NCBI GenBank assembly: GCA_903926465.1
Contig: CAIYJE010000010.1
Location: 1 to 64,000 of the forward strand
DNA from: an uncultured Planctomycetales bacterium
GTDB lineage: Bacteria; Planctomycetota; Planctomycetia; Isosphaerales; Isosphaeraceae
DNA: 64,000 nt
Reading direction: 5' to 3'
Shown here piece after piece: positions 1 to 64,000 of the stretch. The position numbers were made by a program, and so were the translations under genes. The notes under the pieces were generated by a model. It saw only the letters and a list, made by a program, of their open reading frames with translations, was not told the DNA's origin and did no database searches. Each line of letters starts with the position of its first letter. Positions within the stretch are counted from its first letter, which is position 1.

Positions 1-233
1 ACATCGTAGACATCCCGGAATGTACCGCATTGGGAGGGCCATTTCGATACCCAGGCCAGACAGGCCAGAATTCGCAACTCGTTCATTTTCATTCACATGC
101 GGCGATGTCGCCTTGACCGGAACCGGTAGTTACACCCTATTCATTCCGTCCAGCAGCTTCATTCCTGGCCTGAGATGCGTGGTCTCTGTTTGTTTGTTCC
201 CTCGGTATCTACGTTTTTGTTGTATTGATGTAA

Positions 234-609
234 TCAATAATCTGTGTCAAACATATCAACGTTTGAGAGTATAATCTTCAACCAATTTCCGCTGGTCGGG
301 AATACCCCCTCGTACTCGACCAAGATCAACGCATCTCCAAGGCGCAAGCACGCAGTGTTCTCGTCGAACACGTCTTCAGTTTTAGCAACGATCGTGATGT
401 GATTTGCTGATGTGCGAGGAATCCTTGCGAGTTATCTTGGCGTTCACGCCAATACAAAGTGGTTGCCGGAGATCCAATTCAATATCGTACTTCTGGCCGT
501 GTCGAGGAACGCCTTTGGCCCAGGTGCCTCGGCCTGTCCCATATTGGTAGATAAACTCGGCGACCACACTTGAATTGAGGCGGTGAAGTGTTGTGATCGT
601 GATATGCAC
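234..609 (-). pseudogene. Small gene of unknown function, apparently split by a +1 frameshift
   Basis: A GTG at 607-609 opens a 75-codon frame that stops at 382. The frame one base further on is open from about 434 down to a TGA at 234-236 and reads as plausible protein (ANHITIVAKTED..., then LGDALILVEYEG, ending VDMFDTDY). Joining the two between 434 and 382 gives one polypeptide of roughly 125 residues that looks beta-rich throughout. The downstream frame has a stop (TAA near 434) just before the overlap, so the second half cannot start far upstream by itself. A single inserted base in a decayed gene is the simplest reading; a sequencing error or real +1 frameshifting are alternatives. I do not recognise the family. 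Composition is poorer in GC than the neighbouring genes. Confidence 0.4.
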
Positions 610-856
610 GGATCCGCTTATCCCACTTCAGGTCCTGCTACCCGAGCGATTTGTTGATCAACGGTCGTCGATTCGGTCGGTCTGACGAAAGCCACCGATA
701 GCCAGACGCTTGAACGCTTTGGCTGATCCCCGCAGATACCGAAGCCCGTGCGGTCGACCTGGGATCAGGCTCTAGCGGAAATTTCTCCGCATCGTCGAAC
801 ACGTGTGAACTGCAAAGCGTTCCGTATTCCGTGGGGCATACAACAGACCAGGAAGT
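610..856. other. Intergenic stretch with no gene seen
   Basis: Between the broken gene and the terminator of the large TPM-type gene I find only short frames interrupted by stops on both strands. Nothing recognisable was found. Confidence 0.5.
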
Positions 857-886
857 CCTGGCCGAAAGCGTTGGCTTTCGGCCAGG
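857..886 (-). terminator. Hairpin terminator downstream of the TPM-type gene
   Basis: A perfect 13-bp stem (857-869 with 874-886, CCTGGCCGAAAGC and its complement) closes a 4-base loop. It lies 38 bases beyond the stop codon at 925, in the transcribed direction. No long T run follows, so this is an inferred terminator. Confidence 0.65.
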
Positions 887-924
887 TATGACCGCATGCG
901 GAGATATAGCTTCAAGACATGGCG

Positions 925-3900
925 TTACCAGGAGCCCTGGCCGCCGGAGTCGCCACCGCCGCCGGAGTCTCCGCCGCCCCAGGAACCCATACCGCCGCCG
1001 CTATCTCCGCCACCGCCAAAGCTGCTGCCGGATCCGAATCCGCCACTCCCGCCACCGCCACTGCCAGACAGGATGTTGCCGAGGATATTGCCCATAGCCG
1101 AGCCGACCCCAATTTCCCACATGGTGGGGGGTAGGCCTCCTGGCATGGGCAGCCGGCCGGTTTGCCGGGCCATCCGCGCCGCGGCTTGCCGGCGTCGATC
1201 GGATTCAATCTGCTGCTGACGATAAGAGGCTTGGCGGCTTGCCTCATTATAAGCGGCCTTGGCCGACTGCTCGGCCGAGGCTGCAAGCTGGATGGAGTGT
1301 TCGTAATCTTGTGCCTGCAGGGCTCGCTCGGCCTGGTCGAGCTGGGCCTTGGCCAGACGAACGTCGGCCGAGACACCGAGCGCGGAATAGCCCTGGGCGC
1401 CTCGTACGGAACGGCGGGCATCGTCAAGCTCAGACAGGGCCTGGTTGGCGAGCGCGATATCGGAACGGGCCAGCTCTTCCGAGTGGTTCAACTCACCCAC
1501 GGCGTCATCGAGCCGCTTGTTGAGCAGTTGCCAATCTCCAGGGCCAGCCGCCAGCTCACGCTCGATTCGATCCAGTGCATCGCTGGCCGACTTGTAACGC
1601 AGATTTGAAGGGGGTCGGTCCTTGTTCTCCGTCCGCAGCAAGTTGCCGATCTGGGTCACCCGGGGCCGGAGCTGGGCCAGTTTCCGGACCACCTCTTGCT
1701 GAGACTTCACGTCGGCCTGGGCCCCTTCGTAGGCAATGGCGATCCCTTCCCGCACCTGGGCCAGCTTTTGCTGGATATCTAGCCAGTTCGGGTGAGGACG
1801 GGTGGAGAGCTGTTCCACCTCATGCTGCAGCTTGAGGGCGCCGGCGAGCGCGGCCTTGGCCTGAGCCCCCACCACGTTGGAATTGCGATCGACAAACGTG
1901 GCCGCTTCTTGCCCTTGGTTGACCAGATCTGGCCAGATTCCCTGACACTCGGTGCGAACCGCGTTCAAATGCTCAAGCTTCTGATGGATGGCCGTGCGTA
2001 GGCTGCGGGCCTGTTGTTGTGCCTGGCCGGCGTCTGAGAGAACCCGCTCGCATTCCAGATAGTGCTGGCTGCCGTCAGAGCCAAGCGTGCCGGCTCGTTC
2101 AAGGTTGTGTCCCACCTGCTCTAGCAGGGTGTTTGCGGTTTCCAGGTGGGTTGCCACGTCTTTCCAAGACTCGGTGGCGAACTCACTTTCCAGGGCCGTC
2201 CGTTCCTCGGCGGCCTTGATGAGTTCGGAACGGAGCGATTGCTGTTCGGTGCGTCTGGCGGGCAGTTCTTTGGCGATGGCTTCGCGGGCTGCTGCCACGC
2301 GGTCGACAAGCTGGCCGGCCTGGTCGATCCGGGTGGCAGCTTGATCGAGTGCGGGGCCGGCTGTTTGAGGGTCGGCGTTCTTGAGGGCTTCTACGCCATG
2401 ACCGTGAGACTGGCGAGCCTCTTCCAGGAGATCGTCGGGATTGCCACCAGGTTCGTCGAGCTTCAGGCCCTTGGATCGGCGGGTCACAATCACGCCCCGG
2501 GTTTCATCCAGCCGGGTCAGAACGGCTCGCCCTTGTTCGCTGCGGTGTGCTACGTCGTCGGCACGCTGGCGGAGGGCGTCAAGCCGTTCTTTGGCTTTTT
2601 GCAAGATTTTCTGAGCGGTGAGCGGGTCGGCAACCAGTTCCGACTTGGCCTTCTCCACCAGTTGTGTAACGGCCTCTCGCTCGGCCTTGTACGGCGTCGC
2701 GGATAGCCCCTGGCTTTCCAGTGAGCCGAGCCGTTGGGTGAGGCTGGCCTGCCCTTCCTCAATGGTCTTGAGCACGGCTTTGGCTTCTTCGTGTGCCTGG
2801 CCAAGCTGGTCGAGCTGCGCAGTAACTGAGTCGAGCTGGGCGTGGATCTCCTCGAACGGTTTCTCGTCCTGGAGCAGTTCTTCCGCTTGTTTGAGTTCCT
2901 CGGTGCTGAGGGTCGAACCCGAGGTCATCAGCTTCTGGGCCTTTTCCAGGTTATCCATGCTCTGGAGCCAGCGGTCCCAGAGTTGTTTGATCCGTTCCTG
3001 GGTGTTGACGTACAGCCCCAGAGTTTCGCCACGGATCGGCTCCTCGAAATCGGGGTCGGTTGCGGTAAGCATCCGATGCCGTTCCTTGAGGCGGTCCAGC
3101 GTTTCCATGACCTCGGTGGTCCGGGTCCGGAACTCCTTGTAACGGCGATCGACGGCAGACTGCTTGCGGTTGCGGATGTACCACAGCCCACCCACGGCCA
3201 GTCCCAGCAGTGAGATCAAGCCGCCTCCCAGTCCCAGGGGGAGCGTCCGGCTGACAAACTGATGGCGTTCCCGCACATCCTGGACCTGCTTGGTGTCGGA
3301 ACTCAGCCGCTTTTCATACTCGGTCAGGGCGGTCAGGGCGGCTGTCTCGTCTTCCACCTCGTCGCCGGCCGCGGCATCAATACCAGCACTGTCCTGAGCG
3401 AAGCGGGTTCGGAAGACCTCGACGGAGGCACCAGAGTTGCGCCCCTGTTCCAGTTCGGTCGACAGCTTGGCACGCAACGCCTGGACGTCCTTAGCCTTGG
3501 CAAGCCGCTGGGCGTGAATTCCAGGTAGGCCGGTCACACGCTGTTGAATGGACTTGAGCTGGGCGTCGATCTGCTCTGCCGTGGCCAGTGCAACTTCGGG
3601 GTCTCTGGAGATCGCCTTCTTGGCCTCGTTCCAGGCGGAGCTGGTCTTCTCAAGTTCGGAGTTCAGGGAGGCGGTTGCCAGCTTCTGCTTGCGGGCGGTT
3701 TCTAGACTTTCCTCGACCTTGCCGAACTGGGCGCTCAGGGATTCCAGCCGGGCCGTGGCCTGGTTCTGGAGCCCGGCAAGGCCCCTGAGCCGAGCCAGGT
3801 CTTGCTCAAGGCTGTGCTGTACCTCGGTGGCCTGGGCCAGAACCGTAGGGGGATCGGTTGCAACTTTGGCACGCAGGGTGGCGAGCTGGGCTCTTGCCTG

Positions 3901-4671
3901 GTTCACACGCCCTTCAATTCCTTGCACACCGAGGCCGGCCGACCGCTTCTCTTCAAGCTCCTTGGTGGTCTCGGCCAGCAGGTGATCGGCCGTGGCGATT
4001 GCCTCGGATGCTCCCTTGCGAACCTGGGCCGAGAATTCGCGCTCGGCGTTCTGGCTGCGAGATCGGCCGGTTTCGGCCTCGGCGACCCAGCTCTGGGTCG
4101 ATCGGATCAGTGAAGCGATCGCGTCTGGAAATCGCTTCTTGCGGGCGAGGTCAATCGTGCCAGGCTGTTCGATCAGATCGCGCTGGATCACGGAAGGACG
4201 GAGCCCGAGCGCCTGCAGTTCCTTGCCTGGATGCATGGCAACCTTGGGTGGGGTTTCGCCCAGTGCAACCGCAATGACCACCGAACGGGCCGCGTCGAAG
4301 CCGGGTTCCCTGCTCCAGAGCTGGAACAAGCTATCGGCATAGTCACGCAGGGAATATTTGCCCGGCCCGGCCGTGTCAAGGATGACGGTGTAATAGCTCT
4401 GAGGGGTTCCCTTTTCGAGTTCGAGAACCTGATTCTCAAGCGTCTCGTAGGCGGGCACGTTCAGGCCCGACCTCAACAGGTAAACCCGGTCTTTCTGGAG
4501 CTTGGGGAACGGGACATCTTGCGCGTGGGCCACAGAGGTCAGGCCGGTGATCAGCACACCCAGCCCGATCATCCAGCCCAGGGTAGAGACCAGGAGCGAA
4601 CGGGTTGAACCCCGCCCTGACTCCTCAACAACATCAGCCCGCCTCGTGTCGCGATTCGTCCTGCGTTCCAT
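925..4671 (-). CDS. Giant TPM-domain (YgcG-like) membrane protein with long coiled coil and Gly-rich tail
   Basis: A 1248-residue protein of unknown function. A signal/anchor segment (about residues 25-50, ending SVAHAQ) is followed by a TPM-like domain (about 57-175). Then come some 300 residues of charged, Ala/Gln/Glu-rich coiled coil, a membrane segment near 476-497 (GLISLLGLAVGGLWYI), about 650 further residues of coiled coil, and a tail made almost only of Gly and Ser ending GGQGSW. TPM domain, membrane segment and Gly/Ser tail are the plan of YgcG-type proteins, which are usually only a few hundred residues. Here very long helical arms are added. The ATG at 4671 was chosen because it places a normal signal sequence near the N terminus; the frame stays open up to 4851. 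It is the last gene of a minus-strand run and is followed by a hairpin. Confidence 0.75.
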   Translation of the reverse strand: MERRTNRDTRRADVVEESGRGSTRSLLVSTLGWMIGLGVLITGLTSVAHAQDVPFPKLQKDRVYLLRSGLNVPAYETLENQVLELEKGTPQSYYTVILDTAGPGKYSLRDYADSLFQLWSREPGFDAARSVVIAVALGETPPKVAMHPGKELQALGLRPSVIQRDLIEQPGTIDLARKKRFPDAIASLIRSTQSWVAEAETGRSRSQNAEREFSAQVRKGASEAIATADHLLAETTKELEEKRSAGLGVQGIEGRVNQARAQLATLRAKVATDPPTVLAQATEVQHSLEQDLARLRGLAGLQNQATARLESLSAQFGKVEESLETARKQKLATASLNSELEKTSSAWNEAKKAISRDPEVALATAEQIDAQLKSIQQRVTGLPGIHAQRLAKAKDVQALRAKLSTELEQGRNSGASVEVFRTRFAQDSAGIDAAAGDEVEDETAALTALTEYEKRLSSDTKQVQDVRERHQFVSRTLPLGLGGGLISLLGLAVGGLWYIRNRKQSAVDRRYKEFRTRTTEVMETLDRLKERHRMLTATDPDFEEPIRGETLGLYVNTQERIKQLWDRWLQSMDNLEKAQKLMTSGSTLSTEELKQAEELLQDEKPFEEIHAQLDSVTAQLDQLGQAHEEAKAVLKTIEEGQASLTQRLGSLESQGLSATPYKAEREAVTQLVEKAKSELVADPLTAQKILQKAKERLDALRQRADDVAHRSEQGRAVLTRLDETRGVIVTRRSKGLKLDEPGGNPDDLLEEARQSHGHGVEALKNADPQTAGPALDQAATRIDQAGQLVDRVAAAREAIAKELPARRTEQQSLRSELIKAAEERTALESEFATESWKDVATHLETANTLLEQVGHNLERAGTLGSDGSQHYLECERVLSDAGQAQQQARSLRTAIHQKLEHLNAVRTECQGIWPDLVNQGQEAATFVDRNSNVVGAQAKAALAGALKLQHEVEQLSTRPHPNWLDIQQKLAQVREGIAIAYEGAQADVKSQQEVVRKLAQLRPRVTQIGNLLRTENKDRPPSNLRYKSASDALDRIERELAAGPGDWQLLNKRLDDAVGELNHSEELARSDIALANQALSELDDARRSVRGAQGYSALGVSADVRLAKAQLDQAERALQAQDYEHSIQLAASAEQSAKAAYNEASRQASYRQQQIESDRRRQAAARMARQTGRLPMPGGLPPTMWEIGVGSAMGNILGNILSGSGGGGSGGFGSGSSFGGGGDSGGGMGSWGGGDSGGGGDSGGQGSW

Positions 4672-4947
4672 GGTCACCAACGCCCCCCGTGATCGCCCAA
4701 GACCAGTCAAATGACCAGTTTCATCCGGATCATCCTTCACTGCACCCATCAAGATTATCAAGGGAGCATGTGTATCCGCCACCATCCGGCGCGGTTTCAG
4801 ATCCGGTAACTTCTTTCTGAAACTCCGTTTGCGCAAAGCCCGTGGATTCACCCTGGAAACCGGGTTTCGTCATTTTCAGGCCCCTTCGCCAGGGTCAGGG
4901 CCCGTTGCTGAACCCAAATTGGTGGGTCCAGTGGCCTGGAAGCCAGG

Positions 4948-4967
4948 GCCAGGCATCAGCGCCTGGC
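4948..4967 (-). terminator. Possible hairpin downstream of galK
   Basis: GCCAGGC (4948-4954) pairs with GCCTGGC (4961-4967) around a 6-base loop, about 50 bases beyond the galK stop. A competing GCCTGG/CCAGGC pairing lies alongside and there is no T run, so the call is weak. The rest of the 342-base gap 4672-5013 holds no gene; it presumably carries the promoter of the TPM-type gene. Confidence 0.35.
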
Positions 4968-5013
4968 GAGTTCTGGTTGCCGAGTTGACCAGGGTCGAGA
5001 AGCTCAGGCCGTG

Positions 5014-6267
5014 TCAATCGACCTGCCGGGCCGAGGCCCCCTCGGCCGCATGACAAACGTGCACCACGGTGTTCAACCCGGTTCGCTTGTGGTAGCCGCG
5101 CGCAAGGGCCGCACCAAAGTCGGCCGCCTGCTCGGCTTTGACCAGGTTCACTGTGCAGCCGGCCCAGCCTGCCCCAGAGAGCTTGCCACCCAGAAATCCG
5201 GGTGCTTCGGCCGCGGCTTCAATCAGCGCATCGAGTGCCGGCGAGCTGTTCTCAAAGTCGTCGCGGCTGGAGGCATGAGAGGCACTGATGAGCTGACCGA
5301 ACCGGGTCAGATCCCCGTTTCTGAGCGCCTCGGCCCCCTGGCTCACTCGCTCATTCTCCGTGAGCACGTGGCGGGCTCGCTTGCGTCCAACCGGATCCAG
5401 GGCGTCCCAGTTTGCTTGTAGGTCTGCCAGCGGAATATGACGGAGCATCAGTTCTCCTTCCACGGCAATCCGGGAGCGGAAGAAATCCACCACGCGCTGG
5501 CACTCGGCCACCCGACGATCATACATGCCGTCAGCCAGCCGCCGTGAAGTGCCAGAGTCACACACCACAATGGCCGGTGCATGTTCGCCCAGCGGGACCA
5601 GGCCGTGCTTGAGCGTGAGGCAATCCAGTGTCAGGGCCTGGTTCGCCGCGCCAAACATGGCCGAGAACTGGTCGAGCAGGCCGCTTCCAACCTCCACGAA
5701 GGCATTTTCAGACCGTCTCAGTGCCTGGGCAATATCCATGCGTGCCTGATCGTGTAAGGCCGGGTCGCTCGAATCCAGCCCCGTGAGCGAGCCGGTTCTC
5801 GGCACAATGCCGGCCCCAATCAAGAACCGCGCCCAGGCCGCTTGCAAACTTGCCGAACTGGAGAGCCCGCCACCCAGGGGCACATTGCCCACGAACACCG
5901 CCTCAAATCCCGACGTCAGGCCGCCAAACCGCTCGCCGAGCGCCCAGCAAACACCGCGCACGTAGCGGGTCCAGGACCCAGGTTCCGTCTGCTCCACACG
6001 ATCGACCAGGAACGTGTCTGAAGCATCAAACGCCACCGCGTGAACCAGGGCGCCGCGGCCTGGGATCGGCCGGCCGACCACCACGGTCTCGCGGTTGATC
6101 GCCGAGGCCATCACCAGGCCCCCGTTATAGTCTGTGTGGTTGCCCAGCAACTCCACCCGGCCCGGTGCGTGGGCTTCGACCGAGGGGATGCCCCCGAACT
6201 GATCCGCGAACGTTTCTCGGGCAACGCCCAGGAGATCCTGGGTCGAAAGGCTCTTGCTCGTATCCAT
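5014..6267 (-). CDS. galK: Galactokinase (GHMP kinase family)
   Basis: Phosphorylates galactose at C1 with ATP, the entry step of the Leloir pathway; cytoplasmic. The 417-residue product has the three GHMP landmarks in order: the sugar-binding signature GRVELLGNHTDYNGG at 36-50, the phosphate-binding loop PLGGGLSSSAS at about 130-140, and the C-terminal motif KLSGAGWAGC. In the first motif Asn replaces the usual Glu (GNHTDYN for GEHTDYN), a change I recall in some other bacterial galactokinases, so a related sugar could be the substrate. The ATG at 6267 was chosen because homology begins about 25 residues after it; the frame upstream to 6456 has no family resemblance. No other Leloir genes are in the window. 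Confidence 0.88.
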   Translation of the reverse strand: MDTSKSLSTQDLLGVARETFADQFGGIPSVEAHAPGRVELLGNHTDYNGGLVMASAINRETVVVGRPIPGRGALVHAVAFDASDTFLVDRVEQTEPGSWTRYVRGVCWALGERFGGLTSGFEAVFVGNVPLGGGLSSSASLQAAWARFLIGAGIVPRTGSLTGLDSSDPALHDQARMDIAQALRRSENAFVEVGSGLLDQFSAMFGAANQALTLDCLTLKHGLVPLGEHAPAIVVCDSGTSRRLADGMYDRRVAECQRVVDFFRSRIAVEGELMLRHIPLADLQANWDALDPVGRKRARHVLTENERVSQGAEALRNGDLTRFGQLISASHASSRDDFENSSPALDALIEAAAEAPGFLGGKLSGAGWAGCTVNLVKAEQAADFGAALARGYHKRTGLNTVVHVCHAAEGASARQVD

Positions 6268-6300
6268 GCCTGATCCAATCCCTTGATGAGTGCCCCTGGA

Positions 6301-6322
6301 ACCGGAAGGTACCGGTTCCGGT
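6301..6322. promoter_or_regulatory. Inverted repeat ACCGGAA-N8-TTCCGGT upstream of galK
   Basis: The arms 6301-6307 and 6316-6322 are perfectly inverted around an 8-base spacer, 34 bases upstream of the galK ATG. The same half-site occurs upstream of metK (9473-9488). It could be an operator or a leader hairpin, but CCGGTTCC-like words are common in this genome, so chance is possible. Confidence 0.3.
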
Positions 6323-6350
6323 CGCCGTCTCTGGCCGTGCGTGGAATTTG

Positions 6351-6377
6351 CTTCGCCCCTGCGTAGCGGGGGCGAAG
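6351..6377 (-). terminator. Hairpin terminator downstream of the pseudokinase gene
   Basis: CTTCGCCCC (6351-6359) pairs perfectly with GGGGCGAAG (6369-6377) around a 9-base loop, 33 bases beyond the stop codon at 6410. This would separate the msrB-pseudokinase unit from galK. The trailing U tract is poor. Confidence 0.55.
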
Positions 6378-6409
6378 ATCGACGAAATGCGCCTGAGTCT
6401 GCGGCCGTG

Positions 6410-7267
6410 TTATTCGGCCCCGTCATAGGCCAGACCGGCCAGGGCTTCGTCACCAAGCTTGGTAGCTATGGCAATGGGCTCAAGCTTTTGCAGGACATCA
6501 TAAGGGCTTTCAGGCCGGTTATTGGCGTGGGCCTTCATGCAGTGGACAATCAGATCGCTGAGGGCGGCGGGAATGTTTGGGTTCAGCGAGGCGGGAGTGG
6601 CGGCCTTGCTCCCTTCCGTTTCCGCTTTCTTGGCTGCGCCCGGTGATTTGCCGGTGAGCAGGGCGAACATCAGACAGCCGAGCGAGTACACATCGCTAGA
6701 CTCGATGATCCGGTCTTCCTTCAAAACTTCGGGCGCGGCGAACGATTTGGAAGGGGTGGGTCGGCTCCCCTGCTCCACCGAGGCCAGGCCGTAGTTCAAG
6801 AGCTTGATCTGGCCAGAGCGGCTGAGCAAAACGTGCGCGGGTTCCAGGTTACCGTGCAGAACCTTACGCCGGTGCATGTGAGAGAGTGCCGAGGCAATTT
6901 GGCGGAAGATCAGCACCCAGTGCTTGACGGAAATCTGCTTGCCGAGCCCGTTCAGCGGCTTGGCTTCCACGTACTCCATCAGCAGTTCGCCGCCCGTGGT
7001 TTTGAACCACGATTTTTTGACGGCGTAGTCATAGTATTTCAAGACGCCCGCGTGGTTGAGTTTGCTGGAGACCTCTGGCAGCACCTCGGCCAGAGCCAGT
7101 TGGGGATCGGCTTTCTCACTTTCACGAGCGATCCGCTTGACCACGTAACGCTTGCTGAAGGCTTTGGGGTCATTCACCAGCATAATGGTGGCCGCTCCCT
7201 CGCTGGAGAGAATCGACTCCACCTGATATTTCATGCCGGAAAGGCTGGGGGTTTCCGCGTTACTCAT
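6410..7267 (-). CDS. Serine/threonine protein kinase-like protein, probable pseudokinase
   Basis: A 285-residue kinase fold, nearly all domain and without a membrane segment. The catalytic-loop HRD is HGN (138-140, in HGNLEPAHVLL), so the catalytic base Asp is missing. The metal-binding DFG is NYG (158-160). The Gly-rich loop is degenerate (LSSEGAATIML). The VAIK lysine (K44 in YVVKRI), the APE motif (178-180) and the helix-F motif DVYSLG (192-197) are kept. The fold therefore seems intact while catalysis is unlikely, which points to a scaffolding or ligand-sensing role. Its ATG overlaps the TGA of msrB by four bases, so the two are probably translationally coupled. The target is unknown. Confidence 0.85.
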   Translation of the reverse strand: MSNAETPSLSGMKYQVESILSSEGAATIMLVNDPKAFSKRYVVKRIARESEKADPQLALAEVLPEVSSKLNHAGVLKYYDYAVKKSWFKTTGGELLMEYVEAKPLNGLGKQISVKHWVLIFRQIASALSHMHRRKVLHGNLEPAHVLLSRSGQIKLLNYGLASVEQGSRPTPSKSFAAPEVLKEDRIIESSDVYSLGCLMFALLTGKSPGAAKKAETEGSKAATPASLNPNIPAALSDLIVHCMKAHANNRPESPYDVLQKLEPIAIATKLGDEALAGLAYDGAE

Positions 7268-8046
7268 CGACCGGGCTCGGTAGTGGTTGGGCGATTATCA
7301 GAAGAGTTGGACGACGAGCCGGAGGCGGTCTGGCCTCGGCCCTTCTTGGTTGCGGGCTCCGCCCCATTCGGTTTGGCGGGGCTGGTGCTCGGCTTGGGAA
7401 AGGGCTTCAAGCGTAGCGCCACGGAATTCATGCAATAACGCAGACCGGTGGGGGGCGGGCCGTCATCAAAAACATGACCCAGATGTGCCTCGCAGCGGGC
7501 ACATTCAACTTCAATCCGCGCTTCAAAGCCTGAAAGATCGGGGGCCGTCTTCACCGCTTCGGGCCGAACGGGCTCCCAGAAGCTGGGCCAGCCGGTGCCA
7601 GACTCGAATTTGGTTTTTGAGGTAAAAAGCTCGTTCCCGCAACCAACGCAGGTGAAAATCCCTGGATGTTTGCCATGAGCGTACTTCCCAGAGAAGGCCG
7701 GCTCGGTCCCCTTCTGGCGCGTGACCCAGTATTCCATCTTGGAGAGCTGGGCCTTCCACTGGGCGTCGGTTTTGCGAACCGGTTCGGCGTTGGCTGCCGG
7801 TGTCTCGGCCTCAGACTGAGCCGTTCCTGGCCCTGGCTCTGTGTTCTTGCGGTTGGGACCGGCCGATTGGGGCCGCGCCTGGTTCGTTTTGGCCGGGCTG
7901 GCTCCGCCGGTGGTAATTTCGGAATCGGGGTCTTGAGCGGGAGTTTCTTGCGCCTGGGCCAACCCGGCCAGGAAGCAAGATCCAGCCGCAAGTGCCAGAG
8001 AGATGCCACGAAGCCAACCGCGTGGCGGTACGGGATGCTGGTGCAT
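7264..8046 (-). CDS. msrB: Exported peptide-methionine (R)-S-oxide reductase MsrB
   Basis: Reduces methionine-R-sulfoxide in proteins. The 260-residue product has an N-terminal signal peptide (cleavage expected after about residue 32, LAQAQ), a Pro/Thr/Ala-rich linker to about 95, and one MsrB domain. The domain has two zinc CxxC pairs (C133/C136 and C182/C185) and the catalytic cysteine C205 in GLRYCMNS. The site of the common resolving cysteine is Thr (SGTGWPSF), so another reductant or cysteine must regenerate it. The signal peptide implies action outside the cytoplasm on oxidised envelope proteins. The ATG at 8046 gives the normal signal peptide; the frame upstream is not conserved in character. 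It sits between metK and the coupled pseudokinase. Confidence 0.88.
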   Translation of the reverse strand: MHQHPVPPRGWLRGISLALAAGSCFLAGLAQAQETPAQDPDSEITTGGASPAKTNQARPQSAGPNRKNTEPGPGTAQSEAETPAANAEPVRKTDAQWKAQLSKMEYWVTRQKGTEPAFSGKYAHGKHPGIFTCVGCGNELFTSKTKFESGTGWPSFWEPVRPEAVKTAPDLSGFEARIEVECARCEAHLGHVFDDGPPPTGLRYCMNSVALRLKPFPKPSTSPAKPNGAEPATKKGRGQTASGSSSNSSDNRPTTTEPGR

Positions 8047-8093
8047 GGGTCCTGACTCCCAGAGCAGAACAAACCCGAAATCGGGAGAAAACA

Positions 8094-8172
8094 AAACGCG
8101 GACTGAAGATTCAGACCCTATGGTTGCCGTGTGGAAACGGGAACCGCAAGAGTCTTTATCCAGCCCGCGTTT
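8094..8172 (-). ncRNA. Structured spacer between metK and msrB: metK terminator or attenuator candidate
   Basis: In the transcript, three nested helices can form: an 8-bp closing stem (8165-8172 with 8094-8101), an AGAC/GTCT helix (8152-8155 with 8113-8116) and a 9-position arm with one mismatch (8137-8145 with 8122-8130) closing a 6-base loop. The closing stem is followed at once by a U-rich run (TGTTTTCT). A second small hairpin (CCCG/CGGG, 8074-8085) followed by TTTGTT lies nearer msrB. This may simply be the metK terminator. Its length and layering, and its place between two methionine genes, also allow a regulatory leader for msrB. I know of no riboswitch class with this layout. Confidence 0.4.
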
Positions 8173-8188
8173 CAGATGAGCGAACGGA

Positions 8189-9427
8189 TCAGGCCTTCTT
8201 GAGGGCCGCGGCGCGGTCGGTGCGCTCCCAGGTGAAGTCTGGATCGGGCCGGCCGAAGTGTCCGCCAGCGGCGGTCTTACGGTAGATGGGCCGACGCAGT
8301 TCCAGGTGGTCAATAATGCCGGCAGGCGTGAGTGGGAAGTGGTGCCGCACTCGCTCTGCAATCTTGGTGTCGGCAATGGTGCCGGTACCGAAGGTGTTCA
8401 CCAGCACGCTGACCGGTTCCGCCACGCCAATGGCGTAGCTGACCTGAACTTCAGCCTGCTTGGCCAGGCCGGCAGCTACGATGTTCTTGGCAATGTAGCG
8501 GCACATGTAGGCGGCCGAGCGGTCAACCTTGGTTGGATCTTTGCCGCTGAATGCACCACCGCCGTGGCGGCCACGACCACCGTAGGTATCCACGATGATC
8601 TTACGGCCGGTCAGACCGCAGTCGCCGTGAGGGCCGCCGGTCAGGAAGCAACCGGTGGGGTTGATGTAGCAGAGGATGTCATGCTCACCAACCTTGGGGT
8701 GGCTGTGCTCGGTGGAGGCAATGACAATCTTGCCCTTCACGAGGTCGGCCCGATCCGCCTTCAAGATTGGCTCGATCAGCTTTTCAACCAGAATGTGCCG
8801 GGCTTCGTCGGTGAAGACTTCCTGGCCATTCTTTTCGGTAACCACGGTGTTGTCGTGCTGGGTAGAAAGCACCACCGTATGGATCCGGTTCGGGGTGCCA
8901 TCGTGGTTATATTCCACGGTGACCTGGCTCTTGGCGTCTGGCCGGGCGAACGGCAGTTTGCCCATCCGGCGCAGGTTGGCGTGCTCAATGACCAGGCGGT
9001 GGGCGAGGTCAATTGGCAGTGGCATCAGGCCGGGCGTTTCGTCACAAGCAAAACCGAACATCATTCCCTGGTCGCCGGCACCGCCGGTATCCACGCCCAT
9101 GGAAATGTGCGGGCTCTGCGAGTGAATCCGGCAGTCGACCTGGCAAGTATCGGCCGCAAAGCCAATCTCGGGGTCAAGGTAACCGATGTCACGAATCACG
9201 TCGCGCACCAAACGATCCACTACCGCACGGGTCAGCGGAGCCCGGGTGGTGATCTCACCGGCCACAACAGCCAGATCAGTCGTCACCAGCGTTTCGCAGG
9301 CCACACGACTCATGGGATCGTGCGTCAGGCAGAAATCGAGCACCGCGTCGCTGACCTGGTCGGCGACTTTATCGGGATGCCCCATCGAAACTGATTCGCT
9401 TGTAAACAAATAGCGATCGGCGGACAC
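8189..9427 (-). CDS. metK: S-adenosylmethionine synthetase
   Basis: Makes S-adenosylmethionine from methionine and ATP; cytoplasmic, and normally essential. The 412-residue product carries the family landmarks: [16 protein letters not shown] near the N terminus, the [12 protein letters not shown] segment, and the phosphate-binding [16 protein letters not shown]. The GTG at 9427 was preferred because GGGAGAGAGG lies just upstream and the conserved [13 protein letters not shown] begins directly after it; an in-frame ATG at 9529 would add 34 non-conserved residues. A 16-bp palindrome lies about 46 bases upstream. Downstream come a structured spacer and msrB. Confidence 0.95.
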
Positions 9428-9472
9428 AGTTACCTCTCTCCCACCTGCGAACGACGCTTCTCGGACCCGCCT

Positions 9473-9488
9473 ACCGGAACGTTCCGGT
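9473..9488. promoter_or_regulatory. 16-bp perfect palindrome upstream of metK
   Basis: ACCGGAACGTTCCGGT reads the same on both strands and lies about 46 bases before the metK GTG, inside the likely leader or promoter. It could bind a dimeric repressor. No regulator gene is adjacent. The rest of the gap up to 9675 shows no gene and no convincing -35/-10 pair. Confidence 0.35.
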
Positions 9489-9675
9489 TGATAGGCCGAT
9501 CGAATGCATGAGTCTATCAACCAAGTCAATTAGCCGTCAAAGAGTGATCCAAAACTGACGAACCTGGACAACACGGTTGTATAGAGTAGGCAGACCTGAC
9601 AATCACGGGTTATGGCCGACCAGGCCCGATGACACCACTTTCAATGGGCTGAAACGCCTATCAGTACGCGCGGGG

Positions 9676-9825
9676 CTAGTTGTTTAGTATGGCCAATTCG
9701 CTCGGCGGGGGCTTGTTGCGATTAAGAAACTGCAAGTCCACGGGGGGCTGACTCTGGCTGAGGTACGGCCCTGGCGCCAGGTGCAGCCAGACTCTTTGTG
9801 CCTCAACGGTCTGCAACCGCTTCAC
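9676..9825 (-). CDS. Possible 49-residue protein coupled to the nitroreductase gene
   Basis: A GTG at 9825 overlaps the TGA of the preceding gene (GTGA) and opens 49 codons to a TAG at 9676, with GC-rich third positions in its first half. The product (VKRLQTVEAQRVWLHLAPG...) has no recognisable motif. The overlap resembles translational coupling, but a frame of this length could be chance. Confidence 0.22.
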   Translation of the reverse strand: MKRLQTVEAQRVWLHLAPGPYLSQSQPPVDLQFLNRNKPPPSELAILNN

Positions 9826-10940
9826 GTGGTGGTGGCCAGTACTGCGGCTTGGACCGGGCGGTGATTCAGGCTTCCGGATCGCAGAAGCATAGGCACCGGT
9901 TTCTTCTGGGAGAACGGAATCCAACCGTCGGGATCGGCGTACCCCAGAGCAATGAGCATCACGGGCCGCTGGTGAAGCTTCAGCCCCAAACGGTTCTGCA
10001 TCAATTGCTCCTGGGCCGAAATGTCGGCCCAGTTAATCGGGCAACTGGACAGGCCAAGCGTTTCCAGTGCCAGCATCAACTGCATGGCCGCCAGGGACGC
10101 GTCGATGTAAATCAAATGACGATCCCGTTCATAGGGGAACGCCTGTAAATCACCAATCACTACCAGCAGGCAGGGAACATTCTGCGAAAAGCCAGCGCTG
10201 CCCAGGGCTAGCTGGGTAACTTCCTGTGCATCGCGGGGGTCATTAAACAGCTCAAACCAGAACGGCTGACGGTTACAGGCAGATGGGGCCAGGCTGGCGG
10301 CCTGCACGGCTTTCGCCACCAGATCGCCTGGAACGGCTTGTTGTTTGAACCAGCGCACCGAACGGCGTCTTTTCAAGAGTGTAAGCAGGTCGTCGTAGGG
10401 GACCGGGCAATCGGGTAGCAATCGGTGGGGATAGGGGGCGAACCGGAGTGAAGGATCGTTTCCAGGGACCAGGTCTGAGTTTGTGGGCCTTGCCGACGTG
10501 TAAAGCCTGTGCCAGGGCTCAAGCTTGGGTTCATTCACAGAGCAGGCAAAGTACTCGGACAAGATATTCTCAGCCCACTGCAATTCGGCTACATCGACTC
10601 TGCCGGCCTGGACGGCGGCCACGTAATGCTGAACCGTTTCGCCAATGTAATCGAGGGCGAACGGGATGCGTTGAGGTCTCATGATCAGGCCTTTTTCGAG
10701 CCTGTGGATGTTCCGTCTCAGGAGCGGACTTGAGGCCCCGGACGAGCCGAGTGAGCGTTGATACGCAAGCTTGCCAGCCAGCACCGCTTGCTGTTCACGA
10801 CGGAACTCGCGACTGACCAGCAGGTAATAAAGTGATGCGCTGATCCCATGCAGGGCGGCCACGCGCGCGGTCCAGTGTGAGACCATTCGCAAGGGTTGAC
10901 GCGTGGCCCGGGCCAGGAGTCTGGAGAGTCGCCGTGTCAT
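9822..10940 (-). CDS. Nitroreductase-family protein with N-terminal extension
   Basis: A 372-residue protein. The C-terminal half (from about residue 185) is a nitroreductase-like flavin fold with the FMN-phosphate motif RRRSVRWF, the following SLAPSACNRQPF and a late GYADP. The N-terminal half is helical and not recognised. Such proteins bind FMN and use NAD(P)H, but the substrate cannot be read from sequence. It follows a pyruvyltransferase-like gene by about 90 bases. I recall similar two-part nitroreductases in surface-polysaccharide loci, so a role in glycan modification is an inference. In-frame ATGs at 10982 and near 10991 are alternative starts; none has a clear ribosome-binding site. 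Confidence 0.75.
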   Translation of the reverse strand: MTRRLSRLLARATRQPLRMVSHWTARVAALHGISASLYYLLVSREFRREQQAVLAGKLAYQRSLGSSGASSPLLRRNIHRLEKGLIMRPQRIPFALDYIGETVQHYVAAVQAGRVDVAELQWAENILSEYFACSVNEPKLEPWHRLYTSARPTNSDLVPGNDPSLRFAPYPHRLLPDCPVPYDDLLTLLKRRRSVRWFKQQAVPGDLVAKAVQAASLAPSACNRQPFWFELFNDPRDAQEVTQLALGSAGFSQNVPCLLVVIGDLQAFPYERDRHLIYIDASLAAMQLMLALETLGLSSCPINWADISAQEQLMQNRLGLKLHQRPVMLIALGYADPDGWIPFSQKKPVPMLLRSGSLNHRPVQAAVLATTT

Positions 10941-11031
10941 GGGGAGATTCTTGGTTGGGGAGGTTGGTAGCCAATTGGGCATGGCACCCATGAAGAGCCC
11001 GGGAGAGGTGCAATCAGCGTGAAAGGGCTTG

Positions 11032-12204
11032 TCACTGGCCGGGCTCGGTGTTCAGTTTTGCGCGAACCTGCTCGATCCGGTTTTCAACTTCAATCCACAT
11101 CGACTCGACTGCTCTGGAGATCGGGATTTTGGAGGCGGTGAGCGTGTCACGAATAGCCTGGTACATACCAGAATCCGCCAGTCGCGTGAGGGTTTGGTCG
11201 AGTAGTGCCAGGTCTTGGACATCGGGCAAGTAAAGTTCCGAACATCCGAAGTCTTTGAACAGTTCGGGATACTTGTGAGACCAGCCGGCTCCAAGACTGG
11301 GTACCCCCTGGGCCAGCGAACCAATGAGGGCGTGAAACCGCGAGGCGAGTACGGCGTGTGCCTGGCCCAGAACCCATTTCAACACACGCGGGTTCTGATG
11401 GTAAATCACAGGCAATTGCCGTGATGAGGTGCTAAGTTGCTGGACCACCGTATGGTCTGAAAGCGAGTCATGCAAGACGAAGACCGGGTTCCAGCCAAGC
11501 GTGCGGACCTTGTGAATTGCGGACTCAAGGAACCGCAGGTACTCTTCCCATTTTGTGGTTTTATTGAGCATCCGAACGTTTGGGACCACCGCAAAGAACG
11601 GATGCGGCAAGGCCAGCGAGTGGTCCGGTTCCGGCTTGAGATCCACGGTGAAATCTGGGCACAGTCTCAGGTCGGTGCGAGTGTGAAGCGCTTGGACCGC
11701 CCGTTGAGATTGGCTGTCACGTGCAAAGCTCAATTCCGCGCGATTGAATACGTTGGCACAAAGCTGCGCCGCTTCAGGTTTTATGAACGGCCCGAACGCT
11801 TGCGGCAACAGAATCAGCGGTTGATGCAGACGTTCGGGTTGCGACATCTTGGCCAAAATCCAGGTCGGTGCCCTGTCTCCCCACTGATCCGAGTAGGCAA
11901 AGCCAGATGCATCCAGCACCAGATCGACCTCCCGGGGTGCGATCATCCTGGCACGACGGCGGAGCCAGGCCGGCCCATATTCATGAACCAGACGTTTCCA
12001 GCCGCGTGGCTGGAAGCCGAATTCCCAGGTTGTGTACAGCCCGTAGCGATTGCGGTCTTCCGGCCGACGGAAATACGCACTTGGAACGACGATCCTGATC
12101 GGATCGAATTTCGCACGGAACCGGTCGGCAATGGCCAGGGTCATCAGCTCCGCGCCACGGTTATGGATTCCCGTGCCATGGATTTCAATGGTGAGTTGAG
12201 ACAT
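11032..12204 (-). CDS. Polysaccharide pyruvyl transferase family protein
   Basis: A 390-residue soluble protein of the family that transfers pyruvate from phosphoenolpyruvate to sugars as a ketal, making acidic surface glycans. Visible landmarks are the N-terminal GTGIHNRGAELM (the family's N-terminal Asn/Gly loop), VDLVLDASGFAYSDQWG, LPQAFGPF, the middle SFARDSQS...CPDFTVDL, and the C-terminal ASRFHALIGSLAQGVPSLG, which matches the conserved His-containing nucleotide-site motif. The start is the first ATG, directly before MSQLTIEIHGTG. With the nitroreductase gene it forms a likely two-gene unit. The acceptor glycan is unknown and no other exopolysaccharide genes are beside it. Confidence 0.82.
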   Translation of the reverse strand: MSQLTIEIHGTGIHNRGAELMTLAIADRFRAKFDPIRIVVPSAYFRRPEDRNRYGLYTTWEFGFQPRGWKRLVHEYGPAWLRRRARMIAPREVDLVLDASGFAYSDQWGDRAPTWILAKMSQPERLHQPLILLPQAFGPFIKPEAAQLCANVFNRAELSFARDSQSQRAVQALHTRTDLRLCPDFTVDLKPEPDHSLALPHPFFAVVPNVRMLNKTTKWEEYLRFLESAIHKVRTLGWNPVFVLHDSLSDHTVVQQLSTSSRQLPVIYHQNPRVLKWVLGQAHAVLASRFHALIGSLAQGVPSLGAGWSHKYPELFKDFGCSELYLPDVQDLALLDQTLTRLADSGMYQAIRDTLTASKIPISRAVESMWIEVENRIEQVRAKLNTEPGQ

Positions 12205-12300
12205 GGAGGGAACGGCTTCGCAGGCAGAGGTTGGCTGGCTTGGGGTTGTTGGAAGTCTTGAGAAGAGGGCGAGTTACGCGCAGCAATTTGCCGCAGCTTC

Positions 12301-13140
12301 TCAGAATTCGGTGGTGCCGCCATCACCGGGTGCGGCCTGGTCGCGGTCTCGGCGGTACCAGTTCCAGAGCAATGCCAGGGTGGCATGGTCTAGCAGAGCC
12401 TGGGATGAGTGGTACACGGGTGCCGACTCGGGACCGCCTTCAATCCACTGCCGAGTCGAGCGTGTGACGGCCGGTTCGTGGCCGAACTTGCCCAGGTCTG
12501 CCAGCAGGAGTGGGAAATTTTCGCCCGATGACGGCTGGAGCCTGGCACCCAGGTATCGGTAGTTGAGGGCGTTGGCTGGTAATCGGAAGGCCAGGTTGGG
12601 GTCGGATCGAATCAGGATGACCTCACCGACCGGTTCCCGGTTGAACTTCAGGGTTCGCTCTCGGCGGGCGATGATTTGGGGACTGCGGAGCACCGCGTTC
12701 AGGCCGTTGCGAATTCCCACCACCCAGGTGGGTGGGACCACCGCCCGCTCTTCGTCGGTTTGCTCGATCAGGCCGGCGTCGATAATCTCAACCTTGTCCC
12801 AGGGAACCCAGTGAATTGGCTCGCCCCGGAGTCCGTTGACGCGGAACCCCTCGGGCAGGCAGGCCACCGTGTGTGCGGTACGCACCGGGGAGAGGTCTGG
12901 CAGAGCGTCTACGGCCCGGGCCTCGGCGGCAATTCCCAGGTCATAAAGCCCGTCCAGCAGAATTTTGGCCTCAGCTTGCGAGATTGGCCGGTCCATAATT
13001 CCAGGCATCCGGGCCAGCCAGCGGTTGGCGTCGGTGGCGTGAAGTCCTGTGGCCCGGCAAATCAGGTCTCGGACCGGGTCTAGATCCTCGACCGCATCGA
13101 ACACGACCAGTCGGTACGACGTGTCTGAGGAGTGAGGCAT
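12301..13140 (-). CDS. Conserved-looking protein of unknown function with an L7/L12-like N-terminal domain
   Basis: A 279-residue soluble protein. Residues about 8-75 (YRLVVFDAVED...) follow the pattern of the ribosomal L7/L12 C-terminal fold: a hydrophobic strand, a helix with GLHATDANRWLARMPG, then SQAEAKILLDGLYDLGI ending in a strand. In L7/L12 this surface recruits translation GTPases. The rest is mixed strand and helix (VPWDKVEIIDAG, REPVGEVILIRSD) and may be a PH-like barrel; it is not recognised. The ATG at 13140 sits just before the conserved-looking part; the frame extends to 13218. No regulatory site was identified. The resemblance is by eye only. Confidence 0.65.
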   Translation of the reverse strand: MPHSSDTSYRLVVFDAVEDLDPVRDLICRATGLHATDANRWLARMPGIMDRPISQAEAKILLDGLYDLGIAAEARAVDALPDLSPVRTAHTVACLPEGFRVNGLRGEPIHWVPWDKVEIIDAGLIEQTDEERAVVPPTWVVGIRNGLNAVLRSPQIIARRERTLKFNREPVGEVILIRSDPNLAFRLPANALNYRYLGARLQPSSGENFPLLLADLGKFGHEPAVTRSTRQWIEGGPESAPVYHSSQALLDHATLALLWNWYRRDRDQAAPGDGGTTEF

Positions 13141-13383
13141 TGCGGCGGGAATCCTGGTTCCTGAATCTGCGAACTTGCGGATTCCCATCAGCTTAGCAGG
13201 CGTAGGGAGTGAAGCCAACCAAGCATGCTGAAGGGCGCTGGTTTCAGGGCGAGGTTGGATTTGCTTGATCAGCCTTGGGCTTGAACCGCCGCCAGATTGA
13301 TCTGGAATGAATCATGAAACCTGGATGAAGGCTTGGCCGCCAGGGTTGGCAACCGGTTTCCCGGGGGGCTAGAATAAATCACC

Positions 13384-13707
13384 ATGAGCGAGTGTGCACA
13401 CATCGGGCTGACCATCGCCGCCTTTCAGCAACAAATCCTGGCCCTGTATGGCAAGAAGGACGCAGCCCGCGGAGACGCCGGCACGTTTCTCTGGCTGGCT
13501 GAGGAGTTTGGTGAGCTGGCCACCGCCCTGCGGGTGGGAACGCCAGAGGAACTGGCGGCGGAGATGGCTGACGTTCTGGCCTGGCTGGTGACCCTTGCCA
13601 ACGTGCGTGGGGTTAATCTTGAGCAGGCGGTGATCCGGAAATATGGCATAGCTTGCCCTGATTGTCGATCTGTTCCGTGCGCCTGTGACCCGGCCGAGAA
13701 GCCCTGA
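13384..13707 (+). CDS. MazG-like nucleotide pyrophosphohydrolase with C-terminal Cys cluster
   Basis: A 107-residue all-alpha NTP pyrophosphohydrolase-like protein. The metal-binding residues of the MazG fold are present: the EEFGE cluster at 40-44 and ExxD at 60-63 (AAEMADVLAWL). Relatives hydrolyse nucleoside triphosphates, often non-canonical ones, to the monophosphate and pyrophosphate. The C-terminal 20 residues carry four cysteines (C91, C94, C99, C101; CPDCRSVPCAC), which could bind zinc and are unusual for the minimal MazG fold. The gene stands alone, divergent from the L7/L12-like gene, with a 243-base shared upstream region. Confidence 0.82.
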   Translation: MSECAHIGLTIAAFQQQILALYGKKDAARGDAGTFLWLAEEFGELATALRVGTPEELAAEMADVLAWLVTLANVRGVNLEQAVIRKYGIACPDCRSVPCACDPAEKP

Positions 13708-13796
13708 CTGACCCGACAAGATTTTCAAAGCTCAGTTTTTGCAGCGTGATCACAGACTTAGAGCTTTTACCTCTCTCCACCCCTCGCCGATTTTGG

Positions 13797-16106
13797 ATGC
13801 CAGCAATGATTTTCCGGGATCGAGGTGTGGGACTGCTTAGCCTGTTGAGCTGCCTGGTTTTGGGTTGGCTGGGCCCGTTCGCATTGGGCGATGGTGGCAC
13901 TGATCCAGCCGACCTCCAGAAAATGACCAAGGTTGAGGTTGGATTCCCAGGGATGGTTGTGCCGCGTGGCCAGGTGAACCCGGCTCCCTTGAAGGTGGCC
14001 ACATGGACGCCGGTCCGGGTTGAGCTGGCTTCGTTCGAAGAGCCTTGGCGTGGAAAGCTTGAAATTAGTGCGCCGGATTCTGATGGAACCGCGACGGTTT
14101 CAACTTTTGATGTGGAGTTGCCGGCGGCCAAGGTCCAAAAAACGACCACAGCCCTCGGTTATTTCAGGATTGGAACGCTTGAAAGTGAGCTGCGGGTCAG
14201 GCTGGTTGATACCTCGGGAGCGCAGGTGGGGCCACCCGTTGTTGTGCCCCTGAAGCGGCCCTTAGCCTGGTCTTCCTTGCTGTTGCTGGCCGCAGGCAAC
14301 TGTAGTGGATTAGACGAAATGCCGGGCCTGTCCAAGTTTGCGGACGCGAGTGACGGCAGCCCGGGGTTGGTCACTGCACCCTGGAAAGAATTGCCCGACC
14401 GGGCGCTGGGGCTGGATGCGGTGGAAGCCCTGGTGCTGGCGTCTGATGATGCCCAGGTGATTGAACGACTGGCCGGCCCGGATGGCCCTGTGCTCCGGGA
14501 CTGGGTGCTGCATGGCGGGCATCTGGTGGTTTCTTTGAGCCCGACCAACTGGCAACGAGTGGGTGAGGTGCTGGGCGACCTGCTGCCGGCTCGCCCCATC
14601 GGGCCCCAGACTCTGGTGGACCTGGCCGCCGTGGAAGGGTTTGCCGACAAGGTTTCTCGCCAGATCAAGCAGCCGATGACCGTGGTCAAGCTTGAACCGG
14701 TTGATGCTCGTTCGCTCACCCTGGCGGCTACCGCGGCCACGCCCCTGGTGGTCAGGCGTGCCTATGGACTGGGTCGGGTTACCGTGACCGGGGTCGATGT
14801 GGCGGTAGAGCCTTTCTCTTCATGGACCGATCGACGTTCTTACTGGGACAAGATGCTGGATATCAGGGGCCGGTCCAGTGAGGCCGAGGCCGCCGCCGTG
14901 GCGGGCGGAGCCCTGATCCAGTCTGCAAATCCGGACCTGGCGGCCCGGATGCTTCAGGCGCTTGAGACGTTTCCCGGTGTCAGCCTGATCCCGTTCGGCT
15001 GGGTGGCGGGTCTGATCTTCTTGTACCTGCTGTTGATTGGTCCCATTGATTACCTCTTGCTCAAACGTGTGTTCAAACGCATGGAGTGGACCTGGGTTAC
15101 GTTCCCGCTGATTGTGCTGGCTACCACGGGCCTGGCATTTGGCCTGGCCAGGGCCATGAAGGGAAGCGAACTGCGGATCAATCGGCTGGATCTCATTGAT
15201 GTTGAGCAGGCGAGCGGGGTTTATCGCGGTGCGAACTGGATGACGGTTTTCAGTCCTGGAAATCATGACTTCACACTGGATCTCAAGGGATCGACGCCTG
15301 ATCTGGCTCCGGCCCCGTCGGGGGATGAAACCCGTGAGGCTTTGAGCTGGTTCGCACCGCCAGAGGCAGGGCTTTCCAGTATCGGCCGGATCGCGCTTGG
15401 GAATCGGCGGGCCGTTTATGATGAGAGGTCCTTGTCCAGGATCTCTGGAGAACGGATTCCGATCTGGAGTACCAAGAGCTTTTCTGGGCGTTGGGGTGGC
15501 ACCAGTGCGCCCCTTTCACTGGTGGAATCTACGCTTCGGACGGAGGCTGGCGACCGTGCGGCTGGTTCCATCCGGAACCGGACCGGCAAAACCTTGCATC
15601 GGGTTCAGCTCTTTTACGGCAAGAACGTGTACGACCTTGGCACGATACGCCCGGACAACATTGCCCGAGTAACCTCAACCCGTTCTGAAGCGATACCGCG
15701 TGCCCTGGGCCGATTTGTCCAGGATGCGTTGCGTGCCGGCAAGCCGGTTGAGGGGGCCGCCACCAGCCGCGCCGGTGCGCGTGGCACAGAGGCATCGCCG
15801 CCGGCCGCCGGTTTACTGCGGGCCGCGCTCTTTCATGATGCGATGGGGAACCGGGCCGATGTGTACCCGAGTTTTCCGTTGCGTCGGTTAGATATGACCA
15901 ACCAGGTGGTCGATTTGAAGCGGCCGGTGTTGGTGGCCGAGATCGACGAAGAGGCCTGTCGAGTGAAACTTGAGGGGGGCCCCGATGGCTTGCCCCAGGT
16001 TCAGCAGATCACCGTGCTGCGGATTGTTCTCGACATGGACGCACCTGCCCCACCTACATCCGCTGTCCGGCCCACCGCCGAAGCCACGCCAGGGACTACG
16101 CCATGA
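13797..16106 (+). CDS. GldG-like membrane protein partnered with an ABC ATPase
   Basis: About 769 residues. An N-terminal signal or anchor (LLSLLSCLVLGWLGPF) leads to a large extracytoplasmic part with beta-rich stretches and an amidotransferase-like alpha/beta region (LRDWVLHGGHLVVSLSP). About residues 400-465 carry two membrane segments (VAGLIFLYLLLIGPIDYLL and WVTFPLIVLATTGLAFGLA), and a long beta-rich C-terminal region follows. This plan resembles the GldG/DUF4350-type proteins of uncharacterised ABC systems. Its last codons overlap the ATPase ATG by four bases (ATGA), so the two very likely work together. ATGs at 13797 and 13806 and a GTG at 13746 are possible starts. The substrate is unknown. 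Confidence 0.65.
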   Translation: MPAMIFRDRGVGLLSLLSCLVLGWLGPFALGDGGTDPADLQKMTKVEVGFPGMVVPRGQVNPAPLKVATWTPVRVELASFEEPWRGKLEISAPDSDGTATVSTFDVELPAAKVQKTTTALGYFRIGTLESELRVRLVDTSGAQVGPPVVVPLKRPLAWSSLLLLAAGNCSGLDEMPGLSKFADASDGSPGLVTAPWKELPDRALGLDAVEALVLASDDAQVIERLAGPDGPVLRDWVLHGGHLVVSLSPTNWQRVGEVLGDLLPARPIGPQTLVDLAAVEGFADKVSRQIKQPMTVVKLEPVDARSLTLAATAATPLVVRRAYGLGRVTVTGVDVAVEPFSSWTDRRSYWDKMLDIRGRSSEAEAAAVAGGALIQSANPDLAARMLQALETFPGVSLIPFGWVAGLIFLYLLLIGPIDYLLLKRVFKRMEWTWVTFPLIVLATTGLAFGLARAMKGSELRINRLDLIDVEQASGVYRGANWMTVFSPGNHDFTLDLKGSTPDLAPAPSGDETREALSWFAPPEAGLSSIGRIALGNRRAVYDERSLSRISGERIPIWSTKSFSGRWGGTSAPLSLVESTLRTEAGDRAAGSIRNRTGKTLHRVQLFYGKNVYDLGTIRPDNIARVTSTRSEAIPRALGRFVQDALRAGKPVEGAATSRAGARGTEASPPAAGLLRAALFHDAMGNRADVYPSFPLRRLDMTNQVVDLKRPVLVAEIDEEACRVKLEGGPDGLPQVQQITVLRIVLDMDAPAPPTSAVRPTAEATPGTTP

Positions 16107-17029
16107 TCGAGACGGTTCGCCTGACCAAGATGTATGGACAGTTGTACGCACTCAAAGAGCTGAATCTTTCGCTCCGTGAGGGGGACGTGTACGGCTTCAT
16201 TGGTCCCAACGGCGCAGGTAAAACGACGACGATGCGGATTCTTGCCACCTTGCTGAACCCCAGCTATGGCGAGGCCTATGTGTGCAACCACTCCATTTAC
16301 ACGGGCGCCAAGGATATTCGCCGTGTGGTGGGGTACATGCCAGACTTCTTCGGTGTGTATGACGACATGAAGGTGATCGAGTACCTGGAATTTTTTGCCA
16401 GTGCCTACCGGATTACGGGCAGTGCGCGCAAGAAGATTTGCGATGAGGTTCTCGAGTATGTTGACCTTACTTATAAGCGTGACGCACTGGTGACCAGCTT
16501 GTCTCGCGGAATGACCCAGCGTTTGGGCTTGGCCCGAACCCTGTTGCACAATCCCCAGGTTTTGTTACTGGACGAGCCGGCGTCTGGACTGGACCCTCGT
16601 GCTCGAATTGAGATGCGTAGCTTACTCAAGCAACTTCGGGGTATGGGTAAAACGATCCTGGTTTCCAGCCATATCCTTCCGGAGCTGGCCGATATTTGCA
16701 ATAAGATTGGAATTATTGAGCAGGGCCAGCTGATTGTGAACGGCGACGTGAACGAGGTGATGAAGCAGGTCCGTTCCGAGATCGTCTTGAATGTGATGGT
16801 GACAGATCGTCAGCGTGAAGCGGCTGACTTTTTGCAGAATCAGCCCGAAGTGGCCAGTGTCGATGAACGCCAGGGGGTGTTAATTGTGAAGCTGCTGGAG
16901 GGGGTTCACGCGTATGGGCCACTGGCCAGCCGGTTGATTAACAACGGTTTTGAACTGACGATGTTCAAGGAAGATGAGATCAACCTGGAAACGGCATTCA
17001 TGGAACTGACCAAGGGGATTACCAGCTAA
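16103..17029 (+). CDS. ABC transporter ATP-binding protein
   Basis: A 308-residue cytoplasmic ATPase of the drug/lipid export (CcmA/GldA-like) type. It has Walker A GPNGAGKTT (34-42), signature LSRGMTQRL (132-140), Walker B VLLLDEP (152-158) followed by D-loop ASGLD, and the switch histidine in LVSSH (H189). The C-terminal 80 residues form the accessory domain common in this subfamily. It overlaps the upstream membrane protein by four bases. No classical multi-span permease gene follows, which is unusual: either the upstream protein supplies the membrane part or the permease is encoded elsewhere. Confidence 0.92.
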   Translation: MIETVRLTKMYGQLYALKELNLSLREGDVYGFIGPNGAGKTTTMRILATLLNPSYGEAYVCNHSIYTGAKDIRRVVGYMPDFFGVYDDMKVIEYLEFFASAYRITGSARKKICDEVLEYVDLTYKRDALVTSLSRGMTQRLGLARTLLHNPQVLLLDEPASGLDPRARIEMRSLLKQLRGMGKTILVSSHILPELADICNKIGIIEQGQLIVNGDVNEVMKQVRSEIVLNVMVTDRQREAADFLQNQPEVASVDERQGVLIVKLLEGVHAYGPLASRLINNGFELTMFKEDEINLETAFMELTKGITS

Positions 17030-17054
17030 CGCGACCTGACACACAGCTCATTTT

Positions 17055-17152
17055 ATGGACCGAAGCGAGGAATGGACGGCATGGACACGCAGCAAGCCTG
17101 ACGGGCACCTGCCCGGTCCATCTTGACTGCCCATTCCGTCCATCGGGTCCAT
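17055..17152. repeat. Nested imperfect inverted repeat after the ABC operon
   Basis: Three ATGGAC words on the left pair with TCCAT words on the right. The main arms are 17072-17087 and 17128-17143 (14 of 16 match), with an outer pair at 17055-17062/17144-17152. In the middle CGGGC (17102-17106) pairs with GCCCG (17111-17115) around a 4-base loop. It starts 26 bases after the ATPase stop, so it may end the transcript; it could also be a small repeat element. No second copy was noticed in the window. Confidence 0.4.
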
Positions 17153-17223
17153 TCTTATCCTGAGAGTCTTGGACTCATTTTGTTTCTGACTCTTATGGTT
17201 GGTGTAGCAAGGGCCCCAGCCTG

Positions 17224-17445
17224 GTGAAACCCCAACGGAAGCTTACGGCTGCCCAAAAAAGAGCCAAGCGTGAGCGTAGGAAGAACTTCACGACCGTTTT
17301 TGTGAATGGTCGTCAGAAGCGGGTCCCACGTCCAGGGATGGTCGAGGGCCTAGGTCACGATGAGTTCATTGCCCGTAACGTCGACCCCATCTGGTTGCAT
17401 CTAAATGAGCAATGGGATCTGATCGCTCCTGAGCACGAGGAGTGA
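17224..17445 (+). CDS. Small basic protein of unknown function
   Basis: A 73-residue protein from a GTG start. The first 35 residues are strongly basic (KPQRKLTAAQKRAKRERRK, VNGRQKRVPRPG) and the second half is acidic and hydrophobic (EFIARNVDPIWLHLNEQWDL). This split suggests nucleic-acid or ribosome binding plus a short interaction helix, which is inference. No family is recognised. The codons are GC-rich at third positions like neighbouring genes. The 254 bases between it and the transporter hold no clear gene. Confidence 0.5.
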   Translation: MKPQRKLTAAQKRAKRERRKNFTTVFVNGRQKRVPRPGMVEGLGHDEFIARNVDPIWLHLNEQWDLIAPEHEE

Positions 17446-17699
17446 ACCGGTCATGCGCCTGGAGCGTGGCTGCGATGGTCCTGGTGATCTCCTGTGTGAG
17501 TTTCGCTTGGCAAGCACGCATCGCGGTCTGCTGCTGGGGGTAGATTCTCAGAAAAATAACCCGGCGACGCTATGAACCGATCAACCGAGTCCGGTTGGCC
17601 CTTCCTTGGCGTGGCTCTGGCGTGGAGACTGGAGTCCGAACATTGGGTCGGGGTACGGCCACAATTCTCCATTAACGATCTGTTTTCGGGGTTCCGTTC

Positions 17700-19148
17700 A
17701 TGGGCTCAAGGCGCTGGCTGGTTGTGGTGGGGGCGTTGCTGGTTCAGATTTGCCTGGGGGTAATTTACGCTTGGGGCACGTTTGTGCCAATGTTCAAGGC
17801 CGGCAAACCGGAACTGGCGCTGATGGTGCGGCCGGAACTGCTGGGAATTGATCCCGCAACGCACTCGGCATGGTTGGCGCAAGCGAAAACGCTCAAGACC
17901 GTTCAGGCGGGTGCCACGGGAGCGGCCAAGGCCGAGGCGAAGGCTGCCTGGACGGCGTTCTTGAAAACCGAAGTTGAGCCCAAGCTGGATGTAACCGGGT
18001 TGGGGTGGAGCAAATATCACGCTGGATTCAGTGCCGTTCAGGCCAAGAGCGTGTTCTCAGTCGGGCTGGCGGTGTTCGCGCTGGTCATGATTTTCTCGGG
18101 CCGCTGGCAAGACCGAATTGGGCCGCGAAAGGTTGCCATTTTCGGCTGCTCGCTGCTGGGGGTGGGTTACCTGGTGGCATCGCTGTGGACAAGCAATTAC
18201 GGCTGGGTTTTGTTCTGGGTGGGGGTGGTGGGTGGCGCGGGCATTGGTTGCGCGTATGTTTGCCCAATTGCGGCGTGTTTGAAGTGGTATCCAGAGGCCA
18301 AGGGGTTGATCACCGGTCTGGCGGTGGCCGGTTTTGGAGCTGGGGCGTACCTGTTTATCAACCTGGCGGGCGACTGGGCCGGTCTACTGGCCAAAGGTGG
18401 GGTTCCGCTGGCATTTCAGGTGTTTGGGTTGACCTTTTTGACCGTGGGGGTGGCCGGGGCCTCGCTCTTACGTAATCCTGCGCCCGGTGAGCTGGCACCG
18501 GTTCTCAAGTCGGTGGCGGCCGGGCCAGTTGTTGCTACCGGGGCCGACCTGGCTCAGGCGCAAACGGTCAGAACGCCCACGTTCTGGCTGATGTGGCTGG
18601 CGTTCATGCTAAGTGCCGGTGGCGGCTTGATGGTGATCAGCTCGCTCAAAGATTTTGGAGTCTCGGAAGAGGGGCTGCCCGAGGCTTCGGCAGAACGAGC
18701 GCTGGGGCTGCTGGCGTTATTCAACGGGCTGGGTCGGATTGTGTGGGGAACGCTGGGCCAGATGTGGGGCCTGAGGCGATCATTGGTCTCACTGATGGTA
18801 CTCCAGGCCGCCATGTTGTTCGGTCTACAGCTTGGTGGCGCATCGGTGGGGCTGCTGGCGGTGGCCGGTTGCTGGTCGGGGTTCATGTTTGGCGGCAATC
18901 TGTCACTGTTCCCGCAGCTCACGGCCGATCGGTTTGGTTTGAAGCACATGGGCGGCAATTACGGCCTGATGTTCACGTCTTATGGCGTGGGTGGAGTGGT
19001 AGGCCCGCTGCTGGCCGGCTGGATGTGGGATACCTTGCATTCGTACCGAAGCGCGTTTCTGGGTGCGGCTGTGGCTTCGCTGGTGGCTGCCACGCTCATC
19101 TTGCTGATTGGGCGGCTGCGTGACGCACCGGCGTCCACCACCCGCTGA
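17700..19148 (+). CDS. Major facilitator superfamily transporter, OFA (oxalate/formate antiporter-like) type
   Basis: A 482-residue inner-membrane transporter with about 12 hydrophobic segments. The first helix (LVVVGALLVQICLGVIYAWGTF) is typical of the OFA family. A loop of about 80 residues between helices 1 and 2 is longer than usual. The MFS motif between helices 2 and 3 is GRWQDRIGPRKV, and helix 5 follows KWYPEAKGLITGLAVAGFG. Family members exchange small carboxylates, but the substrate cannot be read here. It converges on the beta-CASP gene with only 31 bases between stops. Confidence 0.88.
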   Translation: MGSRRWLVVVGALLVQICLGVIYAWGTFVPMFKAGKPELALMVRPELLGIDPATHSAWLAQAKTLKTVQAGATGAAKAEAKAAWTAFLKTEVEPKLDVTGLGWSKYHAGFSAVQAKSVFSVGLAVFALVMIFSGRWQDRIGPRKVAIFGCSLLGVGYLVASLWTSNYGWVLFWVGVVGGAGIGCAYVCPIAACLKWYPEAKGLITGLAVAGFGAGAYLFINLAGDWAGLLAKGGVPLAFQVFGLTFLTVGVAGASLLRNPAPGELAPVLKSVAAGPVVATGADLAQAQTVRTPTFWLMWLAFMLSAGGGLMVISSLKDFGVSEEGLPEASAERALGLLALFNGLGRIVWGTLGQMWGLRRSLVSLMVLQAAMLFGLQLGGASVGLLAVAGCWSGFMFGGNLSLFPQLTADRFGLKHMGGNYGLMFTSYGVGGVVGPLLAGWMWDTLHSYRSAFLGAAVASLVAATLILLIGRLRDAPASTTR

Positions 19149-19179
19149 GGCTCAAGAGGGAACGTGGCCGGTTTGCTGA

Positions 19180-20577
19180 TCAGAGAGAGATCACATCGTT
19201 GCGCATCGGCAGTTCGGCATCGATGCCGAATCGGCCCTGGACCAGATGCTGGAGGGCCTGCCTGGCATCCGTTTCACCGTGGGTTAGCACCACGCGTGGT
19301 TTTACGGGAGCCAGATGGGCCAGCCAGTCAATCAGTTCGCTCTGACCGGCGTGACCGGAAAAGCCGCCGAGGGTATGGATTTCGGCTTCCACGTTGACCG
19401 GTTCGCCCAGGACCCGAACCTGTTTGGCACCGCCGACCAGACGGGAGCCCAGGGTCCCTTCCGCCTGGTAGCCCACAAACACCACGTGGACTGACCGGCG
19501 CCAGAGGTTGTGTTTGAGGTGGTGCAAGATTCTGCCCCCTTCGCACATGCCAGAGGCGGCGATGATAACGGCGGCATTACGCAAGTTGTTGAGCTGCTTG
19601 GATTCGTCGGCCGTTTTGCTGAACTGAAGGGTCTTGGGGTGTTCCGCCAGTGGATCATTCTTGACCAGCAGGCCAGCCTCTTCATCGAAGAGGTCGCGGT
19701 GCCGGGCGTAGAGATGGGTTGCCTCAATGGCCATGGGGCTATCAAGGTAGATTGGGATGGGAGCCAGCCCCCGTTCGCGGATGAACTGAGCGATGTAGTA
19801 GACAATTTGCTGGGTTCGGCCAATCGCGAACGCTGGAATCAGTACCCGTTCCCCATCGCGGACGGCGTCTTTCAGGATTTGCTCGAATTCGGTGAGGGTG
19901 GCTTCGAGCGGCCGGTGGTTCCGGTTGCCGTAGGTCGATTCCAGAAACACGAGATCCGCGCTGGTGAACGGGGTGGGGTCACGCAGATAGGGCGTATTGG
20001 CGGAACCAAGGTCGCCTGAGAACACAATGATCCTGGTGGTTCCTTCTTCCTGGATGTGCATCTCTACGCTGGCGGAGCCTAGCAGGTGGCCGGCATCGAC
20101 CAGGCGGATGGATATGCCGTCGGCGACCTCGGTCAGTTCGTTGTAGGCAACCGCGCGGAAGCGGCCGGAGAGGTGTTCCACATCCTCGCGGGTATAAAGT
20201 GGTTCGGGTGGATGTTCACCCCGGTGGCGGGGTTGGAAGTGGCGGCGGTCTCGCTCCGCATCCGATTCCTGGATATGGGCGGAATCATAGAGGACGAGCA
20301 GCGCAAAATCGGCCGTGGCGGCGGTGCAATAAATCGGTTTGCGAAATCCTGCCGCCGCCAGCAAGGGCAGCCGTCCGCAGTGGTCGAGGTGGGCGTGGGT
20401 CAGAACAATGGCATCGAGCCGTCGTGGATCGACCTTGGCCAGGTCTCGGTTCTTGGCAACAGAGGCGTCTCGTCCTTGGAACATGCCAAAATCTACGAGT
20501 ACGCGGGCCCTTTGGGTTTCGACCAGATAGCCAGACCCGGTCACTTCACCTGCTGCGCCACAGACCGTGATCTGCAT
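19180..20577 (-). CDS. Metallo-beta-lactamase-fold beta-CASP ribonuclease-like protein
   Basis: A 465-residue soluble zinc hydrolase of the CPSF73/YSH1-like group. The metal motif HAHLDHCG is at 61-68, a further His ligand lies in VDAGHLLGSAS, and FSGDLG carries the bridging Asp. The beta-CASP part shows ESTYGNRNH, PAFAIGRTQQ, AASGMCEGGRI and the C-terminal HTLGGFSGHAGQ with its histidine, followed by VLTHGE. These enzymes cut RNA, or DNA in some groups; the prokaryotic members are mostly RNA-processing or decay nucleases. It is monocistronic, with a terminator of the upstream gene just before it. A role in RNA turnover is the most likely reading. Confidence 0.9.
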   Translation of the reverse strand: MQITVCGAAGEVTGSGYLVETQRARVLVDFGMFQGRDASVAKNRDLAKVDPRRLDAIVLTHAHLDHCGRLPLLAAAGFRKPIYCTAATADFALLVLYDSAHIQESDAERDRRHFQPRHRGEHPPEPLYTREDVEHLSGRFRAVAYNELTEVADGISIRLVDAGHLLGSASVEMHIQEEGTTRIIVFSGDLGSANTPYLRDPTPFTSADLVFLESTYGNRNHRPLEATLTEFEQILKDAVRDGERVLIPAFAIGRTQQIVYYIAQFIRERGLAPIPIYLDSPMAIEATHLYARHRDLFDEEAGLLVKNDPLAEHPKTLQFSKTADESKQLNNLRNAAVIIAASGMCEGGRILHHLKHNLWRRSVHVVFVGYQAEGTLGSRLVGGAKQVRVLGEPVNVEAEIHTLGGFSGHAGQSELIDWLAHLAPVKPRVVLTHGETDARQALQHLVQGRFGIDAELPMRNDVISL

Positions 20578-20641
20578 GAGAGGTGCCTCGCAGAGGGAGA
20601 ATCAATCTGCCCCTGATTTGTCCGTGGTTCCCAAGAAAGCG

Positions 20642-20679
20642 ACCGAGGCGGCATGATGAAAATATCATGCCGCCTCGGT
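20642..20679 (-). terminator. Strong hairpin terminator after the LEPR-type gene
   Basis: A perfect 16-bp stem (20642-20657 with 20664-20679) closes a 6-base loop, 33 bases beyond the stop codon at 20712. The transcript then continues CGCTTTCTT. It separates the secreted-protein gene from the beta-CASP gene. Confidence 0.75.
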
Positions 20680-20711
20680 TATCATAAGGCGAAAGTGGTG
20701 GTGGGCAAGGC

Positions 20712-21710
20712 TCAACCGCGGTTGCCGTATACCACGGTGTTGGCCTGAACGTTGGCAGGAAGCGTGGCCAGGCCGAACGAGGAGCCCTGAATAATGATGT
20801 ACCGTTGCTGGTAAACCGAACCGAAGTAGCGTCCCACGGCAATGGTGGCACCGTTGGAGACCACAAGATCGCCCGTCACATTCAGGCCGGCACCGGCTGA
20901 GCCGCTCCCCTTGGCCGGTTGCAGAACGGCACCGAGGTCGCGACCGACGCGGAGCGAGGCCCCGTTGACCATGGTCATGCCACCACCTACGGTCATGGCG
21001 TTCAGGTCTTGCCCCACCACAATTCCGGGTCCGCCATCGAGCGAAACATTGTTGTAAACATCAAGCGTTTGCAGGGTGGTGGGCACGTTGATGGAGGCGC
21101 CAGGGAGCAGTGACTCGAAGGCAATCCGGTCCACAAACGGTACAGACGAGTACTGGCTAGAGAGGGTTACAGCCCCGGAAAGCTGGGCCGTTCTGTAGCC
21201 CAAAATATTGTTCATCATGCCGTTAACAACCGTGATATTGCGGATATTGATCACGTTGTTGTGGAGCACGAATCCGGTTGGGAACTTATGGGCACCACCC
21301 TGGGCGATGGTGGGCCCGGCCGGGTCGATGCTCAGGGTGGTGTCACCGCTGGAGCCGTAAACAAAAAGGTCGACCCTGCCACCCGGTGCAGACTTGGCAC
21401 GAACAACGCCCGTGCCTGAGATGTGCGCGGCGTAAACTTCGCCGTCGGTATCAATCATGACGGCGGTTTTACCACCGGTGGCCACAAAGGTCTGAACGTA
21501 GCTCCGGGGTCCTTCGGGAATGCGGTCACTCTTGCTGATCCGGTGACTGACATGAACCGCGGGCAGCGGTTGCCCTGGAGTCACGGCGGTCAGTGGATAG
21601 GAGGCGGTTGACAGGACCACCCGAGATTCGAGTTCCATGGCGGAGCCGGGATTGGCCCCGTCGAGTGATGGGCGGAACCTCAGAACCTGACGACGACGAT
21701 CGCATGACAT
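20712..21710 (-). CDS. Secreted protein with LEPR-type N-terminal motif (LESRVVLS)
   Basis: A 332-residue protein with no membrane segment. The N terminus is basic, then LESRVVLS at 27-34, a form of the LEPRxLL motif found near the N terminus of many exported planctomycete proteins. The rest is Gly/Val/Thr/Ser-rich with repeated beta units (VRVGRDLGAV, VNVTGDLVVSNGATIAVGR-like), which suggests a beta-helix or adhesin-like surface protein. The ATG at 21710 has GGGAGAG seven bases upstream and is preferred over a GTG at 21725. Followed by a strong terminator, so probably monocistronic. The function is unknown. Confidence 0.75.
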   Translation of the reverse strand: MSCDRRRQVLRFRPSLDGANPGSAMELESRVVLSTASYPLTAVTPGQPLPAVHVSHRISKSDRIPEGPRSYVQTFVATGGKTAVMIDTDGEVYAAHISGTGVVRAKSAPGGRVDLFVYGSSGDTTLSIDPAGPTIAQGGAHKFPTGFVLHNNVINIRNITVVNGMMNNILGYRTAQLSGAVTLSSQYSSVPFVDRIAFESLLPGASINVPTTLQTLDVYNNVSLDGGPGIVVGQDLNAMTVGGGMTMVNGASLRVGRDLGAVLQPAKGSGSAGAGLNVTGDLVVSNGATIAVGRYFGSVYQQRYIIIQGSSFGLATLPANVQANTVVYGNRG

Positions 21711-21985
21711 CCTGATCTCTCCCACTCCTGGGCTCCCGAACCGGGGAAATCCACCGAAGCGGATGATCCCCTCATGCCATCACAATCGGCGCTCTGGTGT
21801 TTTGCGTTGCGGTCAATCAACGCAACTGTCGCGGCCAGTGATTGCGATGTGGGGATTGTAGGGGTTGTAGGGGCCGGTGGCAGCCTTTTTGCTCGCTGCC
21901 CTCCCGTTGCTGATCTAGATCATAAGGTCGTGGAAGCTGCTGGTTCGCGTTCCCACCCCAAACAGATGGAGCCGCCGAGATCGTG

Positions 21986-22429
21986 ATGACCCCGGGTAAC
22001 TTGACATTGAGCCCAGCCGAGACCGATCCCGAACACGCACAGCTTTCCCAGAATGGTCCCCAGCAACCAGCCTTGGCAGCAACTCAGGCTCATGTGCTTG
22101 GCCAGAGCTGGGAACGCCGTCCTGTCCTGCTTGTCTGGAAACAGCATGGCTGGCATTGTCGAGCCAGGGGAACCGTTCTTGAGGAAGTAGGCACCCGGTT
22201 GCTGCTCCAGGTCGATCGCGTTCCGCCGGCCGGTGAGCCAATCTGGATGTACGGTGAAGCCAGGAAGGGCTGGGTCCAGGTTTTCCGACTCGGTGTTCAA
22301 ACGATGACTGAACGGTTGCACCGGCTAAGGGTGGTTGTGCCGACCGGAACCACGGTGTTCTCGGACCCCGGCAATCACTCGGAGCTTCGTCTCCTGGAAT
22401 CTGGCCCTGGAGTGGATACTTTTGCCTGA
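21986..22429 (+). CDS. Possible PilZ-like small protein
   Basis: A 147-residue frame starting at the second of two adjacent start codons. Its middle (HCRARGTVLEEVGTRLLLQVDRVPPAGEPIWMY) resembles a short beta-barrel of PilZ type, but the arginine motifs that bind cyclic-di-GMP are not clear. The 3' end overlaps the convergent CHAP-like gene by 55 bases. The codons have the GC-rich third positions of real genes here. The opposite strand also has an open frame across the same region, but its protein is Arg/Pro-rich and unlike a fold. I regard this gene as likely but not certain. Confidence 0.45.
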   Translation: MTPGNLTLSPAETDPEHAQLSQNGPQQPALAATQAHVLGQSWERRPVLLVWKQHGWHCRARGTVLEEVGTRLLLQVDRVPPAGEPIWMYGEARKGWVQVFRLGVQTMTERLHRLRVVVPTGTTVFSDPGNHSELRLLESGPGVDTFA

Positions 22430-23148
22430 TTCTGGGTTGGAGCCACCGGAGGCGGCGTAAGTTTTTCTTGGTTCTTCGCTTCTGGCTTGGCGGATGCCGC
22501 GTGGGCCGAGGGCCGAGTCTCAGCCTCGGTTTCGTCGGAATTACGTGATACCGGGCGATAGAACCAGATCTTACCTTCACCGGGGCGCTGGTCGGCCAGC
22601 CTGAGCTGGTCGCGATGCACGCGGCGCCGATCTTCTTCGGGCTCGTCGTCATTGCCAGCATTTTGATGCAGGATCACGAGCACTTTCCCCTTCTCACGAA
22701 CCTCGTCCACAATGGCCGAATGGTGATGGAAAGAGGTCCGGTAGAACCGAATGGAGGAAGTTCCGTCGGGTTCCACCTGCTGCTGACGGCCTCGGAAGAT
22801 GACGTCACGAAACTGGAGGATGTCTCCGGGCCGGAGTTGTGACCGGCTATTGAGAAGGTCTCCCCACACGTAGTCGGCATCTCGTCCGTACGGGGGAAAT
22901 CGCCTGGCACCGGCTTGCTTCAGGGCTTCAATCACCAGACTGGTGCATTCGCCGTCTTGAACCGAAACCCCCACCTGCTCACGCGCGTATTCCAGAATCT
23001 GGCCGTTGAGTTCAGGGGCAGGCGTGGCGGTGGGAGCCCTGGATTTACCGGGGTCCTCGGCTGCCCACGACAGGCCGAACGCCCCACTGAGCCAGAGGAA
23101 CCCCAACAGGCTCGGAAACTGGTTTGAACGTGAGGGCTGGCGGCTCAT
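22375..23148 (-). CDS. Secreted CHAP/NlpC-like cysteine amidase
   Basis: A 257-residue protein. A signal peptide (about residues 10-30, LLGFLWLSGAFGLSWA) precedes a papain-like peptidoglycan-hydrolase domain. The candidate nucleophile is C68 in GECTSLVIEAL, DYVWGD and RPGDILQFRD follow, and the His is in SFHHHSAIVDEV (141-143). This order, Cys then PGDxLxF then His, matches CHAP/NlpC-P60 folds. The last 70 residues are Pro/Ala/Glu-rich and disordered. Its ATG overlaps the stop of the upstream TPR gene by four bases, wait order noted: the TPR gene is transcribed first and this gene follows it. It could trim cell-wall peptides or work on another amide substrate. Confidence 0.7.
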   Translation of the reverse strand: MSRQPSRSNQFPSLLGFLWLSGAFGLSWAAEDPGKSRAPTATPAPELNGQILEYAREQVGVSVQDGECTSLVIEALKQAGARRFPPYGRDADYVWGDLLNSRSQLRPGDILQFRDVIFRGRQQQVEPDGTSSIRFYRTSFHHHSAIVDEVREKGKVLVILHQNAGNDDEPEEDRRRVHRDQLRLADQRPGEGKIWFYRPVSRNSDETEAETRPSAHAASAKPEAKNQEKLTPPPVAPTQNQAKVSTPGPDSRRRSSE

Positions 23149-26015
23149 TTTGGCTCGTCCGGCGTGCTGGTGGGCGTGGCACCGGTCAGTTCCTCGCGAA
23201 GCTTCAACGCGTCTGGATGCTCGGGGTCGGCCTTGAGGACTTCGTTGACTGTTTCGCCGGCTTCGTCTTTGTTGCCGGCGGCCATCAGGGCCCTGGCCAG
23301 CTTGAGCTTGACCTCGGCGGCCTTCTTGGGCTTGAGTTCGAGCGCGGTGCGATACTCGGTCACGGCCCCGGCCGGGTCACCCTTGCCAAGCAGGGCATCG
23401 GCCAGCAGCACGTGATAAACCGGCTCATAGACCTGAATGTACAGGCATTCGCGGGCCCAATGGGCCGCCTCATCAAACGACTTGTCTTTGAGGTGGTATT
23501 CGGTCAGGGTCTTGCGAACGTCGAGGTCGTCAGAGTCGTTGGCGGCGAGCTTGGTCAGATCGCCCAGCAGCTTGGGCCGGTCGGTCTGCCGCAAATGGAC
23601 CCGGGCCAGGCCGGCAATCCACTTGGAGTGCGAGGGATCATCTCTGCGGGCCAGCTCATACAACCGTTCGGCTTCGGGCAGGTTCCCAGTCTTCATCTCC
23701 AGTTGCGCGAGCAGATCAACCACCCGTTCGTCTGGTTTGGTTTCATCAAGCGCGGGGCGCAACAAAGCCAGGGCAGCATCGTCGTCGCCAATCGAGGTCA
23801 GCAACCGGGCCTTGACGTAAGAGGCCAGCGGCTGGTTTTCCTTGAGCTTCAGGGCCTTGTCGGCATACGGACGGGCAGCCTTCAGGTCTCGCCTGGCAAA
23901 CTGTTCGTAGGCCATGCGGGCGTTCAGGTCGGCATCGTCGGGCTTCTGCTTGACCTGCTGTTCAAGCTTGGAGAATGGGATGGCCTCTTCCTCATCAACC
24001 CGGCTGCGAATGGTTTTCAGGGTCTCATCGAGGAAGGCAAGATACTCTTTCTCGAAGTCGGCTTTCTCCACGCCAAAGCATTCACGAATGGCGCGATCGG
24101 TGGTCAGACCGCGGCGGTAGGCGTTAAGCATCTTGATCAGGGCGTCATCGCCGAACCGCTTGAGCATGTACTGGGCATAAAGCTGGGCCTGGCAGTAGGC
24201 AAGCTGGCGATCTTCAGCCTCTTTGGGGCGAATGAAGCCGAGGTTGATGGTGTCCAGGTTGAGCAATTTGCGGGCGGGCACGCGTTCGAGCAGCATCTTG
24301 TTCCAGGGCTGTGGGCGAGGTGTGCTTTCGCTCTGAACGGCCAGGGCTTCCGTATACCAGTGGGGAATGTTGAAGTCGGTTTGCTGTAGGGTAATCACGT
24401 GGGTCACTTCGTGGATCATGACCCGGGCCCAGTTGAACGGTTTGCGGGTGGTGCGTGGACTCGCCAGGGCAACCACCTTGCCGGTACAGGCTCCAATGGT
24501 GGGCACGAACGGCAGCCCGGTGGTCCGGCCACTGAACCACTGGTGGTCTTTCATGATCTCGATGGTCGTTTTCCCAGGTGGATCAAACCCGAACCGTTTG
24601 ACCATTTCGGGGTGTTCAGCTTCCAGGAAATCGGCCAGGTACTTACCCAGCAGAGCGTCTTGCCCGGGCAGTACGAGCACGCGGTAATGGTCGGTTTCAA
24701 TCGGGGTATACGCGGCCAGGTGTTCCAGCACCTTCATCATGTTGAGGGCACGAACATTGAACGGGTCGGCCTCGAAGGCGGTTGTGAAGAGGTCATTGGC
24801 TTCATCTTCACGCCCCACCTGCATGTAAAGCATGCCCAGACCAATCTGATGCTCTGGGTCTGTTGGATCGGCCGCAATGGCCTGCAAGAATGCACGCTCG
24901 GCAGACTGGTACTTGCGGCGGTCGGCCAGGCGTTCGGCCAGGGCCCCGTAGAAGGTGGCCGGCTTAGGATTGATGGCCAGGGCTGCCGCCTCGGCGGCCT
25001 CGGCCCCCAGGGGATCGACCAGCAGTCGGCTGGCTGCGGCCAGCCGGGCCAGGGCGTCTTCGCTTCGCGGATTTTCGGTCACCGCCTTGCGGGCCGCGGC
25101 CAGGGCGTCGTCAAACCGTTCGTCAGAGATGTTCAGATCGGCCAGCAAAACCTGGGCTGGGCCGTAATGGGGGTTAATCTCAAGCGCATCTTCCGCACGC
25201 TTCCGACCGGCCGCCAGCTTGTAGCCCTGAAGGTCGGCCTGGCCAAGAGCCACCAGAACCTCGGCCGCGCTGGGGTTGATCCGGATCGCACGGCTGAATT
25301 CCTTGAGGGCGCCGCGTTCGTTGTAGCCAGAAAGGAAGAGTTTGCCCTGGAGCCACGCCCCTTGCCAGCACCTGGGGTCGAGCTTGATCGCTCCCTCGTA
25401 GAGCTCGTTGATAACTTCGTTCAGCGTTTCGCTCAGTTGCTCGCCGCGGGCCTTAACGCGGTAATAACGCTCGGCCGCCTGACCGGCCAGCAGCAGCGCG
25501 TCGGCACTTTTGCCGACCTGATCCTGGTGGGCATTCTGGTAATCAATGAACCACCGCCATGCCGCCAGCGCCTCATCGGCCTGGCCGCGGACGTCATGGA
25601 GCTTGGCCTTTACCCAGCGCGCCCGCAGTTGGTTTTCATCGGCTTTAAGGGCCTGCTCCACCAGCCTGTCGGCCTCGGCCCATTCACCGCGCTCAAACTG
25701 AAGGTCGGCCAGCGTGCCCGCCAGTTCGGCCGCATTGGGCTGGGCCGCCAGTTCTTCTTGGAGCAGGGCAATGGCCTTGTCATAATCCCCCTCGCTCGCC
25801 TGAGACTCAGCCAGGCCGATGGTGGCTCTGGCCTTGTCGGCCGGCTGAACGTCGGCTGCGTTCCGGATGGCCTGAAACGCCTCATCGGCCTCGGCATATT
25901 TGCCGGTCTGCCATAGAATCCGGGCATCGGACAGGGCGTCGGCCTGAACCTCAGACGTGGCAAACGTGAGCCCAGCAATCGCCGCGAGGATCAGAAATCC
26001 GGAACGCGTGGTCAC
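23145..26015 (-). CDS. Exported TPR protein with a gluzincin (peptidase MA-like) domain
   Basis: A 956-residue protein with a signal peptide (FLILAAIAGLTFATSEVQA). About residues 25-430 and 640-940 are tandem TPR units rich in Ala, Leu and Glu. Between them lies a metallopeptidase-like segment with HExxH at about 532-536 (VMIHEVTHVITLQ) and the flanking PHWYTEALAVQSE, in which Glu follows as in gluzincins. This suggests an extracytoplasmic zinc peptidase held between protein-binding arms; whether it cuts proteins is not known. The CHAP-like gene is coupled to it by a four-base overlap. The upstream 299 bases (26016-26314) are shared with the divergent aminotransferase gene and must hold both promoters. 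Confidence 0.85.
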   Translation of the reverse strand: MTTRSGFLILAAIAGLTFATSEVQADALSDARILWQTGKYAEADEAFQAIRNAADVQPADKARATIGLAESQASEGDYDKAIALLQEELAAQPNAAELAGTLADLQFERGEWAEADRLVEQALKADENQLRARWVKAKLHDVRGQADEALAAWRWFIDYQNAHQDQVGKSADALLLAGQAAERYYRVKARGEQLSETLNEVINELYEGAIKLDPRCWQGAWLQGKLFLSGYNERGALKEFSRAIRINPSAAEVLVALGQADLQGYKLAAGRKRAEDALEINPHYGPAQVLLADLNISDERFDDALAAARKAVTENPRSEDALARLAAASRLLVDPLGAEAAEAAALAINPKPATFYGALAERLADRRKYQSAERAFLQAIAADPTDPEHQIGLGMLYMQVGREDEANDLFTTAFEADPFNVRALNMMKVLEHLAAYTPIETDHYRVLVLPGQDALLGKYLADFLEAEHPEMVKRFGFDPPGKTTIEIMKDHQWFSGRTTGLPFVPTIGACTGKVVALASPRTTRKPFNWARVMIHEVTHVITLQQTDFNIPHWYTEALAVQSESTPRPQPWNKMLLERVPARKLLNLDTINLGFIRPKEAEDRQLAYCQAQLYAQYMLKRFGDDALIKMLNAYRRGLTTDRAIRECFGVEKADFEKEYLAFLDETLKTIRSRVDEEEAIPFSKLEQQVKQKPDDADLNARMAYEQFARRDLKAARPYADKALKLKENQPLASYVKARLLTSIGDDDAALALLRPALDETKPDERVVDLLAQLEMKTGNLPEAERLYELARRDDPSHSKWIAGLARVHLRQTDRPKLLGDLTKLAANDSDDLDVRKTLTEYHLKDKSFDEAAHWARECLYIQVYEPVYHVLLADALLGKGDPAGAVTEYRTALELKPKKAAEVKLKLARALMAAGNKDEAGETVNEVLKADPEHPDALKLREELTGATPTSTPDEPK

Positions 26016-26314
26016 AGGCGTATCTCCTCAAGGCATTCGGGCGTATGGGCTTGTGGTCAGCCGTGCGGAAGTGTGAAGGGGCATTCGGAACGGATGAGCG
26101 GTACAGGGCCGGGGGTAGCTGAACTCACTCAAAGGGTCATCCGCGAGATTTTTCACACACGTTCTTTATACACACGCATTCTTGTGGCGGCTATGGTGCC
26201 CGCACGCGCTGGGGGCGGCAGGATGCTGTGGTGTCGTCCTGAATTTCCTACACTAAACTGGTAGCGTTCCCGTTGATCAGGTTCCTTCCCTTCCTTTGAA
26301 GAGCGACGTTCCCC

Positions 26315-27490
26315 ATGCAACCGCCCCTGCTCTCCCAAAAAGGTGCCCGGTTTACTGAAAGTGTGATCCGGGGGATGTCGGTTGAGGCGCGGAAGTATGG
26401 AGCCGTGAACCTGGCGCAAGGGAAACCGGACTTTGCCGCCCCCCAGCTCATCAAAGATGCTGCCTGCGAGGCGATTCAGGCGGATAACAACCAGTACGAG
26501 ATTACCTGGGGTTCTCAGCCCTTGCGGGAGGCCATTGCCGAGCACGCCGGCTGGCACCTGGGGCTGAAGGTTGATCCTGACACTGAGATTACGGTGGTCT
26601 GTGGCGCCACCGAGGCCATGCTGGTGGCCATGCTTTCTCTGATCAACCCCGGCGACGAGGTGATTCTCACCGAGCCGTTTTACGAGAATTACTGGCCAGA
26701 CTGCGTGATTGCCGGCGCTACGCCCAGGTTTGTGCGGCTTAACCCGCCAGACTGGACCTTTGATCCTGACCAGTTGGCGGCCGCCTTCAATGAGCGGACC
26801 AAGGCGATCTTGATTTGTAACCCGAATAACCCCACAGGCACGGTTTTGCCCCGGGAACAGCTTCAGTTGGTAGCCGATCTCTGCCAGAAGTGGAACGTGA
26901 TTGCCCTGACCGACGAGATTTATGAACACATCCTTTACGATGGCCACAAACACCTGGCGCTGGCGACGTTTGATGGCATGCATGACCGCACGGTGACCAT
27001 CAGCGGGATGTCCAAGACCTATGCCGTGACCGGCTGGCGGATTGGCACAATGATGGCGGCCCCCAAGCTCACTCATGCCTTCCGCCAAATGCATGATTAT
27101 GTGTCAATTGGAGCAGCGGCACCGTTGCAGCAGGCGGGTGCGGTGGCTTACCGCATGCCCCGCTCGTATTACGCGGGGCTTGCCGCCGATTATCAAGAAC
27201 GCCGCGACCGAGTTTGCAATGCGCTTGAGGAGATTGGGTTTGGTCTGGTCAAACCGCAGGGGGCCTATTACGTGATGGCTGATTTCTCGGCGTTTGTTCC
27301 GGGAGAGCCTGACGATGTGGCCTTTGCGCAGCATCTGGTGCGGGATGTTGGCGTGGCCGTGGTCCCCGGTTCCAGCTTCTTCAATCACAAGCCGCTGGGC
27401 CGGCGGTTTGTGCGGTTCTGCTTCGCCAAGAAGGATGACACACTGGAAGAAGGGATGAAGCGGCTGAGAACCCTACGCGTAATGGTATGA
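26315..27490 (+). CDS. PLP-dependent aminotransferase, class I/II
   Basis: A 391-residue fold-type I aminotransferase. Visible landmarks are NLAQGKPDF near residue 35, the cofactor-binding GATEAM, the NPNNPTG motif, the ALTDEIYEHILYD aspartate/tyrosine site, and the Schiff-base lysine K234 in SGMSKTYAVTGWRIG. A late RFCFAKKDDTL supplies the carboxylate-binding arginine. The overall pattern is closest to the kynurenine/methionine aminotransferase group, which also accepts other amino acids; the exact substrate is not decided by sequence. The gene is monocistronic, divergent from the TPR-peptidase gene. Confidence 0.9.
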   Translation: MQPPLLSQKGARFTESVIRGMSVEARKYGAVNLAQGKPDFAAPQLIKDAACEAIQADNNQYEITWGSQPLREAIAEHAGWHLGLKVDPDTEITVVCGATEAMLVAMLSLINPGDEVILTEPFYENYWPDCVIAGATPRFVRLNPPDWTFDPDQLAAAFNERTKAILICNPNNPTGTVLPREQLQLVADLCQKWNVIALTDEIYEHILYDGHKHLALATFDGMHDRTVTISGMSKTYAVTGWRIGTMMAAPKLTHAFRQMHDYVSIGAAAPLQQAGAVAYRMPRSYYAGLAADYQERRDRVCNALEEIGFGLVKPQGAYYVMADFSAFVPGEPDDVAFAQHLVRDVGVAVVPGSSFFNHKPLGRRFVRFCFAKKDDTLEEGMKRLRTLRVMV

Positions 27491-27639
27491 GAGGTGCAGT
27501 GCCTGATCCCTTGATCGCAATTCCAGACGGACAGGCAGTGCGCTGCTCGGAAATACGCACCGCACTACCTATCTCTAATTTTGACGAGGTCCTGGTGGTT
27601 TGACCTGCCGCCGCGCAGTTGATGGCCGCTGAGCCTGGG

Positions 27640-27894
27640 TTAACTGGGGTGCCTGAGCACATACCCTTCCAGCCGATCTGAGAGTGCAAACAGTGTGGGG
27701 GCCCAGATGCCGACAAATAGCGCGAGTCGTTGGCCGTGCCCTGGATCTGGCGTTTTGTACCAGCCCCAGATTGAGAGTGATGCAACGATTGCCAAGAAAC
27801 CAGCGACAAAACAGATATGGCTCAAGGCCATGACGATTTCTGGGCTGGTTCGTTGCCCACGGGTAAACGGGTCATTCACCGTGATTCGTGACAT
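27640..27894 (-). CDS. Small two-span membrane protein
   Basis: An 84-residue protein with two hydrophobic helices (IVMALSHICFVAGFLAIVASLSIWGW and LALFVGIWAPTLFALS). The ATG at 27894 has AAAGGAG nine bases upstream, which decides the start over a GTG-type extension. No family is recognised. It converges on the aminotransferase gene with 149 bases between. Confidence 0.65.
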   Translation of the reverse strand: MSRITVNDPFTRGQRTSPEIVMALSHICFVAGFLAIVASLSIWGWYKTPDPGHGQRLALFVGIWAPTLFALSDRLEGYVLRHPS

Positions 27895-28352
27895 GCTCGA
27901 AGACTCCTTTGGCAATGGACCCCAGGTTTTGTCCCGTGCCATGCGGCCAGGCTCAGGCCAAATCCAAGACTCTCACCGCTGCTTGAGAACCGGGACAGAC
28001 ATCCAAGGCACACGCTCCTTTACCAGGTGCAAATTGCATTCCTACGACCTGAAGAAACTACAGACGATTTTATTGCTCGTGCCAATGTGCCTAATCTAAA
28101 GTTCGGCCAAGATCGATAGCGAGATACCTGGCTAAAGAACGGATAAGCTTTCGCAAAGGATAACCTCAGTTCGCGGCCAAACCATAAATAAAAAAATGCG
28201 TAAACATAAATTCGATAAAAACGTTTAATAGGTTTTGTCGGGTCTGTTATTTGCAGATCAAATCGGTTGTCTTTACGAATCAAGATGCTTGGTAAGTGGC
28301 TGAGCGATTTGTGAAGACGGTGATGCGCAAATATGTAGAGTAGGAGTGTACA
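27895..28352. other. AT-rich intergenic region upstream of a secreted protein gene
   Basis: This 458-base stretch contains a run of A/T-rich sequence (about 28090-28260) that contrasts with the GC-rich genome. No open frame here has convincing coding character. A good ribosome-binding site (GTAGGAG) lies just before the gene at 28353. It may hold the promoter and may mark a transferred segment. Confidence 0.5.
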
Positions 28353-29471
28353 ATGATGTTCCGGTATCGAAATAGCACAAGAGTAGCGTTCCTGTTCAGC
28401 AGCTTCCTTCTGATAAGTACTTTATCGCAAGCGATTGCACGCGATGGTGGGCCAGGTGATCGTCACCCTGGCAGGGCTGATCATGGTGACCCACATCATC
28501 GGACGAAAGTTGAACCGATCAGCATGCAGGGTTGCGGGATCTCACAGAGTATTCCGACCACGCCTGACGGTACATCGCCTCACTGGGCGAATGGTGAATT
28601 GAAGATTGGCGACCCGGCACAGATCTATCAATACAAAGGGTCAGGAGTTGTCAGGCTCGACGCTGCTACCACTACTTCAAACGTGTTTGAATTCTCGAGT
28701 GCCGATCCGTTCGTGTTCAGCACAAAGGAAGGTGATCTTGCATGCCAGTATGGTCGAGCTGATCTCGATGCCAAGGAGCCGGGCATCGTGACGCTTTACC
28801 CTGCTCACTGTGGAGACAATCCCAACCTGGTGTACGCGGTGTTCGTGGCTGAGTTCAATCCAGTCATTGAAGAATGCACAGGACGGTTTGCCAGTGTTAC
28901 AGCCGGCAGTTTTGTGATTACGGCAACCACTGAACCGTTTGATATTACTCACCCTTTTCATGTGCCCTATCGGTGGTCTGGTTCCGGGAACCTGGAATTC
29001 AATGGCAAACAGTGCGAATCTGATGATAACTCGGTGCCTTGGTGTACCAAGGGCGTGGGAGTGTATCAAGCCGCCACCGGCCATTACTACGGCACTGGCA
29101 CAGGGACACCGCTAGGTGACCATAAGTTATATGGTCAAGTAATCACTTACCAGACAAACGATCATCCACTGACTTTTGCGTTTTATAGTGTTACGCCACA
29201 GAAGACCATTGCCGCCAATGGTGATGAGATCGACTTCAGTTCTTACGGAACTGTGGTGGTATCTCCGGCTCCTGGTAAGGCCGGCTATTTTGTTGCGAAA
29301 TGGACAGGCAACTTTTTTGTGGTTGGGGGAACCGGGCGGTTTAAAGACGCACGACCCGCCGAGTACCCACTTACAGTCGTTGCCATCAACGAGCCATACC
29401 AGCTTACGGATCCAAGTTGGAAGTTTTCCTGGACACTCACAGGCCGGATTGTTTTGAATCCCAATCCTTGA
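28353..29471 (+). CDS. Secreted protein with two related barrel-like domains
   Basis: A 372-residue exported protein. The signal peptide is about residues 1-29 (VAFLFSSFLLISTLSQAIA), followed by a His/Gly-rich linker. Two halves share a pattern: a Gly-rich strand, then ...PGKAGYF or EPGIVTLYP, a VFVAEF/YFVAKW strand, TGRFASVTAGSFVITA in the first and TGRFKDARPAEYPLTV in the second, then a Pro-rich turn and a closing strand (YRWSGSGNLEF; FSWTLTGRIVL). This suggests a duplicated eight-strand barrel domain resembling the allene-oxide-cyclase-like fold. No catalytic residues are recognised. The codons are AT-richer than the neighbours and the upstream region is AT-rich, consistent with transfer. 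Confidence 0.75.
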   Translation: MMFRYRNSTRVAFLFSSFLLISTLSQAIARDGGPGDRHPGRADHGDPHHRTKVEPISMQGCGISQSIPTTPDGTSPHWANGELKIGDPAQIYQYKGSGVVRLDAATTTSNVFEFSSADPFVFSTKEGDLACQYGRADLDAKEPGIVTLYPAHCGDNPNLVYAVFVAEFNPVIEECTGRFASVTAGSFVITATTEPFDITHPFHVPYRWSGSGNLEFNGKQCESDDNSVPWCTKGVGVYQAATGHYYGTGTGTPLGDHKLYGQVITYQTNDHPLTFAFYSVTPQKTIAANGDEIDFSSYGTVVVSPAPGKAGYFVAKWTGNFFVVGGTGRFKDARPAEYPLTVVAINEPYQLTDPSWKFSWTLTGRIVLNPNP

Positions 29472-29905
29472 GAAGCCAGGGCGATCTGTTCTGAGCACTC
29501 ATTAAGAGCGGTTCACGTTTGTGATGCACTCTTGTATCTGAAGACTAGCCCGAAGCACGAGCGAGTGGGTTTCTTGTTGCTTCAGGAAGGTCTCTGCAGG
29601 GCCGGCTGGATTCGTGAGCTGAGGGTTATTCGGATATCAGATCCAGGCGCTTGCGCTTCGGCCTGGTATTTTCGCTTAACCGGTTGGCCAAGGGGTGTGG
29701 ATGGCACAAGTGAACCGCTCGCATCACTCGGTCTAACCAAGTACCTGGATCGCCGGTCACCAGTTCTGTCTGCATTTCTGTTCTAATGGTGCGTGAACGT
29801 GGAACTTCCCTGAGACCAGGGGCTAAATCTCACCAGGCATGTTTTCCCTTGCCTTGTGTCATGGGGAACGAGGGCTGGTGATTTCACGTTTGCGGAGGCA
29901 AAGTC
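29472..29905. other. Intergenic region with no gene seen
   Basis: An 84-codon frame at 29532-29786 lacks any motif and a ribosome-binding site, so I do not call it. The end of the region carries TTTGCGGAGG, the binding site for the GlsB-like gene. Confidence 0.5.
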
Positions 29906-30151
29906 ATGGACTTGCTTTATTTTCTCGTCATCGGTCTGATTGCCGGATATCTGGCCGGCCAGTTTGTCAAAGGGAGCGATTTTGGAGTCGTCGGTGACCT
30001 CGTGGTGGGGGTCATTGGCGCGCTTCTGGGTGGGTTTCTCTTCGGCCTTCTCGGAATCTCAGCCGGTGGCCTGATTGGCGCACTGATCACGGCCACCGTG
30101 GGGGCCATTACCCTGCTGTTCCTGATGCGTGCGATCAAGAGAGCGGGTTGA
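29906..30151 (+). CDS. GlsB/YeaQ/YmgE-family stress-response membrane protein
   Basis: An 81-residue protein that is almost all membrane helix and Gly-zipper (GLIAGYLAGQFVKGSDFGVVGDLVVGVIGALLGG, split here by reading). The GxxxGxxAG pattern and length match the transglycosylase-associated/YeaQ family, small inner-membrane proteins often induced by stress. GGAGG lies ten bases before the ATG. It stands alone between convergent and unrelated genes. Confidence 0.85.
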   Translation: MDLLYFLVIGLIAGYLAGQFVKGSDFGVVGDLVVGVIGALLGGFLFGLLGISAGGLIGALITATVGAITLLFLMRAIKRAG

Positions 30152-30186
30152 TTAACTGGTCCGTGGCTGAAATGGGAACCACAGGC

Positions 30187-30210
30187 GAGGTTTTGCATCT
30201 GCAACGCCTC
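30187..30210. terminator. Possible hairpin between convergent genes
   Basis: GAGG (30187-30190) with CCTC (30207-30210), and TTGC with GCAA inside, form a broken stem just after the GlsB-like gene. It could serve either direction. It is weak because of the internal mismatches. Confidence 0.35.
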
Positions 30211-30284
30211 TCCCACGATTGGAATGGTCTCCAGCCTGAGCGACCTGTGCGTTCCTGGTTTCCAGTTTCCCAACTCCCATCGGA

Positions 30285-31769
30285 TCAGCGGATCGCTTTC
30301 AGCGATTCCACCTTCATGAGCGTGAACGGGTAGAGGGTGGTTGCGTAGATCGTTCCATTGCGGGTGACGATGGCGGCGAGCACCGCGTGCAAGGGGGTCA
30401 GTGTGCCGTCTGGAAGGGTATGGAAGCCGTGTGTCGGGCGTTCTGAACCGTCCGGATTCTTCGCTCGTGGCGCCTTGAAGTCGAAAAAATCTGGGTTTGC
30501 GATTGCCAGCACTCCCAGATCCTCCATCGTTCCTTTGGCCGGGTCATGGCGCGCGATGTGGTGGAGATACCCAGAGCCGAACCCTGTCGTGTTATCAATC
30601 CGCGTGACCGAGTAGACCCGCCCATCGGGCCCAATGCTGAGTGAGCCTCGGGAGTCTGGGCCCTGGCCCTCGATCCGGTTCCCCAGGTTGGTTGCGATCA
30701 CAGCCTGCCCTGCAGGTGTTGAGAGATCGACCCGAAACATCCGGAGATCGTCCAGGAGTTGAAGGTAGGCTGTTTTGCCATCAGTCGCCAGACGCCAGTC
30801 TGGATGGATGCGGTTGCCACCCAGGTAGTCGGCAATGGGCTTGCCATCCACCAGGAGTGGGTCGACGGTAACCTGATCGGTGGCTGGGTTGTAACGCGCG
30901 ACACGGTAATCGGCGGTAATCGCCGTTCCTCGCCCCTCAAAATCTACGAGCGTGCTGGGCTGGTCGCGCAAGATCGGGCCGAGATCGCGAAACTTCTTGG
31001 TCCTGCGATCATAGAGCATCCAATGTTGCTCTTCGCAGGTGACCACGTAGATCAGGCCGCGCTCTTCGTCGGCCGTCACATCGATAACTCCTTCCCCTTC
31101 TTTCTTGCCGGCGGCCAGCCGCTGATCATCGAGCGGCATGGGCATTCCCAGGTTCTCGGCAGAGTTGGTTGCGGGGTCATAGACCATCACGTAACCGCCT
31201 CGATAGACCGGGATTGCTTCACCGCGCTCGAGCGCGGCTTTCTCGGCCTGGCTGGGGTACCCCTGCTTCGAACCGACATAGATCTTTCCTGAAGGACCGA
31301 CATGGTTCCGCGTGTGAAGCTTGGACTGCGCTGCGTAACCGGTGGGCGTTAACGGCAGCCCGACCAGTTTGTGGGTATCAAGCACTACGCGTATCTGTTC
31401 GGTTTCGGGGTCGAATTCGACTAGATATGCGTTCCGGCCGTAGGCGGCCGTGCCAATGTAGATCTTGCCGTTCTTCCCCTCGCAGAGTGAGAAGTAGCCA
31501 GACTCTTCGGTTGTGGTATCGGGTGGAATATGAAACGCTTTGGCGCGAAGGTACGTGAACGGGGCGGCCTTGGCTGGCGCATCCTCGGTTTGCGCCAAGG
31601 CTACAGGCACAGCCATGAACCACACGAAAACTGTAAGCCGGCTGACGTTAAGCGCTGAATTCCAAACCCGGATCAGGCTGGTTACGGACTGCGATACTGT
31701 CTTGGTTTTGCTGCTGCTGGCGGGGCTCTTGTTTTCACCCGTTCTGAAAACCGATGCGAGCATGTTCAC
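30285..31769 (-). CDS. Exported beta-propeller protein
   Basis: A 494-residue protein. An N-terminal signal or anchor (LTVFVWFMAVPVALAQ, ending near residue 60) is followed by about seven repeats of the form GKIYIGTxxYGRNAYLVEFDPETEQI, GLIYVVTCEEQHWMLYDRRTKKF and GRVYSVTRID, each a strand pair of a propeller blade. No catalytic site is recognised. Its neighbour upstream is the NPCBM/haem protein, which also has a propeller. It is likely part of the same secreted set, perhaps binding or modifying carbohydrate, which is inference. The spacer of 215 bases contains a UUCG-like hairpin but no gene. Confidence 0.8.
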   Translation of the reverse strand: MNMLASVFRTGENKSPASSSKTKTVSQSVTSLIRVWNSALNVSRLTVFVWFMAVPVALAQTEDAPAKAAPFTYLRAKAFHIPPDTTTEESGYFSLCEGKNGKIYIGTAAYGRNAYLVEFDPETEQIRVVLDTHKLVGLPLTPTGYAAQSKLHTRNHVGPSGKIYVGSKQGYPSQAEKAALERGEAIPVYRGGYVMVYDPATNSAENLGMPMPLDDQRLAAGKKEGEGVIDVTADEERGLIYVVTCEEQHWMLYDRRTKKFRDLGPILRDQPSTLVDFEGRGTAITADYRVARYNPATDQVTVDPLLVDGKPIADYLGGNRIHPDWRLATDGKTAYLQLLDDLRMFRVDLSTPAGQAVIATNLGNRIEGQGPDSRGSLSIGPDGRVYSVTRIDNTTGFGSGYLHHIARHDPAKGTMEDLGVLAIANPDFFDFKAPRAKNPDGSERPTHGFHTLPDGTLTPLHAVLAAIVTRNGTIYATTLYPFTLMKVESLKAIR

Positions 31770-31984
31770 TTTTCCTTGAGCAGCAGCGAGGTTGGTATCA
31801 GAATGGATTGTTGCTCAACGAGTTGCCCGCAGGGCCCGGTCGAAACCGGACCCCACGGGAACCTTGATGGAGTGTTACCACTCTGCGCTTTGGAGGCGAT
31901 TTCAAAATCTGGGACAGGCACCTGGGCGACTCGGAGCCAGTCTCGGTTTTGGACCGGCTGAGCAACGAGATCTCGGTGGTTGGC

Positions 31985-34900
31985 TCAGTTGGCTTTTTTG
32001 AGTGTGCCCAGGTACTCCACCACGTCGGTCAGTTCCTCGGGAGAGAGCAACTGGGCCAGATCGGCGGGCATCAGCGACACGGTGTTCTTGGCCCGCTCTT
32101 CAATCTCTTGCTTGTCGAAGGTTCGGACCAGGGCGTCGTTCCCGCGCAAGGTCAGCGTTTTGTCATCTTCGCTGACAACGATACCTGTGGCCGTGGTGCC
32201 GTTGGCCAGCGCGATGGTCCAGGATTCGTAATTGTGGCTGATACCTGCGCTTGGGTAGATGATTGACTCATAAAGCGCCTGCTTGGCCAGCTTGGATCCG
32301 ATCTCGGAGAGGTTCGGGCCCACTTCCTTACCCTGGCCGTTGACCACATGGCAGGTATTGCACTTGCCCGTGCTGGCGAACAGGCCGGCCCCCTGCCCGG
32401 GGTTGCCTTTCAGCTTGGCGAGTTCGCTCAAGGGGGGTAACGGCTTGTCGTTCTTGCCGGCGGGGGCGGGGAACATGGCCAGCACTTTGGCCCGCTGGGC
32501 GTCATCAAGCGGGCCAGACTGGAGCGAAGCCGCCAGCGCGGGGGCGAAGGTCTCGTCGAACTGCCTGGCTTCTATGAGTTTCAAGACCTCGGCCACTCCA
32601 GCCTTGGTGAGCGTGGCGCCCTTGAGTGCCTGGCGTCTGAGCGCCACCGGAGCGTTGGCATTTTTCAAGATCGGCAGCAGCAGGTCGACCACCTGGGCGT
32701 CGCCCGATTTGCTGAGCGCGGTGGCCATTCCGATGGCCGACCGCCCCTCGCCCTGGGTCGCCTTCAGGGCGGCTTCCAGAACCGGGAAATGGCGTTTGCC
32801 CAGCAACACTCGGACGGCGTTGAGACCCATCTGGTCATCGGGATGATCTGCGGCCAGCTCGGCCAGCTCCGGATAGCGATCGGCCACGCTGAACTTGTCG
32901 ACCAACGCCACAAACTGCGGTTCCCCCTTCATCCCGTCCAGAATCCGGTTGAGGGCGGCGAGTTGCTGAGGGTTCTTGGTGATATCGAACCCGTTGAGGC
33001 GACTGATCGCCTCCATGTTCACGAACCGCGTCTTGGCTTCATCGCCCAGGTCGCTGAAGGCCAGCTTGATCAGCGCCTCGTCACGTTCCTTCCCTTCCAG
33101 AAAGTCAAAGGCGCGGAGGTAGCGAGGCGAATCGCTGGCCGTCACGGAACCAGACTCCAGGATTGACGCCAGCTGCGTGGGGGTTTGCTTGGAGCGAGAG
33201 CGCCAGAGCACGTCGGGATATTCCGCAGGCTGCAAGGCGGCCATGCACGCGTCCCAGTTGTTATATGCGCCAATCCCTAACGCCTCGGTGTACCAGCGAT
33301 CCTTGCCATCATCCTGCTTGGCCAGCGTGGCCCAGAACTCGGCCTGCTTCGGTCCCTGATACTGGTTGAGCGCAATCGCACACTCCCGGCGCACGTCTGG
33401 GGCCTGATCATTCACCAGCGTTTGCAAGACCGGGGTCAGTTCCAGCTTGTCCCGCAGTTCACGGGCCAGCCGCAGGCCGGCAATCCTGATCTCTGGGCTG
33501 GAGTCACTGATGGCCTTTGCGACCGCCAGCGGCCCCTTACCATCCATCTTGCCCAGCAGCCACAAGGCGCGGGCACGAACACGTGGATTGGGATCGGCCT
33601 CAAACAGCTTCGTCAACGCGGCTTCAGCCTTGTCGCCCATGGCGTGAAGCGCCGTCCAGGCGAGGTAGCGGGCCGCTTCGTTGGGATTCTTCAGGGCCGC
33701 AATTGCCCCCTCAACGGTGCTCACATCAACCTTGGGCATCTTGTAGGGGGTTTTGGGCGGCGCCAGCCGGAACAGGCGGCCACGGTCGGCGTCTCCCATG
33801 CGGTGGCCACCCACGCCTGGGTCATACCAGTCGGCCACAATCAAGGAACCGTCGGGTGCCACGCACACGTCGGATGGGCGGAACCAGTTGTCACGGGTTC
33901 CCTTGAGAACATCCACAATTTCGGCGGTGTAACCGGCTCCCGACTTCTTCACCGGGTAGCTGCGCACAATATTCGGGCCGGCATCACAGTGAATGACCTG
34001 GTTCTGGAAGACCTTGGGTAAAAGGTCGCCCTCATAGACGCAGATTCCCGTGGGAGAGCCAGCTCCGGTCTGTAGCAGGTTGGGCACCACGCCTGGATCA
34101 TTCAGGTGCCAGTGCCGCAGCGGAATCTCGAGTTCCAGGTTGGTGCGGGGGGTGTTCCAGCTTGCGCCTGTGATCTCGTCTTTGTAGCCGTAATTGCCAA
34201 ACTCCATCACGTAGTTGATCCGGACTCCCTGGTTGCCGTCATCGTCGTTATCCGATTGCCAGAGGGTGCCAAAGCTATCGACGGCAATTTCCCAGTTGTT
34301 GCGGAAGTTCCAGGCCAGGGTTTCAAACTCGCCGCCGTCCATGTTGCAGCGGAAGACCATCCCCTCTTGGTATGGCTTGCGATGATCACGGACCTCACGC
34401 CCAGACAGGTCAACAATCGGCTTGCCGTCCTTGTCCTTGATCTGCCGGCCGCTGTTACCAAAGTTGAAGTACAGCTTGCCGTCTGGTCCAAAGTGGAAGG
34501 CGTGAATTCCGTGGTCGTGCTGGGTTCCTTCGATGCCTGTGAACAGGATCTGCTTGCGATCGGCCTTGAGGTCGCCGTCATCATCCAGGAGAAAGAAAAC
34601 GCTATCGCCGCAAGAGACGATGATCTTGGTTCCCTTGCCAGACGGGGTGGGTAATACGCAGATGCCGTGCGCTGAGTCGACATCGTGCCCTTGGTGGAAA
34701 ACGGTCTGCTTGTCGGCCACGCCGTCGCTATTGGTGTCTTCCAGAACCAGGATGCGGTCCCCTTCTTTGCGCTCGCCGTTGCGGTGCCGGTAATTCACCA
34801 CCTCGCACACCCAGATCCGGCCCAGATGGTCAATGTCGATGCTGGTGGGATTGAGCATGGCAGGGTTCGAGGCTTCGCTGGCGAACAGGGTGGCTTCCAG

Positions 34901-35497
34901 CCCATCGGCCACATCCAGGCCTGAGACGGCATCTTTGGGATCGCGACTGCCGTTGCCCGCTGCTGGTGCGCCTCCCTGAGTGACCTGGATCGGCGGCTTC
35001 TGGGTGTAAACCAGAAACTGAACCGAGCTGGATTGCCCCTGGTCGGATCCGCCGTTATCCACACCGCCACGGGCTTTGAATCGGGTGGTCCCTTCGGGCA
35101 GATCATACACAATCACCGAGTTTGCGTGGGTTCCAAGGCCGTATTCGACCGGCTTCCCGCCAATCCGCAGCTTGGTGCCTCCCACGTTCTGGTTCACACC
35201 CACCTGGCCCCATTCGGTGACGGCGGATTTCCACTTCAGGTCGGTGAGCTTCTTCTCGCCGCTGGAGGTTGTGAGCCGGGGTTCAGCCCAGTCGGCCCAG
35301 TCGCAACCAAAACCATCGCCGCCATCACGTACGACCAGGTAAAGTTCCTTCGCACCGGTCAGATCGACATCAATATCGACCGCCAGTCCCGGGGTCGACA
35401 TGTTAACGATCTTGGATTGGAACTTTGGCATTTGCGCCTGCGCCGTGGTTCCCAGGGCGAACAGGGCGGTGATGGAGGCAACGTATATGCGGAACAT
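31985..35497 (-). CDS. Large exported NPCBM / propeller / HEAT / PVC-type haem-binding protein
   Basis: A 1170-residue protein. A signal peptide (MFRIYVASITALFALGTTAQAQ, here given only in outline) is followed by an NPCBM-type carbohydrate-binding domain (about 30-162, GLGTHANSVIVYDLPEG). Next is a dehydrogenase-like six-bladed propeller (about 180-560, DIDHLGRIWVCEVVNYR, LKGTRDNWFRPSDVCVAPDGS). HEAT-like helical repeats follow (about 580-960), then a cytochrome c module with C1046xxCH (CNTCHVVNG) and SLMPADLAQLL, whose Met is the likely axial ligand. It matches the PVC-type haem-binding family. It probably moves electrons from an oxidised sugar substrate outside the cytoplasm; the substrate is unknown. 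The start at 35497 gives the signal peptide. Confidence 0.88.
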   Translation of the reverse strand: MFRIYVASITALFALGTTAQAQMPKFQSKIVNMSTPGLAVDIDVDLTGAKELYLVVRDGGDGFGCDWADWAEPRLTTSSGEKKLTDLKWKSAVTEWGQVGVNQNVGGTKLRIGGKPVEYGLGTHANSVIVYDLPEGTTRFKARGGVDNGGSDQGQSSSVQFLVYTQKPPIQVTQGGAPAAGNGSRDPKDAVSGLDVADGLEATLFASEASNPAMLNPTSIDIDHLGRIWVCEVVNYRHRNGERKEGDRILVLEDTNSDGVADKQTVFHQGHDVDSAHGICVLPTPSGKGTKIIVSCGDSVFFLLDDDGDLKADRKQILFTGIEGTQHDHGIHAFHFGPDGKLYFNFGNSGRQIKDKDGKPIVDLSGREVRDHRKPYQEGMVFRCNMDGGEFETLAWNFRNNWEIAVDSFGTLWQSDNDDDGNQGVRINYVMEFGNYGYKDEITGASWNTPRTNLELEIPLRHWHLNDPGVVPNLLQTGAGSPTGICVYEGDLLPKVFQNQVIHCDAGPNIVRSYPVKKSGAGYTAEIVDVLKGTRDNWFRPSDVCVAPDGSLIVADWYDPGVGGHRMGDADRGRLFRLAPPKTPYKMPKVDVSTVEGAIAALKNPNEAARYLAWTALHAMGDKAEAALTKLFEADPNPRVRARALWLLGKMDGKGPLAVAKAISDSSPEIRIAGLRLARELRDKLELTPVLQTLVNDQAPDVRRECAIALNQYQGPKQAEFWATLAKQDDGKDRWYTEALGIGAYNNWDACMAALQPAEYPDVLWRSRSKQTPTQLASILESGSVTASDSPRYLRAFDFLEGKERDEALIKLAFSDLGDEAKTRFVNMEAISRLNGFDITKNPQQLAALNRILDGMKGEPQFVALVDKFSVADRYPELAELAADHPDDQMGLNAVRVLLGKRHFPVLEAALKATQGEGRSAIGMATALSKSGDAQVVDLLLPILKNANAPVALRRQALKGATLTKAGVAEVLKLIEARQFDETFAPALAASLQSGPLDDAQRAKVLAMFPAPAGKNDKPLPPLSELAKLKGNPGQGAGLFASTGKCNTCHVVNGQGKEVGPNLSEIGSKLAKQALYESIIYPSAGISHNYESWTIALANGTTATGIVVSEDDKTLTLRGNDALVRTFDKQEIEERAKNTVSLMPADLAQLLSPEELTDVVEYLGTLKKAN

Positions 35498-35681
35498 GGG
35501 TGGCAAGCCCCTGGAGAGGTATGTGTGGATTGATTGGGCGGCGATGCGAAAGGGTAGAGTGTAAATGCTGTCGGCACGCGAGAACCGGAAACCGGCCGGT
35601 GGAAATACTTCGATGATTGGATCATCGGCAAAGAGGCCCAGCACTGTCACGCAGCGCCGGGCCTCTTCAGGAAGCGGAGGA

Positions 35682-37271
35682 TTACTTGTTGAACTTGTCC
35701 AGGGTGGACTGCCAGTTCGCCTTGTTGAAGTCGGCGGGAACCGGTTCGTCGTGATTTTGGAGAAGATCTTCCACCGTGACCGTACCAGCGGGAACGCCGT
35801 CGGCCGGAACATCCAGCCCGGCGGTCCAGACGATGGCGTTCAGGACGAGCTTGCGGAACTGATCGTTGCCCCAGTTGACGTGATTATGGCCGCCGGTGCA
35901 GCCGAAGCCACGGCCGCCCTCTGGACGCTGGGTGGCCCAGGCCATGTGCTGGACTTCCTTATTCTTGATGGCTTCGCGAACCTCGGGGTTACCGCTGTGA
36001 GGGCCATCGGGGCGGGTCAGGGTGCTCTCGGGTGGCAGTTCGCTCAGAATGGGGACCACGCCGTTCATCTTGTCTCGGAACCGCATGTGGTAGTACCACT
36101 CGTCGTCGGTTGAGAATGGCTTCACGCCGTGGGTGGTGGGGTGGTCAGGCAGCTTGGTATAGCTGGCAACCCAGTGGGGGTTCACGGACCAGTGAGGTTC
36201 AAAGTAGCCGCCGGTCCAGTCCAGGAACTTATCCCCTTCGGGTCCTTTGGTTGTTTCTACACCGTAGTGCAGCATCACAATCCCGGTTCCCTTTTTGGCC
36301 AGGGCGTTCAACTGGTCCAGGTGTGCATTGAACGGGTGGCCACCGCCACCGTCTGAGTAGATGACGATGGTGTTGGCCGCAGCCAGCTTCTCGTCGCTAG
36401 GCCAGCCGGCGGTTTGCAGCGCGTGAACTTCGGCTTCAACGGGCAAGCCGCTGGCGTTGAGCTGGCGGGCCAGTAGTGAGCAACCAGAAAGGTGGTCGTG
36501 GGCACCAAAGCCGTGGCTGGCGTTGCCGGCGAGCAGCAGAATCTTCTTCTTGGCGGCGGAGGCCTGGGGCTTGAGGTACTTGATCTTGATGTTGCGGAAC
36601 TGGACCTTCATGGGAGGGCCGGCGTGGAGCTGGAGAGCCAGCAATCCCTTGGCGCGCCGTTCGGCCTTGTCTTCGTCGGTCACAATGGAGGTGGTCACGC
36701 CATTGATCTGGTGGGTGAACTTGAACCCGTCGGCCTTGATGTGATACTCATTCCAGTCTTCCTTCTTGATCTTGGTCTGGATTTCCTTGGTATCACCGAT
36801 CTGCTTGACGACCTTGGGCTTGTGATCGTCGCCGATCACGGTTTCCTGGCCGCGTTCGGCCAGAATGCCCCGGAATCGTTCGCCGTAGTTGATCCCAGAG
36901 TAGGTGTCGCCGGCTTCGAAGTCGGCCTGATAGCCGCCAATGACCCACTTCTCGTTGGGAACTTCAAAGCTGCGGTACTGAATCCCGGAGTTTCCGCCAA
37001 TGATCTTGTATTCCAGCTTGAGTTCAAAATCGCCGGGCTCGCCGCCCTGGTAGATGAGGAACGTGTTTCCCTGGGTGGGGTTCTCGGCGGTGGTCTGGCC
37101 AGTAATCGTGCCGTCTTCCACGCGCCAGAATTTGGGGTTTCCGTCCCAATGGTTCAGCGTTTTGCCGTCGAAAAGAGATTCCCAGCCATCCTGGGCACTG
37201 GCTGTGAACCCGGTTGTGCTTAGCACAAACGCGGCCATCAGCCATGCCGTCAGCTTCATCCTGCGTTGCAT
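35682..37271 (-). CDS. DUF1080 (3-keto-disaccharide hydrolase-like) and ThuA-like fusion, exported
   Basis: A 529-residue protein. A signal peptide (about 1-26) precedes a DUF1080 jelly-roll domain (about 28-235; WESLFDGKTLNHWDG, GNSGIQYRS, WNEYHIKADG, QLHAGPPMKVQFRNI), then a ThuA-like amidotransferase-fold domain (about 243-495; ILLLAGNASHGFGAHDH, GGHPFNAHL, GIVMLHYGVE, GGHNHVNWGNDQFRKLVLNAIVW). DUF1080 proteins include hydrolases of 3-keto-glycosides, and ThuA proteins are tied to keto-sugar metabolism. The fusion suggests a single exported enzyme acting on keto-sugars. AGGAG lies six bases before the ATG. It lies directly upstream of the haem protein gene, a likely operon. Confidence 0.88.
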   Translation of the reverse strand: MQRRMKLTAWLMAAFVLSTTGFTASAQDGWESLFDGKTLNHWDGNPKFWRVEDGTITGQTTAENPTQGNTFLIYQGGEPGDFELKLEYKIIGGNSGIQYRSFEVPNEKWVIGGYQADFEAGDTYSGINYGERFRGILAERGQETVIGDDHKPKVVKQIGDTKEIQTKIKKEDWNEYHIKADGFKFTHQINGVTTSIVTDEDKAERRAKGLLALQLHAGPPMKVQFRNIKIKYLKPQASAAKKKILLLAGNASHGFGAHDHLSGCSLLARQLNASGLPVEAEVHALQTAGWPSDEKLAAANTIVIYSDGGGGHPFNAHLDQLNALAKKGTGIVMLHYGVETTKGPEGDKFLDWTGGYFEPHWSVNPHWVASYTKLPDHPTTHGVKPFSTDDEWYYHMRFRDKMNGVVPILSELPPESTLTRPDGPHSGNPEVREAIKNKEVQHMAWATQRPEGGRGFGCTGGHNHVNWGNDQFRKLVLNAIVWTAGLDVPADGVPAGTVTVEDLLQNHDEPVPADFNKANWQSTLDKFNK

Positions 37272-37507
37272 TTCTTGCTCCTGTTGGACCTTGGTGGGTG
37301 AGGTAAGATTGATCGCCGTGTGCCGCGTAGAGTTCTATCCCGTTGCCGGGTGCGAACACGGGACCGAGGTGTGCCTGGTAACCGCCAGGACGAGGCGAAT
37401 GGGTCCAAGATCCGGCCTGCTCCTACAAAAGTTCAGCACTCCCGACCGGTCCGGTCAAGTCGCTAGCGGTTCCCGCCTCATCCGGTTCCCGCCCAAAACC
37501 GACCCCG

Positions 37508-39001
37508 TCACTCTTTCAAGGCCACGGCGGCAGCCATTTCCTTCATCAGGGCGGGCTCGTTCAGGCTCGACCAGCAATGGCCATAACCGGGCCCGAATGT
37601 GATCTGGCCATCGAATTTTGGAACCAGGTGTCGCACGGCCGCATCAAACCGGTGCACGGGCTCATTCAGGTAGTAGTCATCGGCCTCGCCAATCCAGACC
37701 CGAAGCTTCCCCTTGAGCAGGGGTGCCAGTTTTGCCCAGTTCGCTTCCAGATGCCGGCGCATATCAAACTTCATCCAGTGCTCCAGAATCGACTGGTCGA
37801 TCTGGCCCGTGACCGGATTCCAGAGCGGCACCGGCCGGCCGTCAGGCCCCTGGGGGCCAAAGGTGGCATTCCAGGCCCCCCACTGCTGCCCAGACATGGC
37901 CCAGGAATCACCCAGGCCGAGCACATTTTCCATGGCGCATTCTTGCCGCACCGTGAACCGGACCTGGCCTGAGCGTGGGTCTCGGCACGAGGGGACCTCA
38001 CGGGCCGCGCCATCGACGTAGGCGCTGGCATCGTCGTAAATATTGATGCGTTGAAACGACCGAAAGTCAAGCGGGTCTGGGCAGCTGGACCAGCAGCCTT
38101 GAAAGTACTCCGGATAGAAGACCTGGAGCGCAAACGAGACCCAGCCGCCGGTCGAGCCGCCATCGAGTACGCGGCGGCCGTTGCCTCGGAACTGACGTTC
38201 AATGTGCGGAATCAGTTCGGTGGTCAGAGCTGTGCCATAGGGTCCGTGGTTGGCCGAATCAATCTGATAGGGGTCGCCCAGTGGGCCGGCGCCGTCGAGG
38301 TGAACAATCAGGAACTTCGGCGCGGCGTCACTCTGCCACAACTGGGCGAACCCGCCGCCCCGTTCCATCCGGCCCAGGGCACTCAGGTAGCGGCTACCGT
38401 AGCCTCCCACATGGACGCGCAACGGGTACCGCTGGTCGGTCTGTTCCGTGAACCCGCGAGGCACAATCACGGCCGCGCGCAAGAACATGTCTCGCCCGTG
38501 AAATTGTGAGAGAACCTGGGACCGGAGCTTGATCGACTTCACCCACTCGGTTTCGGCCGGCAGGCGATCGGCTGGCAGTTGCTGGTTCAGCACCAGCGCC
38601 ATGGGCTCGGGCCTGGCTGGATCAATCCGCACCCGGGTGGGTTGGCTGTAGAGGTCGCCAGGGGCATTGGGCAGATTCAGGTCGAGATTGGTGTGCAAAA
38701 CGGCCTGGGCCTGATATTCGCCGGCTCGGATTCGAGTCAAGGATTCCAGGGGGAATTGGCTTGGGGCACGCAGGGTGCGCACCGTGCCGCCTGGTTCCAG
38801 CTTGGCAACGTCCATTCCCAGGATTGGCGTGGAACTTTCCGCCTGTCCCAGCTCGAACCGTGGTTCCCCACCGTCGGGCGAGCCGAGCAAGATCATGAGC
38901 CGGCCAGCCACCGGGTTGCTGGCCAGCGCAGGGTCTAGCTGAACAGAGGCGGCAACGTTGGCCACGGTCTGAGCCGTGGCGCTGGCTCGGTTTCTCATCA
39001 A
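37508..39001 (-). CDS. Alpha/beta-hydrolase, esterase-D-like
   Basis: A 497-residue protein. The first 150 residues are beta-rich (LMILLGSPDGGEPRFELGQ). The hydrolase part shows RYPLRVHVGGYGSRYL, FLIVHLDGAG, the nucleophile elbow GGSTGG (281-286, Ser 283), and a late GKLRVWIGEADDYYLN with the likely acid and GPGYGHCW with the His. This resembles enterochelin-esterase/feruloyl-esterase-like serine hydrolases. No clear signal peptide is seen, although the neighbouring proteins are exported. It overlaps the upstream glycosidase-like gene by four bases (ATGA), so the two are coupled. Confidence 0.8.
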   Translation of the reverse strand: MMRNRASATAQTVANVAASVQLDPALASNPVAGRLMILLGSPDGGEPRFELGQAESSTPILGMDVAKLEPGGTVRTLRAPSQFPLESLTRIRAGEYQAQAVLHTNLDLNLPNAPGDLYSQPTRVRIDPARPEPMALVLNQQLPADRLPAETEWVKSIKLRSQVLSQFHGRDMFLRAAVIVPRGFTEQTDQRYPLRVHVGGYGSRYLSALGRMERGGGFAQLWQSDAAPKFLIVHLDGAGPLGDPYQIDSANHGPYGTALTTELIPHIERQFRGNGRRVLDGGSTGGWVSFALQVFYPEYFQGCWSSCPDPLDFRSFQRINIYDDASAYVDGAAREVPSCRDPRSGQVRFTVRQECAMENVLGLGDSWAMSGQQWGAWNATFGPQGPDGRPVPLWNPVTGQIDQSILEHWMKFDMRRHLEANWAKLAPLLKGKLRVWIGEADDYYLNEPVHRFDAAVRHLVPKFDGQITFGPGYGHCWSSLNEPALMKEMAAAVALKE

Positions 39002-40404
39002 CGGCCCTCATTTCTGATCAAGTTCAGCGCCACGTCTTCAGGGAATTCGATCTCCGGCAGCGTGATCTCATCTCCCACGTGCATGAATTCGAATTCATGC
39101 AGGGAGTTGCCGGTTCCGGGGTCAACCCAGGTGCCTGTGTATGTGCCGGCGGGAAGATTCAGGATGAGCTTGGCCTTGCCCCCCTTGTTGACATAGACGG
39201 CGTATTGTCGGCCGGGCTCGGCCAGCACGGCGGCCTTGGCGCCTTCAGGCAGCCCCGCTTTGAGGATCGCCGGTTCAGGCCGCATCTTGAGCAGGTTCAG
39301 GCTCTCAAGGAACTTTTTCAAGACGCCAAGCTGAGCGCGGAGCTGGGCGCCGCCGCCTCCGGGGGTGGGGTCTTCCACCTTCGCGGTTCCGGTTTCGTGC
39401 TCGGTGGTAAACGAGTAGTCCAGGTTATTGTAGATTGCACCACCGGAAAGCAAGAACAGCCAGGCCTCTGCGCGGTAGGTGGCGTTAGCGGTGCCCGCGA
39501 ATCCGGTCTCATCATCACCAAGCGTCAGGTCCAGGTGATAGTTTTCAAGTGCGGCCGCTGGCTCTGAGTAATGGAAGTTCAAGATCTTGACGGCGGGGTG
39601 GACGGCGGCTTGCACCTTGGCCGACTTGTTGGCGATGTTCTGGGCAATCAGGTGTTGGCGGGCCTCGTTTTGCTCGGTGCTCGCAATTTCCTGAGCGATC
39701 CGTTTCTGCCAGTCCAGGGTCACGCCCCCAAAGTAAGGCTCGTTGCAGATCTCAAAGTACACGTTGTCAAACGCTTGCAGTTCGGTCACCGCCTTGCGCA
39801 CAAAGGCGAGTTGCTTTTCCAGCAATGCGGGATGCTTGAGGGTGTACACCTCCTCCCGAGGGCAGCTTGCCAGTCCGTTCACATTGTTCAGGGCGTTCAT
39901 CGGGTTGGCTGCCCAGAGGTTTTCCTCATAAAGCGGGCAAAACAAGACGAATTCGACCACAATTCCGTGTTCGCCGGCAGTGGTCAGCAACGCCTTGAGC
40001 CGGTCGAAATAGGCCGGTTCGAACCGATCGAGGTCAAACTGCTCAAGCCGATCCCCGGCCGCTTCCTGCACCTTGACCCAAGGGGCCAGGTATCGGCCAG
40101 GCTTTGGGGCCAGGGTGTTGGCCTTGATGTTGAACGAGCCGGGCACCTCTCGGTACGTACCGCTGAAGATCCGGGTGAGGTTCAGGCCGTCGTGGGCCAG
40201 AGTCTTGAAATAGGGGATGAAGTCAAAGTCTTGGTTCAGAAGTGCGCCATAATGTTCGCCAGAGGTTACCAGCACTGTTGGTTTGCCGCGGAACAGCAGG
40301 TAGTGGGGTGCGTCTGGGTGCTGGCAGATGGGGGAGCTGTTGCTAAGCGTGGAGGCTTGCCAGCCGCTCAGGACCAGGGCGATCAGGGCTGCAGTTCCAG
40401 GCAT
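38998..40404 (-). CDS. Exported glycoside-hydrolase-like (TIM-barrel) protein
   Basis: A 468-residue protein with a signal peptide (MPGTAALIALVLSGWQAS). The barrel shows FRGKPTVLVTSGEHYGALL, DGLNLTRIFSGTYRE, and the acid/base Glu in NEP at 221-223 (VYFEICNEPYFG). A second Glu, E299 in LTLGDDETGFAG, is a candidate nucleophile. The pattern is that of GH5-type clan-A barrels. The last 90 residues are a beta-domain (GRQYAVYVNKGGKAKLIL, AGTYTGTWVDP) as found at the end of putative collagen-binding/DUF5060-type glycosidases. The ATG at 40404 gives the signal peptide. Coupled to the esterase-like gene downstream. The substrate is unknown. Confidence 0.75.
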   Translation of the reverse strand: MPGTAALIALVLSGWQASTLSNSSPICQHPDAPHYLLFRGKPTVLVTSGEHYGALLNQDFDFIPYFKTLAHDGLNLTRIFSGTYREVPGSFNIKANTLAPKPGRYLAPWVKVQEAAGDRLEQFDLDRFEPAYFDRLKALLTTAGEHGIVVEFVLFCPLYEENLWAANPMNALNNVNGLASCPREEVYTLKHPALLEKQLAFVRKAVTELQAFDNVYFEICNEPYFGGVTLDWQKRIAQEIASTEQNEARQHLIAQNIANKSAKVQAAVHPAVKILNFHYSEPAAALENYHLDLTLGDDETGFAGTANATYRAEAWLFLLSGGAIYNNLDYSFTTEHETGTAKVEDPTPGGGGAQLRAQLGVLKKFLESLNLLKMRPEPAILKAGLPEGAKAAVLAEPGRQYAVYVNKGGKAKLILNLPAGTYTGTWVDPGTGNSLHEFEFMHVGDEITLPEIEFPEDVALNLIRNEGR

Positions 40405-40494
40405 GAACCAGGGGTCCTGTTCAAAATGCGGGTTGGAGGGGAGATGCCGCAGGCACATCCCCAGGGGCCATCATTGCGGGGCGGGTTCTGGAAT

Positions 40495-41037
40495 TCAACC
40501 GGTGGCGTTGTGCCCAGAGTGTGCGGTGCTCTGGCTGAGGTCTCTGGCCTGACGGCGTGTTTCCATCAGCTCTCGAAAGAAGTCCACTTCGCTTCGGTTG
40601 CTGCGGACAGAGGCCCAGGCTTCTCGCACCAGTTCCAGGCTGGAGGCGAACATCAGGGTAACACCGGCCACCGCCAGGGTGGTGGGTAACGCGCCAAAGA
40701 TATGGTTCAGCAGAACATCCACGGCCAGGGTCAGGCTGGTACCCACGAATGTAGCCAGGGCCGCGTACAACATGGACAGGGCCGCTCGAACCCGGTCACT
40801 CCGCCAGACCAGCCGTTCGAGTTGATCGCTCACGTGTCTGAGTCGCTGTTCGGGGAAGTCGAGTTCGGTGTGGCCCCGGTCGATCTTGTCGGCCTGCTCG
40901 GCCATGGTCCTGAGCCGATCGGCAATCCGAGACATCCGGTTCGAGGTCGAGATGATCAGCGAGCCGGTGGCCGTGAGAAACAGGGCGGGCGAGATCATGG
41001 CCGAGAGTGCGGAAAAATCTGCAGCGGACCCATCCAT
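40495..41037 (-). CDS. DUF2721 membrane protein
   Basis: A 180-residue inner-membrane protein. The N-terminal MISPALFLTATGSLIISTSNRMSRI (abbreviated) carries the DUF2721 hallmark of a helix ending in STSNR, followed by a charged coiled stretch and two more helices (ALSMLYAALATFVGTSLTLAV and LPTTLAVAGVTLMFASS). The role of this family is unknown. It stands alone on the minus strand. Confidence 0.8.
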   Translation of the reverse strand: MDGSAADFSALSAMISPALFLTATGSLIISTSNRMSRIADRLRTMAEQADKIDRGHTELDFPEQRLRHVSDQLERLVWRSDRVRAALSMLYAALATFVGTSLTLAVDVLLNHIFGALPTTLAVAGVTLMFASSLELVREAWASVRSNRSEVDFFRELMETRRQARDLSQSTAHSGHNATG

Positions 41038-41501
41038 GGTTTGGTCTCCGGTAGTCGTTCATGCGCTGGATTGGACCTGTCCAGGCCATACCCCATCGTT
41101 GATTTAACCGGTACGGCTTGTCGAGGGGCGTGAAGTGTTCTGTTTGGAATTGATCGCCGGCCAAACCCTTCACTGGGTGTGGCCCTGCCCCACATTCGAA
41201 GCCACCCGAGTCACGTACCATTGGTAGAAGATTCCGAGGGTTCCATTCATTGTCTGGAATCTTAGCCAGTGCTCGTACCAGGCCAGCCGCACGGCTCCAG
41301 GTGATAACAACTCGGCCTATGACATGCTGGGTCGGGTTAGCCGGCTGATGGATGCGGAGGTTAGAGCAATTCTCCACGGCTCCTGGCCGAGCTTCGAGCT
41401 TGTTTCTGAACGGAGCACGCGATGCAAACGAGGCCCCCAATTGCTCAAAGTTGCATGGCTTTGTTTATCGTTCCTGATTCTGCTCCCGAGTTTGAGATCG
41501 A
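41038..41501. other. Intergenic region with no gene seen
   Basis: Between the DUF2721 and mrr genes (464 bases) I see only short frames without coding character. It should contain the DUF2721 promoter and the end of the mrr transcript, but no clear hairpin was found. Confidence 0.5.
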
Positions 41502-42413
41502 TCAGTTTCCCTCGAAGTAATCGGAGTCAATTCTTTTCACCACGTAAGTGGCAGACGTTGCAACACCGAGGTCGAAGTCGATCATCAGACCGGCTAGCTC
41601 TTTGCCGTTCATGAGCACGACTTTTGTATCAATGCGTGAGGCGTAGTCAATGGCTTCGGCTGAATAGGTCGAGGTTGTGATAAACACCCCTTTTTTGGCT
41701 CGATGCCCCTGCAAGGCCCCCACAAACTTCTGAATGTCGGGTCGCCCTACCGTGCCTTGCCACCGTTTAGCCTGAATGAAGATCGTGTCCAGGCCAAGGC
41801 GGTCCTCCTTGATGATTCCGTCGATACCACCATCGCCAGTTTGGCCAATTCTTTCACCCGCGTCCTTGCGTGAGCCGCCGTAACCCATCTTTACCAGTAA
41901 TTCGACCACCAGTTGCTCAAAAAACGTAGGTGAACAGCCGAGGATTCGGGTCAACAAATCTTGTGCGAGTTCCTCGCGTAAACCTTGGTGCGCTAATTCA
42001 ATCGCCTCTTCTGGAGTACTCTTGAGGGCGTTGTCATCGCTTTCAAGAATCTCATTCGAAGCCGGTTTTGACGAACCTCGGAATGCGACATACTCAGGGA
42101 ATTGCTCCAGGTACTTTGCGTCAAGTTTGGACGGTTTGGTACTCATGACTTCCAAACCTCGGTCTGTGATCCTGAAAACCCCCCGCTTGGTTGATTCAAT
42201 CATGCAGGCCTTTTTCAAGTACGTTCGAGCCCAGCCAATGCGGTTTTTAAAGATGCCTTGCTGGCCGCTGGGTAATAGTTCTGCTCGCTCTGCAGGCGAG
42301 AGACCGAAATGCTCGGCGAGCGATTCCTCGACATCGCGAAGCGAATGCTCTTTACCATCTTCGAGATGCTGCAAAAGCGGCAGAAAACAATCTTGATAAA
42401 AAGGTATAGGCAT
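41502..42413 (-). CDS. mrr: Mrr-type restriction endonuclease
   Basis: A 303-residue protein. The N-terminal part (about 6-90) is a winged-helix Mrr_N DNA-binding domain (FLPLLQHLEDGKEHSLRDVEE, NRIGWARTYLKKA). The C-terminal part (about 160-290) is a PD-(D/E)xK nuclease: FFEQLVVELLVKMGYGG, then the catalytic D198 in GDGGIDG and the QAK motif at 214-216 (IFIQAKRW), the Gln form usual in Mrr. Such enzymes cut methylated foreign DNA without a partner methylase (type IV). The ATG at 42413 gives the standard domain start. It is divergent from the dynamin-like pair, 612 bases apart. Confidence 0.9.
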   Translation of the reverse strand: MPIPFYQDCFLPLLQHLEDGKEHSLRDVEESLAEHFGLSPAERAELLPSGQQGIFKNRIGWARTYLKKACMIESTKRGVFRITDRGLEVMSTKPSKLDAKYLEQFPEYVAFRGSSKPASNEILESDDNALKSTPEEAIELAHQGLREELAQDLLTRILGCSPTFFEQLVVELLVKMGYGGSRKDAGERIGQTGDGGIDGIIKEDRLGLDTIFIQAKRWQGTVGRPDIQKFVGALQGHRAKKGVFITTSTYSAEAIDYASRIDTKVVLMNGKELAGLMIDFDLGVATSATYVVKRIDSDYFEGN

Positions 42414-43025
42414 CAGGGGGATCGTTCCTGGTCGGATGGCCAGCAGAATACGGCTCAAACTCGTTGCCGCTGGCTCGGCCGATTGGTGATATTACTGAAT
42501 CCAGGCTCGGTCGGCCGCGCGATATGGAACGTCCAGGCTTGGCGGCACGTTCTGGCTCTGAGTTGCTTGGATATGCGACGGACTTGTGAAGATCTTACGC
42601 AGGGCGGCACATGCTAGCAACGGCCCACCTGGTTGTTCGTCCCACCCGTACTGAGTCTGGGTGGTGTGCTTACCCTGCAGGATTCGAGTCTGAGATGGAA
42701 GCCAATCGGTTCAATAATCGCTCGCCTGCGTCGAATAGCGTGTTGGTTCTGACTCGCGCCGCATCTTGTCGATTGTCGGGATTGTGAGATGCGTGCCGGT
42801 TGTGTGGGTTGGTGATCCGGGGCGACGTTCTGAGTCATCCGGGGTTCGGTGAACTCAATCGGCCATGCGGTTGTGCGGCCGGCGATGATTGCAGGAGGTT
42901 GTCTGTTGCTGTTGACGGGATCGGACTGGCGGGCCAGGGTGAATCTTTCAGAAGATGAGGGTTTATGGTTGGGGCCGGGCGTGAAGGTTTGGCTTCCGGG
43001 GATTCTTTGAGAGTGGGAGTGGTCG
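42414..43025. other. Divergent intergenic region between mrr and the dynamin-like genes
   Basis: This 612-base stretch should carry promoters for both directions. Frames on the minus strand (to 43156) and a 58-codon frame from 42611 on the plus strand have Arg/Ser/Pro-rich products without motifs, so I call no gene. Confidence 0.5.
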
Positions 43026-44957
43026 TTGAGCCGACGTGAAAGCGGGACTTCTGGCGGAGAGTCGCAAGTGCGTGAGGCCGAGCAGGCCTGCACGCGGCTG
43101 GCGGCTTTGCTGGAGCAGGCGCTCAAGAAAGAGGCAACTGCCCGAGCTTCCTCCACCGAACATGAAGACGTGTGGGTTCCCCTGACCCGGTTCGCGCTCA
43201 GTCAGGTGACCATGCGGTTACAGCCCGCGCTTCAGCCAGGATGGCTCCATACCGACCCGGTCCATGTGGTGATGTTTGGTGGGACCAACAGCGGTAAATC
43301 CACGGTCTTGAACGTGCTGCTTGGCCGCCCGGCGGCCGGCATGAGCTTCAGGGCCCGGTTCAGCCAGCATCCCGAGGCGTATCGCCCGGCGTCACTCGGG
43401 AACCGGTTCCTGGATTCGTTCCCCACGCGATTCCCCGGTTACGCCCGGAATCCGGATCGCCATCCCCCTCGCCAGGAAGATGATCAGTTGCGGGATGTGG
43501 GGTACCGGCCGGCCCTGGCGCTCAATGATCCTCTACGCATGGGTGGGCCAACGCTGGCCGCTCCTACCACGGTGTCGGCCGTGCTCTGGGATATCCCCGA
43601 TTTTTCGACCGAGGAGGCCCAGGAATACCTCTATCCAGCCGTGTTTGACACGGTGGCCATGGCCGATCTGGTGGTGATGGTGGTCACCCGAGAAAACTAC
43701 GCAGACAATCGCGGGGCCTTGCTCAGGGCCCTGCTCTGCAACGCTGGCCTTCCTATCACCGTGGTGGCCAACAAGATGGAGCCGGGGGGCGACCTGCTCG
43801 ACGACATCCGGCGTAAGGTTGGCGGCACCACCGTGGATACCCCGCCCATTGACCCCAGACGCATCTTGCCGCTTCCCCAGGTTGATGCGGAAGACGAGGT
43901 CGATCGCCTGCGCCGGTTGCTGGAAACGGAAGAGGCCGCAGGTATCCGGGCAGCGGTGGCGAATGAAGTTTCGGACGGGGCTTTGCTCAAGAACCGGGCG
44001 TTACAGGGAACCCTTCGGTTCTTGGACCGTCAGCTTGACGACGCCCTGGCCCCGCTTTGGGCCGATCTGGCGATCAGCCAGCGCTGGGCGGAACTGGTGG
44101 ATCGGGTGGCCCGTGAGCGATTCTTTGAGACCTATCGCCGTGAGTATCTGGAGGGAGAGCAATATGTTGATTTCAACCAGACCATGGTCAAGCTCATGGA
44201 TGAGCTGGAGGTTCCCTGGATCGGCCCGATCATCTCGGGCGTGAGCAAGGGGCTCAAATCGGCTTCTCGCTATGTTTTTGGGGCGGTGGCCAAGGGGGTC
44301 AAGCATCTCATGAACTGGGGTGATTCCGATGCACCCCGAAGCGGCCCCGAGATGGAGATTGTGGGTGAGGCCTTTGACGAGTGGTTCACCACCCTCAGAG
44401 GAGAGGCGCAGGCCCTGGCCCAAAGCGATCCCGATCCGGCCTGGCGCGGGATTGCCGGCGGGCTGGATCGGCTGCTGGCCAACCCAGACTACGTGGATGG
44501 ACTGGTGAGTTCGTACCAGCAGTACCGGGAGTCCATGGACCAGATTACTGGCCAGCGGTCCCGCGTGCTTTATGACCAGATCGCAGAGCGGCCGGCGCTC
44601 TTGAACTCGTTGCGTGGCCTGAAGATGACACTCGACGTGGGCACGACTGCAATGATCGTCAAGTCCGGCGGAATTGACTGGACCGACGCCGTGATCGGGT
44701 CGCTGGTGGCCCCGGTTCAGCGGTTAATCATCGAGTTTGGCCTGGAGCAGGTGGTCGCCCTTCAGAAGGCGCAGCTCAAACAGGAACAGTTGCAGGCGTT
44801 GCGTGACGTGGTGCAGGCACGGATGATCGACCCGGTGCGTGGCCTGTACCGCCCAGCGGCTGGGGCGGCCGACCTGATGGGCGCCCGGCGCGACCTGGCA
44901 ACCATCACATCAACGCTTCAAGGGATTCTGGTTTCACGATCGGAGCGTGGTTCATGA
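43026..44957 (+). CDS. Dynamin-like GTPase, first of a coupled pair
   Basis: A 643-residue protein. A helical N terminus leads to a GTPase domain with P-loop GGTNSGKST (85-93), a switch-2 region WDIPDF (188-193) in place of DTPG, and an NKxD position reading NKME (249-252). The rest is helical, with a Gly/hydrophobic stretch (IGPIISGVSKGLKSASRYVFGAV) that may insert into or peel along a membrane. Large size, GTPase at the N terminus and long helical remainder resemble bacterial dynamin-like/YfjP-type GTPases. The TTG start is preceded by GGGAG; a GTG 14 codons later is the alternative. It overlaps the next GTPase gene by four bases. Confidence 0.78.
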   Translation: MSRRESGTSGGESQVREAEQACTRLAALLEQALKKEATARASSTEHEDVWVPLTRFALSQVTMRLQPALQPGWLHTDPVHVVMFGGTNSGKSTVLNVLLGRPAAGMSFRARFSQHPEAYRPASLGNRFLDSFPTRFPGYARNPDRHPPRQEDDQLRDVGYRPALALNDPLRMGGPTLAAPTTVSAVLWDIPDFSTEEAQEYLYPAVFDTVAMADLVVMVVTRENYADNRGALLRALLCNAGLPITVVANKMEPGGDLLDDIRRKVGGTTVDTPPIDPRRILPLPQVDAEDEVDRLRRLLETEEAAGIRAAVANEVSDGALLKNRALQGTLRFLDRQLDDALAPLWADLAISQRWAELVDRVARERFFETYRREYLEGEQYVDFNQTMVKLMDELEVPWIGPIISGVSKGLKSASRYVFGAVAKGVKHLMNWGDSDAPRSGPEMEIVGEAFDEWFTTLRGEAQALAQSDPDPAWRGIAGGLDRLLANPDYVDGLVSSYQQYRESMDQITGQRSRVLYDQIAERPALLNSLRGLKMTLDVGTTAMIVKSGGIDWTDAVIGSLVAPVQRLIIEFGLEQVVALQKAQLKQEQLQALRDVVQARMIDPVRGLYRPAAGAADLMGARRDLATITSTLQGILVSRSERGS

Positions 44958-47119
44958 GTGATTCAGCGCCGTCGGCCGACTTGCCAGTCTTATTTAGCCA
45001 TAGCCCGCGCGCGAGCGCGGCCGATGCCCTGGCCCGGCTGGCCAGGACCATTGAGGAACCCGGCGCGCTCACGTTCAACGCCGCCAACCGGGCCGCGCTC
45101 GGGCGTGCGCTGGACCGCGTGGGCGCGCAGTTGCTGCGTGAAGAAGACCTTACGCTTACCATCGCACTTGCCGGCGGCTCTGGGGCTGGAAAAAGTACCC
45201 TCATCAATGCGTTGGCGGGCAGCGTCATTGCCGAGGCAGCCGCCCAGCGCCCCTGCACCATGCAAGCCACCGTTTACCACCACCGCAACGCCACGTCGGC
45301 CGGACTGCCGGCCGACCTGCTCCAGCAGGTGCGCACGGTCACTCACGAACGGCCGGAGTTGCGTTTCAAGGTGCTCATTGATACGCCCGACCTGGACACC
45401 TTTGCCACCCAGAACCGAGCAGCCACCCGGGCGTTGCTCAAGGCGGCTGGGCTGGTGATTTATGTATTCACCCCCGAAAAATACTGGGATGAGCGGGTCT
45501 GGTCGGTCATTCGCGAAGAGCAACGCTTTAGCGCCTGCCTGGCGGTCTTGAACAAGTCTGACACGGTTCCCGCCGCCGCCCTCGAAAAGGCCGCCGAAGA
45601 GATCAGACGCAGGTTTGCCGATCTGGGTAAGCCTGACCTGCCGATTCTGAGAGTTTCCGCGTTGCGCCACCTGGCCAGGGCCGATGGCTCACTGCCGCCG
45701 GCCTCCCCGGACCCAGCCCGGACCATCGACGAGTTCTCCAGCTTGCGGGCCTACATCGAATACGAACTCCGCGAGGGGGATATTGCCCGGATGCGCATCC
45801 AGCAGCGGCTGGGGGTGGTGAATTATCTGGAGCAAGAACTGGCACAGATCGTGCCGACCGATCTGCCCGGCAAGCTTGATCGCCTCTCGGCGCTGGCCGA
45901 AACCCAGATTGACGAGGCAACCGCCCAGCTTGGCGGCACTCTGGCGAATCGGATGGCCATGCTTGAGGCCGATCTCCGGCCGCTTACCAACCAGCGCAAG
46001 AACCAGCAGTTTTACGGCCCGTTCCGGGTTTGGGTCTCGGCTGGGTCGCTGGTAAGCGATGGCATTCCCAGGTTGGGCCGGCGGTTGCGCTTGCTGGGAG
46101 GAGCCGCGTCTGAGCATGACCCGGGTCCGCTGGCACCACACCGCGGCGAGGTTGAGGACCAGCTTCGGAACCGGGCTGCCCGGCTGCGTGATGCGGCTTT
46201 TGCCCAGGCCTTGCCCATTGATCGCTGGCGTTCGATTGCCTCGGAGACCGAGGCCGACAAGGTCCTGGGTGACCTTGCCGGCGAGCTTCAGGGTCGGTTC
46301 CTGTCTGCGGAACTCAAGGGGGCCGGTCGCTTGCGCGCGGTGGCCTGGTCGGCCAGTTTGCTGGGCTCGATCATTCCCGTGGCACTGGCTGCCTATGCGC
46401 TCTGGGCGTTGCTGGTTCGGCTCAGCCGTGGTCAGTTTCCCAGCGGTCCGGGCATGCTGGGACTGGTGATTGCACTCACGGTTCTGGCCTATGTAGTGTT
46501 GCAGGCACTCACGGCTGTGGCTCTCACAGGTACCGGCCCGCCGCCGGTTAGCACGGTGGGCCCGCTATCGATCCATGCTGTTTTGAAACGTACCCTGGGA
46601 GGCTGGATCAGCGCCTACCGCCAGGCAATAGAGGCCGACCTGCACGCCATTCAACAGCCGATTGCCGTGCTCCGCGCGGTGGCCGAGGCTCCACTCGACC
46701 AACGGGGACTGAGTGAGGCCCCCCGCCACCCTTCGCCGCTCGCTTCACTTCCCCGCCCCGCTCTAACGCCGGTTGTCATGTCCCAGGCTCCAGTAGAGCC
46801 AGAGCATTCCGAAGTCGCGGTTGCAGAACTCCAGACCATCGAGCCTGAAGGCTTAGAAGCCGAAACGCCAGTGATTGCGCTGGCCGCACCGGCTGTGGCT
46901 GAGCCAATTGAGGGGCCGGTTGTCCGCGAGTCGGACCGGTTGGAATCCTCGGAACCGGTTCTGGTTTCCGAACCTGCCCCAACCGTTGCCCCAGTCCGTG
47001 AGCAGGCCCATGCTGAGCCTTCCGAGGAAGAACCTTTGGCCCCGGTTCCAACAGAACGACCTGCGGATCTGTTCCGTAAGGCGTTTGAGCGTCAGGCTGG
47101 TCGTGGGCCCAAGCCTTGA
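44954..47119 (+). CDS. Dynamin-like GTPase with two membrane helices, second of a coupled pair
   Basis: A 721-residue protein. Its GTPase domain has canonical motifs: P-loop GGSGAGKST (74-82), DTPD (143-146) and NKSD (200-203). A helical middle is followed by two membrane helices at about 460-530 (LLGSIIPVALAAYALWALL and MLGLVIALTVLAYVVLQALT), then a Pro/Glu/Ala-rich C-terminal tail of about 170 residues. Its ATG overlaps the first GTPase stop (ATGA). Bacterial dynamin-like proteins often come as such pairs and remodel membranes. One soluble and one membrane-anchored partner suggests a heteromeric machine, which is inference. Confidence 0.78.
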   Translation: MSDSAPSADLPVLFSHSPRASAADALARLARTIEEPGALTFNAANRAALGRALDRVGAQLLREEDLTLTIALAGGSGAGKSTLINALAGSVIAEAAAQRPCTMQATVYHHRNATSAGLPADLLQQVRTVTHERPELRFKVLIDTPDLDTFATQNRAATRALLKAAGLVIYVFTPEKYWDERVWSVIREEQRFSACLAVLNKSDTVPAAALEKAAEEIRRRFADLGKPDLPILRVSALRHLARADGSLPPASPDPARTIDEFSSLRAYIEYELREGDIARMRIQQRLGVVNYLEQELAQIVPTDLPGKLDRLSALAETQIDEATAQLGGTLANRMAMLEADLRPLTNQRKNQQFYGPFRVWVSAGSLVSDGIPRLGRRLRLLGGAASEHDPGPLAPHRGEVEDQLRNRAARLRDAAFAQALPIDRWRSIASETEADKVLGDLAGELQGRFLSAELKGAGRLRAVAWSASLLGSIIPVALAAYALWALLVRLSRGQFPSGPGMLGLVIALTVLAYVVLQALTAVALTGTGPPPVSTVGPLSIHAVLKRTLGGWISAYRQAIEADLHAIQQPIAVLRAVAEAPLDQRGLSEAPRHPSPLASLPRPALTPVVMSQAPVEPEHSEVAVAELQTIEPEGLEAETPVIALAAPAVAEPIEGPVVRESDRLESSEPVLVSEPAPTVAPVREQAHAEPSEEEPLAPVPTERPADLFRKAFERQAGRGPKP

Positions 47120-47137
47120 GGCTGTTGGTGGGGTGCG

Positions 47138-47800
47138 TTAGTTGATCTGGCCGTTGATCATCACGTTGGTGGTGCCGGTGGAGTAAACCTGGCCGGTCAC
47201 CAGCATGGTGGCAGGTCCTCGCCCTGCGTGATTGGAAGCGCCGTAGTAAATTCGCACGGTGCCGCTACCGAGACCGGAAATGAACGTGCCGCCGCTGACG
47301 CTTTGGTCTACCTGATAGCTGAACCGGTTGGGCCGTCCGTGTGCGTCGACAGCGTCAGGGACAGCCGTGAGCCGGAGTCCGAGTTGGGCGCCGTTGTTGA
47401 TGTTCCGGTCCAGCAGGGTCATCAGCCCGGTTGCCGGGGTGGTGGGATCGGTCGGAATGATGATCCGGGTTTGCTGGCTTCCGTGCAGGAACATCGTTGA
47501 GGTTCCTGCACCCAGCAGGTAGAACTGCGCGGCTTCGGTGCTGAACCGGCCTGGCCCCTGCTGCCAGCTACCGGTCATGCTGGCTTTGAAGCTGAGCCGC
47601 CGCTGTTCACGGGCGGTTGGCGTGCCGGTTGGAAACAGGACCTGATTGTTGGTATCTGTGGGTGCCGGCGGTAAGGGGGTCGCCGTGGGATGCACGTGGG
47701 GCGTGGTTGCAAGCACCGCAAGTACCGACATGACCACACGAGTCTCCATCGTTTCTAGCTTGGGCGCTCGTCGGCGTATGTTCCGTACAGGCTTTGCCAT
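47138..47800 (-). CDS. Secreted protein with LEPR-type motif (METRVVMS)
   Basis: A 220-residue protein. A basic N terminus (RNIRRRAPKLE) leads to METRVVMSVLAVLA (18-31), which matches the LEPRxLL-type export motif. A Pro/Thr-rich spacer follows, then a beta-rich region with repeated Gly (FYLLGAGTSTMFLHGSQQ, GSGTVRIYYGAS). No family is recognised beyond the motif. It converges on the dynamin-like gene with 18 bases between stops. Confidence 0.7.
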   Translation of the reverse strand: MAKPVRNIRRRAPKLETMETRVVMSVLAVLATTPHVHPTATPLPPAPTDTNNQVLFPTGTPTAREQRRLSFKASMTGSWQQGPGRFSTEAAQFYLLGAGTSTMFLHGSQQTRIIIPTDPTTPATGLMTLLDRNINNGAQLGLRLTAVPDAVDAHGRPNRFSYQVDQSVSGGTFISGLGSGTVRIYYGASNHAGRGPATMLVTGQVYSTGTTNVMINGQIN

Positions 47801-47995
47801 GGCCGGCCTCCGTGCGAGTTGAGAGTTTCTCGATCCTTCATCTTATTCTGGATATCGGACCGGCCGGCTGCCTGATTCTAGGGATCTTGGGCCGGAATTG
47901 GGGCGAACGTGGAGCTGTGTCGATCTTGCCGACTGGTGGATCGGGCCCCTGCAATGGTTCCCCACGGCATCGGCCCCGTTTGACGCGATCATGCA

Positions 47996-49039
47996 GTGGG
48001 TTGTAGTGTGAGTGATATCAAGATTGGTCAAGCATGGGTCGGGCTTGAAAACGGTCAGGGGCTCTTTCGAGCGTCTTTTGAATTTGCGGTTCCAGAACTG
48101 GGCGGTTTGATTGCTGTGACTGAGAGTGCGAATCAGAATTTGAGGCTGGACAAGCGGGTGGCGGAGCAATTTCGCTTATCGCGTTCGGCTGCGCAAGAAG
48201 CGATTTTAACAGGTCGGGTGGATGTGGATGGGGTCCGGTGCGATGAACCCGGCCGCTCGGTTTCGCCCACCCACATGCTGGTCTACAACCCGAACCGCCC
48301 GAAGTTGAGGCGGGTGGTGGGTGTTCCGCTCAAAGTGATCTATGAAGACACCCACGTTTTGATCGTCAACAAGCCATTCGGTATTCTCACGCTTCCCACG
48401 GCCGCGCATGAGCCTGATACGCTGGCCACCCGGGTGGAGAGATATCTCCGCATCAGGCAAAAAGGACTTCCTTACGTTGGCATCATTCACAGGCTTGACC
48501 GCGACACCTCGGGGGCGATTGCGTTTGCCAAAACTCCCGAGAGCCTGGAAGCCTTTCAGGGCCTGTTCAAGGCCCATGATATCGAGCGACAATACCTGGC
48601 TGTGGTTGAGGGGACCGTCCTCAGGCAGGAAGGGACGATCGACCGCCGGATTGTGCTCAACGCCGATGCGCCTCGGCATCGTGTGGCTCACGGGCCAGAC
48701 GAGGGGGTGGAAGCGGTGACGCACTATCAGGTCCTGGAGCGGTTTGGGCCGGTTGCCACTCTGGTTGCCTGCTGGCTTGAGACCGGCCGAACCCACCAGA
48801 TCCGTTTGCACCTGGCCTCACTGGGCCACCCGGTGGTGGGGGATGTCCGTTACCGGAACCCGGGTCGGCCGCGAACCAAAGCCCAGTTCCATCGCCAGGC
48901 ACTGCATGCTCAGACCCTGGGCTTCAAGCAGCCTATTACCGGGAAGACCGTTCGGGTGGAAACCCCACCCCCCGCTGATCTCACGGCCCTGATTGTCGAC
49001 CTCCGCAACCGGTACGGACTGCCCAACGCTGGCGGGTGA
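47996..49039 (+). CDS. RluA-family pseudouridine synthase
   Basis: A 347-residue RNA-modifying enzyme that turns uridine into pseudouridine in rRNA or tRNA. An S4 RNA-binding domain lies at about 48-98 (LRLDKRVAEQFRLSRSAAQEAI). The catalytic Asp is D168 in HRLDRDTSG (165-173), and GRTHQIRLHL lies near the C terminus. The domain order is that of RluD/RluC. GTG at 47996 or 48008 are both possible starts; the N-terminal 40 residues are longer than in most relatives. The site it modifies cannot be told from sequence. Confidence 0.9.
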   Translation: MGCSVSDIKIGQAWVGLENGQGLFRASFEFAVPELGGLIAVTESANQNLRLDKRVAEQFRLSRSAAQEAILTGRVDVDGVRCDEPGRSVSPTHMLVYNPNRPKLRRVVGVPLKVIYEDTHVLIVNKPFGILTLPTAAHEPDTLATRVERYLRIRQKGLPYVGIIHRLDRDTSGAIAFAKTPESLEAFQGLFKAHDIERQYLAVVEGTVLRQEGTIDRRIVLNADAPRHRVAHGPDEGVEAVTHYQVLERFGPVATLVACWLETGRTHQIRLHLASLGHPVVGDVRYRNPGRPRTKAQFHRQALHAQTLGFKQPITGKTVRVETPPPADLTALIVDLRNRYGLPNAGG

Positions 49040-49067
49040 TGCGTCTGGTTGCAAACCAAGTTTCCCC

Positions 49068-49102
49068 GATCATTGCCGGCGACCGGGAGCCTGGCGATGA
49101 TC
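49068..49102. terminator. Hairpin between convergent genes
   Basis: GATCATTGCC (49068-49077) pairs with GGCGATGATC (49093-49102), ten positions with one T-G wobble, around a 15-base loop. It lies 28 bases after the pseudouridine synthase stop and 30 before the end of the convergent gene. No T run follows. Confidence 0.4.
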
Positions 49103-49131
49103 GCGGATTTGAGACTTGCACCGCCCTGGCC

Positions 49132-49554
49132 TCAGTCGCCAATGGTCGATCCCTCGTCTCTCAGATGGTAATGGCCGGAATTATCGGTCTCATCTCCATT
49201 CAGGGTATGTCCTTGAATCGACGCACGGAGCGTCTTGGGTTCGTGGTGGAGCAGTCTTTGGCGGTCTGCGCAGGGGATGCAAATTCGTTCGTCCCCGCGT
49301 TGTAAGTAAATCTCGCCGTCGCCCAGGCGGTGATACGTCGTCTCGCCTGGGTTCATCAGGAAGCAGAACATTCTCTCGCTGCCTACCTTCAGAACCACCT
49401 TCCAGCCAGGCTCCCGAACGAACAGGCGTGGGATCACCGCTTCCCGCAACGGTTCCCGGTCTGAAATCGAGAACCGATCAAGCTCCCGGCCCACCTTGGA
49501 TTGGCGCTGGGTAGTCGTTTCGGGCGAGTTGGGTCGGCTGTGGCTCGGGTCCAT
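49132..49554 (-). CDS. Protein of unknown function
   Basis: A 140-residue soluble protein. The first 45 residues are polar and Arg/Ser-rich; the rest reads as beta strands (PGWKVVLKVGSERMFCFLMNP, GEIYLQRGDERICIPC). The ATG at 49554 has GGAGG eight bases upstream, which decides the start. No family or catalytic motif is recognised. Confidence 0.6.
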   Translation of the reverse strand: MDPSHSRPNSPETTTQRQSKVGRELDRFSISDREPLREAVIPRLFVREPGWKVVLKVGSERMFCFLMNPGETTYHRLGDGEIYLQRGDERICIPCADRQRLLHHEPKTLRASIQGHTLNGDETDNSGHYHLRDEGSTIGD

Positions 49555-50018
49555 CACAGTGTTCCTCCGGTTGAGTGGATTGACATGGAATTGCAATGGC
49601 TACCATCTCACAGAATTCTAGTCACACGGTACCAAGACCAGTAGTGGTACCAGGTTTTTGTGCTAGCGGGTGGGGTTGTGCGGCGCAAATGGTACACAGG
49701 GATGGTGTGCGTTGCAGGGATTGTGGCGAAGGTATTGCCTGGTGTCTGGATTTGCAACCTATGCAGATCTCCCGAATTGACTAAACTGACAAACTTTCTT
49801 GCCTGGAGGCTTATTGTGGATTAGATTGTAATCTGCTTGGGTAAAGTGGGGTGACTTGGCGGCACGGTTAAGCTGTGCGAATTTTGCCTGTCGTTTCATT
49901 GTGCTCAGTGCGATTCCGTTCCCAATAATGATGCACCGTGTTGGGGTCGATTTAACGCGCTCGGAACGACTTCGTTGTTTGAGTGCGTTGCCATGACGAC
50001 ACCATTGGAGATTTAGGC
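49555..50018. other. Intergenic region upstream of the Cys/Tyr/Gly-rich protein
   Basis: A short hairpin (GGTACCA 49628-49634 with TGGTACC 49645-49651) followed by AGGTTTTTG could end a transcript from the left or form part of the leader. No gene is seen in the rest. TTGGAGA precedes the ATG at 50019. Confidence 0.4.
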
Positions 50019-50750
50019 ATGCATGCGACAGTGATTCTGATGATGGCGTTGAGCGGCCTGGGCTGCCATAACAAGTCGTGCGGCAATGGTTATGCCGCCG
50101 CTCCGGCTGCGTGTTCAAGCGGCTGTGGCGATGTGGTTGATAGTGGCTACTACCCCAGTAGCCAGGTTGGGACCATCGACTCCTGCTCCAGCTGCAGTGG
50201 TTCTGGTTACGGCGCGGCCGGCTACACCTCTGGCTACAGCAGCGGCATGTACGATGCTAGCTATGCCGCCGTCAACTACGGTTCTTACGGCTCACGTGGC
50301 TGCTTCAGCGGTTGGAAGAAGCGGGGCGGTGGCCTGTTCAGCTGCTTCAAGAAGAACCGTGGCTGCTACGCTCCAACCTCTTACGGCTGTGAAGCCGGTG
50401 CTTATGATACCAGCTACAGCACCCCGGTCTTTGGCAGCTACACCCCCGGTTACGTGGGTGGTGACGCTGTGTACGGTAGCTCCCAGGCTTACGGCTCTGG
50501 CCAGGTAGTTGGCTCGACCCAGTACACCGGCTCTGCTCAGGCCCCTGCCTACACCAGCACCTCGGCCAGCATGGTCGCACCTGTGGCCGCTGACACGATC
50601 ACTGCCCCTGCTCCACCAGCTCCGGCCGCTCCAGATGCCGCTCCCATTCCACCCGCACCCGCTGTCGACCCCACGGCCCCAGCGGCTGCCGCGGTTGAAG
50701 CGGCTGCTGAAGCTGTTCCTGTGGCCCCGGCTCCTGCTGCCGCTCCCTGA
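50019..50750 (+). CDS. Exported Cys/Tyr/Gly/Ser-rich protein with Ala/Pro tail
   Basis: A 243-residue protein. A short hydrophobic start (ATVILMMALSGLGC) may be a signal or a non-canonical lipoprotein signal with Cys at 16. Residues about 20-190 are built from Gly, Ser, Tyr and Cys (SGYGAAGYTSGYSSGMY, GCFSGWKKRGGGLFSCF), and the last 60 residues are nearly all Ala, Pro and Val. The cysteines could cross-link the protein in the envelope. No family is recognised. The gene has its own strong terminator, and its codons are even and GC-rich, which fits high expression. Confidence 0.65.
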   Translation: MHATVILMMALSGLGCHNKSCGNGYAAAPAACSSGCGDVVDSGYYPSSQVGTIDSCSSCSGSGYGAAGYTSGYSSGMYDASYAAVNYGSYGSRGCFSGWKKRGGGLFSCFKKNRGCYAPTSYGCEAGAYDTSYSTPVFGSYTPGYVGGDAVYGSSQAYGSGQVVGSTQYTGSAQAPAYTSTSASMVAPVAADTITAPAPPAPAAPDAAPIPPAPAVDPTAPAAAAVEAAAEAVPVAPAPAAAP

Positions 50751-50788
50751 GTGGGACCGTTGAAGCTTGTGATTGTGACTTGCTAGAG

Positions 50789-50832
50789 AAACAGGCCCCG
50801 TCCTTCAAGCTTGAAGGACGGGGCCTGTTTCG
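50789..50832. terminator. 44-bp perfect palindrome, bidirectional terminator
   Basis: Positions 50789-50810 and 50811-50832 are exact complements with no spacer, centred on AAGCTT. It lies 38 bases after the stop of the Cys/Tyr/Gly-rich gene and 29 bases beyond the stop of the convergent hydrolase gene, and each arm ends in a T or A run. A bidirectional intrinsic terminator is the likeliest reading. Confidence 0.8.
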
Positions 50833-50861
50833 TTGAATTCGCGAACTGGACGCCAGGGGAA

Positions 50862-52043
50862 TCAGGGCTTGGTTGCGAATCTGGCTCGGGCCGCTTCGGC
50901 AAACGCGCCCTGGCTTTTGCCGCCGTCGCCCGGGAAGCCGGCATGTTGAACCAGGAACACGGTGACCATGCCTGTTTTGGAATCAATATTCATGCTGGTG
51001 GAGAAGGCACCGCCATGGCCAAAAGATTCGCCGCCGGTGGACCAGCCCAGGCCATACCCCTCGGGGATTTTGTCTCCGGTTTGTTTCTTGGTCATCTCTG
51101 CAACGGCCGCCTCGGATAGGTAACGACGTCCTTCGAACTCGCCACGGTTCAAAATCATCTGACAGAATCGACCCACATCTCGGGCGGTCGAAAAAAGGCC
51201 ACCTGCGGGCATCGGTTCCCGAGAAGGGTCATCCAGCGGGTAGGAAAGCTGGCCAACGGTAATCTTTTCCAGCCCCTTGCCTCCTTCGCCCGGCTTGTAG
51301 CTGGTGGCCAGTCTGCCGATTTGCTCGGCGTTGGGAGTGAAGGTGGTGTCAGACATACCCAGGGGGCGGAACAGGCGTGTTTCCAGGAATTCCTCGTAGG
51401 TCTGACCGCTGGTAATCTCGATGATCCGGCCGGCGGTGTTGATCCCCGCGTTTGAGTACTGATATTTGCTGCCGGGCTCGAACTCCAGCGGGGTCATGGC
51501 GTAGCTTTTGGCGGCAATGGTCAGCGGGAGCCGGTCGAGAGTCGGGCGTTCCATCACCGAGGCAAAGGGCAACCCGCTGGTGTGTCTGAGCAGGTCACGG
51601 ACGGTGATTGGCCGTGCGGGCCGCTTGAGAAAGCGGTGGTCGGCAGAGGTGTCAACGGCCAGCCAGACATCCTGAAATTCCGGGATGTACTTGGCCACCG
51701 GATCATCCAGGCCCACTTTGCCTTCATCCACCAAGATCATGAGCGCACTGGCCGTGATGGGCTTGGACTGCGAGGCAATCCAGAACAGAGCGTTGGTGGG
51801 CATCGGGCGGGCGTTCTCAAGGTCGGCCGCCCCAACGGCGTCCAGACTCAAAATTTTCTCGCGATCCGCCACCAGCACCACTGCGCCGGCCAGTTCATGA
51901 CGATCGACAAACGGCTGCAAGGCGGCGGTGATCGGGTTATGGTCTCGCGTCTGATTGGTCTGCGCCATCAGCACCGGGCTGGAAGTGAGTCTGGCCGTAA
52001 GGCCGATCAACAAGATGAGCTGCGGTGGTGTCAATCGAGTCAT
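50862..52043 (-). CDS. Exported serine beta-lactamase-like hydrolase
   Basis: A 393-residue protein of the class C beta-lactamase/DD-peptidase/esterase fold. A signal peptide (about 1-27) is followed by the nucleophile motif SQSK (91-94), the tyrosine motif YSN (196-198), and the C-terminal HGGAFS where KTG stands in true beta-lactamases. The HGG form is common in esterases and D-amino-peptide hydrolases of this fold, so antibiotic resistance should not be assumed. It is monocistronic and faces the palindromic terminator. Confidence 0.88.
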   Translation of the reverse strand: MTRLTPPQLILLIGLTARLTSSPVLMAQTNQTRDHNPITAALQPFVDRHELAGAVVLVADREKILSLDAVGAADLENARPMPTNALFWIASQSKPITASALMILVDEGKVGLDDPVAKYIPEFQDVWLAVDTSADHRFLKRPARPITVRDLLRHTSGLPFASVMERPTLDRLPLTIAAKSYAMTPLEFEPGSKYQYSNAGINTAGRIIEITSGQTYEEFLETRLFRPLGMSDTTFTPNAEQIGRLATSYKPGEGGKGLEKITVGQLSYPLDDPSREPMPAGGLFSTARDVGRFCQMILNRGEFEGRRYLSEAAVAEMTKKQTGDKIPEGYGLGWSTGGESFGHGGAFSTSMNIDSKTGMVTVFLVQHAGFPGDGGKSQGAFAEAARARFATKP

Positions 52044-52225
52044 GGGTGAAAGATCTCCGTAGGGGGAATGAATCCAACGAGTTCAGGCTGGCTTGCATCG
52101 GGGCCCAAGCATGGGGCCTGTAGTTCAAGGAAGACAGATATCATGAAGCCGCAAAAGCCGCCATGAAAGGGATTGCTAGCGAGTGGGGTGGATTCGGGTC
52201 ATTGCCCCGTTGAACTCAGCAGGCA

Positions 52226-53407
52226 TCAGGTCAGTGCGTATTCGTGGTATTCGGCTTGGCAAGTTGGGCTGAACGAGACGCGAAGTCGTCTTTCGACCGG
52301 ATCAAGCTGGAGACTGGCGGAAGTGCTCCAGTAACTGGAGTGCATGCAGATGGTGTTGAGGCTGCCGAGACCGTCCTGTCCATGGTCTGATAAAATTCTG
52401 GCAATTTCCGCCGAATCGAGCCGACTGGCGGAGTTGAGGAGCATCTCAAGACGTGCGTACCGCACGATCGAGGATTCCAGCACGTTCGTACCTCGCAACG
52501 GGCCCGGGGCCCTGCAATCAAAAACGGCCCGGCGATCGATTTCCACGGCTACGGTTTTCGCGCCCGAGAGTTTGTTGGTGTGGGCCAGCCAGTTGCGGCC
52601 GGGTTCTGGACGACGGACCTCGATTTCCCGGTTTGTGAGTTCGACGGACGCCAGATCGCCGGTGGCATCTACCAGCATGAGCAGTCCCCCGCCCCAGCGT
52701 GGCTGGATTGCCAGCCATTCGATGGCGGATGCCACGCTGGCACAACCGGCCAGCAACCCGGAAATCCGCATGGAGAGGGTGGGAGCTGGGGTGCCGTGAT
52801 CGGTGGTCATGGCGTAGTTGTACGAAACCGCCAGGCCGGCCTCGTTCACGCCGTCGATGGCCCCGCAGAGCGGCGCCACCAGAAAATCAACCGACCGGTA
52901 GCCGTTACTGGGCCGGCTTTCGCGGATGGCAAAGTAGGGTCGGACCGGGGCAATGTAGTCAAAGTTATGGGCCAGCAGGGGACCGCTGCCGGATTGGCCC
53001 CCATTCCGAACCGCAAGTGCGGTGCAGCCGCCCAGGTGTGGGGTTAAGACATGCGTGTAAGCCCCGACGGCGCCGAGCATGGCTTCCATGGCCTGGATCA
53101 GCCAGAGGGATCGAAGTGGAACCCCGGACCCTTCGGAAATACCCAGAAGACGATCGGCCATGGACGGGCAGAGAGATTGGATGGCGGAGCCAAACTTCCG
53201 GGTCGCTTTCTGTTCGCTGGCGAGCCTGAACAGTGGGGCCGGCATCCAGCGCGGTTTCAGAAGCTGATAGGGTTCCACCTGCTCCAGGTCTTGAACGGCC
53301 CCCCGAATTCGATCTCGGAGTTGCTCACCCTGTGCGCGACCCAGGGCACGAGGGGGGCCTTCACACGTGGCGATGGGTCGCACCTGAACAGGTACCAGAT
53401 TCCGCAT
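52226..53407 (-). CDS. C45-type acyltransferase/amidase (penicillin-acyltransferase-like)
   Basis: A 393-residue Ntn-hydrolase-fold protein. The candidate N-terminal nucleophile after self-cleavage is C128 in GGCTALAV, preceded by LTPHL and followed by LLAHNFDY, which corresponds to the family's (G)RNxD/W segment. GIDGVNEAGLAVSYN and LAHTNKL are further family landmarks. Relatives swap acyl groups on amides or remove them. No signal peptide is seen. The ATG at 53407 was chosen because the frame upstream to 53878 is Pro/Arg-rich and overlaps the divergent glycosyltransferase gene. The substrate is unknown. Confidence 0.82.
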   Translation of the reverse strand: MRNLVPVQVRPIATCEGPPRALGRAQGEQLRDRIRGAVQDLEQVEPYQLLKPRWMPAPLFRLASEQKATRKFGSAIQSLCPSMADRLLGISEGSGVPLRSLWLIQAMEAMLGAVGAYTHVLTPHLGGCTALAVRNGGQSGSGPLLAHNFDYIAPVRPYFAIRESRPSNGYRSVDFLVAPLCGAIDGVNEAGLAVSYNYAMTTDHGTPAPTLSMRISGLLAGCASVASAIEWLAIQPRWGGGLLMLVDATGDLASVELTNREIEVRRPEPGRNWLAHTNKLSGAKTVAVEIDRRAVFDCRAPGPLRGTNVLESSIVRYARLEMLLNSASRLDSAEIARILSDHGQDGLGSLNTICMHSSYWSTSASLQLDPVERRLRVSFSPTCQAEYHEYALT

Positions 53408-53751
53408 CAATGCCCTCGCTCCTGGATGGATGGTGACCGGTTTAGCGTACGCTTGCCTGGAATTCTCAGGAGATCGGTGCTTGAATTCCAGGAAAAACAA
53501 GAAAGTGGGGCAAGATTGCCTCGGTATTCTAGGTTGCCTTTGGTTTTGCCGAGGTCCGTCCCATAGATGGTCAGGCCGTGACTTCGGGGGGTTTTGTGAA
53601 GAATCAAAAACTGGTCTGGAACGGCGGTGGGTACGCCTTTCGCCGTTTCTGGCTTCCGGTATACTTCTGGGTAATTCTGCTAGCCAAAGAAGGCTGAAGT
53701 TTGGTGGGTGGTCCCGAACTTTGAGGCAGTTCGCAACACGGAGGAGCACCG
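53408..53751. other. Divergent promoter region
   Basis: This 344-base stretch lies between two divergent genes. It holds the ribosome-binding site GGAGG for the glycosyltransferase and A/T-richer words near 53590-53690, but no clear -35/-10 pair or gene was found. Confidence 0.4.
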
Positions 53752-54642
53752 ATGGAGCCGAATTACGGGGCTGCATGCATGCCAGGTGAAGGAGCAGACG
53801 GGATTTTTGACTCCCTGGGTGCGCCGGAGAATGAGCCGGAACGCCGGGATTGGTTGATGCGGGTGCTGGGTGAGTCACTGGCTCGTCGCATTGGGGTGTA
53901 CCGTATTCCCGACGATCTTGTGCTTTCGGTGGTCATCCCGGTTTATAACGAAGTGAAGTTTCTGCACGTCATTGTGGATAAAGTTCGTGAAGTCCCAATT
54001 CGTAAGCAGATTATTCTGGTCGACGACTATTCGACGGATGGAACCAGGGACCTGTTGAAAACCTGGTGTGAGACCCAGCCCGACCTGACGATTCGCTTCC
54101 ATGAGAAGAATCAGGGGAAAGGGGCGGCTCTGCGTACCGGTTTCGCTCATGCGACTGGCGACATCGTACTCGTACAAGACGCGGACCTGGAGTACGATCC
54201 CGCCGAGTACCTGGACCTGATCGAACCGATTATCGAGGGCAAGGCGGACGTGGTCTTTGGCTCGCGGTTCATTGGTGAGAAACACCGGGTTTTGAACTAC
54301 TGGCATTCGGTTGCGAACAAGGGGTTGACGCTGCTGTCGAACTGGTTCACAAACTTGAACCTGACCGATATGGAGGTCTGCTACAAGATTTTCCGTCGCG
54401 AGGTGATCCAAGGAATCACGCTCAAAAGCGATCGGTTCGGTTTTGAGCCCGAGGTGACAGCCAAGATTGCTCGGTTCAAAATGCCCGCCGTACCAGGGCG
54501 AAACTCGGAACGAAAGTGCCGGATTTACGAGATCCCGGTCAGTTACAACGGCCGCGACTTCAGCGAAGGAAAAAAAATCCGCCCGTTGAAGGATGGCTCA
54601 CAGGCACTCTGGTGCATCTTGCGGTATGCCTTTGCCGATTGA
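53752..54642 (+). CDS. Family 2 glycosyltransferase (dolichol-phosphate-mannose-synthase-like)
   Basis: A 296-residue GT-A enzyme. After a 55-residue polar extension come VVIPVYNE (60-67), the nucleotide-binding DDYSTDGT (91-98), the metal motif DADLEYDP (143-150), and the late [12 protein letters not shown]. The pattern is that of polyprenol-phosphate sugar transferases without the C-terminal membrane domain, so the protein may bind the membrane by charge. GGAGG is nine bases before the ATG. No adjacent glycan genes; the sugar and acceptor are unknown. Confidence 0.87.
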
Positions 54643-54668
54643 TCGGTCGTTGTAGCGGAGGCCGACGG

Positions 54669-54691
54669 CCGGATTCTCAAAAAAAATCCGG
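54669..54691 (+). terminator. Possible hairpin after the glycosyltransferase gene
   Basis: CCGGATT (54669-54675) pairs with AATCCGG (54685-54691) around an A-rich 9-base loop, 27 bases past the stop. It is followed by no T run, so it is only a candidate. Confidence 0.35.
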
Positions 54692-54838
54692 AAGCCACCA
54701 ACACAATGGACCGGTTAAGCCGTAATGAGTATGAGGGCAAGTGGCGGCGCTTCTTTCTATGTTTAGAATGAAGCCCAGGAATTCGGTTCCGCTTGGCCTG
54801 GATGTAGCCAAATCCCGTCTCACAGAGGAATGACCACA

Positions 54839-55096
54839 ATGATTCAGCTTCGTGACCTGCTCAAGTTGGCCCCGGCCGCTCTGGTTCTTGGACTCGTTGG
54901 CTGCGAAGAGCCCAGCAAGCCACCCGAGACCGCGCCAACCGCCGTCAGCAAGCCAGGCGAAACGGCTGCCGAAGCCGTTGAGAAGGCTGTTGAAAAGGGT
55001 GCCGAAAAGGCTGGTGAAGCTGTTGAAAAGGCCGGCGACAAGGCAGCCGAAGCCGTTGAGAAGGCTGTCACGCCCGCTGCTGCCAAGCCTGAGTGA
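54839..55096 (+). CDS. Small lipoprotein with repeated helical heptad-like units
   Basis: An 85-residue lipoprotein. The lipobox LVGC ends the signal at about residue 22, so the Cys can be lipid-modified. The rest is Ala/Glu/Lys with a repeated AEKAGEAVEKAGDKA pattern that would form a single amphipathic helix. The ATG at 54839 has GAGGA about ten bases upstream; an ATG at 54830 sits too close to it. It is followed by a strong terminator. It could be an envelope spacer or periplasmic helix; the function is unknown. Confidence 0.75.
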   Translation: MIQLRDLLKLAPAALVLGLVGCEEPSKPPETAPTAVSKPGETAAEAVEKAVEKGAEKAGEAVEKAGDKAAEAVEKAVTPAAAKPE

Positions 55097-55126
55097 TTGA
55101 GTTTTCTCGAACTTGATTGTTCACCC

Positions 55127-55174
55127 AAAGGGGTCAGGAAACTTGCCGCACCCGGCAAGTCTCTTGGCCCTTTT
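55127..55174 (+). terminator. Hairpin terminator after the small lipoprotein gene
   Basis: ACTTGCCG (55141-55148) pairs perfectly with CGGCAAGT (55153-55160) around CACC, extended by an AAAGGG/CCCTTT outer stem with a small internal loop. TTTTCTATTTT follows. It lies 30 bases after the stop codon, a good intrinsic terminator. Confidence 0.75.
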
Positions 55175-55283
55175 CTATTTTGGGATAGATCCTGGGGCGG
55201 TCTGTAGCCGTGAGTGCCCCTGCGCCTATACGATAAATGCGTTGTCTCCTGTCCCAATCTGCCGGCTCTTTCAGGGTGATCGC

Positions 55284-56177
55284 ATGGCCCACACATTCCG
55301 GGTTGCTTGGCCGAGCGTGATTCTGGCGGGTTGTCTGCTGGTCTCTGTTTCCGCGTTGCCTGCGCAGGAAGAGCCGCAAGCTTCCAGGCCTGCCGGTGGA
55401 TCCGAGGAGCCCTCGGCCGCCGATACCGCAACCAAGCCCGCGCGTGCCAAATCGACGGGGCGTCCTAGGCGTGTGCCGGCCGACCCGCATGCACCCTGGG
55501 GCCAGGGGGTTCAAGACGGCTCATTCATGGGCCGGCATCTGGCCGAGGTGATGTCTTGGCTGGGGGCCGACTGGCTGGTTCGACCCGAGCGTGAGATTGA
55601 GGAAGAGCCTGAACGCATGCTTGATGCGCTCGAACTCAAGCCGGGTATGGTCATTGCCGACGTGGGGGCTGGGGTTGGGTTTACCAGTGTTCGGCTTGCG
55701 CGTCGGGTGGGGCCTACCGGGAAGGTGATCTCAACCGATGTGCAGCCCGAGATGATCCGGTTGCTGAAACAGAATCTGGCTGACCTGGGGGTGAAGAATG
55801 TGTCTCCCCTGCTCTGCACACCCGTGGATACCGGTTTGCCGGAGGCCGAGGTTGACCTGGCGATCATGGTCGATGTTTATCATGAGTGCTCACACCCTGT
55901 AGAAACCTTGCAGGGGATTCGGAAAGCCCTCAAGCCGGGCGGCCGGTTGGTTCTGGTGGAGTTTCGGGCAGAAGATCCGGACGTGCCGATCAGGCCAGAG
56001 CACAAAATGACGGTGGCTCAGGTTCGCAGGGAGCTGGAACCTCAGGGGTTCGTCTTGCAGAAAAAGCATGATTTTCTCCCTTGGCAGCATGTCCTCGTGT
56101 TTGAGAAATCGGTTGATCCGCTCAAAAAAGATAAACAGGGCGTTAAGCCAAAAGCGACGGAAATCCGTGAACCTTGA
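55284..56177 (+). CDS. Class I SAM-dependent methyltransferase with an export signal
   Basis: A 297-residue protein. Its N terminus is a signal peptide (ILAGCLLVSVSALPAQ), which contains LAGC at 14-17 and could be read as a lipobox. A polar linker follows to about 75. The methyltransferase fold then has motif I DVGAGVG (126-132), the acidic strand end VISTDVQPEM, VDLAIMVDVYHE and LKPGGRLVLVEF. Methyltransferases are normally cytoplasmic because SAM is; an exported one is unusual, though I recall similar planctomycete proteins. The ATG at 55284 has AGGGTGA upstream. The substrate is unknown. Confidence 0.82.
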   Translation: MAHTFRVAWPSVILAGCLLVSVSALPAQEEPQASRPAGGSEEPSAADTATKPARAKSTGRPRRVPADPHAPWGQGVQDGSFMGRHLAEVMSWLGADWLVRPEREIEEEPERMLDALELKPGMVIADVGAGVGFTSVRLARRVGPTGKVISTDVQPEMIRLLKQNLADLGVKNVSPLLCTPVDTGLPEAEVDLAIMVDVYHECSHPVETLQGIRKALKPGGRLVLVEFRAEDPDVPIRPEHKMTVAQVRRELEPQGFVLQKKHDFLPWQHVLVFEKSVDPLKKDKQGVKPKATEIREP

Positions 56178-56181
56178 CCTC

Positions 56182-56952
56182 ATGCCTGGGCCAGCCAGTC
56201 AACCTGCGGGTGCGCGGATTCCGTGGAGCCTCCCGCCATGGTCGATATTCAAGCGGGGTGCCTATAGCACGCTCATCGCGCTGATCCTGCTGGATCTGCT
56301 GTTTGGCCCTTTTTTGGTTGAGCGTGGAAGCCCGGGATCTCCCCTACTCACGCTGCTGGTGTTCATCGTCCTCTTCTCGATCCTGATTTCGGGAAGTTCG
56401 AAAAAAGCCCGGCCGATCATCTGCGGAGTATTTCTACCCGTCTTGTTGCTCGACCACTGGATGTTGCTGCAAGAGCCTTCTACCGGGCTTCGGTTGGTCT
56501 CGCTGGCTGGCAATTTGCTGATCTGTATCGCCACGCAGGCTGCCGTGGTCATGAGGCTCCATCAGCGCACTCATGCCACCTTGGATGCCCTGCTCGGCGC
56601 TGTCTGCGTCTATCTTCTGATCGGTTACGATTTTTATCTGTTGTATGACATGCTGGAACTGATCCATCCAGGGTCGTTCCTGATTTTGGGTCAACTCCTG
56701 ACTGCCCCCGGTCCGGAACCTCACCTGCTGGATTGTCCGCAATTGCTCTACTTTAGCTTTGTCACGTTGACCACCCTTGGTTATGGCGATATTGCCCCCA
56801 CATGGTCGCTGCCAAGGTCGCTGGTTGTGATTGAAGCCCTGATCAGTCAGCTCTTCACGGCGATTCTGTTTTCCATACTGGTCAGCTCGTATATGGCAAA
56901 TTCCTGGTCAAGATCCTTCTCAGAGCGGCGAACTGGTAAAAAGTCTGGCTGA
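56182..56952 (+). CDS. Potassium-channel-like membrane protein
   Basis: A 256-residue inner-membrane protein. Four hydrophobic segments come first, then the pore module: a helix, the selectivity filter TTLGYGDIAP, and a last helix (LISQLFTAILFSILVSS). The filter TTxGYGD is that of K+ channels (Ion_trans_2 type). The ATG at 56182 follows the methyltransferase stop by four bases; a GTG at 56167 is possible. The N-terminal four-helix part lacks a charged voltage-sensor pattern. No ligand domain is seen. Confidence 0.85.
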   Translation: MPGPASQPAGARIPWSLPPWSIFKRGAYSTLIALILLDLLFGPFLVERGSPGSPLLTLLVFIVLFSILISGSSKKARPIICGVFLPVLLLDHWMLLQEPSTGLRLVSLAGNLLICIATQAAVVMRLHQRTHATLDALLGAVCVYLLIGYDFYLLYDMLELIHPGSFLILGQLLTAPGPEPHLLDCPQLLYFSFVTLTTLGYGDIAPTWSLPRSLVVIEALISQLFTAILFSILVSSYMANSWSRSFSERRTGKKSG

Positions 56953-57128
56953 TACCGGCGTGCTGCCGGCTTTCGACCTCGCCATTGGGATCTGGTGAGC
57001 CTTGGGTGTATAATTTATCGTTGGCATCCACTGCCCGCCCCACTCAGCGGCATTGGCCTCGCATGTCGTCTGACCTGCCGCTTTCTCCCGCCCGCCTCTC
57101 CCTCCCCATGCAATCAACGGGTCGCGCC

Positions 57129-60100
57129 ATGCCAATGACGTTCAGGCGTAACAACTGGGGAAACCTGGGTCCCTTAATGCTGCTGTTGCTGGCGGGATTG
57201 GCGGTTGCCAATTCCTGGGCAGCAGGGGCGGAGGTTCCTGCCGACCAGGTCGAGTTTTTCGAGAAGCAGATTCGGCCGCTGCTCGTCGAGTCTTGCGGCA
57301 AGTGCCACGGTGCCGAAAAACAGTCGGGCGGATTTCGGCTCGACACCCGCGCGGCCCTGCTTGAGGGGGGAGTGAACGGGCCGGCGGTGGTGCTGGGCCA
57401 GCCAGATCAGTCGCTGCTAATCCAGGTGGTTCGTCAGACTCACGCAGACATCAAGATGCCGCCCAAGGGCAAGCTCACCGATGCCCAAGCCCAGGCGCTT
57501 GAGCAATGGGTCCAGCAGGGTGTTCCCTGGGGCGAAGCTGCGCCGGTGCCAGGACAGAACCTATCATCTGCCGACACCCACTGGGCCTTTCAGCCCGTCA
57601 GGGCCAGTTCGCCTCCCGCGGTTGCCGATCGCTCGTGGATTCGAACGCCCGTGGATGCGTTTATCCTTTCTCGTCTGGAACAGGCCGGGCTGAACCCTTC
57701 ACCGGCCGCCGATGCACGCACGTTGATCCGTCGCCTGACCATTGACCTTACAGGGCTGCCGCCTACTCCTGTTGACGTTGAGGCGTTTGTAAGCGATGAC
57801 CGCCCGGATGCCTACGAACGGCTGGTCGAACGGTTGCTGGCTTCTCCCCAATATGGAGAGCGATGGGGCAGATTCTGGCTCGATATTGCGCGCTACGCCG
57901 ATACGAAGGGTTACGTGTTCGTGGAGGATCGGAATTTTCCTTATTCCTATACCTACCGTGACTATGTGGTCCGATCGTTCAACGAAGACAAGCCGTACGA
58001 TCAGTTTGTGGTGGAACAACTGGCTGCCGACCGGCTGGGGCCGCAGCAAGACCCCAAGGCTTTGGCAGCGCTGGGGTATTTGACCTTGGGTCGACGGTTT
58101 CTGAATGTGCAGGATGATATTATCGACGATCGGATTGATGTGGTTTGCCGGGGCCTGCTCGGGCTTACGGTCAGTTGCGCTCGCTGTCATGATCATAAGT
58201 ATGATCCGATCCCGACCGACGACTATTACTCGCTGTACGGCGTTTTTGCCTCCAGCGTAGAGCCTGCCACGCTTCCTGAAATACCGGCCGACGTACCTGC
58301 CGACCAGACTCGCGATTTTCTGGTTCAAGTGGAGGTCAAACAGAAGGCCGTTGATGATTTTGTGGCGGCCAAGCTCGCCGAGATTCAGGCGAACCTTCGT
58401 GACAAGCTGGTCGCCTACGTTGCCGCCGCACAGGATCTTGGGTTTGACGGCAAAAACCCGAAACTTGACGACCGGGCCAAGGCCGACAACCTGGTGCGGA
58501 ACCGGCTCCGTGGTTTTGGCAACCGCCTCAAAGAGCGGCTCGACGCAGCCAAGGCTGCGAAAGACCCCGTCTTCGTTCCCTGGCTCGCCTTCGCCGCGCT
58601 CCCAGAAGCCGATTTCTCTAATCTCGCACGGGGAGTCATTCAAGGGTTTATTCTTGACGATCCCAGCGCAATGAACCTGGTGGTGGCCCGCGCATTCATT
58701 GACACACCGCCAGCCACCATGGCCGAGGTTGCCACCCGCTACGGCGAGTTTTTTGCAAACGCCGATCACCGCTGGGCCGAGGCGCAGAAGCTTGGGCGGA
58801 ATTCGCTGGATGACCCCCAGTGGGAGTCTCTTCGTCAGGTGCTTCACGGGGAGAAAGGGTTGATCACCGTTTCTCCTGAGAACGTAGCTCGGTTGCTGGA
58901 ACGCCCAGAGCGTGATGCGTTCGATGCCCTCAAGAATGGACTGGCTCAACTCAAGGCCACGCATCCGGGTGCCCCGCCGCGGGCCATGGTGCTGAATGAT
59001 TCGCCCACGCCAATTGAGCCCCATGTCTTTCTGCGCGGGAATCCGGGGCGACCTGGTAAACAGGTGCCGCGTCAGTTCCTGGGTGTGCTTTCGGCCGGCG
59101 AGCGGAAGCCATTTCAGAACGGGAGCGGCCGGCTGGAACTGGCCCTTGAAATTGCCAGTAAAAACAATCCGCTAACCGCTCGGGTGCTGGTGAACCGGAT
59201 CTGGCTGAACCATTTTGGCACGGGACTGGTAGGTACGCCCAGCGACTTTGGGCGCAGAAGTGATCTGCCCTCACATCCGGAACTGATTGATTGGCTGGCA
59301 GCCGACTTCATGAACTCTGGCTGGTCGCTCAAGTCACTGCATCGCCGGATTGTGCTTTCGAGCACGTATCGCCAGCGGAGTGACATCCGGCCCGAGCTAG
59401 CCAGCCAAGACCCGCAGAATCGGCTGTACGCGAGGTTCAACCGCAGGCGGCTTGAGTTTGAGGCGGTACGTGATGCGATCTTGTTTGCGTCTGGCTCGCT
59501 CGACCCCAGAATGGGGGGCCGAGGCGCACCGATTGCAGATTTGAATGCCCCCGCTCGACGGACCATCTACGGCTTCATTGATCGGCAGAATCTGGATCCC
59601 GTTTACCGGACGTTTGACTTTGCCAGCCCGGACTCCAGCAGTCCACGGCGGCTTGGCACCACGGTACCGCAGCAAGCCCTGTTTATGATGAACAGCCCGT
59701 TTGTGATTCAGCAGGCCCAAAAACTGGCCGCTCAAAGTGTTTCAGGCCAGGCCGATGCGGCGGCAAGTATCCAGCAGATTTACCAGCGGCTGTATGGGCG
59801 AGAGCCAGACACGTCTGAACTGACGATGGCAATGGAGTTTCTGACTGCCGAACGGAAGGCCGAACAGGCACAGCCTGCAACGGTCTGGAGTTACGGTCAG
59901 GGGTCTGCCGATCTGGCAACCGCACCCGAGCCGAATTTCAAGCCGTTTAGCCACTGGACCGGATCGGTCTGGCAGCCCACCAGCGTGTTGCCAGACCCCG
60001 CCTTTGGCCATCTCCACTTGCGTGCGGGGGGCGGCCATGTGGGCTTTGATAATGCGCATGCGGCGGTCGTTCGCTGGACGGCACCCCAAGACTTGACCGT

Positions 60101-60455
60101 AGCCATTGAGGGCGAGCTTTCCCACGAGGGTCAGCAAGGGAACGGCGTCCGCAGCCAGATCGTTGTCTCTCGGCAAGGGGTGATTGGCGAATGGATTGCC
60201 TTTGGTGCCACCGTTGAAACTCGCGTGGACCGGCTTGAAGTTCAGGCGGGCGATACGATCGACTTCATGGTTGATGGCCGGGGCGAACACGGGTTTGACA
60301 CGTTTGGCTGGGCACCCAAAATTCGAGAAGCGGCCGGATCCAGGATCTGGGATGCCAAGGCGGAATTCCATGGCCCGGTACCTGCCGGCCTCTCACCCTG
60401 GGATGCACTTGCCCAGGTCTTGTTATTGACCAACGAATTCATGTTTGTCGATTGA
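57129..60455 (+). CDS. PSCyt1-DUF1549-DUF1553 planctomycete cytochrome
   Basis: A 1108-residue exported protein. A signal peptide (about 1-33) is followed by a haem-binding PSCyt1 module with C56xxCH (CGKCHG), the KMPPKGKL motif, then DUF1549 (about 165-370; RLTIDLTGLPPTPVDVEAF, RYADTKGY, VSCARCHDHKYDPI) and DUF1553 (about 650-920; NPLTARVLVNRIWLNHFGTGLVGT, YRQRSDIRP, NSPFVIQQAQ). The C-terminal 130 residues are beta-rich. This order is characteristic of planctomycetes. The DUF1501 gene follows 25 bases later, the usual partner. Probably an extracytoplasmic redox or hydrolase unit for complex glycans; not proven. Confidence 0.93.
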   Translation: MPMTFRRNNWGNLGPLMLLLLAGLAVANSWAAGAEVPADQVEFFEKQIRPLLVESCGKCHGAEKQSGGFRLDTRAALLEGGVNGPAVVLGQPDQSLLIQVVRQTHADIKMPPKGKLTDAQAQALEQWVQQGVPWGEAAPVPGQNLSSADTHWAFQPVRASSPPAVADRSWIRTPVDAFILSRLEQAGLNPSPAADARTLIRRLTIDLTGLPPTPVDVEAFVSDDRPDAYERLVERLLASPQYGERWGRFWLDIARYADTKGYVFVEDRNFPYSYTYRDYVVRSFNEDKPYDQFVVEQLAADRLGPQQDPKALAALGYLTLGRRFLNVQDDIIDDRIDVVCRGLLGLTVSCARCHDHKYDPIPTDDYYSLYGVFASSVEPATLPEIPADVPADQTRDFLVQVEVKQKAVDDFVAAKLAEIQANLRDKLVAYVAAAQDLGFDGKNPKLDDRAKADNLVRNRLRGFGNRLKERLDAAKAAKDPVFVPWLAFAALPEADFSNLARGVIQGFILDDPSAMNLVVARAFIDTPPATMAEVATRYGEFFANADHRWAEAQKLGRNSLDDPQWESLRQVLHGEKGLITVSPENVARLLERPERDAFDALKNGLAQLKATHPGAPPRAMVLNDSPTPIEPHVFLRGNPGRPGKQVPRQFLGVLSAGERKPFQNGSGRLELALEIASKNNPLTARVLVNRIWLNHFGTGLVGTPSDFGRRSDLPSHPELIDWLAADFMNSGWSLKSLHRRIVLSSTYRQRSDIRPELASQDPQNRLYARFNRRRLEFEAVRDAILFASGSLDPRMGGRGAPIADLNAPARRTIYGFIDRQNLDPVYRTFDFASPDSSSPRRLGTTVPQQALFMMNSPFVIQQAQKLAAQSVSGQADAAASIQQIYQRLYGREPDTSELTMAMEFLTAERKAEQAQPATVWSYGQGSADLATAPEPNFKPFSHWTGSVWQPTSVLPDPAFGHLHLRAGGGHVGFDNAHAAVVRWTAPQDLTVAIEGELSHEGQQGNGVRSQIVVSRQGVIGEWIAFGATVETRVDRLEVQAGDTIDFMVDGRGEHGFDTFGWAPKIREAAGSRIWDAKAEFHGPVPAGLSPWDALAQVLLLTNEFMFVD

Positions 60456-60480
60456 ATGGCTTGAACGCCGAGGGCTCTGG

Positions 60481-61944
60481 ATGTCACACCACAAAAGACA
60501 GCTCGCGGACCTGGGGCTGACCCGGCGCGAAGCGCTTAGGCGGAGCGGAATGGGGATTGGGTCCCTGGCGCTTTCCAGTCTCATGACCGAATCGGGCTTG
60601 CTTTCAGGGTCTGCGGCTGCGGCTGACACGGGACAGGTGTCAATGACCCCCCTGATGCCCAAGGCGCCGCAATTTGCCCCCAAAGCCAAGCGGATGGTTC
60701 ATCTGTTCATGAACGGTGGTCCTTCGCACGTTGATACGTTTGACCCCAAACCCATGCTTACGCAGTATCACGGTCAGCCCGTGCCTTCCAACAAACCAAC
60801 CGAGCGCAAAACTGGGGCGGCGTTCAAATCTCCGTTTTCGTTCAAGAAGTATGGCCAGAGCGGGTTGGAGGTTAGTGAGCTATTTGCCAAGGTGGGTGAG
60901 TGTGCTGACGATCTTTGCGTGATCCGCTCCATGCACGCCGACGTGCCTAATCATGAGCCCTCGCTGATGCTCATGAACTGTGGAGATGCGCGTCAGCCAC
61001 GTCCGAGCATGGGGTCATGGGCCCTGTACGGTCTGGGGACTGAGAATCAAAACCTGCCTGGTTTTATTGTGATGTGTCCCAACGGCTATCCTATCCAGGA
61101 ATCTCAGAACTGGCAGTCTGGGTTTCTTCCCGGGGTTTATCAGGGCACGTACATAGATAGCCAGCATACCGAGATTGAAAAGCTGATTGCTCATATCAAG
61201 AACCGGTCTGTGAGCACGCGAGCCCAGCGTGCTCAGCTAGACCTGCTCAACCGCCTCAACCTGGGGCACCTGGAGAAGCGTCAGCAAGAGGCCGAACTTG
61301 AGGCCCGGATTCAGTCGTTCGAGCTGGCGTTCCGGATGCAATTCGAGGCCGGCGATGCCTTTGATGTCAGCCAAGAGCCCCAACATGTTCGCGACGCCTA
61401 CGGGCCCGGTGTTCAGGCCCGGCAGTTGCTCATTACCCGTCGGTTGCTGGAACGCGGAGTACGCTTTGTCCAGCTTTGGCATGGCGCGGGGCAACCGTGG
61501 GATAACCATGACGACATCGAAGAGGGACATCGCAATCTGGCCAAGGAATGTGATCAACCAATCGCAGCGTTTTTGAAAGACCTCAAGGCCCGTGGCATGC
61601 TCGATGACACCCTGGTGATCTGGGGGGGCGAGTTCGGTCGGACTCCAACCGTGGAACTGCCAACCCCGGGGGCCAATGCCGGCAAAATGAATGGTCGCGA
61701 CCATAACCACTATGGTTTTACGATGTGGCTGGCCGGCGGAGGCGTGAAAGGGGGGCACGTTCATGGCGCAACCGACGAGTTCGGTTTTGCCGCGGTGGAG
61801 GACCGGGTTCACGTTCATGACCTGCACGCCACCATTCTCAAGCTGCTTGGCTTCAACCATGAAACCTTCACGTATCGATACGCGGGCCGCGATTTTCGGT
61901 TGACGGATGTGGCCGGCAAGGTTGTAGACAGCCTGATCGCCTGA
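60481..61944 (+). CDS. DUF1501 protein, sulfatase-like fold, Tat-type signal
   Basis: A 487-residue protein. The N-terminal TRREALRRSGMGIGSLALSSLM contains arginine pairs before a hydrophobic stretch, so export in folded form by Tat is likely. Landmarks of DUF1501 are HLFMNGGPSHVDTFDPKP, KSPFSFKKYGQSG, the GVRFVQLWHGAGQPWDNHDD region, and VIWGGEFGRTPTVE, then the NGRDHNHYGFTMWLAGGG and GATDEFGF segments. The fold is related to alkaline-phosphatase/sulfatase enzymes, but this family's reaction is unknown. It is the standard downstream partner of PSCyt1/DUF1553 proteins. Confidence 0.93.
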   Translation: MSHHKRQLADLGLTRREALRRSGMGIGSLALSSLMTESGLLSGSAAAADTGQVSMTPLMPKAPQFAPKAKRMVHLFMNGGPSHVDTFDPKPMLTQYHGQPVPSNKPTERKTGAAFKSPFSFKKYGQSGLEVSELFAKVGECADDLCVIRSMHADVPNHEPSLMLMNCGDARQPRPSMGSWALYGLGTENQNLPGFIVMCPNGYPIQESQNWQSGFLPGVYQGTYIDSQHTEIEKLIAHIKNRSVSTRAQRAQLDLLNRLNLGHLEKRQQEAELEARIQSFELAFRMQFEAGDAFDVSQEPQHVRDAYGPGVQARQLLITRRLLERGVRFVQLWHGAGQPWDNHDDIEEGHRNLAKECDQPIAAFLKDLKARGMLDDTLVIWGGEFGRTPTVELPTPGANAGKMNGRDHNHYGFTMWLAGGGVKGGHVHGATDEFGFAAVEDRVHVHDLHATILKLLGFNHETFTYRYAGRDFRLTDVAGKVVDSLIA

Positions 61945-62122
61945 GGAATCCTCCAATCCTTCCAGATCTCTCATCTGCGTCTGAACTTATCCAGAACGCG
62001 TCTTGCGGATCGATTGCTTGGGTGACTACCCTGGAACCTTCCCGGCGGCTTCGCCCGCCAGCGGGCATTCGGCAACCGTTCGGTAAGACCGGCCCGCTCC
62101 AGATAAACAGGAAATTCGCCCC

Positions 62123-62908
62123 ATGGGCACGCTTGCCGACGATCTTGAATTCGTCAAGAATCTGGCCCTGGAAGCCTCTGACGTGGCCCGAACGCGGCAC
62201 GCCCAGGTTCAGGCTCAGGAAAAGTCCAACAAGAGCTTTGTGACAGACCTGGACCTGGACCTTGAAAAGCTGATCCGCCAGCGGATTGCCCAGCGCTTTC
62301 CTGACGATACGTTGACCGGTGAGGAACTGGCGACATCCGGCGGTGGCGGCCCCCGCCGCTGGTCGATTGACCCGATTGACGGGACCGGCAATCTGGTACA
62401 TGGTTTGCCCCTGTGGTCGATTTCGATCGGTCTGATCGAAGGTGGTGAGCCGGTTCTGGGTGTGATTGCCATCCCACCACTTAATGAAATTTACTGGGCC
62501 ACCCGGGGTGGCGGTGCCTGGCGAGACGGCCAGGCAATTCACGCGGATGATGCTGACGACTTTCACGAACATGACAACGTGAGCGCGGCTACCAATGCGT
62601 TACGTGCGATTGATGCCAGGACGATTCCTGGCCGGATCCGTGATCTGGGTTCTGCGTGTACGGAACTGGCCTTCGTTTCTTGCTCGCGAACCCGGGCGGC
62701 GATCTTCCTGGGTGAGCAAACCCACGACGTGGCCGCCGGCGCTGTGATTGCTGCCGAGGCTGGCTGCTGGTTCGCCACGGTGGATGGCCAGATGCTGACG
62801 CTGGGTGCCTTTGTGACCCAGACCCCCGTACGAGTGCCAACCATCATTGCACCGCCCAATCGGCTTGATCGGCTGGTGACCACCCTCAAGCGTTTGCCAC
62901 CGCTCTGA
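62123..62908 (+). CDS. Inositol-monophosphatase-family phosphatase
   Basis: A 261-residue Mg-dependent phosphatase. The metal sites are visible: E67/E68 in TGEE, the DPIDGTGN motif at 83-90, and a late Asp in EQTHDVAAGAVIAAEAG. The family includes inositol monophosphatase, histidinol-phosphatase (HisN) and CysQ-like enzymes. The DPIDGTGNLVHGLP segment fits the histidinol-phosphatase/inositol group, so the exact substrate is open. A monocistronic gene with an ATG in a standard position. Confidence 0.9.
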   Translation: MGTLADDLEFVKNLALEASDVARTRHAQVQAQEKSNKSFVTDLDLDLEKLIRQRIAQRFPDDTLTGEELATSGGGGPRRWSIDPIDGTGNLVHGLPLWSISIGLIEGGEPVLGVIAIPPLNEIYWATRGGGAWRDGQAIHADDADDFHEHDNVSAATNALRAIDARTIPGRIRDLGSACTELAFVSCSRTRAAIFLGEQTHDVAAGAVIAAEAGCWFATVDGQMLTLGAFVTQTPVRVPTIIAPPNRLDRLVTTLKRLPPL

Positions 62909-62939
62909 TGAAAGCGTATGGCCCAAGAGGTGTCCTGCC

Positions 62940-63407
62940 ATGGACCGAGTGACAGCCACCCTGCCCGATTCGGTCGCTGAGCTTTGCCTGCTGCGGTTTG
63001 GGTTGGTCGCCCGACGATGGCCGGCCGTTCCATTCTTGCGCCGCATGTGCAACGGGGCTGTTCGCTGGGCGAACAGTCCCGAATCTCAGGAAGCGGGACT
63101 GCTTCATTCCGAGTCATTTCGTCTGGCCTGGAACCACGCAGGGCTACTCCAGTACTGGCGGAGCTTTGCAGAGCTGGATGCATGGTCGCACCGAACGCCT
63201 CATTCGGACTGGTGGCGGCAGATCAATGACCGCATCAGGCGCAAGGGAGATATTGGGGTTTATCACGAGACCTTCCTGGTGCCTCGATCGAGCTATGAGT
63301 CTATTTTTGTGAACTGCCCACCGGTGGGGGGCATGGCGTTCGGTGCGTTGGGTGCGCCCACCGGTAAGATGACGGTCAGCCGAGACCGCTTGGGCCGGCG
63401 TGGCTAG
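62940..63407 (+). CDS. DUF4188 (monooxygenase-like) protein
   Basis: A 155-residue protein. The pattern LLQYWRSFAELDAW, then HSDWWRQINDRI, GDIGVYHETFLVP and YESIFVNCPPVGG is that of DUF4188, a family of putative monooxygenases related to small heme/antibiotic-biosynthesis-type barrels. The HETF histidine is the conserved candidate ligand. It lies 31 bases after the phosphatase gene; the DUF4259 gene follows. Confidence 0.75.
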   Translation: MDRVTATLPDSVAELCLLRFGLVARRWPAVPFLRRMCNGAVRWANSPESQEAGLLHSESFRLAWNHAGLLQYWRSFAELDAWSHRTPHSDWWRQINDRIRRKGDIGVYHETFLVPRSSYESIFVNCPPVGGMAFGALGAPTGKMTVSRDRLGRRG

Positions 63408-63462
63408 TTCCGATCCCTATCCAGATTCCGATTCCTTCACGATTCAGTTGAGGCGTACAGAC

Positions 63463-63876
63463 ATGGGCTACTGGGGTATCCGGAGTTATGAGAACGACGA
63501 CGCCAGTGACGCGCTTGATGCTGGTTTTGAAGGTGTGCATGGTGCCGCTTACAACGACATGATGGACGATTCGAACCCGCTGACCTTTGAACAGGTGCAG
63601 GAAAAACTGGCTAACCCACAGACCTTGGAAGCGTCACTGAAATGGCTCGATGAGGAATTTGGCACCGAGTACGAAACCTGGGACCAGGAGGCGCGCCTGG
63701 CCTATGCCGGCGTAGCCGTACGGATGATGGAGTGTGGTGTGCCATTGCCGGAAATCGTTCGCACCCGGGCCTTGGCCTGGCTGCGTGAGGAAACGATGGA
63801 ATGGGACGAGCCGACCAGGCGACGGCTCCGGCGAGATCAGGAACTGGCCTGGCTTGAGAAAGCCAGTGTCTGCTGA
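63463..63876 (+). CDS. DUF4259 protein
   Basis: A 137-residue soluble acidic protein. MGYWGIRSYENDDASDAL at the start is the DUF4259 signature (MGxWGxxxFENDDA). The rest is helical with EFGTEYETWDQEARLAYAG. The ATG at 63463 begins exactly at the conserved Met; the frame is open further upstream and overlaps the DUF4188 gene, but that part is not conserved in character. Role unknown. The last 124 bases of the window after it hold no gene. Confidence 0.8.
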   Translation: MGYWGIRSYENDDASDALDAGFEGVHGAAYNDMMDDSNPLTFEQVQEKLANPQTLEASLKWLDEEFGTEYETWDQEARLAYAGVAVRMMECGVPLPEIVRTRALAWLREETMEWDEPTRRRLRRDQELAWLEKASVC

Positions 63877-64000
63877 GGCTTGATCTGTGTCGGGTTCAAA
63901 TCTTGCCGTCCCGAGGTTTTGGGAAAGCGGACCGACAGGTCAAGGCAATTACCCCTCTTGTGATTGGCAGAGCAGAAAGCAACCTGGCATGCCTTTTTTA

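Follow-up and report, generated by a model that had tools for sequence, protein, structure and literature searches.

Most bacterial dynamin-like proteins (DLPs) are described as paired in operons, and for the pair Cj-DLP1/Cj-DLP2 of Campylobacter jejuni (structures 5owv and 5oxf) a 2:2 tetramer, GTPase activity and liposome tethering are reported (PMC6104087). DLP genes in tandem are also described for Eleos LeoA/LeoBC and ETEC LeoABC, in which LeoB carries a classical DxxG motif (PMC4159319). Mitofusin, Fzo1 and BDLP (5yew, 9kfd and 2j68) combine a G domain with a helical neck and trunk, while E. coli RdcA/CrfC has a dynamin-like G domain with canonical motifs (DTPG and NKFD); the next gene, rdcB (292 aa), carries the annotation of a regulator rather than of a DLP. 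Bacterial dynamin pairs are already known, and planctomycetes are hardly covered in that literature. Literature searches on dynamins in Planctomycetes and in Gemmata obscuriglobus listed no paper devoted to planctomycete dynamins.

Here we describe two adjoining genes, A and B, in a window (the whole stretch of DNA analysed, 64,000 nucleotides) from an uncultured Planctomycetales bacterium. We think it probable, from structural models and by analogy, that A and B form a hetero-oligomer that tethers or remodels the inner membrane as Cj-DLP1/Cj-DLP2 would, and that the Mrr-type gene beside them is an unrelated neighbour.

Locus and G-domain motifs

The features of the locus are collected in Table 1. 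The earlier note had reported a four-base overlap of A and B, which we read directly in the sequence as an ATGA shared by the B start and the A stop, and from this we infer translational coupling of the two genes. A and B are not chance open reading frames, since full-length relatives in a fixed order are present in many genomes. The divergent Mrr-type gene was also described correctly, and its annotated start codon is separated from that of A by a 567 bp gap; it may begin at TTG 42458 or at ATG 42413. Promoter and terminator scans gave results no better than shuffles, and NCBIfam held no equivalog for A or B. In Pfam, A matched MMR_HSR1 (5.5e-06) and, under the cut-off of that profile, Dynamin_N (0.0022); B matched MMR_HSR1 (1.9e-07) and Dynamin_N (1.3e-06).

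Table 1. Coordinates of the A/B locus and its neighbour in the window
Feature	Position	Strand	Basis
Mrr-type restriction endonuclease, neighbour, outside the system	41502-42458	-	Domains; linkage not conserved; foreign composition
Gene A, dynamin-like protein, 643 aa	43026-44957	+	ORF; TTG start 43026, alternative GTG 43068
A G1/P-loop GGTNSGKS	43278-43301	+	Sequence, alignment
A G3 DIPD replacing DxxG	43590-43601	+	D-x-P-D in 36/36 A rows
A G4 NKME, without the Asp of NKxD	43770-43781	+	Asp in 0/17 A1 rows
A putative first trunk-tip segment, about residues 385-440	44178-44345	+	Low model confidence; Cj-DLP2 analogy
A hydrophobic hairpin at about residues 545-580, candidate second trunk-tip segment	44658-44765	+	Hydropathy peak at residue 555
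ATGA, B start and A stop	44954-44957	+	Direct sequence reading
Gene B, 721 aa, dynamin-like GTPase with two hydrophobic segments	44954-47119	+	ORF
B G1/P-loop GGSGAGKS	45173-45196	+	Sequence, alignment
B G3 DTPD replacing DxxG	45380-45391	+	D-x-P-D in 28/28 B rows
B G4 NKSD, canonical	45551-45562	+	Asp in 16/16 A2 rows
B predicted membrane hairpin, hydrophobic residues 470-488 and 504-522	46361-46519	+	Hydropathy
B Pro/Glu-rich C-terminal tail, short predicted helix at its end	46721-47116	+	Model

The motif counts and the tree draw on rows from the fetched loci, 36 for A and 28 for B, and not on every match; for the A row L093 the G3 motif was read from the alignment, and rows from loci G038, G043 and G051, where A or B was absent from the ORF calls, were added separately. 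All 64 rows contain the P-loop GxxxxGK[ST]. At G3 every A and B row has D-x-P-D in place of the DxxG of the dynamin superfamily, which is kept in nine other G domains of the same genome and in E. coli RdcA. The G4 aspartate is missing from every row of the A alignment (A1) and present in every row of the B alignment (A2), where 15 of the 16 rows have the full NKxD; these counts cover the 17 A1 and 16 A2 rows and omit the divergent rows, in which G4 is hard to align and its position reads FNQ, FNM, FSK or FNR in A and mostly QTHA or QSHAD in B. The motifs first claimed for A were confirmed; the statement that B has canonical motifs holds for its G4 and fails for its G3. The DxPD motif could mean that neither A nor B hydrolyses GTP normally.

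The two membrane helices claimed for B correspond to strongly hydrophobic stretches starting at residues 470 and 504 (Kyte-Doolittle means of 2.13 and 2.39 in 19-residue windows). The description of A as soluble is only half right: its residues 545-575 or so form a hydrophobic hairpin (mean hydropathy 1.54 in the window protein and up to 2.66 in relatives), belonging to a segment that is hydrophobic throughout the A1 alignment, and A therefore probably sits at the membrane periphery or inserts in part. Since Cj-DLP2 has two tip segments, we infer by analogy a first trunk-tip segment at about residues 385-440 of A, where the model has a pLDDT of 45-59 over residues 401-440. Most of residues 590-700 in the C-terminal tail of B are modelled with pLDDT <50, followed by a helix at 703-715, and the tail is short or missing in most relatives in the A2 alignment. 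B ends in a short L-[FY] motif, for which a possible clamp-binding role was dropped as unsupported.

Predicted folds and kinship with known dynamins

AlphaFold2 models were obtained for A (pLDDT 85.3, pTM 0.80) and B (pLDDT 75.7, pTM 0.61). In structural alignments the best match of A was Fzo1 9kfd_B (Z 19.2, 5.9 Å, 329 residues aligned), with mitofusin 5yew_C at Z 18.2 over 323 residues, and matches to the G domain only reached Z of about 13 over 160-220 residues. For B the corresponding matches were mitofusin 5yew_A (Z 21.9, 3.8 Å, 303 residues aligned) and EHD 2qpt (Z 18.8, 284 residues aligned). The alignments with Fzo1 and mitofusin (Z 17-22) run near the whole chain, over residues 10-635 of A and 16-586 of B, and both predictions contain a G domain, a helical neck and a trunk with a C-terminal helix returning to the neck. 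Foldseek placed BDLP 2j68 at the top for both proteins and returned the Campylobacter pair in both lists; whole-chain superpositions on BDLP and the Campylobacter pair are loose (TM 0.21-0.36). Sequence comparison of A and B with solved dynamins gave no significant similarity, and the case for homology comes from the G domain together with the predicted fold. The folds predicted for the two proteins match the dynamin superfamily, as the earlier note had proposed, and by this fold we assign A and B to the superfamily as a variant, the G3 substitution being the difference.

Within the superfamily, B resembles mitofusin, Fzo1 and BDLP in having a likely membrane hairpin in the trunk. The differences are an identity of about 12-18 % in the structural alignments, the presence of two unequal proteins with DxPD at G3, and the missing G4 aspartate of A. 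As in Campylobacter, the two genes lie side by side and encode unequal proteins with predicted dynamin folds and trunk-tip membrane segments, two of them in Cj-DLP2 as we propose for A. The DxPD motif sets A and B apart from this pair, the comparison of P0002 with 5owv_A is not significant (E 0.42), and the 2:2 assembly is one reported for the Campylobacter pair. An N-terminal assembly domain of 119 aa is present in Cj-DLP1; in A and B the P-loop starts at residues 85 and 74, respectively, with only helices before it. Because this domain is lacking, we do not place A and B in the Cj-DLP1/2 family, although they probably work like it.

Pairing and distribution in planctomycetes

In the tree of 64 rows, A and B fall into two clades on opposite sides of a branch with 100/99 support, so that the split between them is old. 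Of 47 planctomycete genomes carrying A at full length, 46 also have a distinct B, the exception being G264, and one genome (G189) has a full-length B and no distinct A. The genes are linked in 29 genomes, always with A upstream of B, and unlinked in 17, of which four carry both on the same contig, 0.3-1.6 Mb apart, and 13 on different contigs; the count of unlinked pairs is 16 or 17, since in G105, one of the 13, the genes lie at contig ends and linkage cannot be judged. The B match spans part of the profile only in G072, G090, G104, G105 and G149, and orthology is less sure for the divergent f2-type rows, where the match to the A1 profile is in most cases confined to the G domain. Because 16-17 genomes keep both genes non-adjacent, the partnership does not depend on linkage alone. 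The two genes adjoin and are co-inherited as expected of paired DLPs, and by their separate clades and co-retention the claim that they act as a pair is upheld in the evolutionary sense.

The searches indicate that the pair is patchy in the phylum and within the window's own family (f1). A full-length A is present in all 32 sampled f2 genomes; when most or all candidates were scored, no full-length B relative was found in nine f5 genomes, one f10, one f6 and ten f1 genomes. Rescoring of this kind covered 21 and 24 genomes, and in the phylum searches, with four candidates scored per genome, absences weigh little. The fallback of the earlier note, a housekeeping pair beside an unrelated nuclease, is right about the nuclease; with gaps in the distribution of the pair even inside f1, "housekeeping" says too much. 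The composition of A and B is native. No relative was found in plasmids with P0001 and a Methylobacter A as queries (both A), nor in viral contigs with the A1 and A2 scans, which are pattern-seeded and could miss distant relatives.

Proposed mechanism and alternative roles

In the hetero-oligomer that we consider probable, the ATGA coupling would give similar amounts of A and B. B would be anchored by its hairpin and hydrolyse GTP, while A, whose nucleotide binding may be weak or less specific, would use its tip and G domain to join B, whose active site it would complete or stimulate. The nucleotide cycle would swing the trunks, so that membranes are drawn together or a damaged membrane is stabilised; the sequence does not tell whether the outcome is tethering or fusion, fission, or membrane protection. 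As A and B are co-retained even where the genes have moved apart, the heteromer prediction is directly testable. Planctomycetes have elaborate inner membranes. Possible, and in our view doubtful, is the stronger proposal that A and B are a distinct dynamin class, in which the DxxG glycine is replaced by aspartate in both proteins, A lacks the guanine-specifying aspartate and catalysis takes place at a composite A:B interface. A would then be a nucleotide-binding pseudo-GTPase that licenses B, and planctomycetes would use the pair to remodel their invaginated inner membrane. If real and active, the pair would be a naturally asymmetric dynamin heteromer, with G4 canonical in one member and degenerate in the other and switch II altered in both, and a model for how unequal G domains share catalysis.

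The earlier note had suggested an anti-phage or DNA-damage role common to the pair and Mrr, and had held that pair homologues never found near restriction genes would speak against it. The neighbour adjoins the pair divergently, contains the Mrr_N (5.3e-33) and Mrr_cat (5.8e-37) domains that mark type IV restriction, and is strongly matched by PADLOC mREase_IV (1.4e-95), but in the five other genomes found to carry the pair as well as a full-length Mrr (G014, G019, G029, G051 and G058) the two are never close together. At the sister locus of G011, an esterase and glycosidase-like flank that only this locus shares with the window lies directly against A, without Mrr. The GC3 of Mrr is 0.558 versus 0.66-0.75 in the seven surrounding genes, and ten further neighbouring genes gave no PADLOC match. 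By the standard that the note itself had set, the restriction link falls: together the unlinked genomes, the G011 locus, the composition and the PADLOC result refute a conserved module, which we find barely credible; Mrr looks like a later, unrelated arrival. Phage protection by the pair itself, for example by keeping the membrane intact so that lysis is delayed, is unlikely, whether of the Eleos type or like that by Bacillus subtilis DynA, which is reported to delay phage lysis (PMC8844932). The patchy distribution within the family would suit it, and PADLOC LeoA matched every one of the 16 B rows and, among the A rows, 13 of 17 (best 1.1e-13; LeoBC best 1.1e-11). These weak matches are at the level of the G domain, however, and not far above those of our control, the non-Eleos dynamin RdcA (LeoBC 5.8e-06, LeoA 3.2e-05), and we judge Eleos membership unlikely; neither A nor B is split, and both carry DxPD. 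The native composition, the plasmid and viral searches, and the lack of any defence neighbour in the window except Mrr also stand against this role.

The pair is better read as the tethering or remodelling hetero-oligomer than as a scission machine for budding or fission in planctomycetes without FtsZ, which we regard as very unlikely. Planctomycetes are described as lacking ftsZ and as having no known division machinery (PMC10632474, PMC5147048), in Streptomyces DynA/DynB take part in division during sporulation (PMC6104087), and the presence of A in all sampled f2 genomes would fit; but relatives without FtsZ manage without a full-length B in f5, f10 and f6 and in the majority of the f1 genomes tested with most or all candidates scored, which weakens this role, and the body text of the study on essential Planctopirus genes uses neither "dynamin" nor "GTPase" (PMC10632474). 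Being patchy in the phylum, the pair is not a general FtsZ substitute. An association with polyphosphate granules or storage bodies is highly improbable. CHAD domains bind polyphosphate (PMC6537752), and a CHAD gene lies directly downstream of B, at 3-210 bp, in five of six f3 loci; among the families examined this recurs in f3 only, where it may be an inherited neighbourhood. Neighbours differ between families while the pair persists, and our search for an operon partner recurring across families found none. An FAD oxidoreductase is also a neighbour of the pair in f3, and in G009 and G026 an M2/M3-type peptidase gene lies upstream of A.

Gene pair, motifs and predicted folds

The planctomycete-like genome carrying the pair (window in contig C10) comprises 6.89 Mb in 207 contigs and holds A (643 aa) as a single copy, with the end of A and the start of B (721 aa) overlapping by ATGA in the sequence of the window. 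Both proteins match MMR_HSR1 in Pfam and only B passes the Dynamin_N cut-off; no NCBIfam equivalog matched A or B, and a 53% identical relative was found in a Planctomycetota MAG.

Features of the locus (window coordinates)
Feature	Position	Strand	Description
Esterase and glycosidase-like flank	37508-39001 and 38998-40458		Homologues in G011 49 and 57% identical
DUF2721 membrane protein gene	40495-41037		Between the esterase/glycosidase flank and Mrr; missing at that site in G011
Mrr	41502-42458	-	Restriction endonuclease, read away from A and B
Gene A	43026-44957	+	ORF; Pfam MMR_HSR1; motifs GGTNSGKS, DIPD, NKME
Gene B	44954-47119	+	ORF; Pfam MMR_HSR1 and Dynamin_N; motifs GGSGAGKS, DTPD, NKSD
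C-terminal tail of B	46721-47116	+	Long, Pro/Glu-rich, short helix at very end

The earlier note had described B as canonical in its motifs, which needs correction, as its G3 carries the same Gly-to-Asp change as that of A. D-x-P-D occupies G3 in 36/36 A rows and 28/28 B rows of our larger set (row L093 being scored from the alignment). The in-genome control consisted of the 15 MMR_HSR1 matches in the window's genome, A and B among them; DxxG was present in 9/9 readable proteins other than A and B, a further four of the 13 others being unreadable by a simple pattern, and the G3 of E. coli RdcA/CrfC is DTPG. The G4 aspartate was found in 0/17 A rows and 16/16 B rows of the two smaller alignments. 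By these counts, the altered switch II is common to both partners and the guanine-specifying residue is lost by A only.

AlphaFold2 models built on the 17-row (A) and 16-row (B) alignments reached a pLDDT of 85.3 and pTM of 0.80 for A, and 75.7 and 0.61 for B. Cyanobacterial BDLP was the top Foldseek match for each model, and the lists also hold dynamins, mitofusins, IniA and the Campylobacter pair. Fzo1 and mitofusin were best in VIA-align 2 (A, Z 19.2 over 329 residues; B, Z 21.9 over 303 residues), with rows covering only the G domain clearly below them at Z of about 13 and 16. A had been taken as soluble and B as having two membrane helices; B does show two membrane-like segments, while A contains a weaker hydrophobic hairpin. 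This hairpin is stronger in some relatives, and A as a whole is therefore read as probably peripheral or partly inserting, not simply soluble. Where the window's B ends in its Pro/Glu-rich tail, several relatives end in L-F or L-Y, a short hydrophobic-aromatic motif.

Co-occurrence of A and B

Of 59 related genomes searched with the window proteins as queries, 22 contain an A relative and 31 a B relative, several of these being weak G-domain matches. Among full-length relatives, A lies ahead of B on one strand across the 22 stretches read, the exceptions being G036, which has A and B on two different stretches, and contigs ending inside the pair. In a tree of 64 G domains a 100/99 branch divides all A rows from all B rows, and the groupings on the two sides match; two Methylobacter rows sit on long branches. 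These come from L025 (a Methylobacter MAG, 7821-11208), where both genes occur at full length in a non-planctomycete with a transposase gene just downstream, possibly a horizontal transfer.

A survey of 294 genomes of the phylum with broader profiles identified full-length A in 47, of which 46 had a distinct B (G264 had A without a distinct B, and G189 the reverse). The genes were adjacent with A first in 29 of the 46 and apart in 17, comprising 4 on one contig (0.3-1.6 Mb) and 13 on different contigs, one of which, G105, has the genes at contig ends. DLP pairs usually lie side by side, yet G052, G037, G211, G231 and 12-13 other genomes retain both genes far apart. That both genes are kept once they have separated is the strongest indication in these data of their products acting together. 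In family f3, a CHAD gene lies directly behind B in 5/6 loci (L063, L065, L066, L067, L069) and a DAO-type FAD oxidoreductase gene in front of A in several; these may be an operon extension or an inherited neighbourhood. No literature linking dynamin-like proteins with the CHAD domain was found, within incomplete coverage.

The Mrr neighbour

Domain and profile matches bear out the neighbour as a good Mrr-type protein. Its position beside the pair did not recur: a near-full-length Mrr match occurs in 7/59 relatives (G003, G005, G014, G019, G029, G051, G058), and in the five also having the pair the two were never near each other (0/5), Mrr being on other contigs or 0.57-1.06 Mb away. G011 is the closest relative that has a finished contig; there the esterase/glycosidase-like flank lies directly against A (gap about 92 bp), without the DUF2721 and Mrr genes. 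Mrr has a GC of 0.514 and a GC3 of 0.558, versus GC3 of 0.66-0.75 in seven surrounding genes including A and B, and ten other neighbours gave no PADLOC match. For these reasons Mrr is best read, from sequence comparison, as a separately acquired gene, the alternative being loss in G011.

Possible roles of the pair

Campylobacter DLP1/DLP2 form a 2:2 tetramer whose assembly switches on both lipid binding and the GTPase and leads to liposome tethering (PMC6104087). Two unequal DLPs, membrane tips and coupled genes are common to both systems, whereas A/B have no assembly domain, carry DxPD at G3 and have lost the G4 aspartate in A. By analogy, A and B would most likely work as a heteromer, with B as the anchored GTPase and A as a partner completing or gating the cycle.

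A general role in the division of FtsZ-less planctomycetes is disfavoured because the pair, though common among them, is dispensable. Full-length A was present in 32/32 sampled f2 genomes; no full-length B relative was found in nine f5, one f6, one f10 and 10 f1 genomes with most or all candidates scored, some giving short weak matches. Incompletely covered literature linking dynamin with Planctomycetes or Gemmata obscuriglobus, PMC4164004 included, yielded no work devoted to planctomycete DLPs. An anti-phage role of the pair itself is a possible rival reading, since DynA of B. subtilis slows phage lysis (PMC8844932). The PADLOC LeoA and LeoBC models match most A and B rows, but they also match, more weakly, RdcA, the non-Eleos dynamin used as control, and the LeoA matches centre on the G domain.

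Elsewhere, at L146 (G000:C195, 9022-14286), the same genome encodes a third dynamin-like GTPase (823 aa, DLPG-type G3), and 24 bp downstream of it an SNF2-type helicase matching PADLOC HmaA, BrxHI and DrmD at 1e-41 to 1e-43, possibly a dynamin-helicase defence or repair pair.
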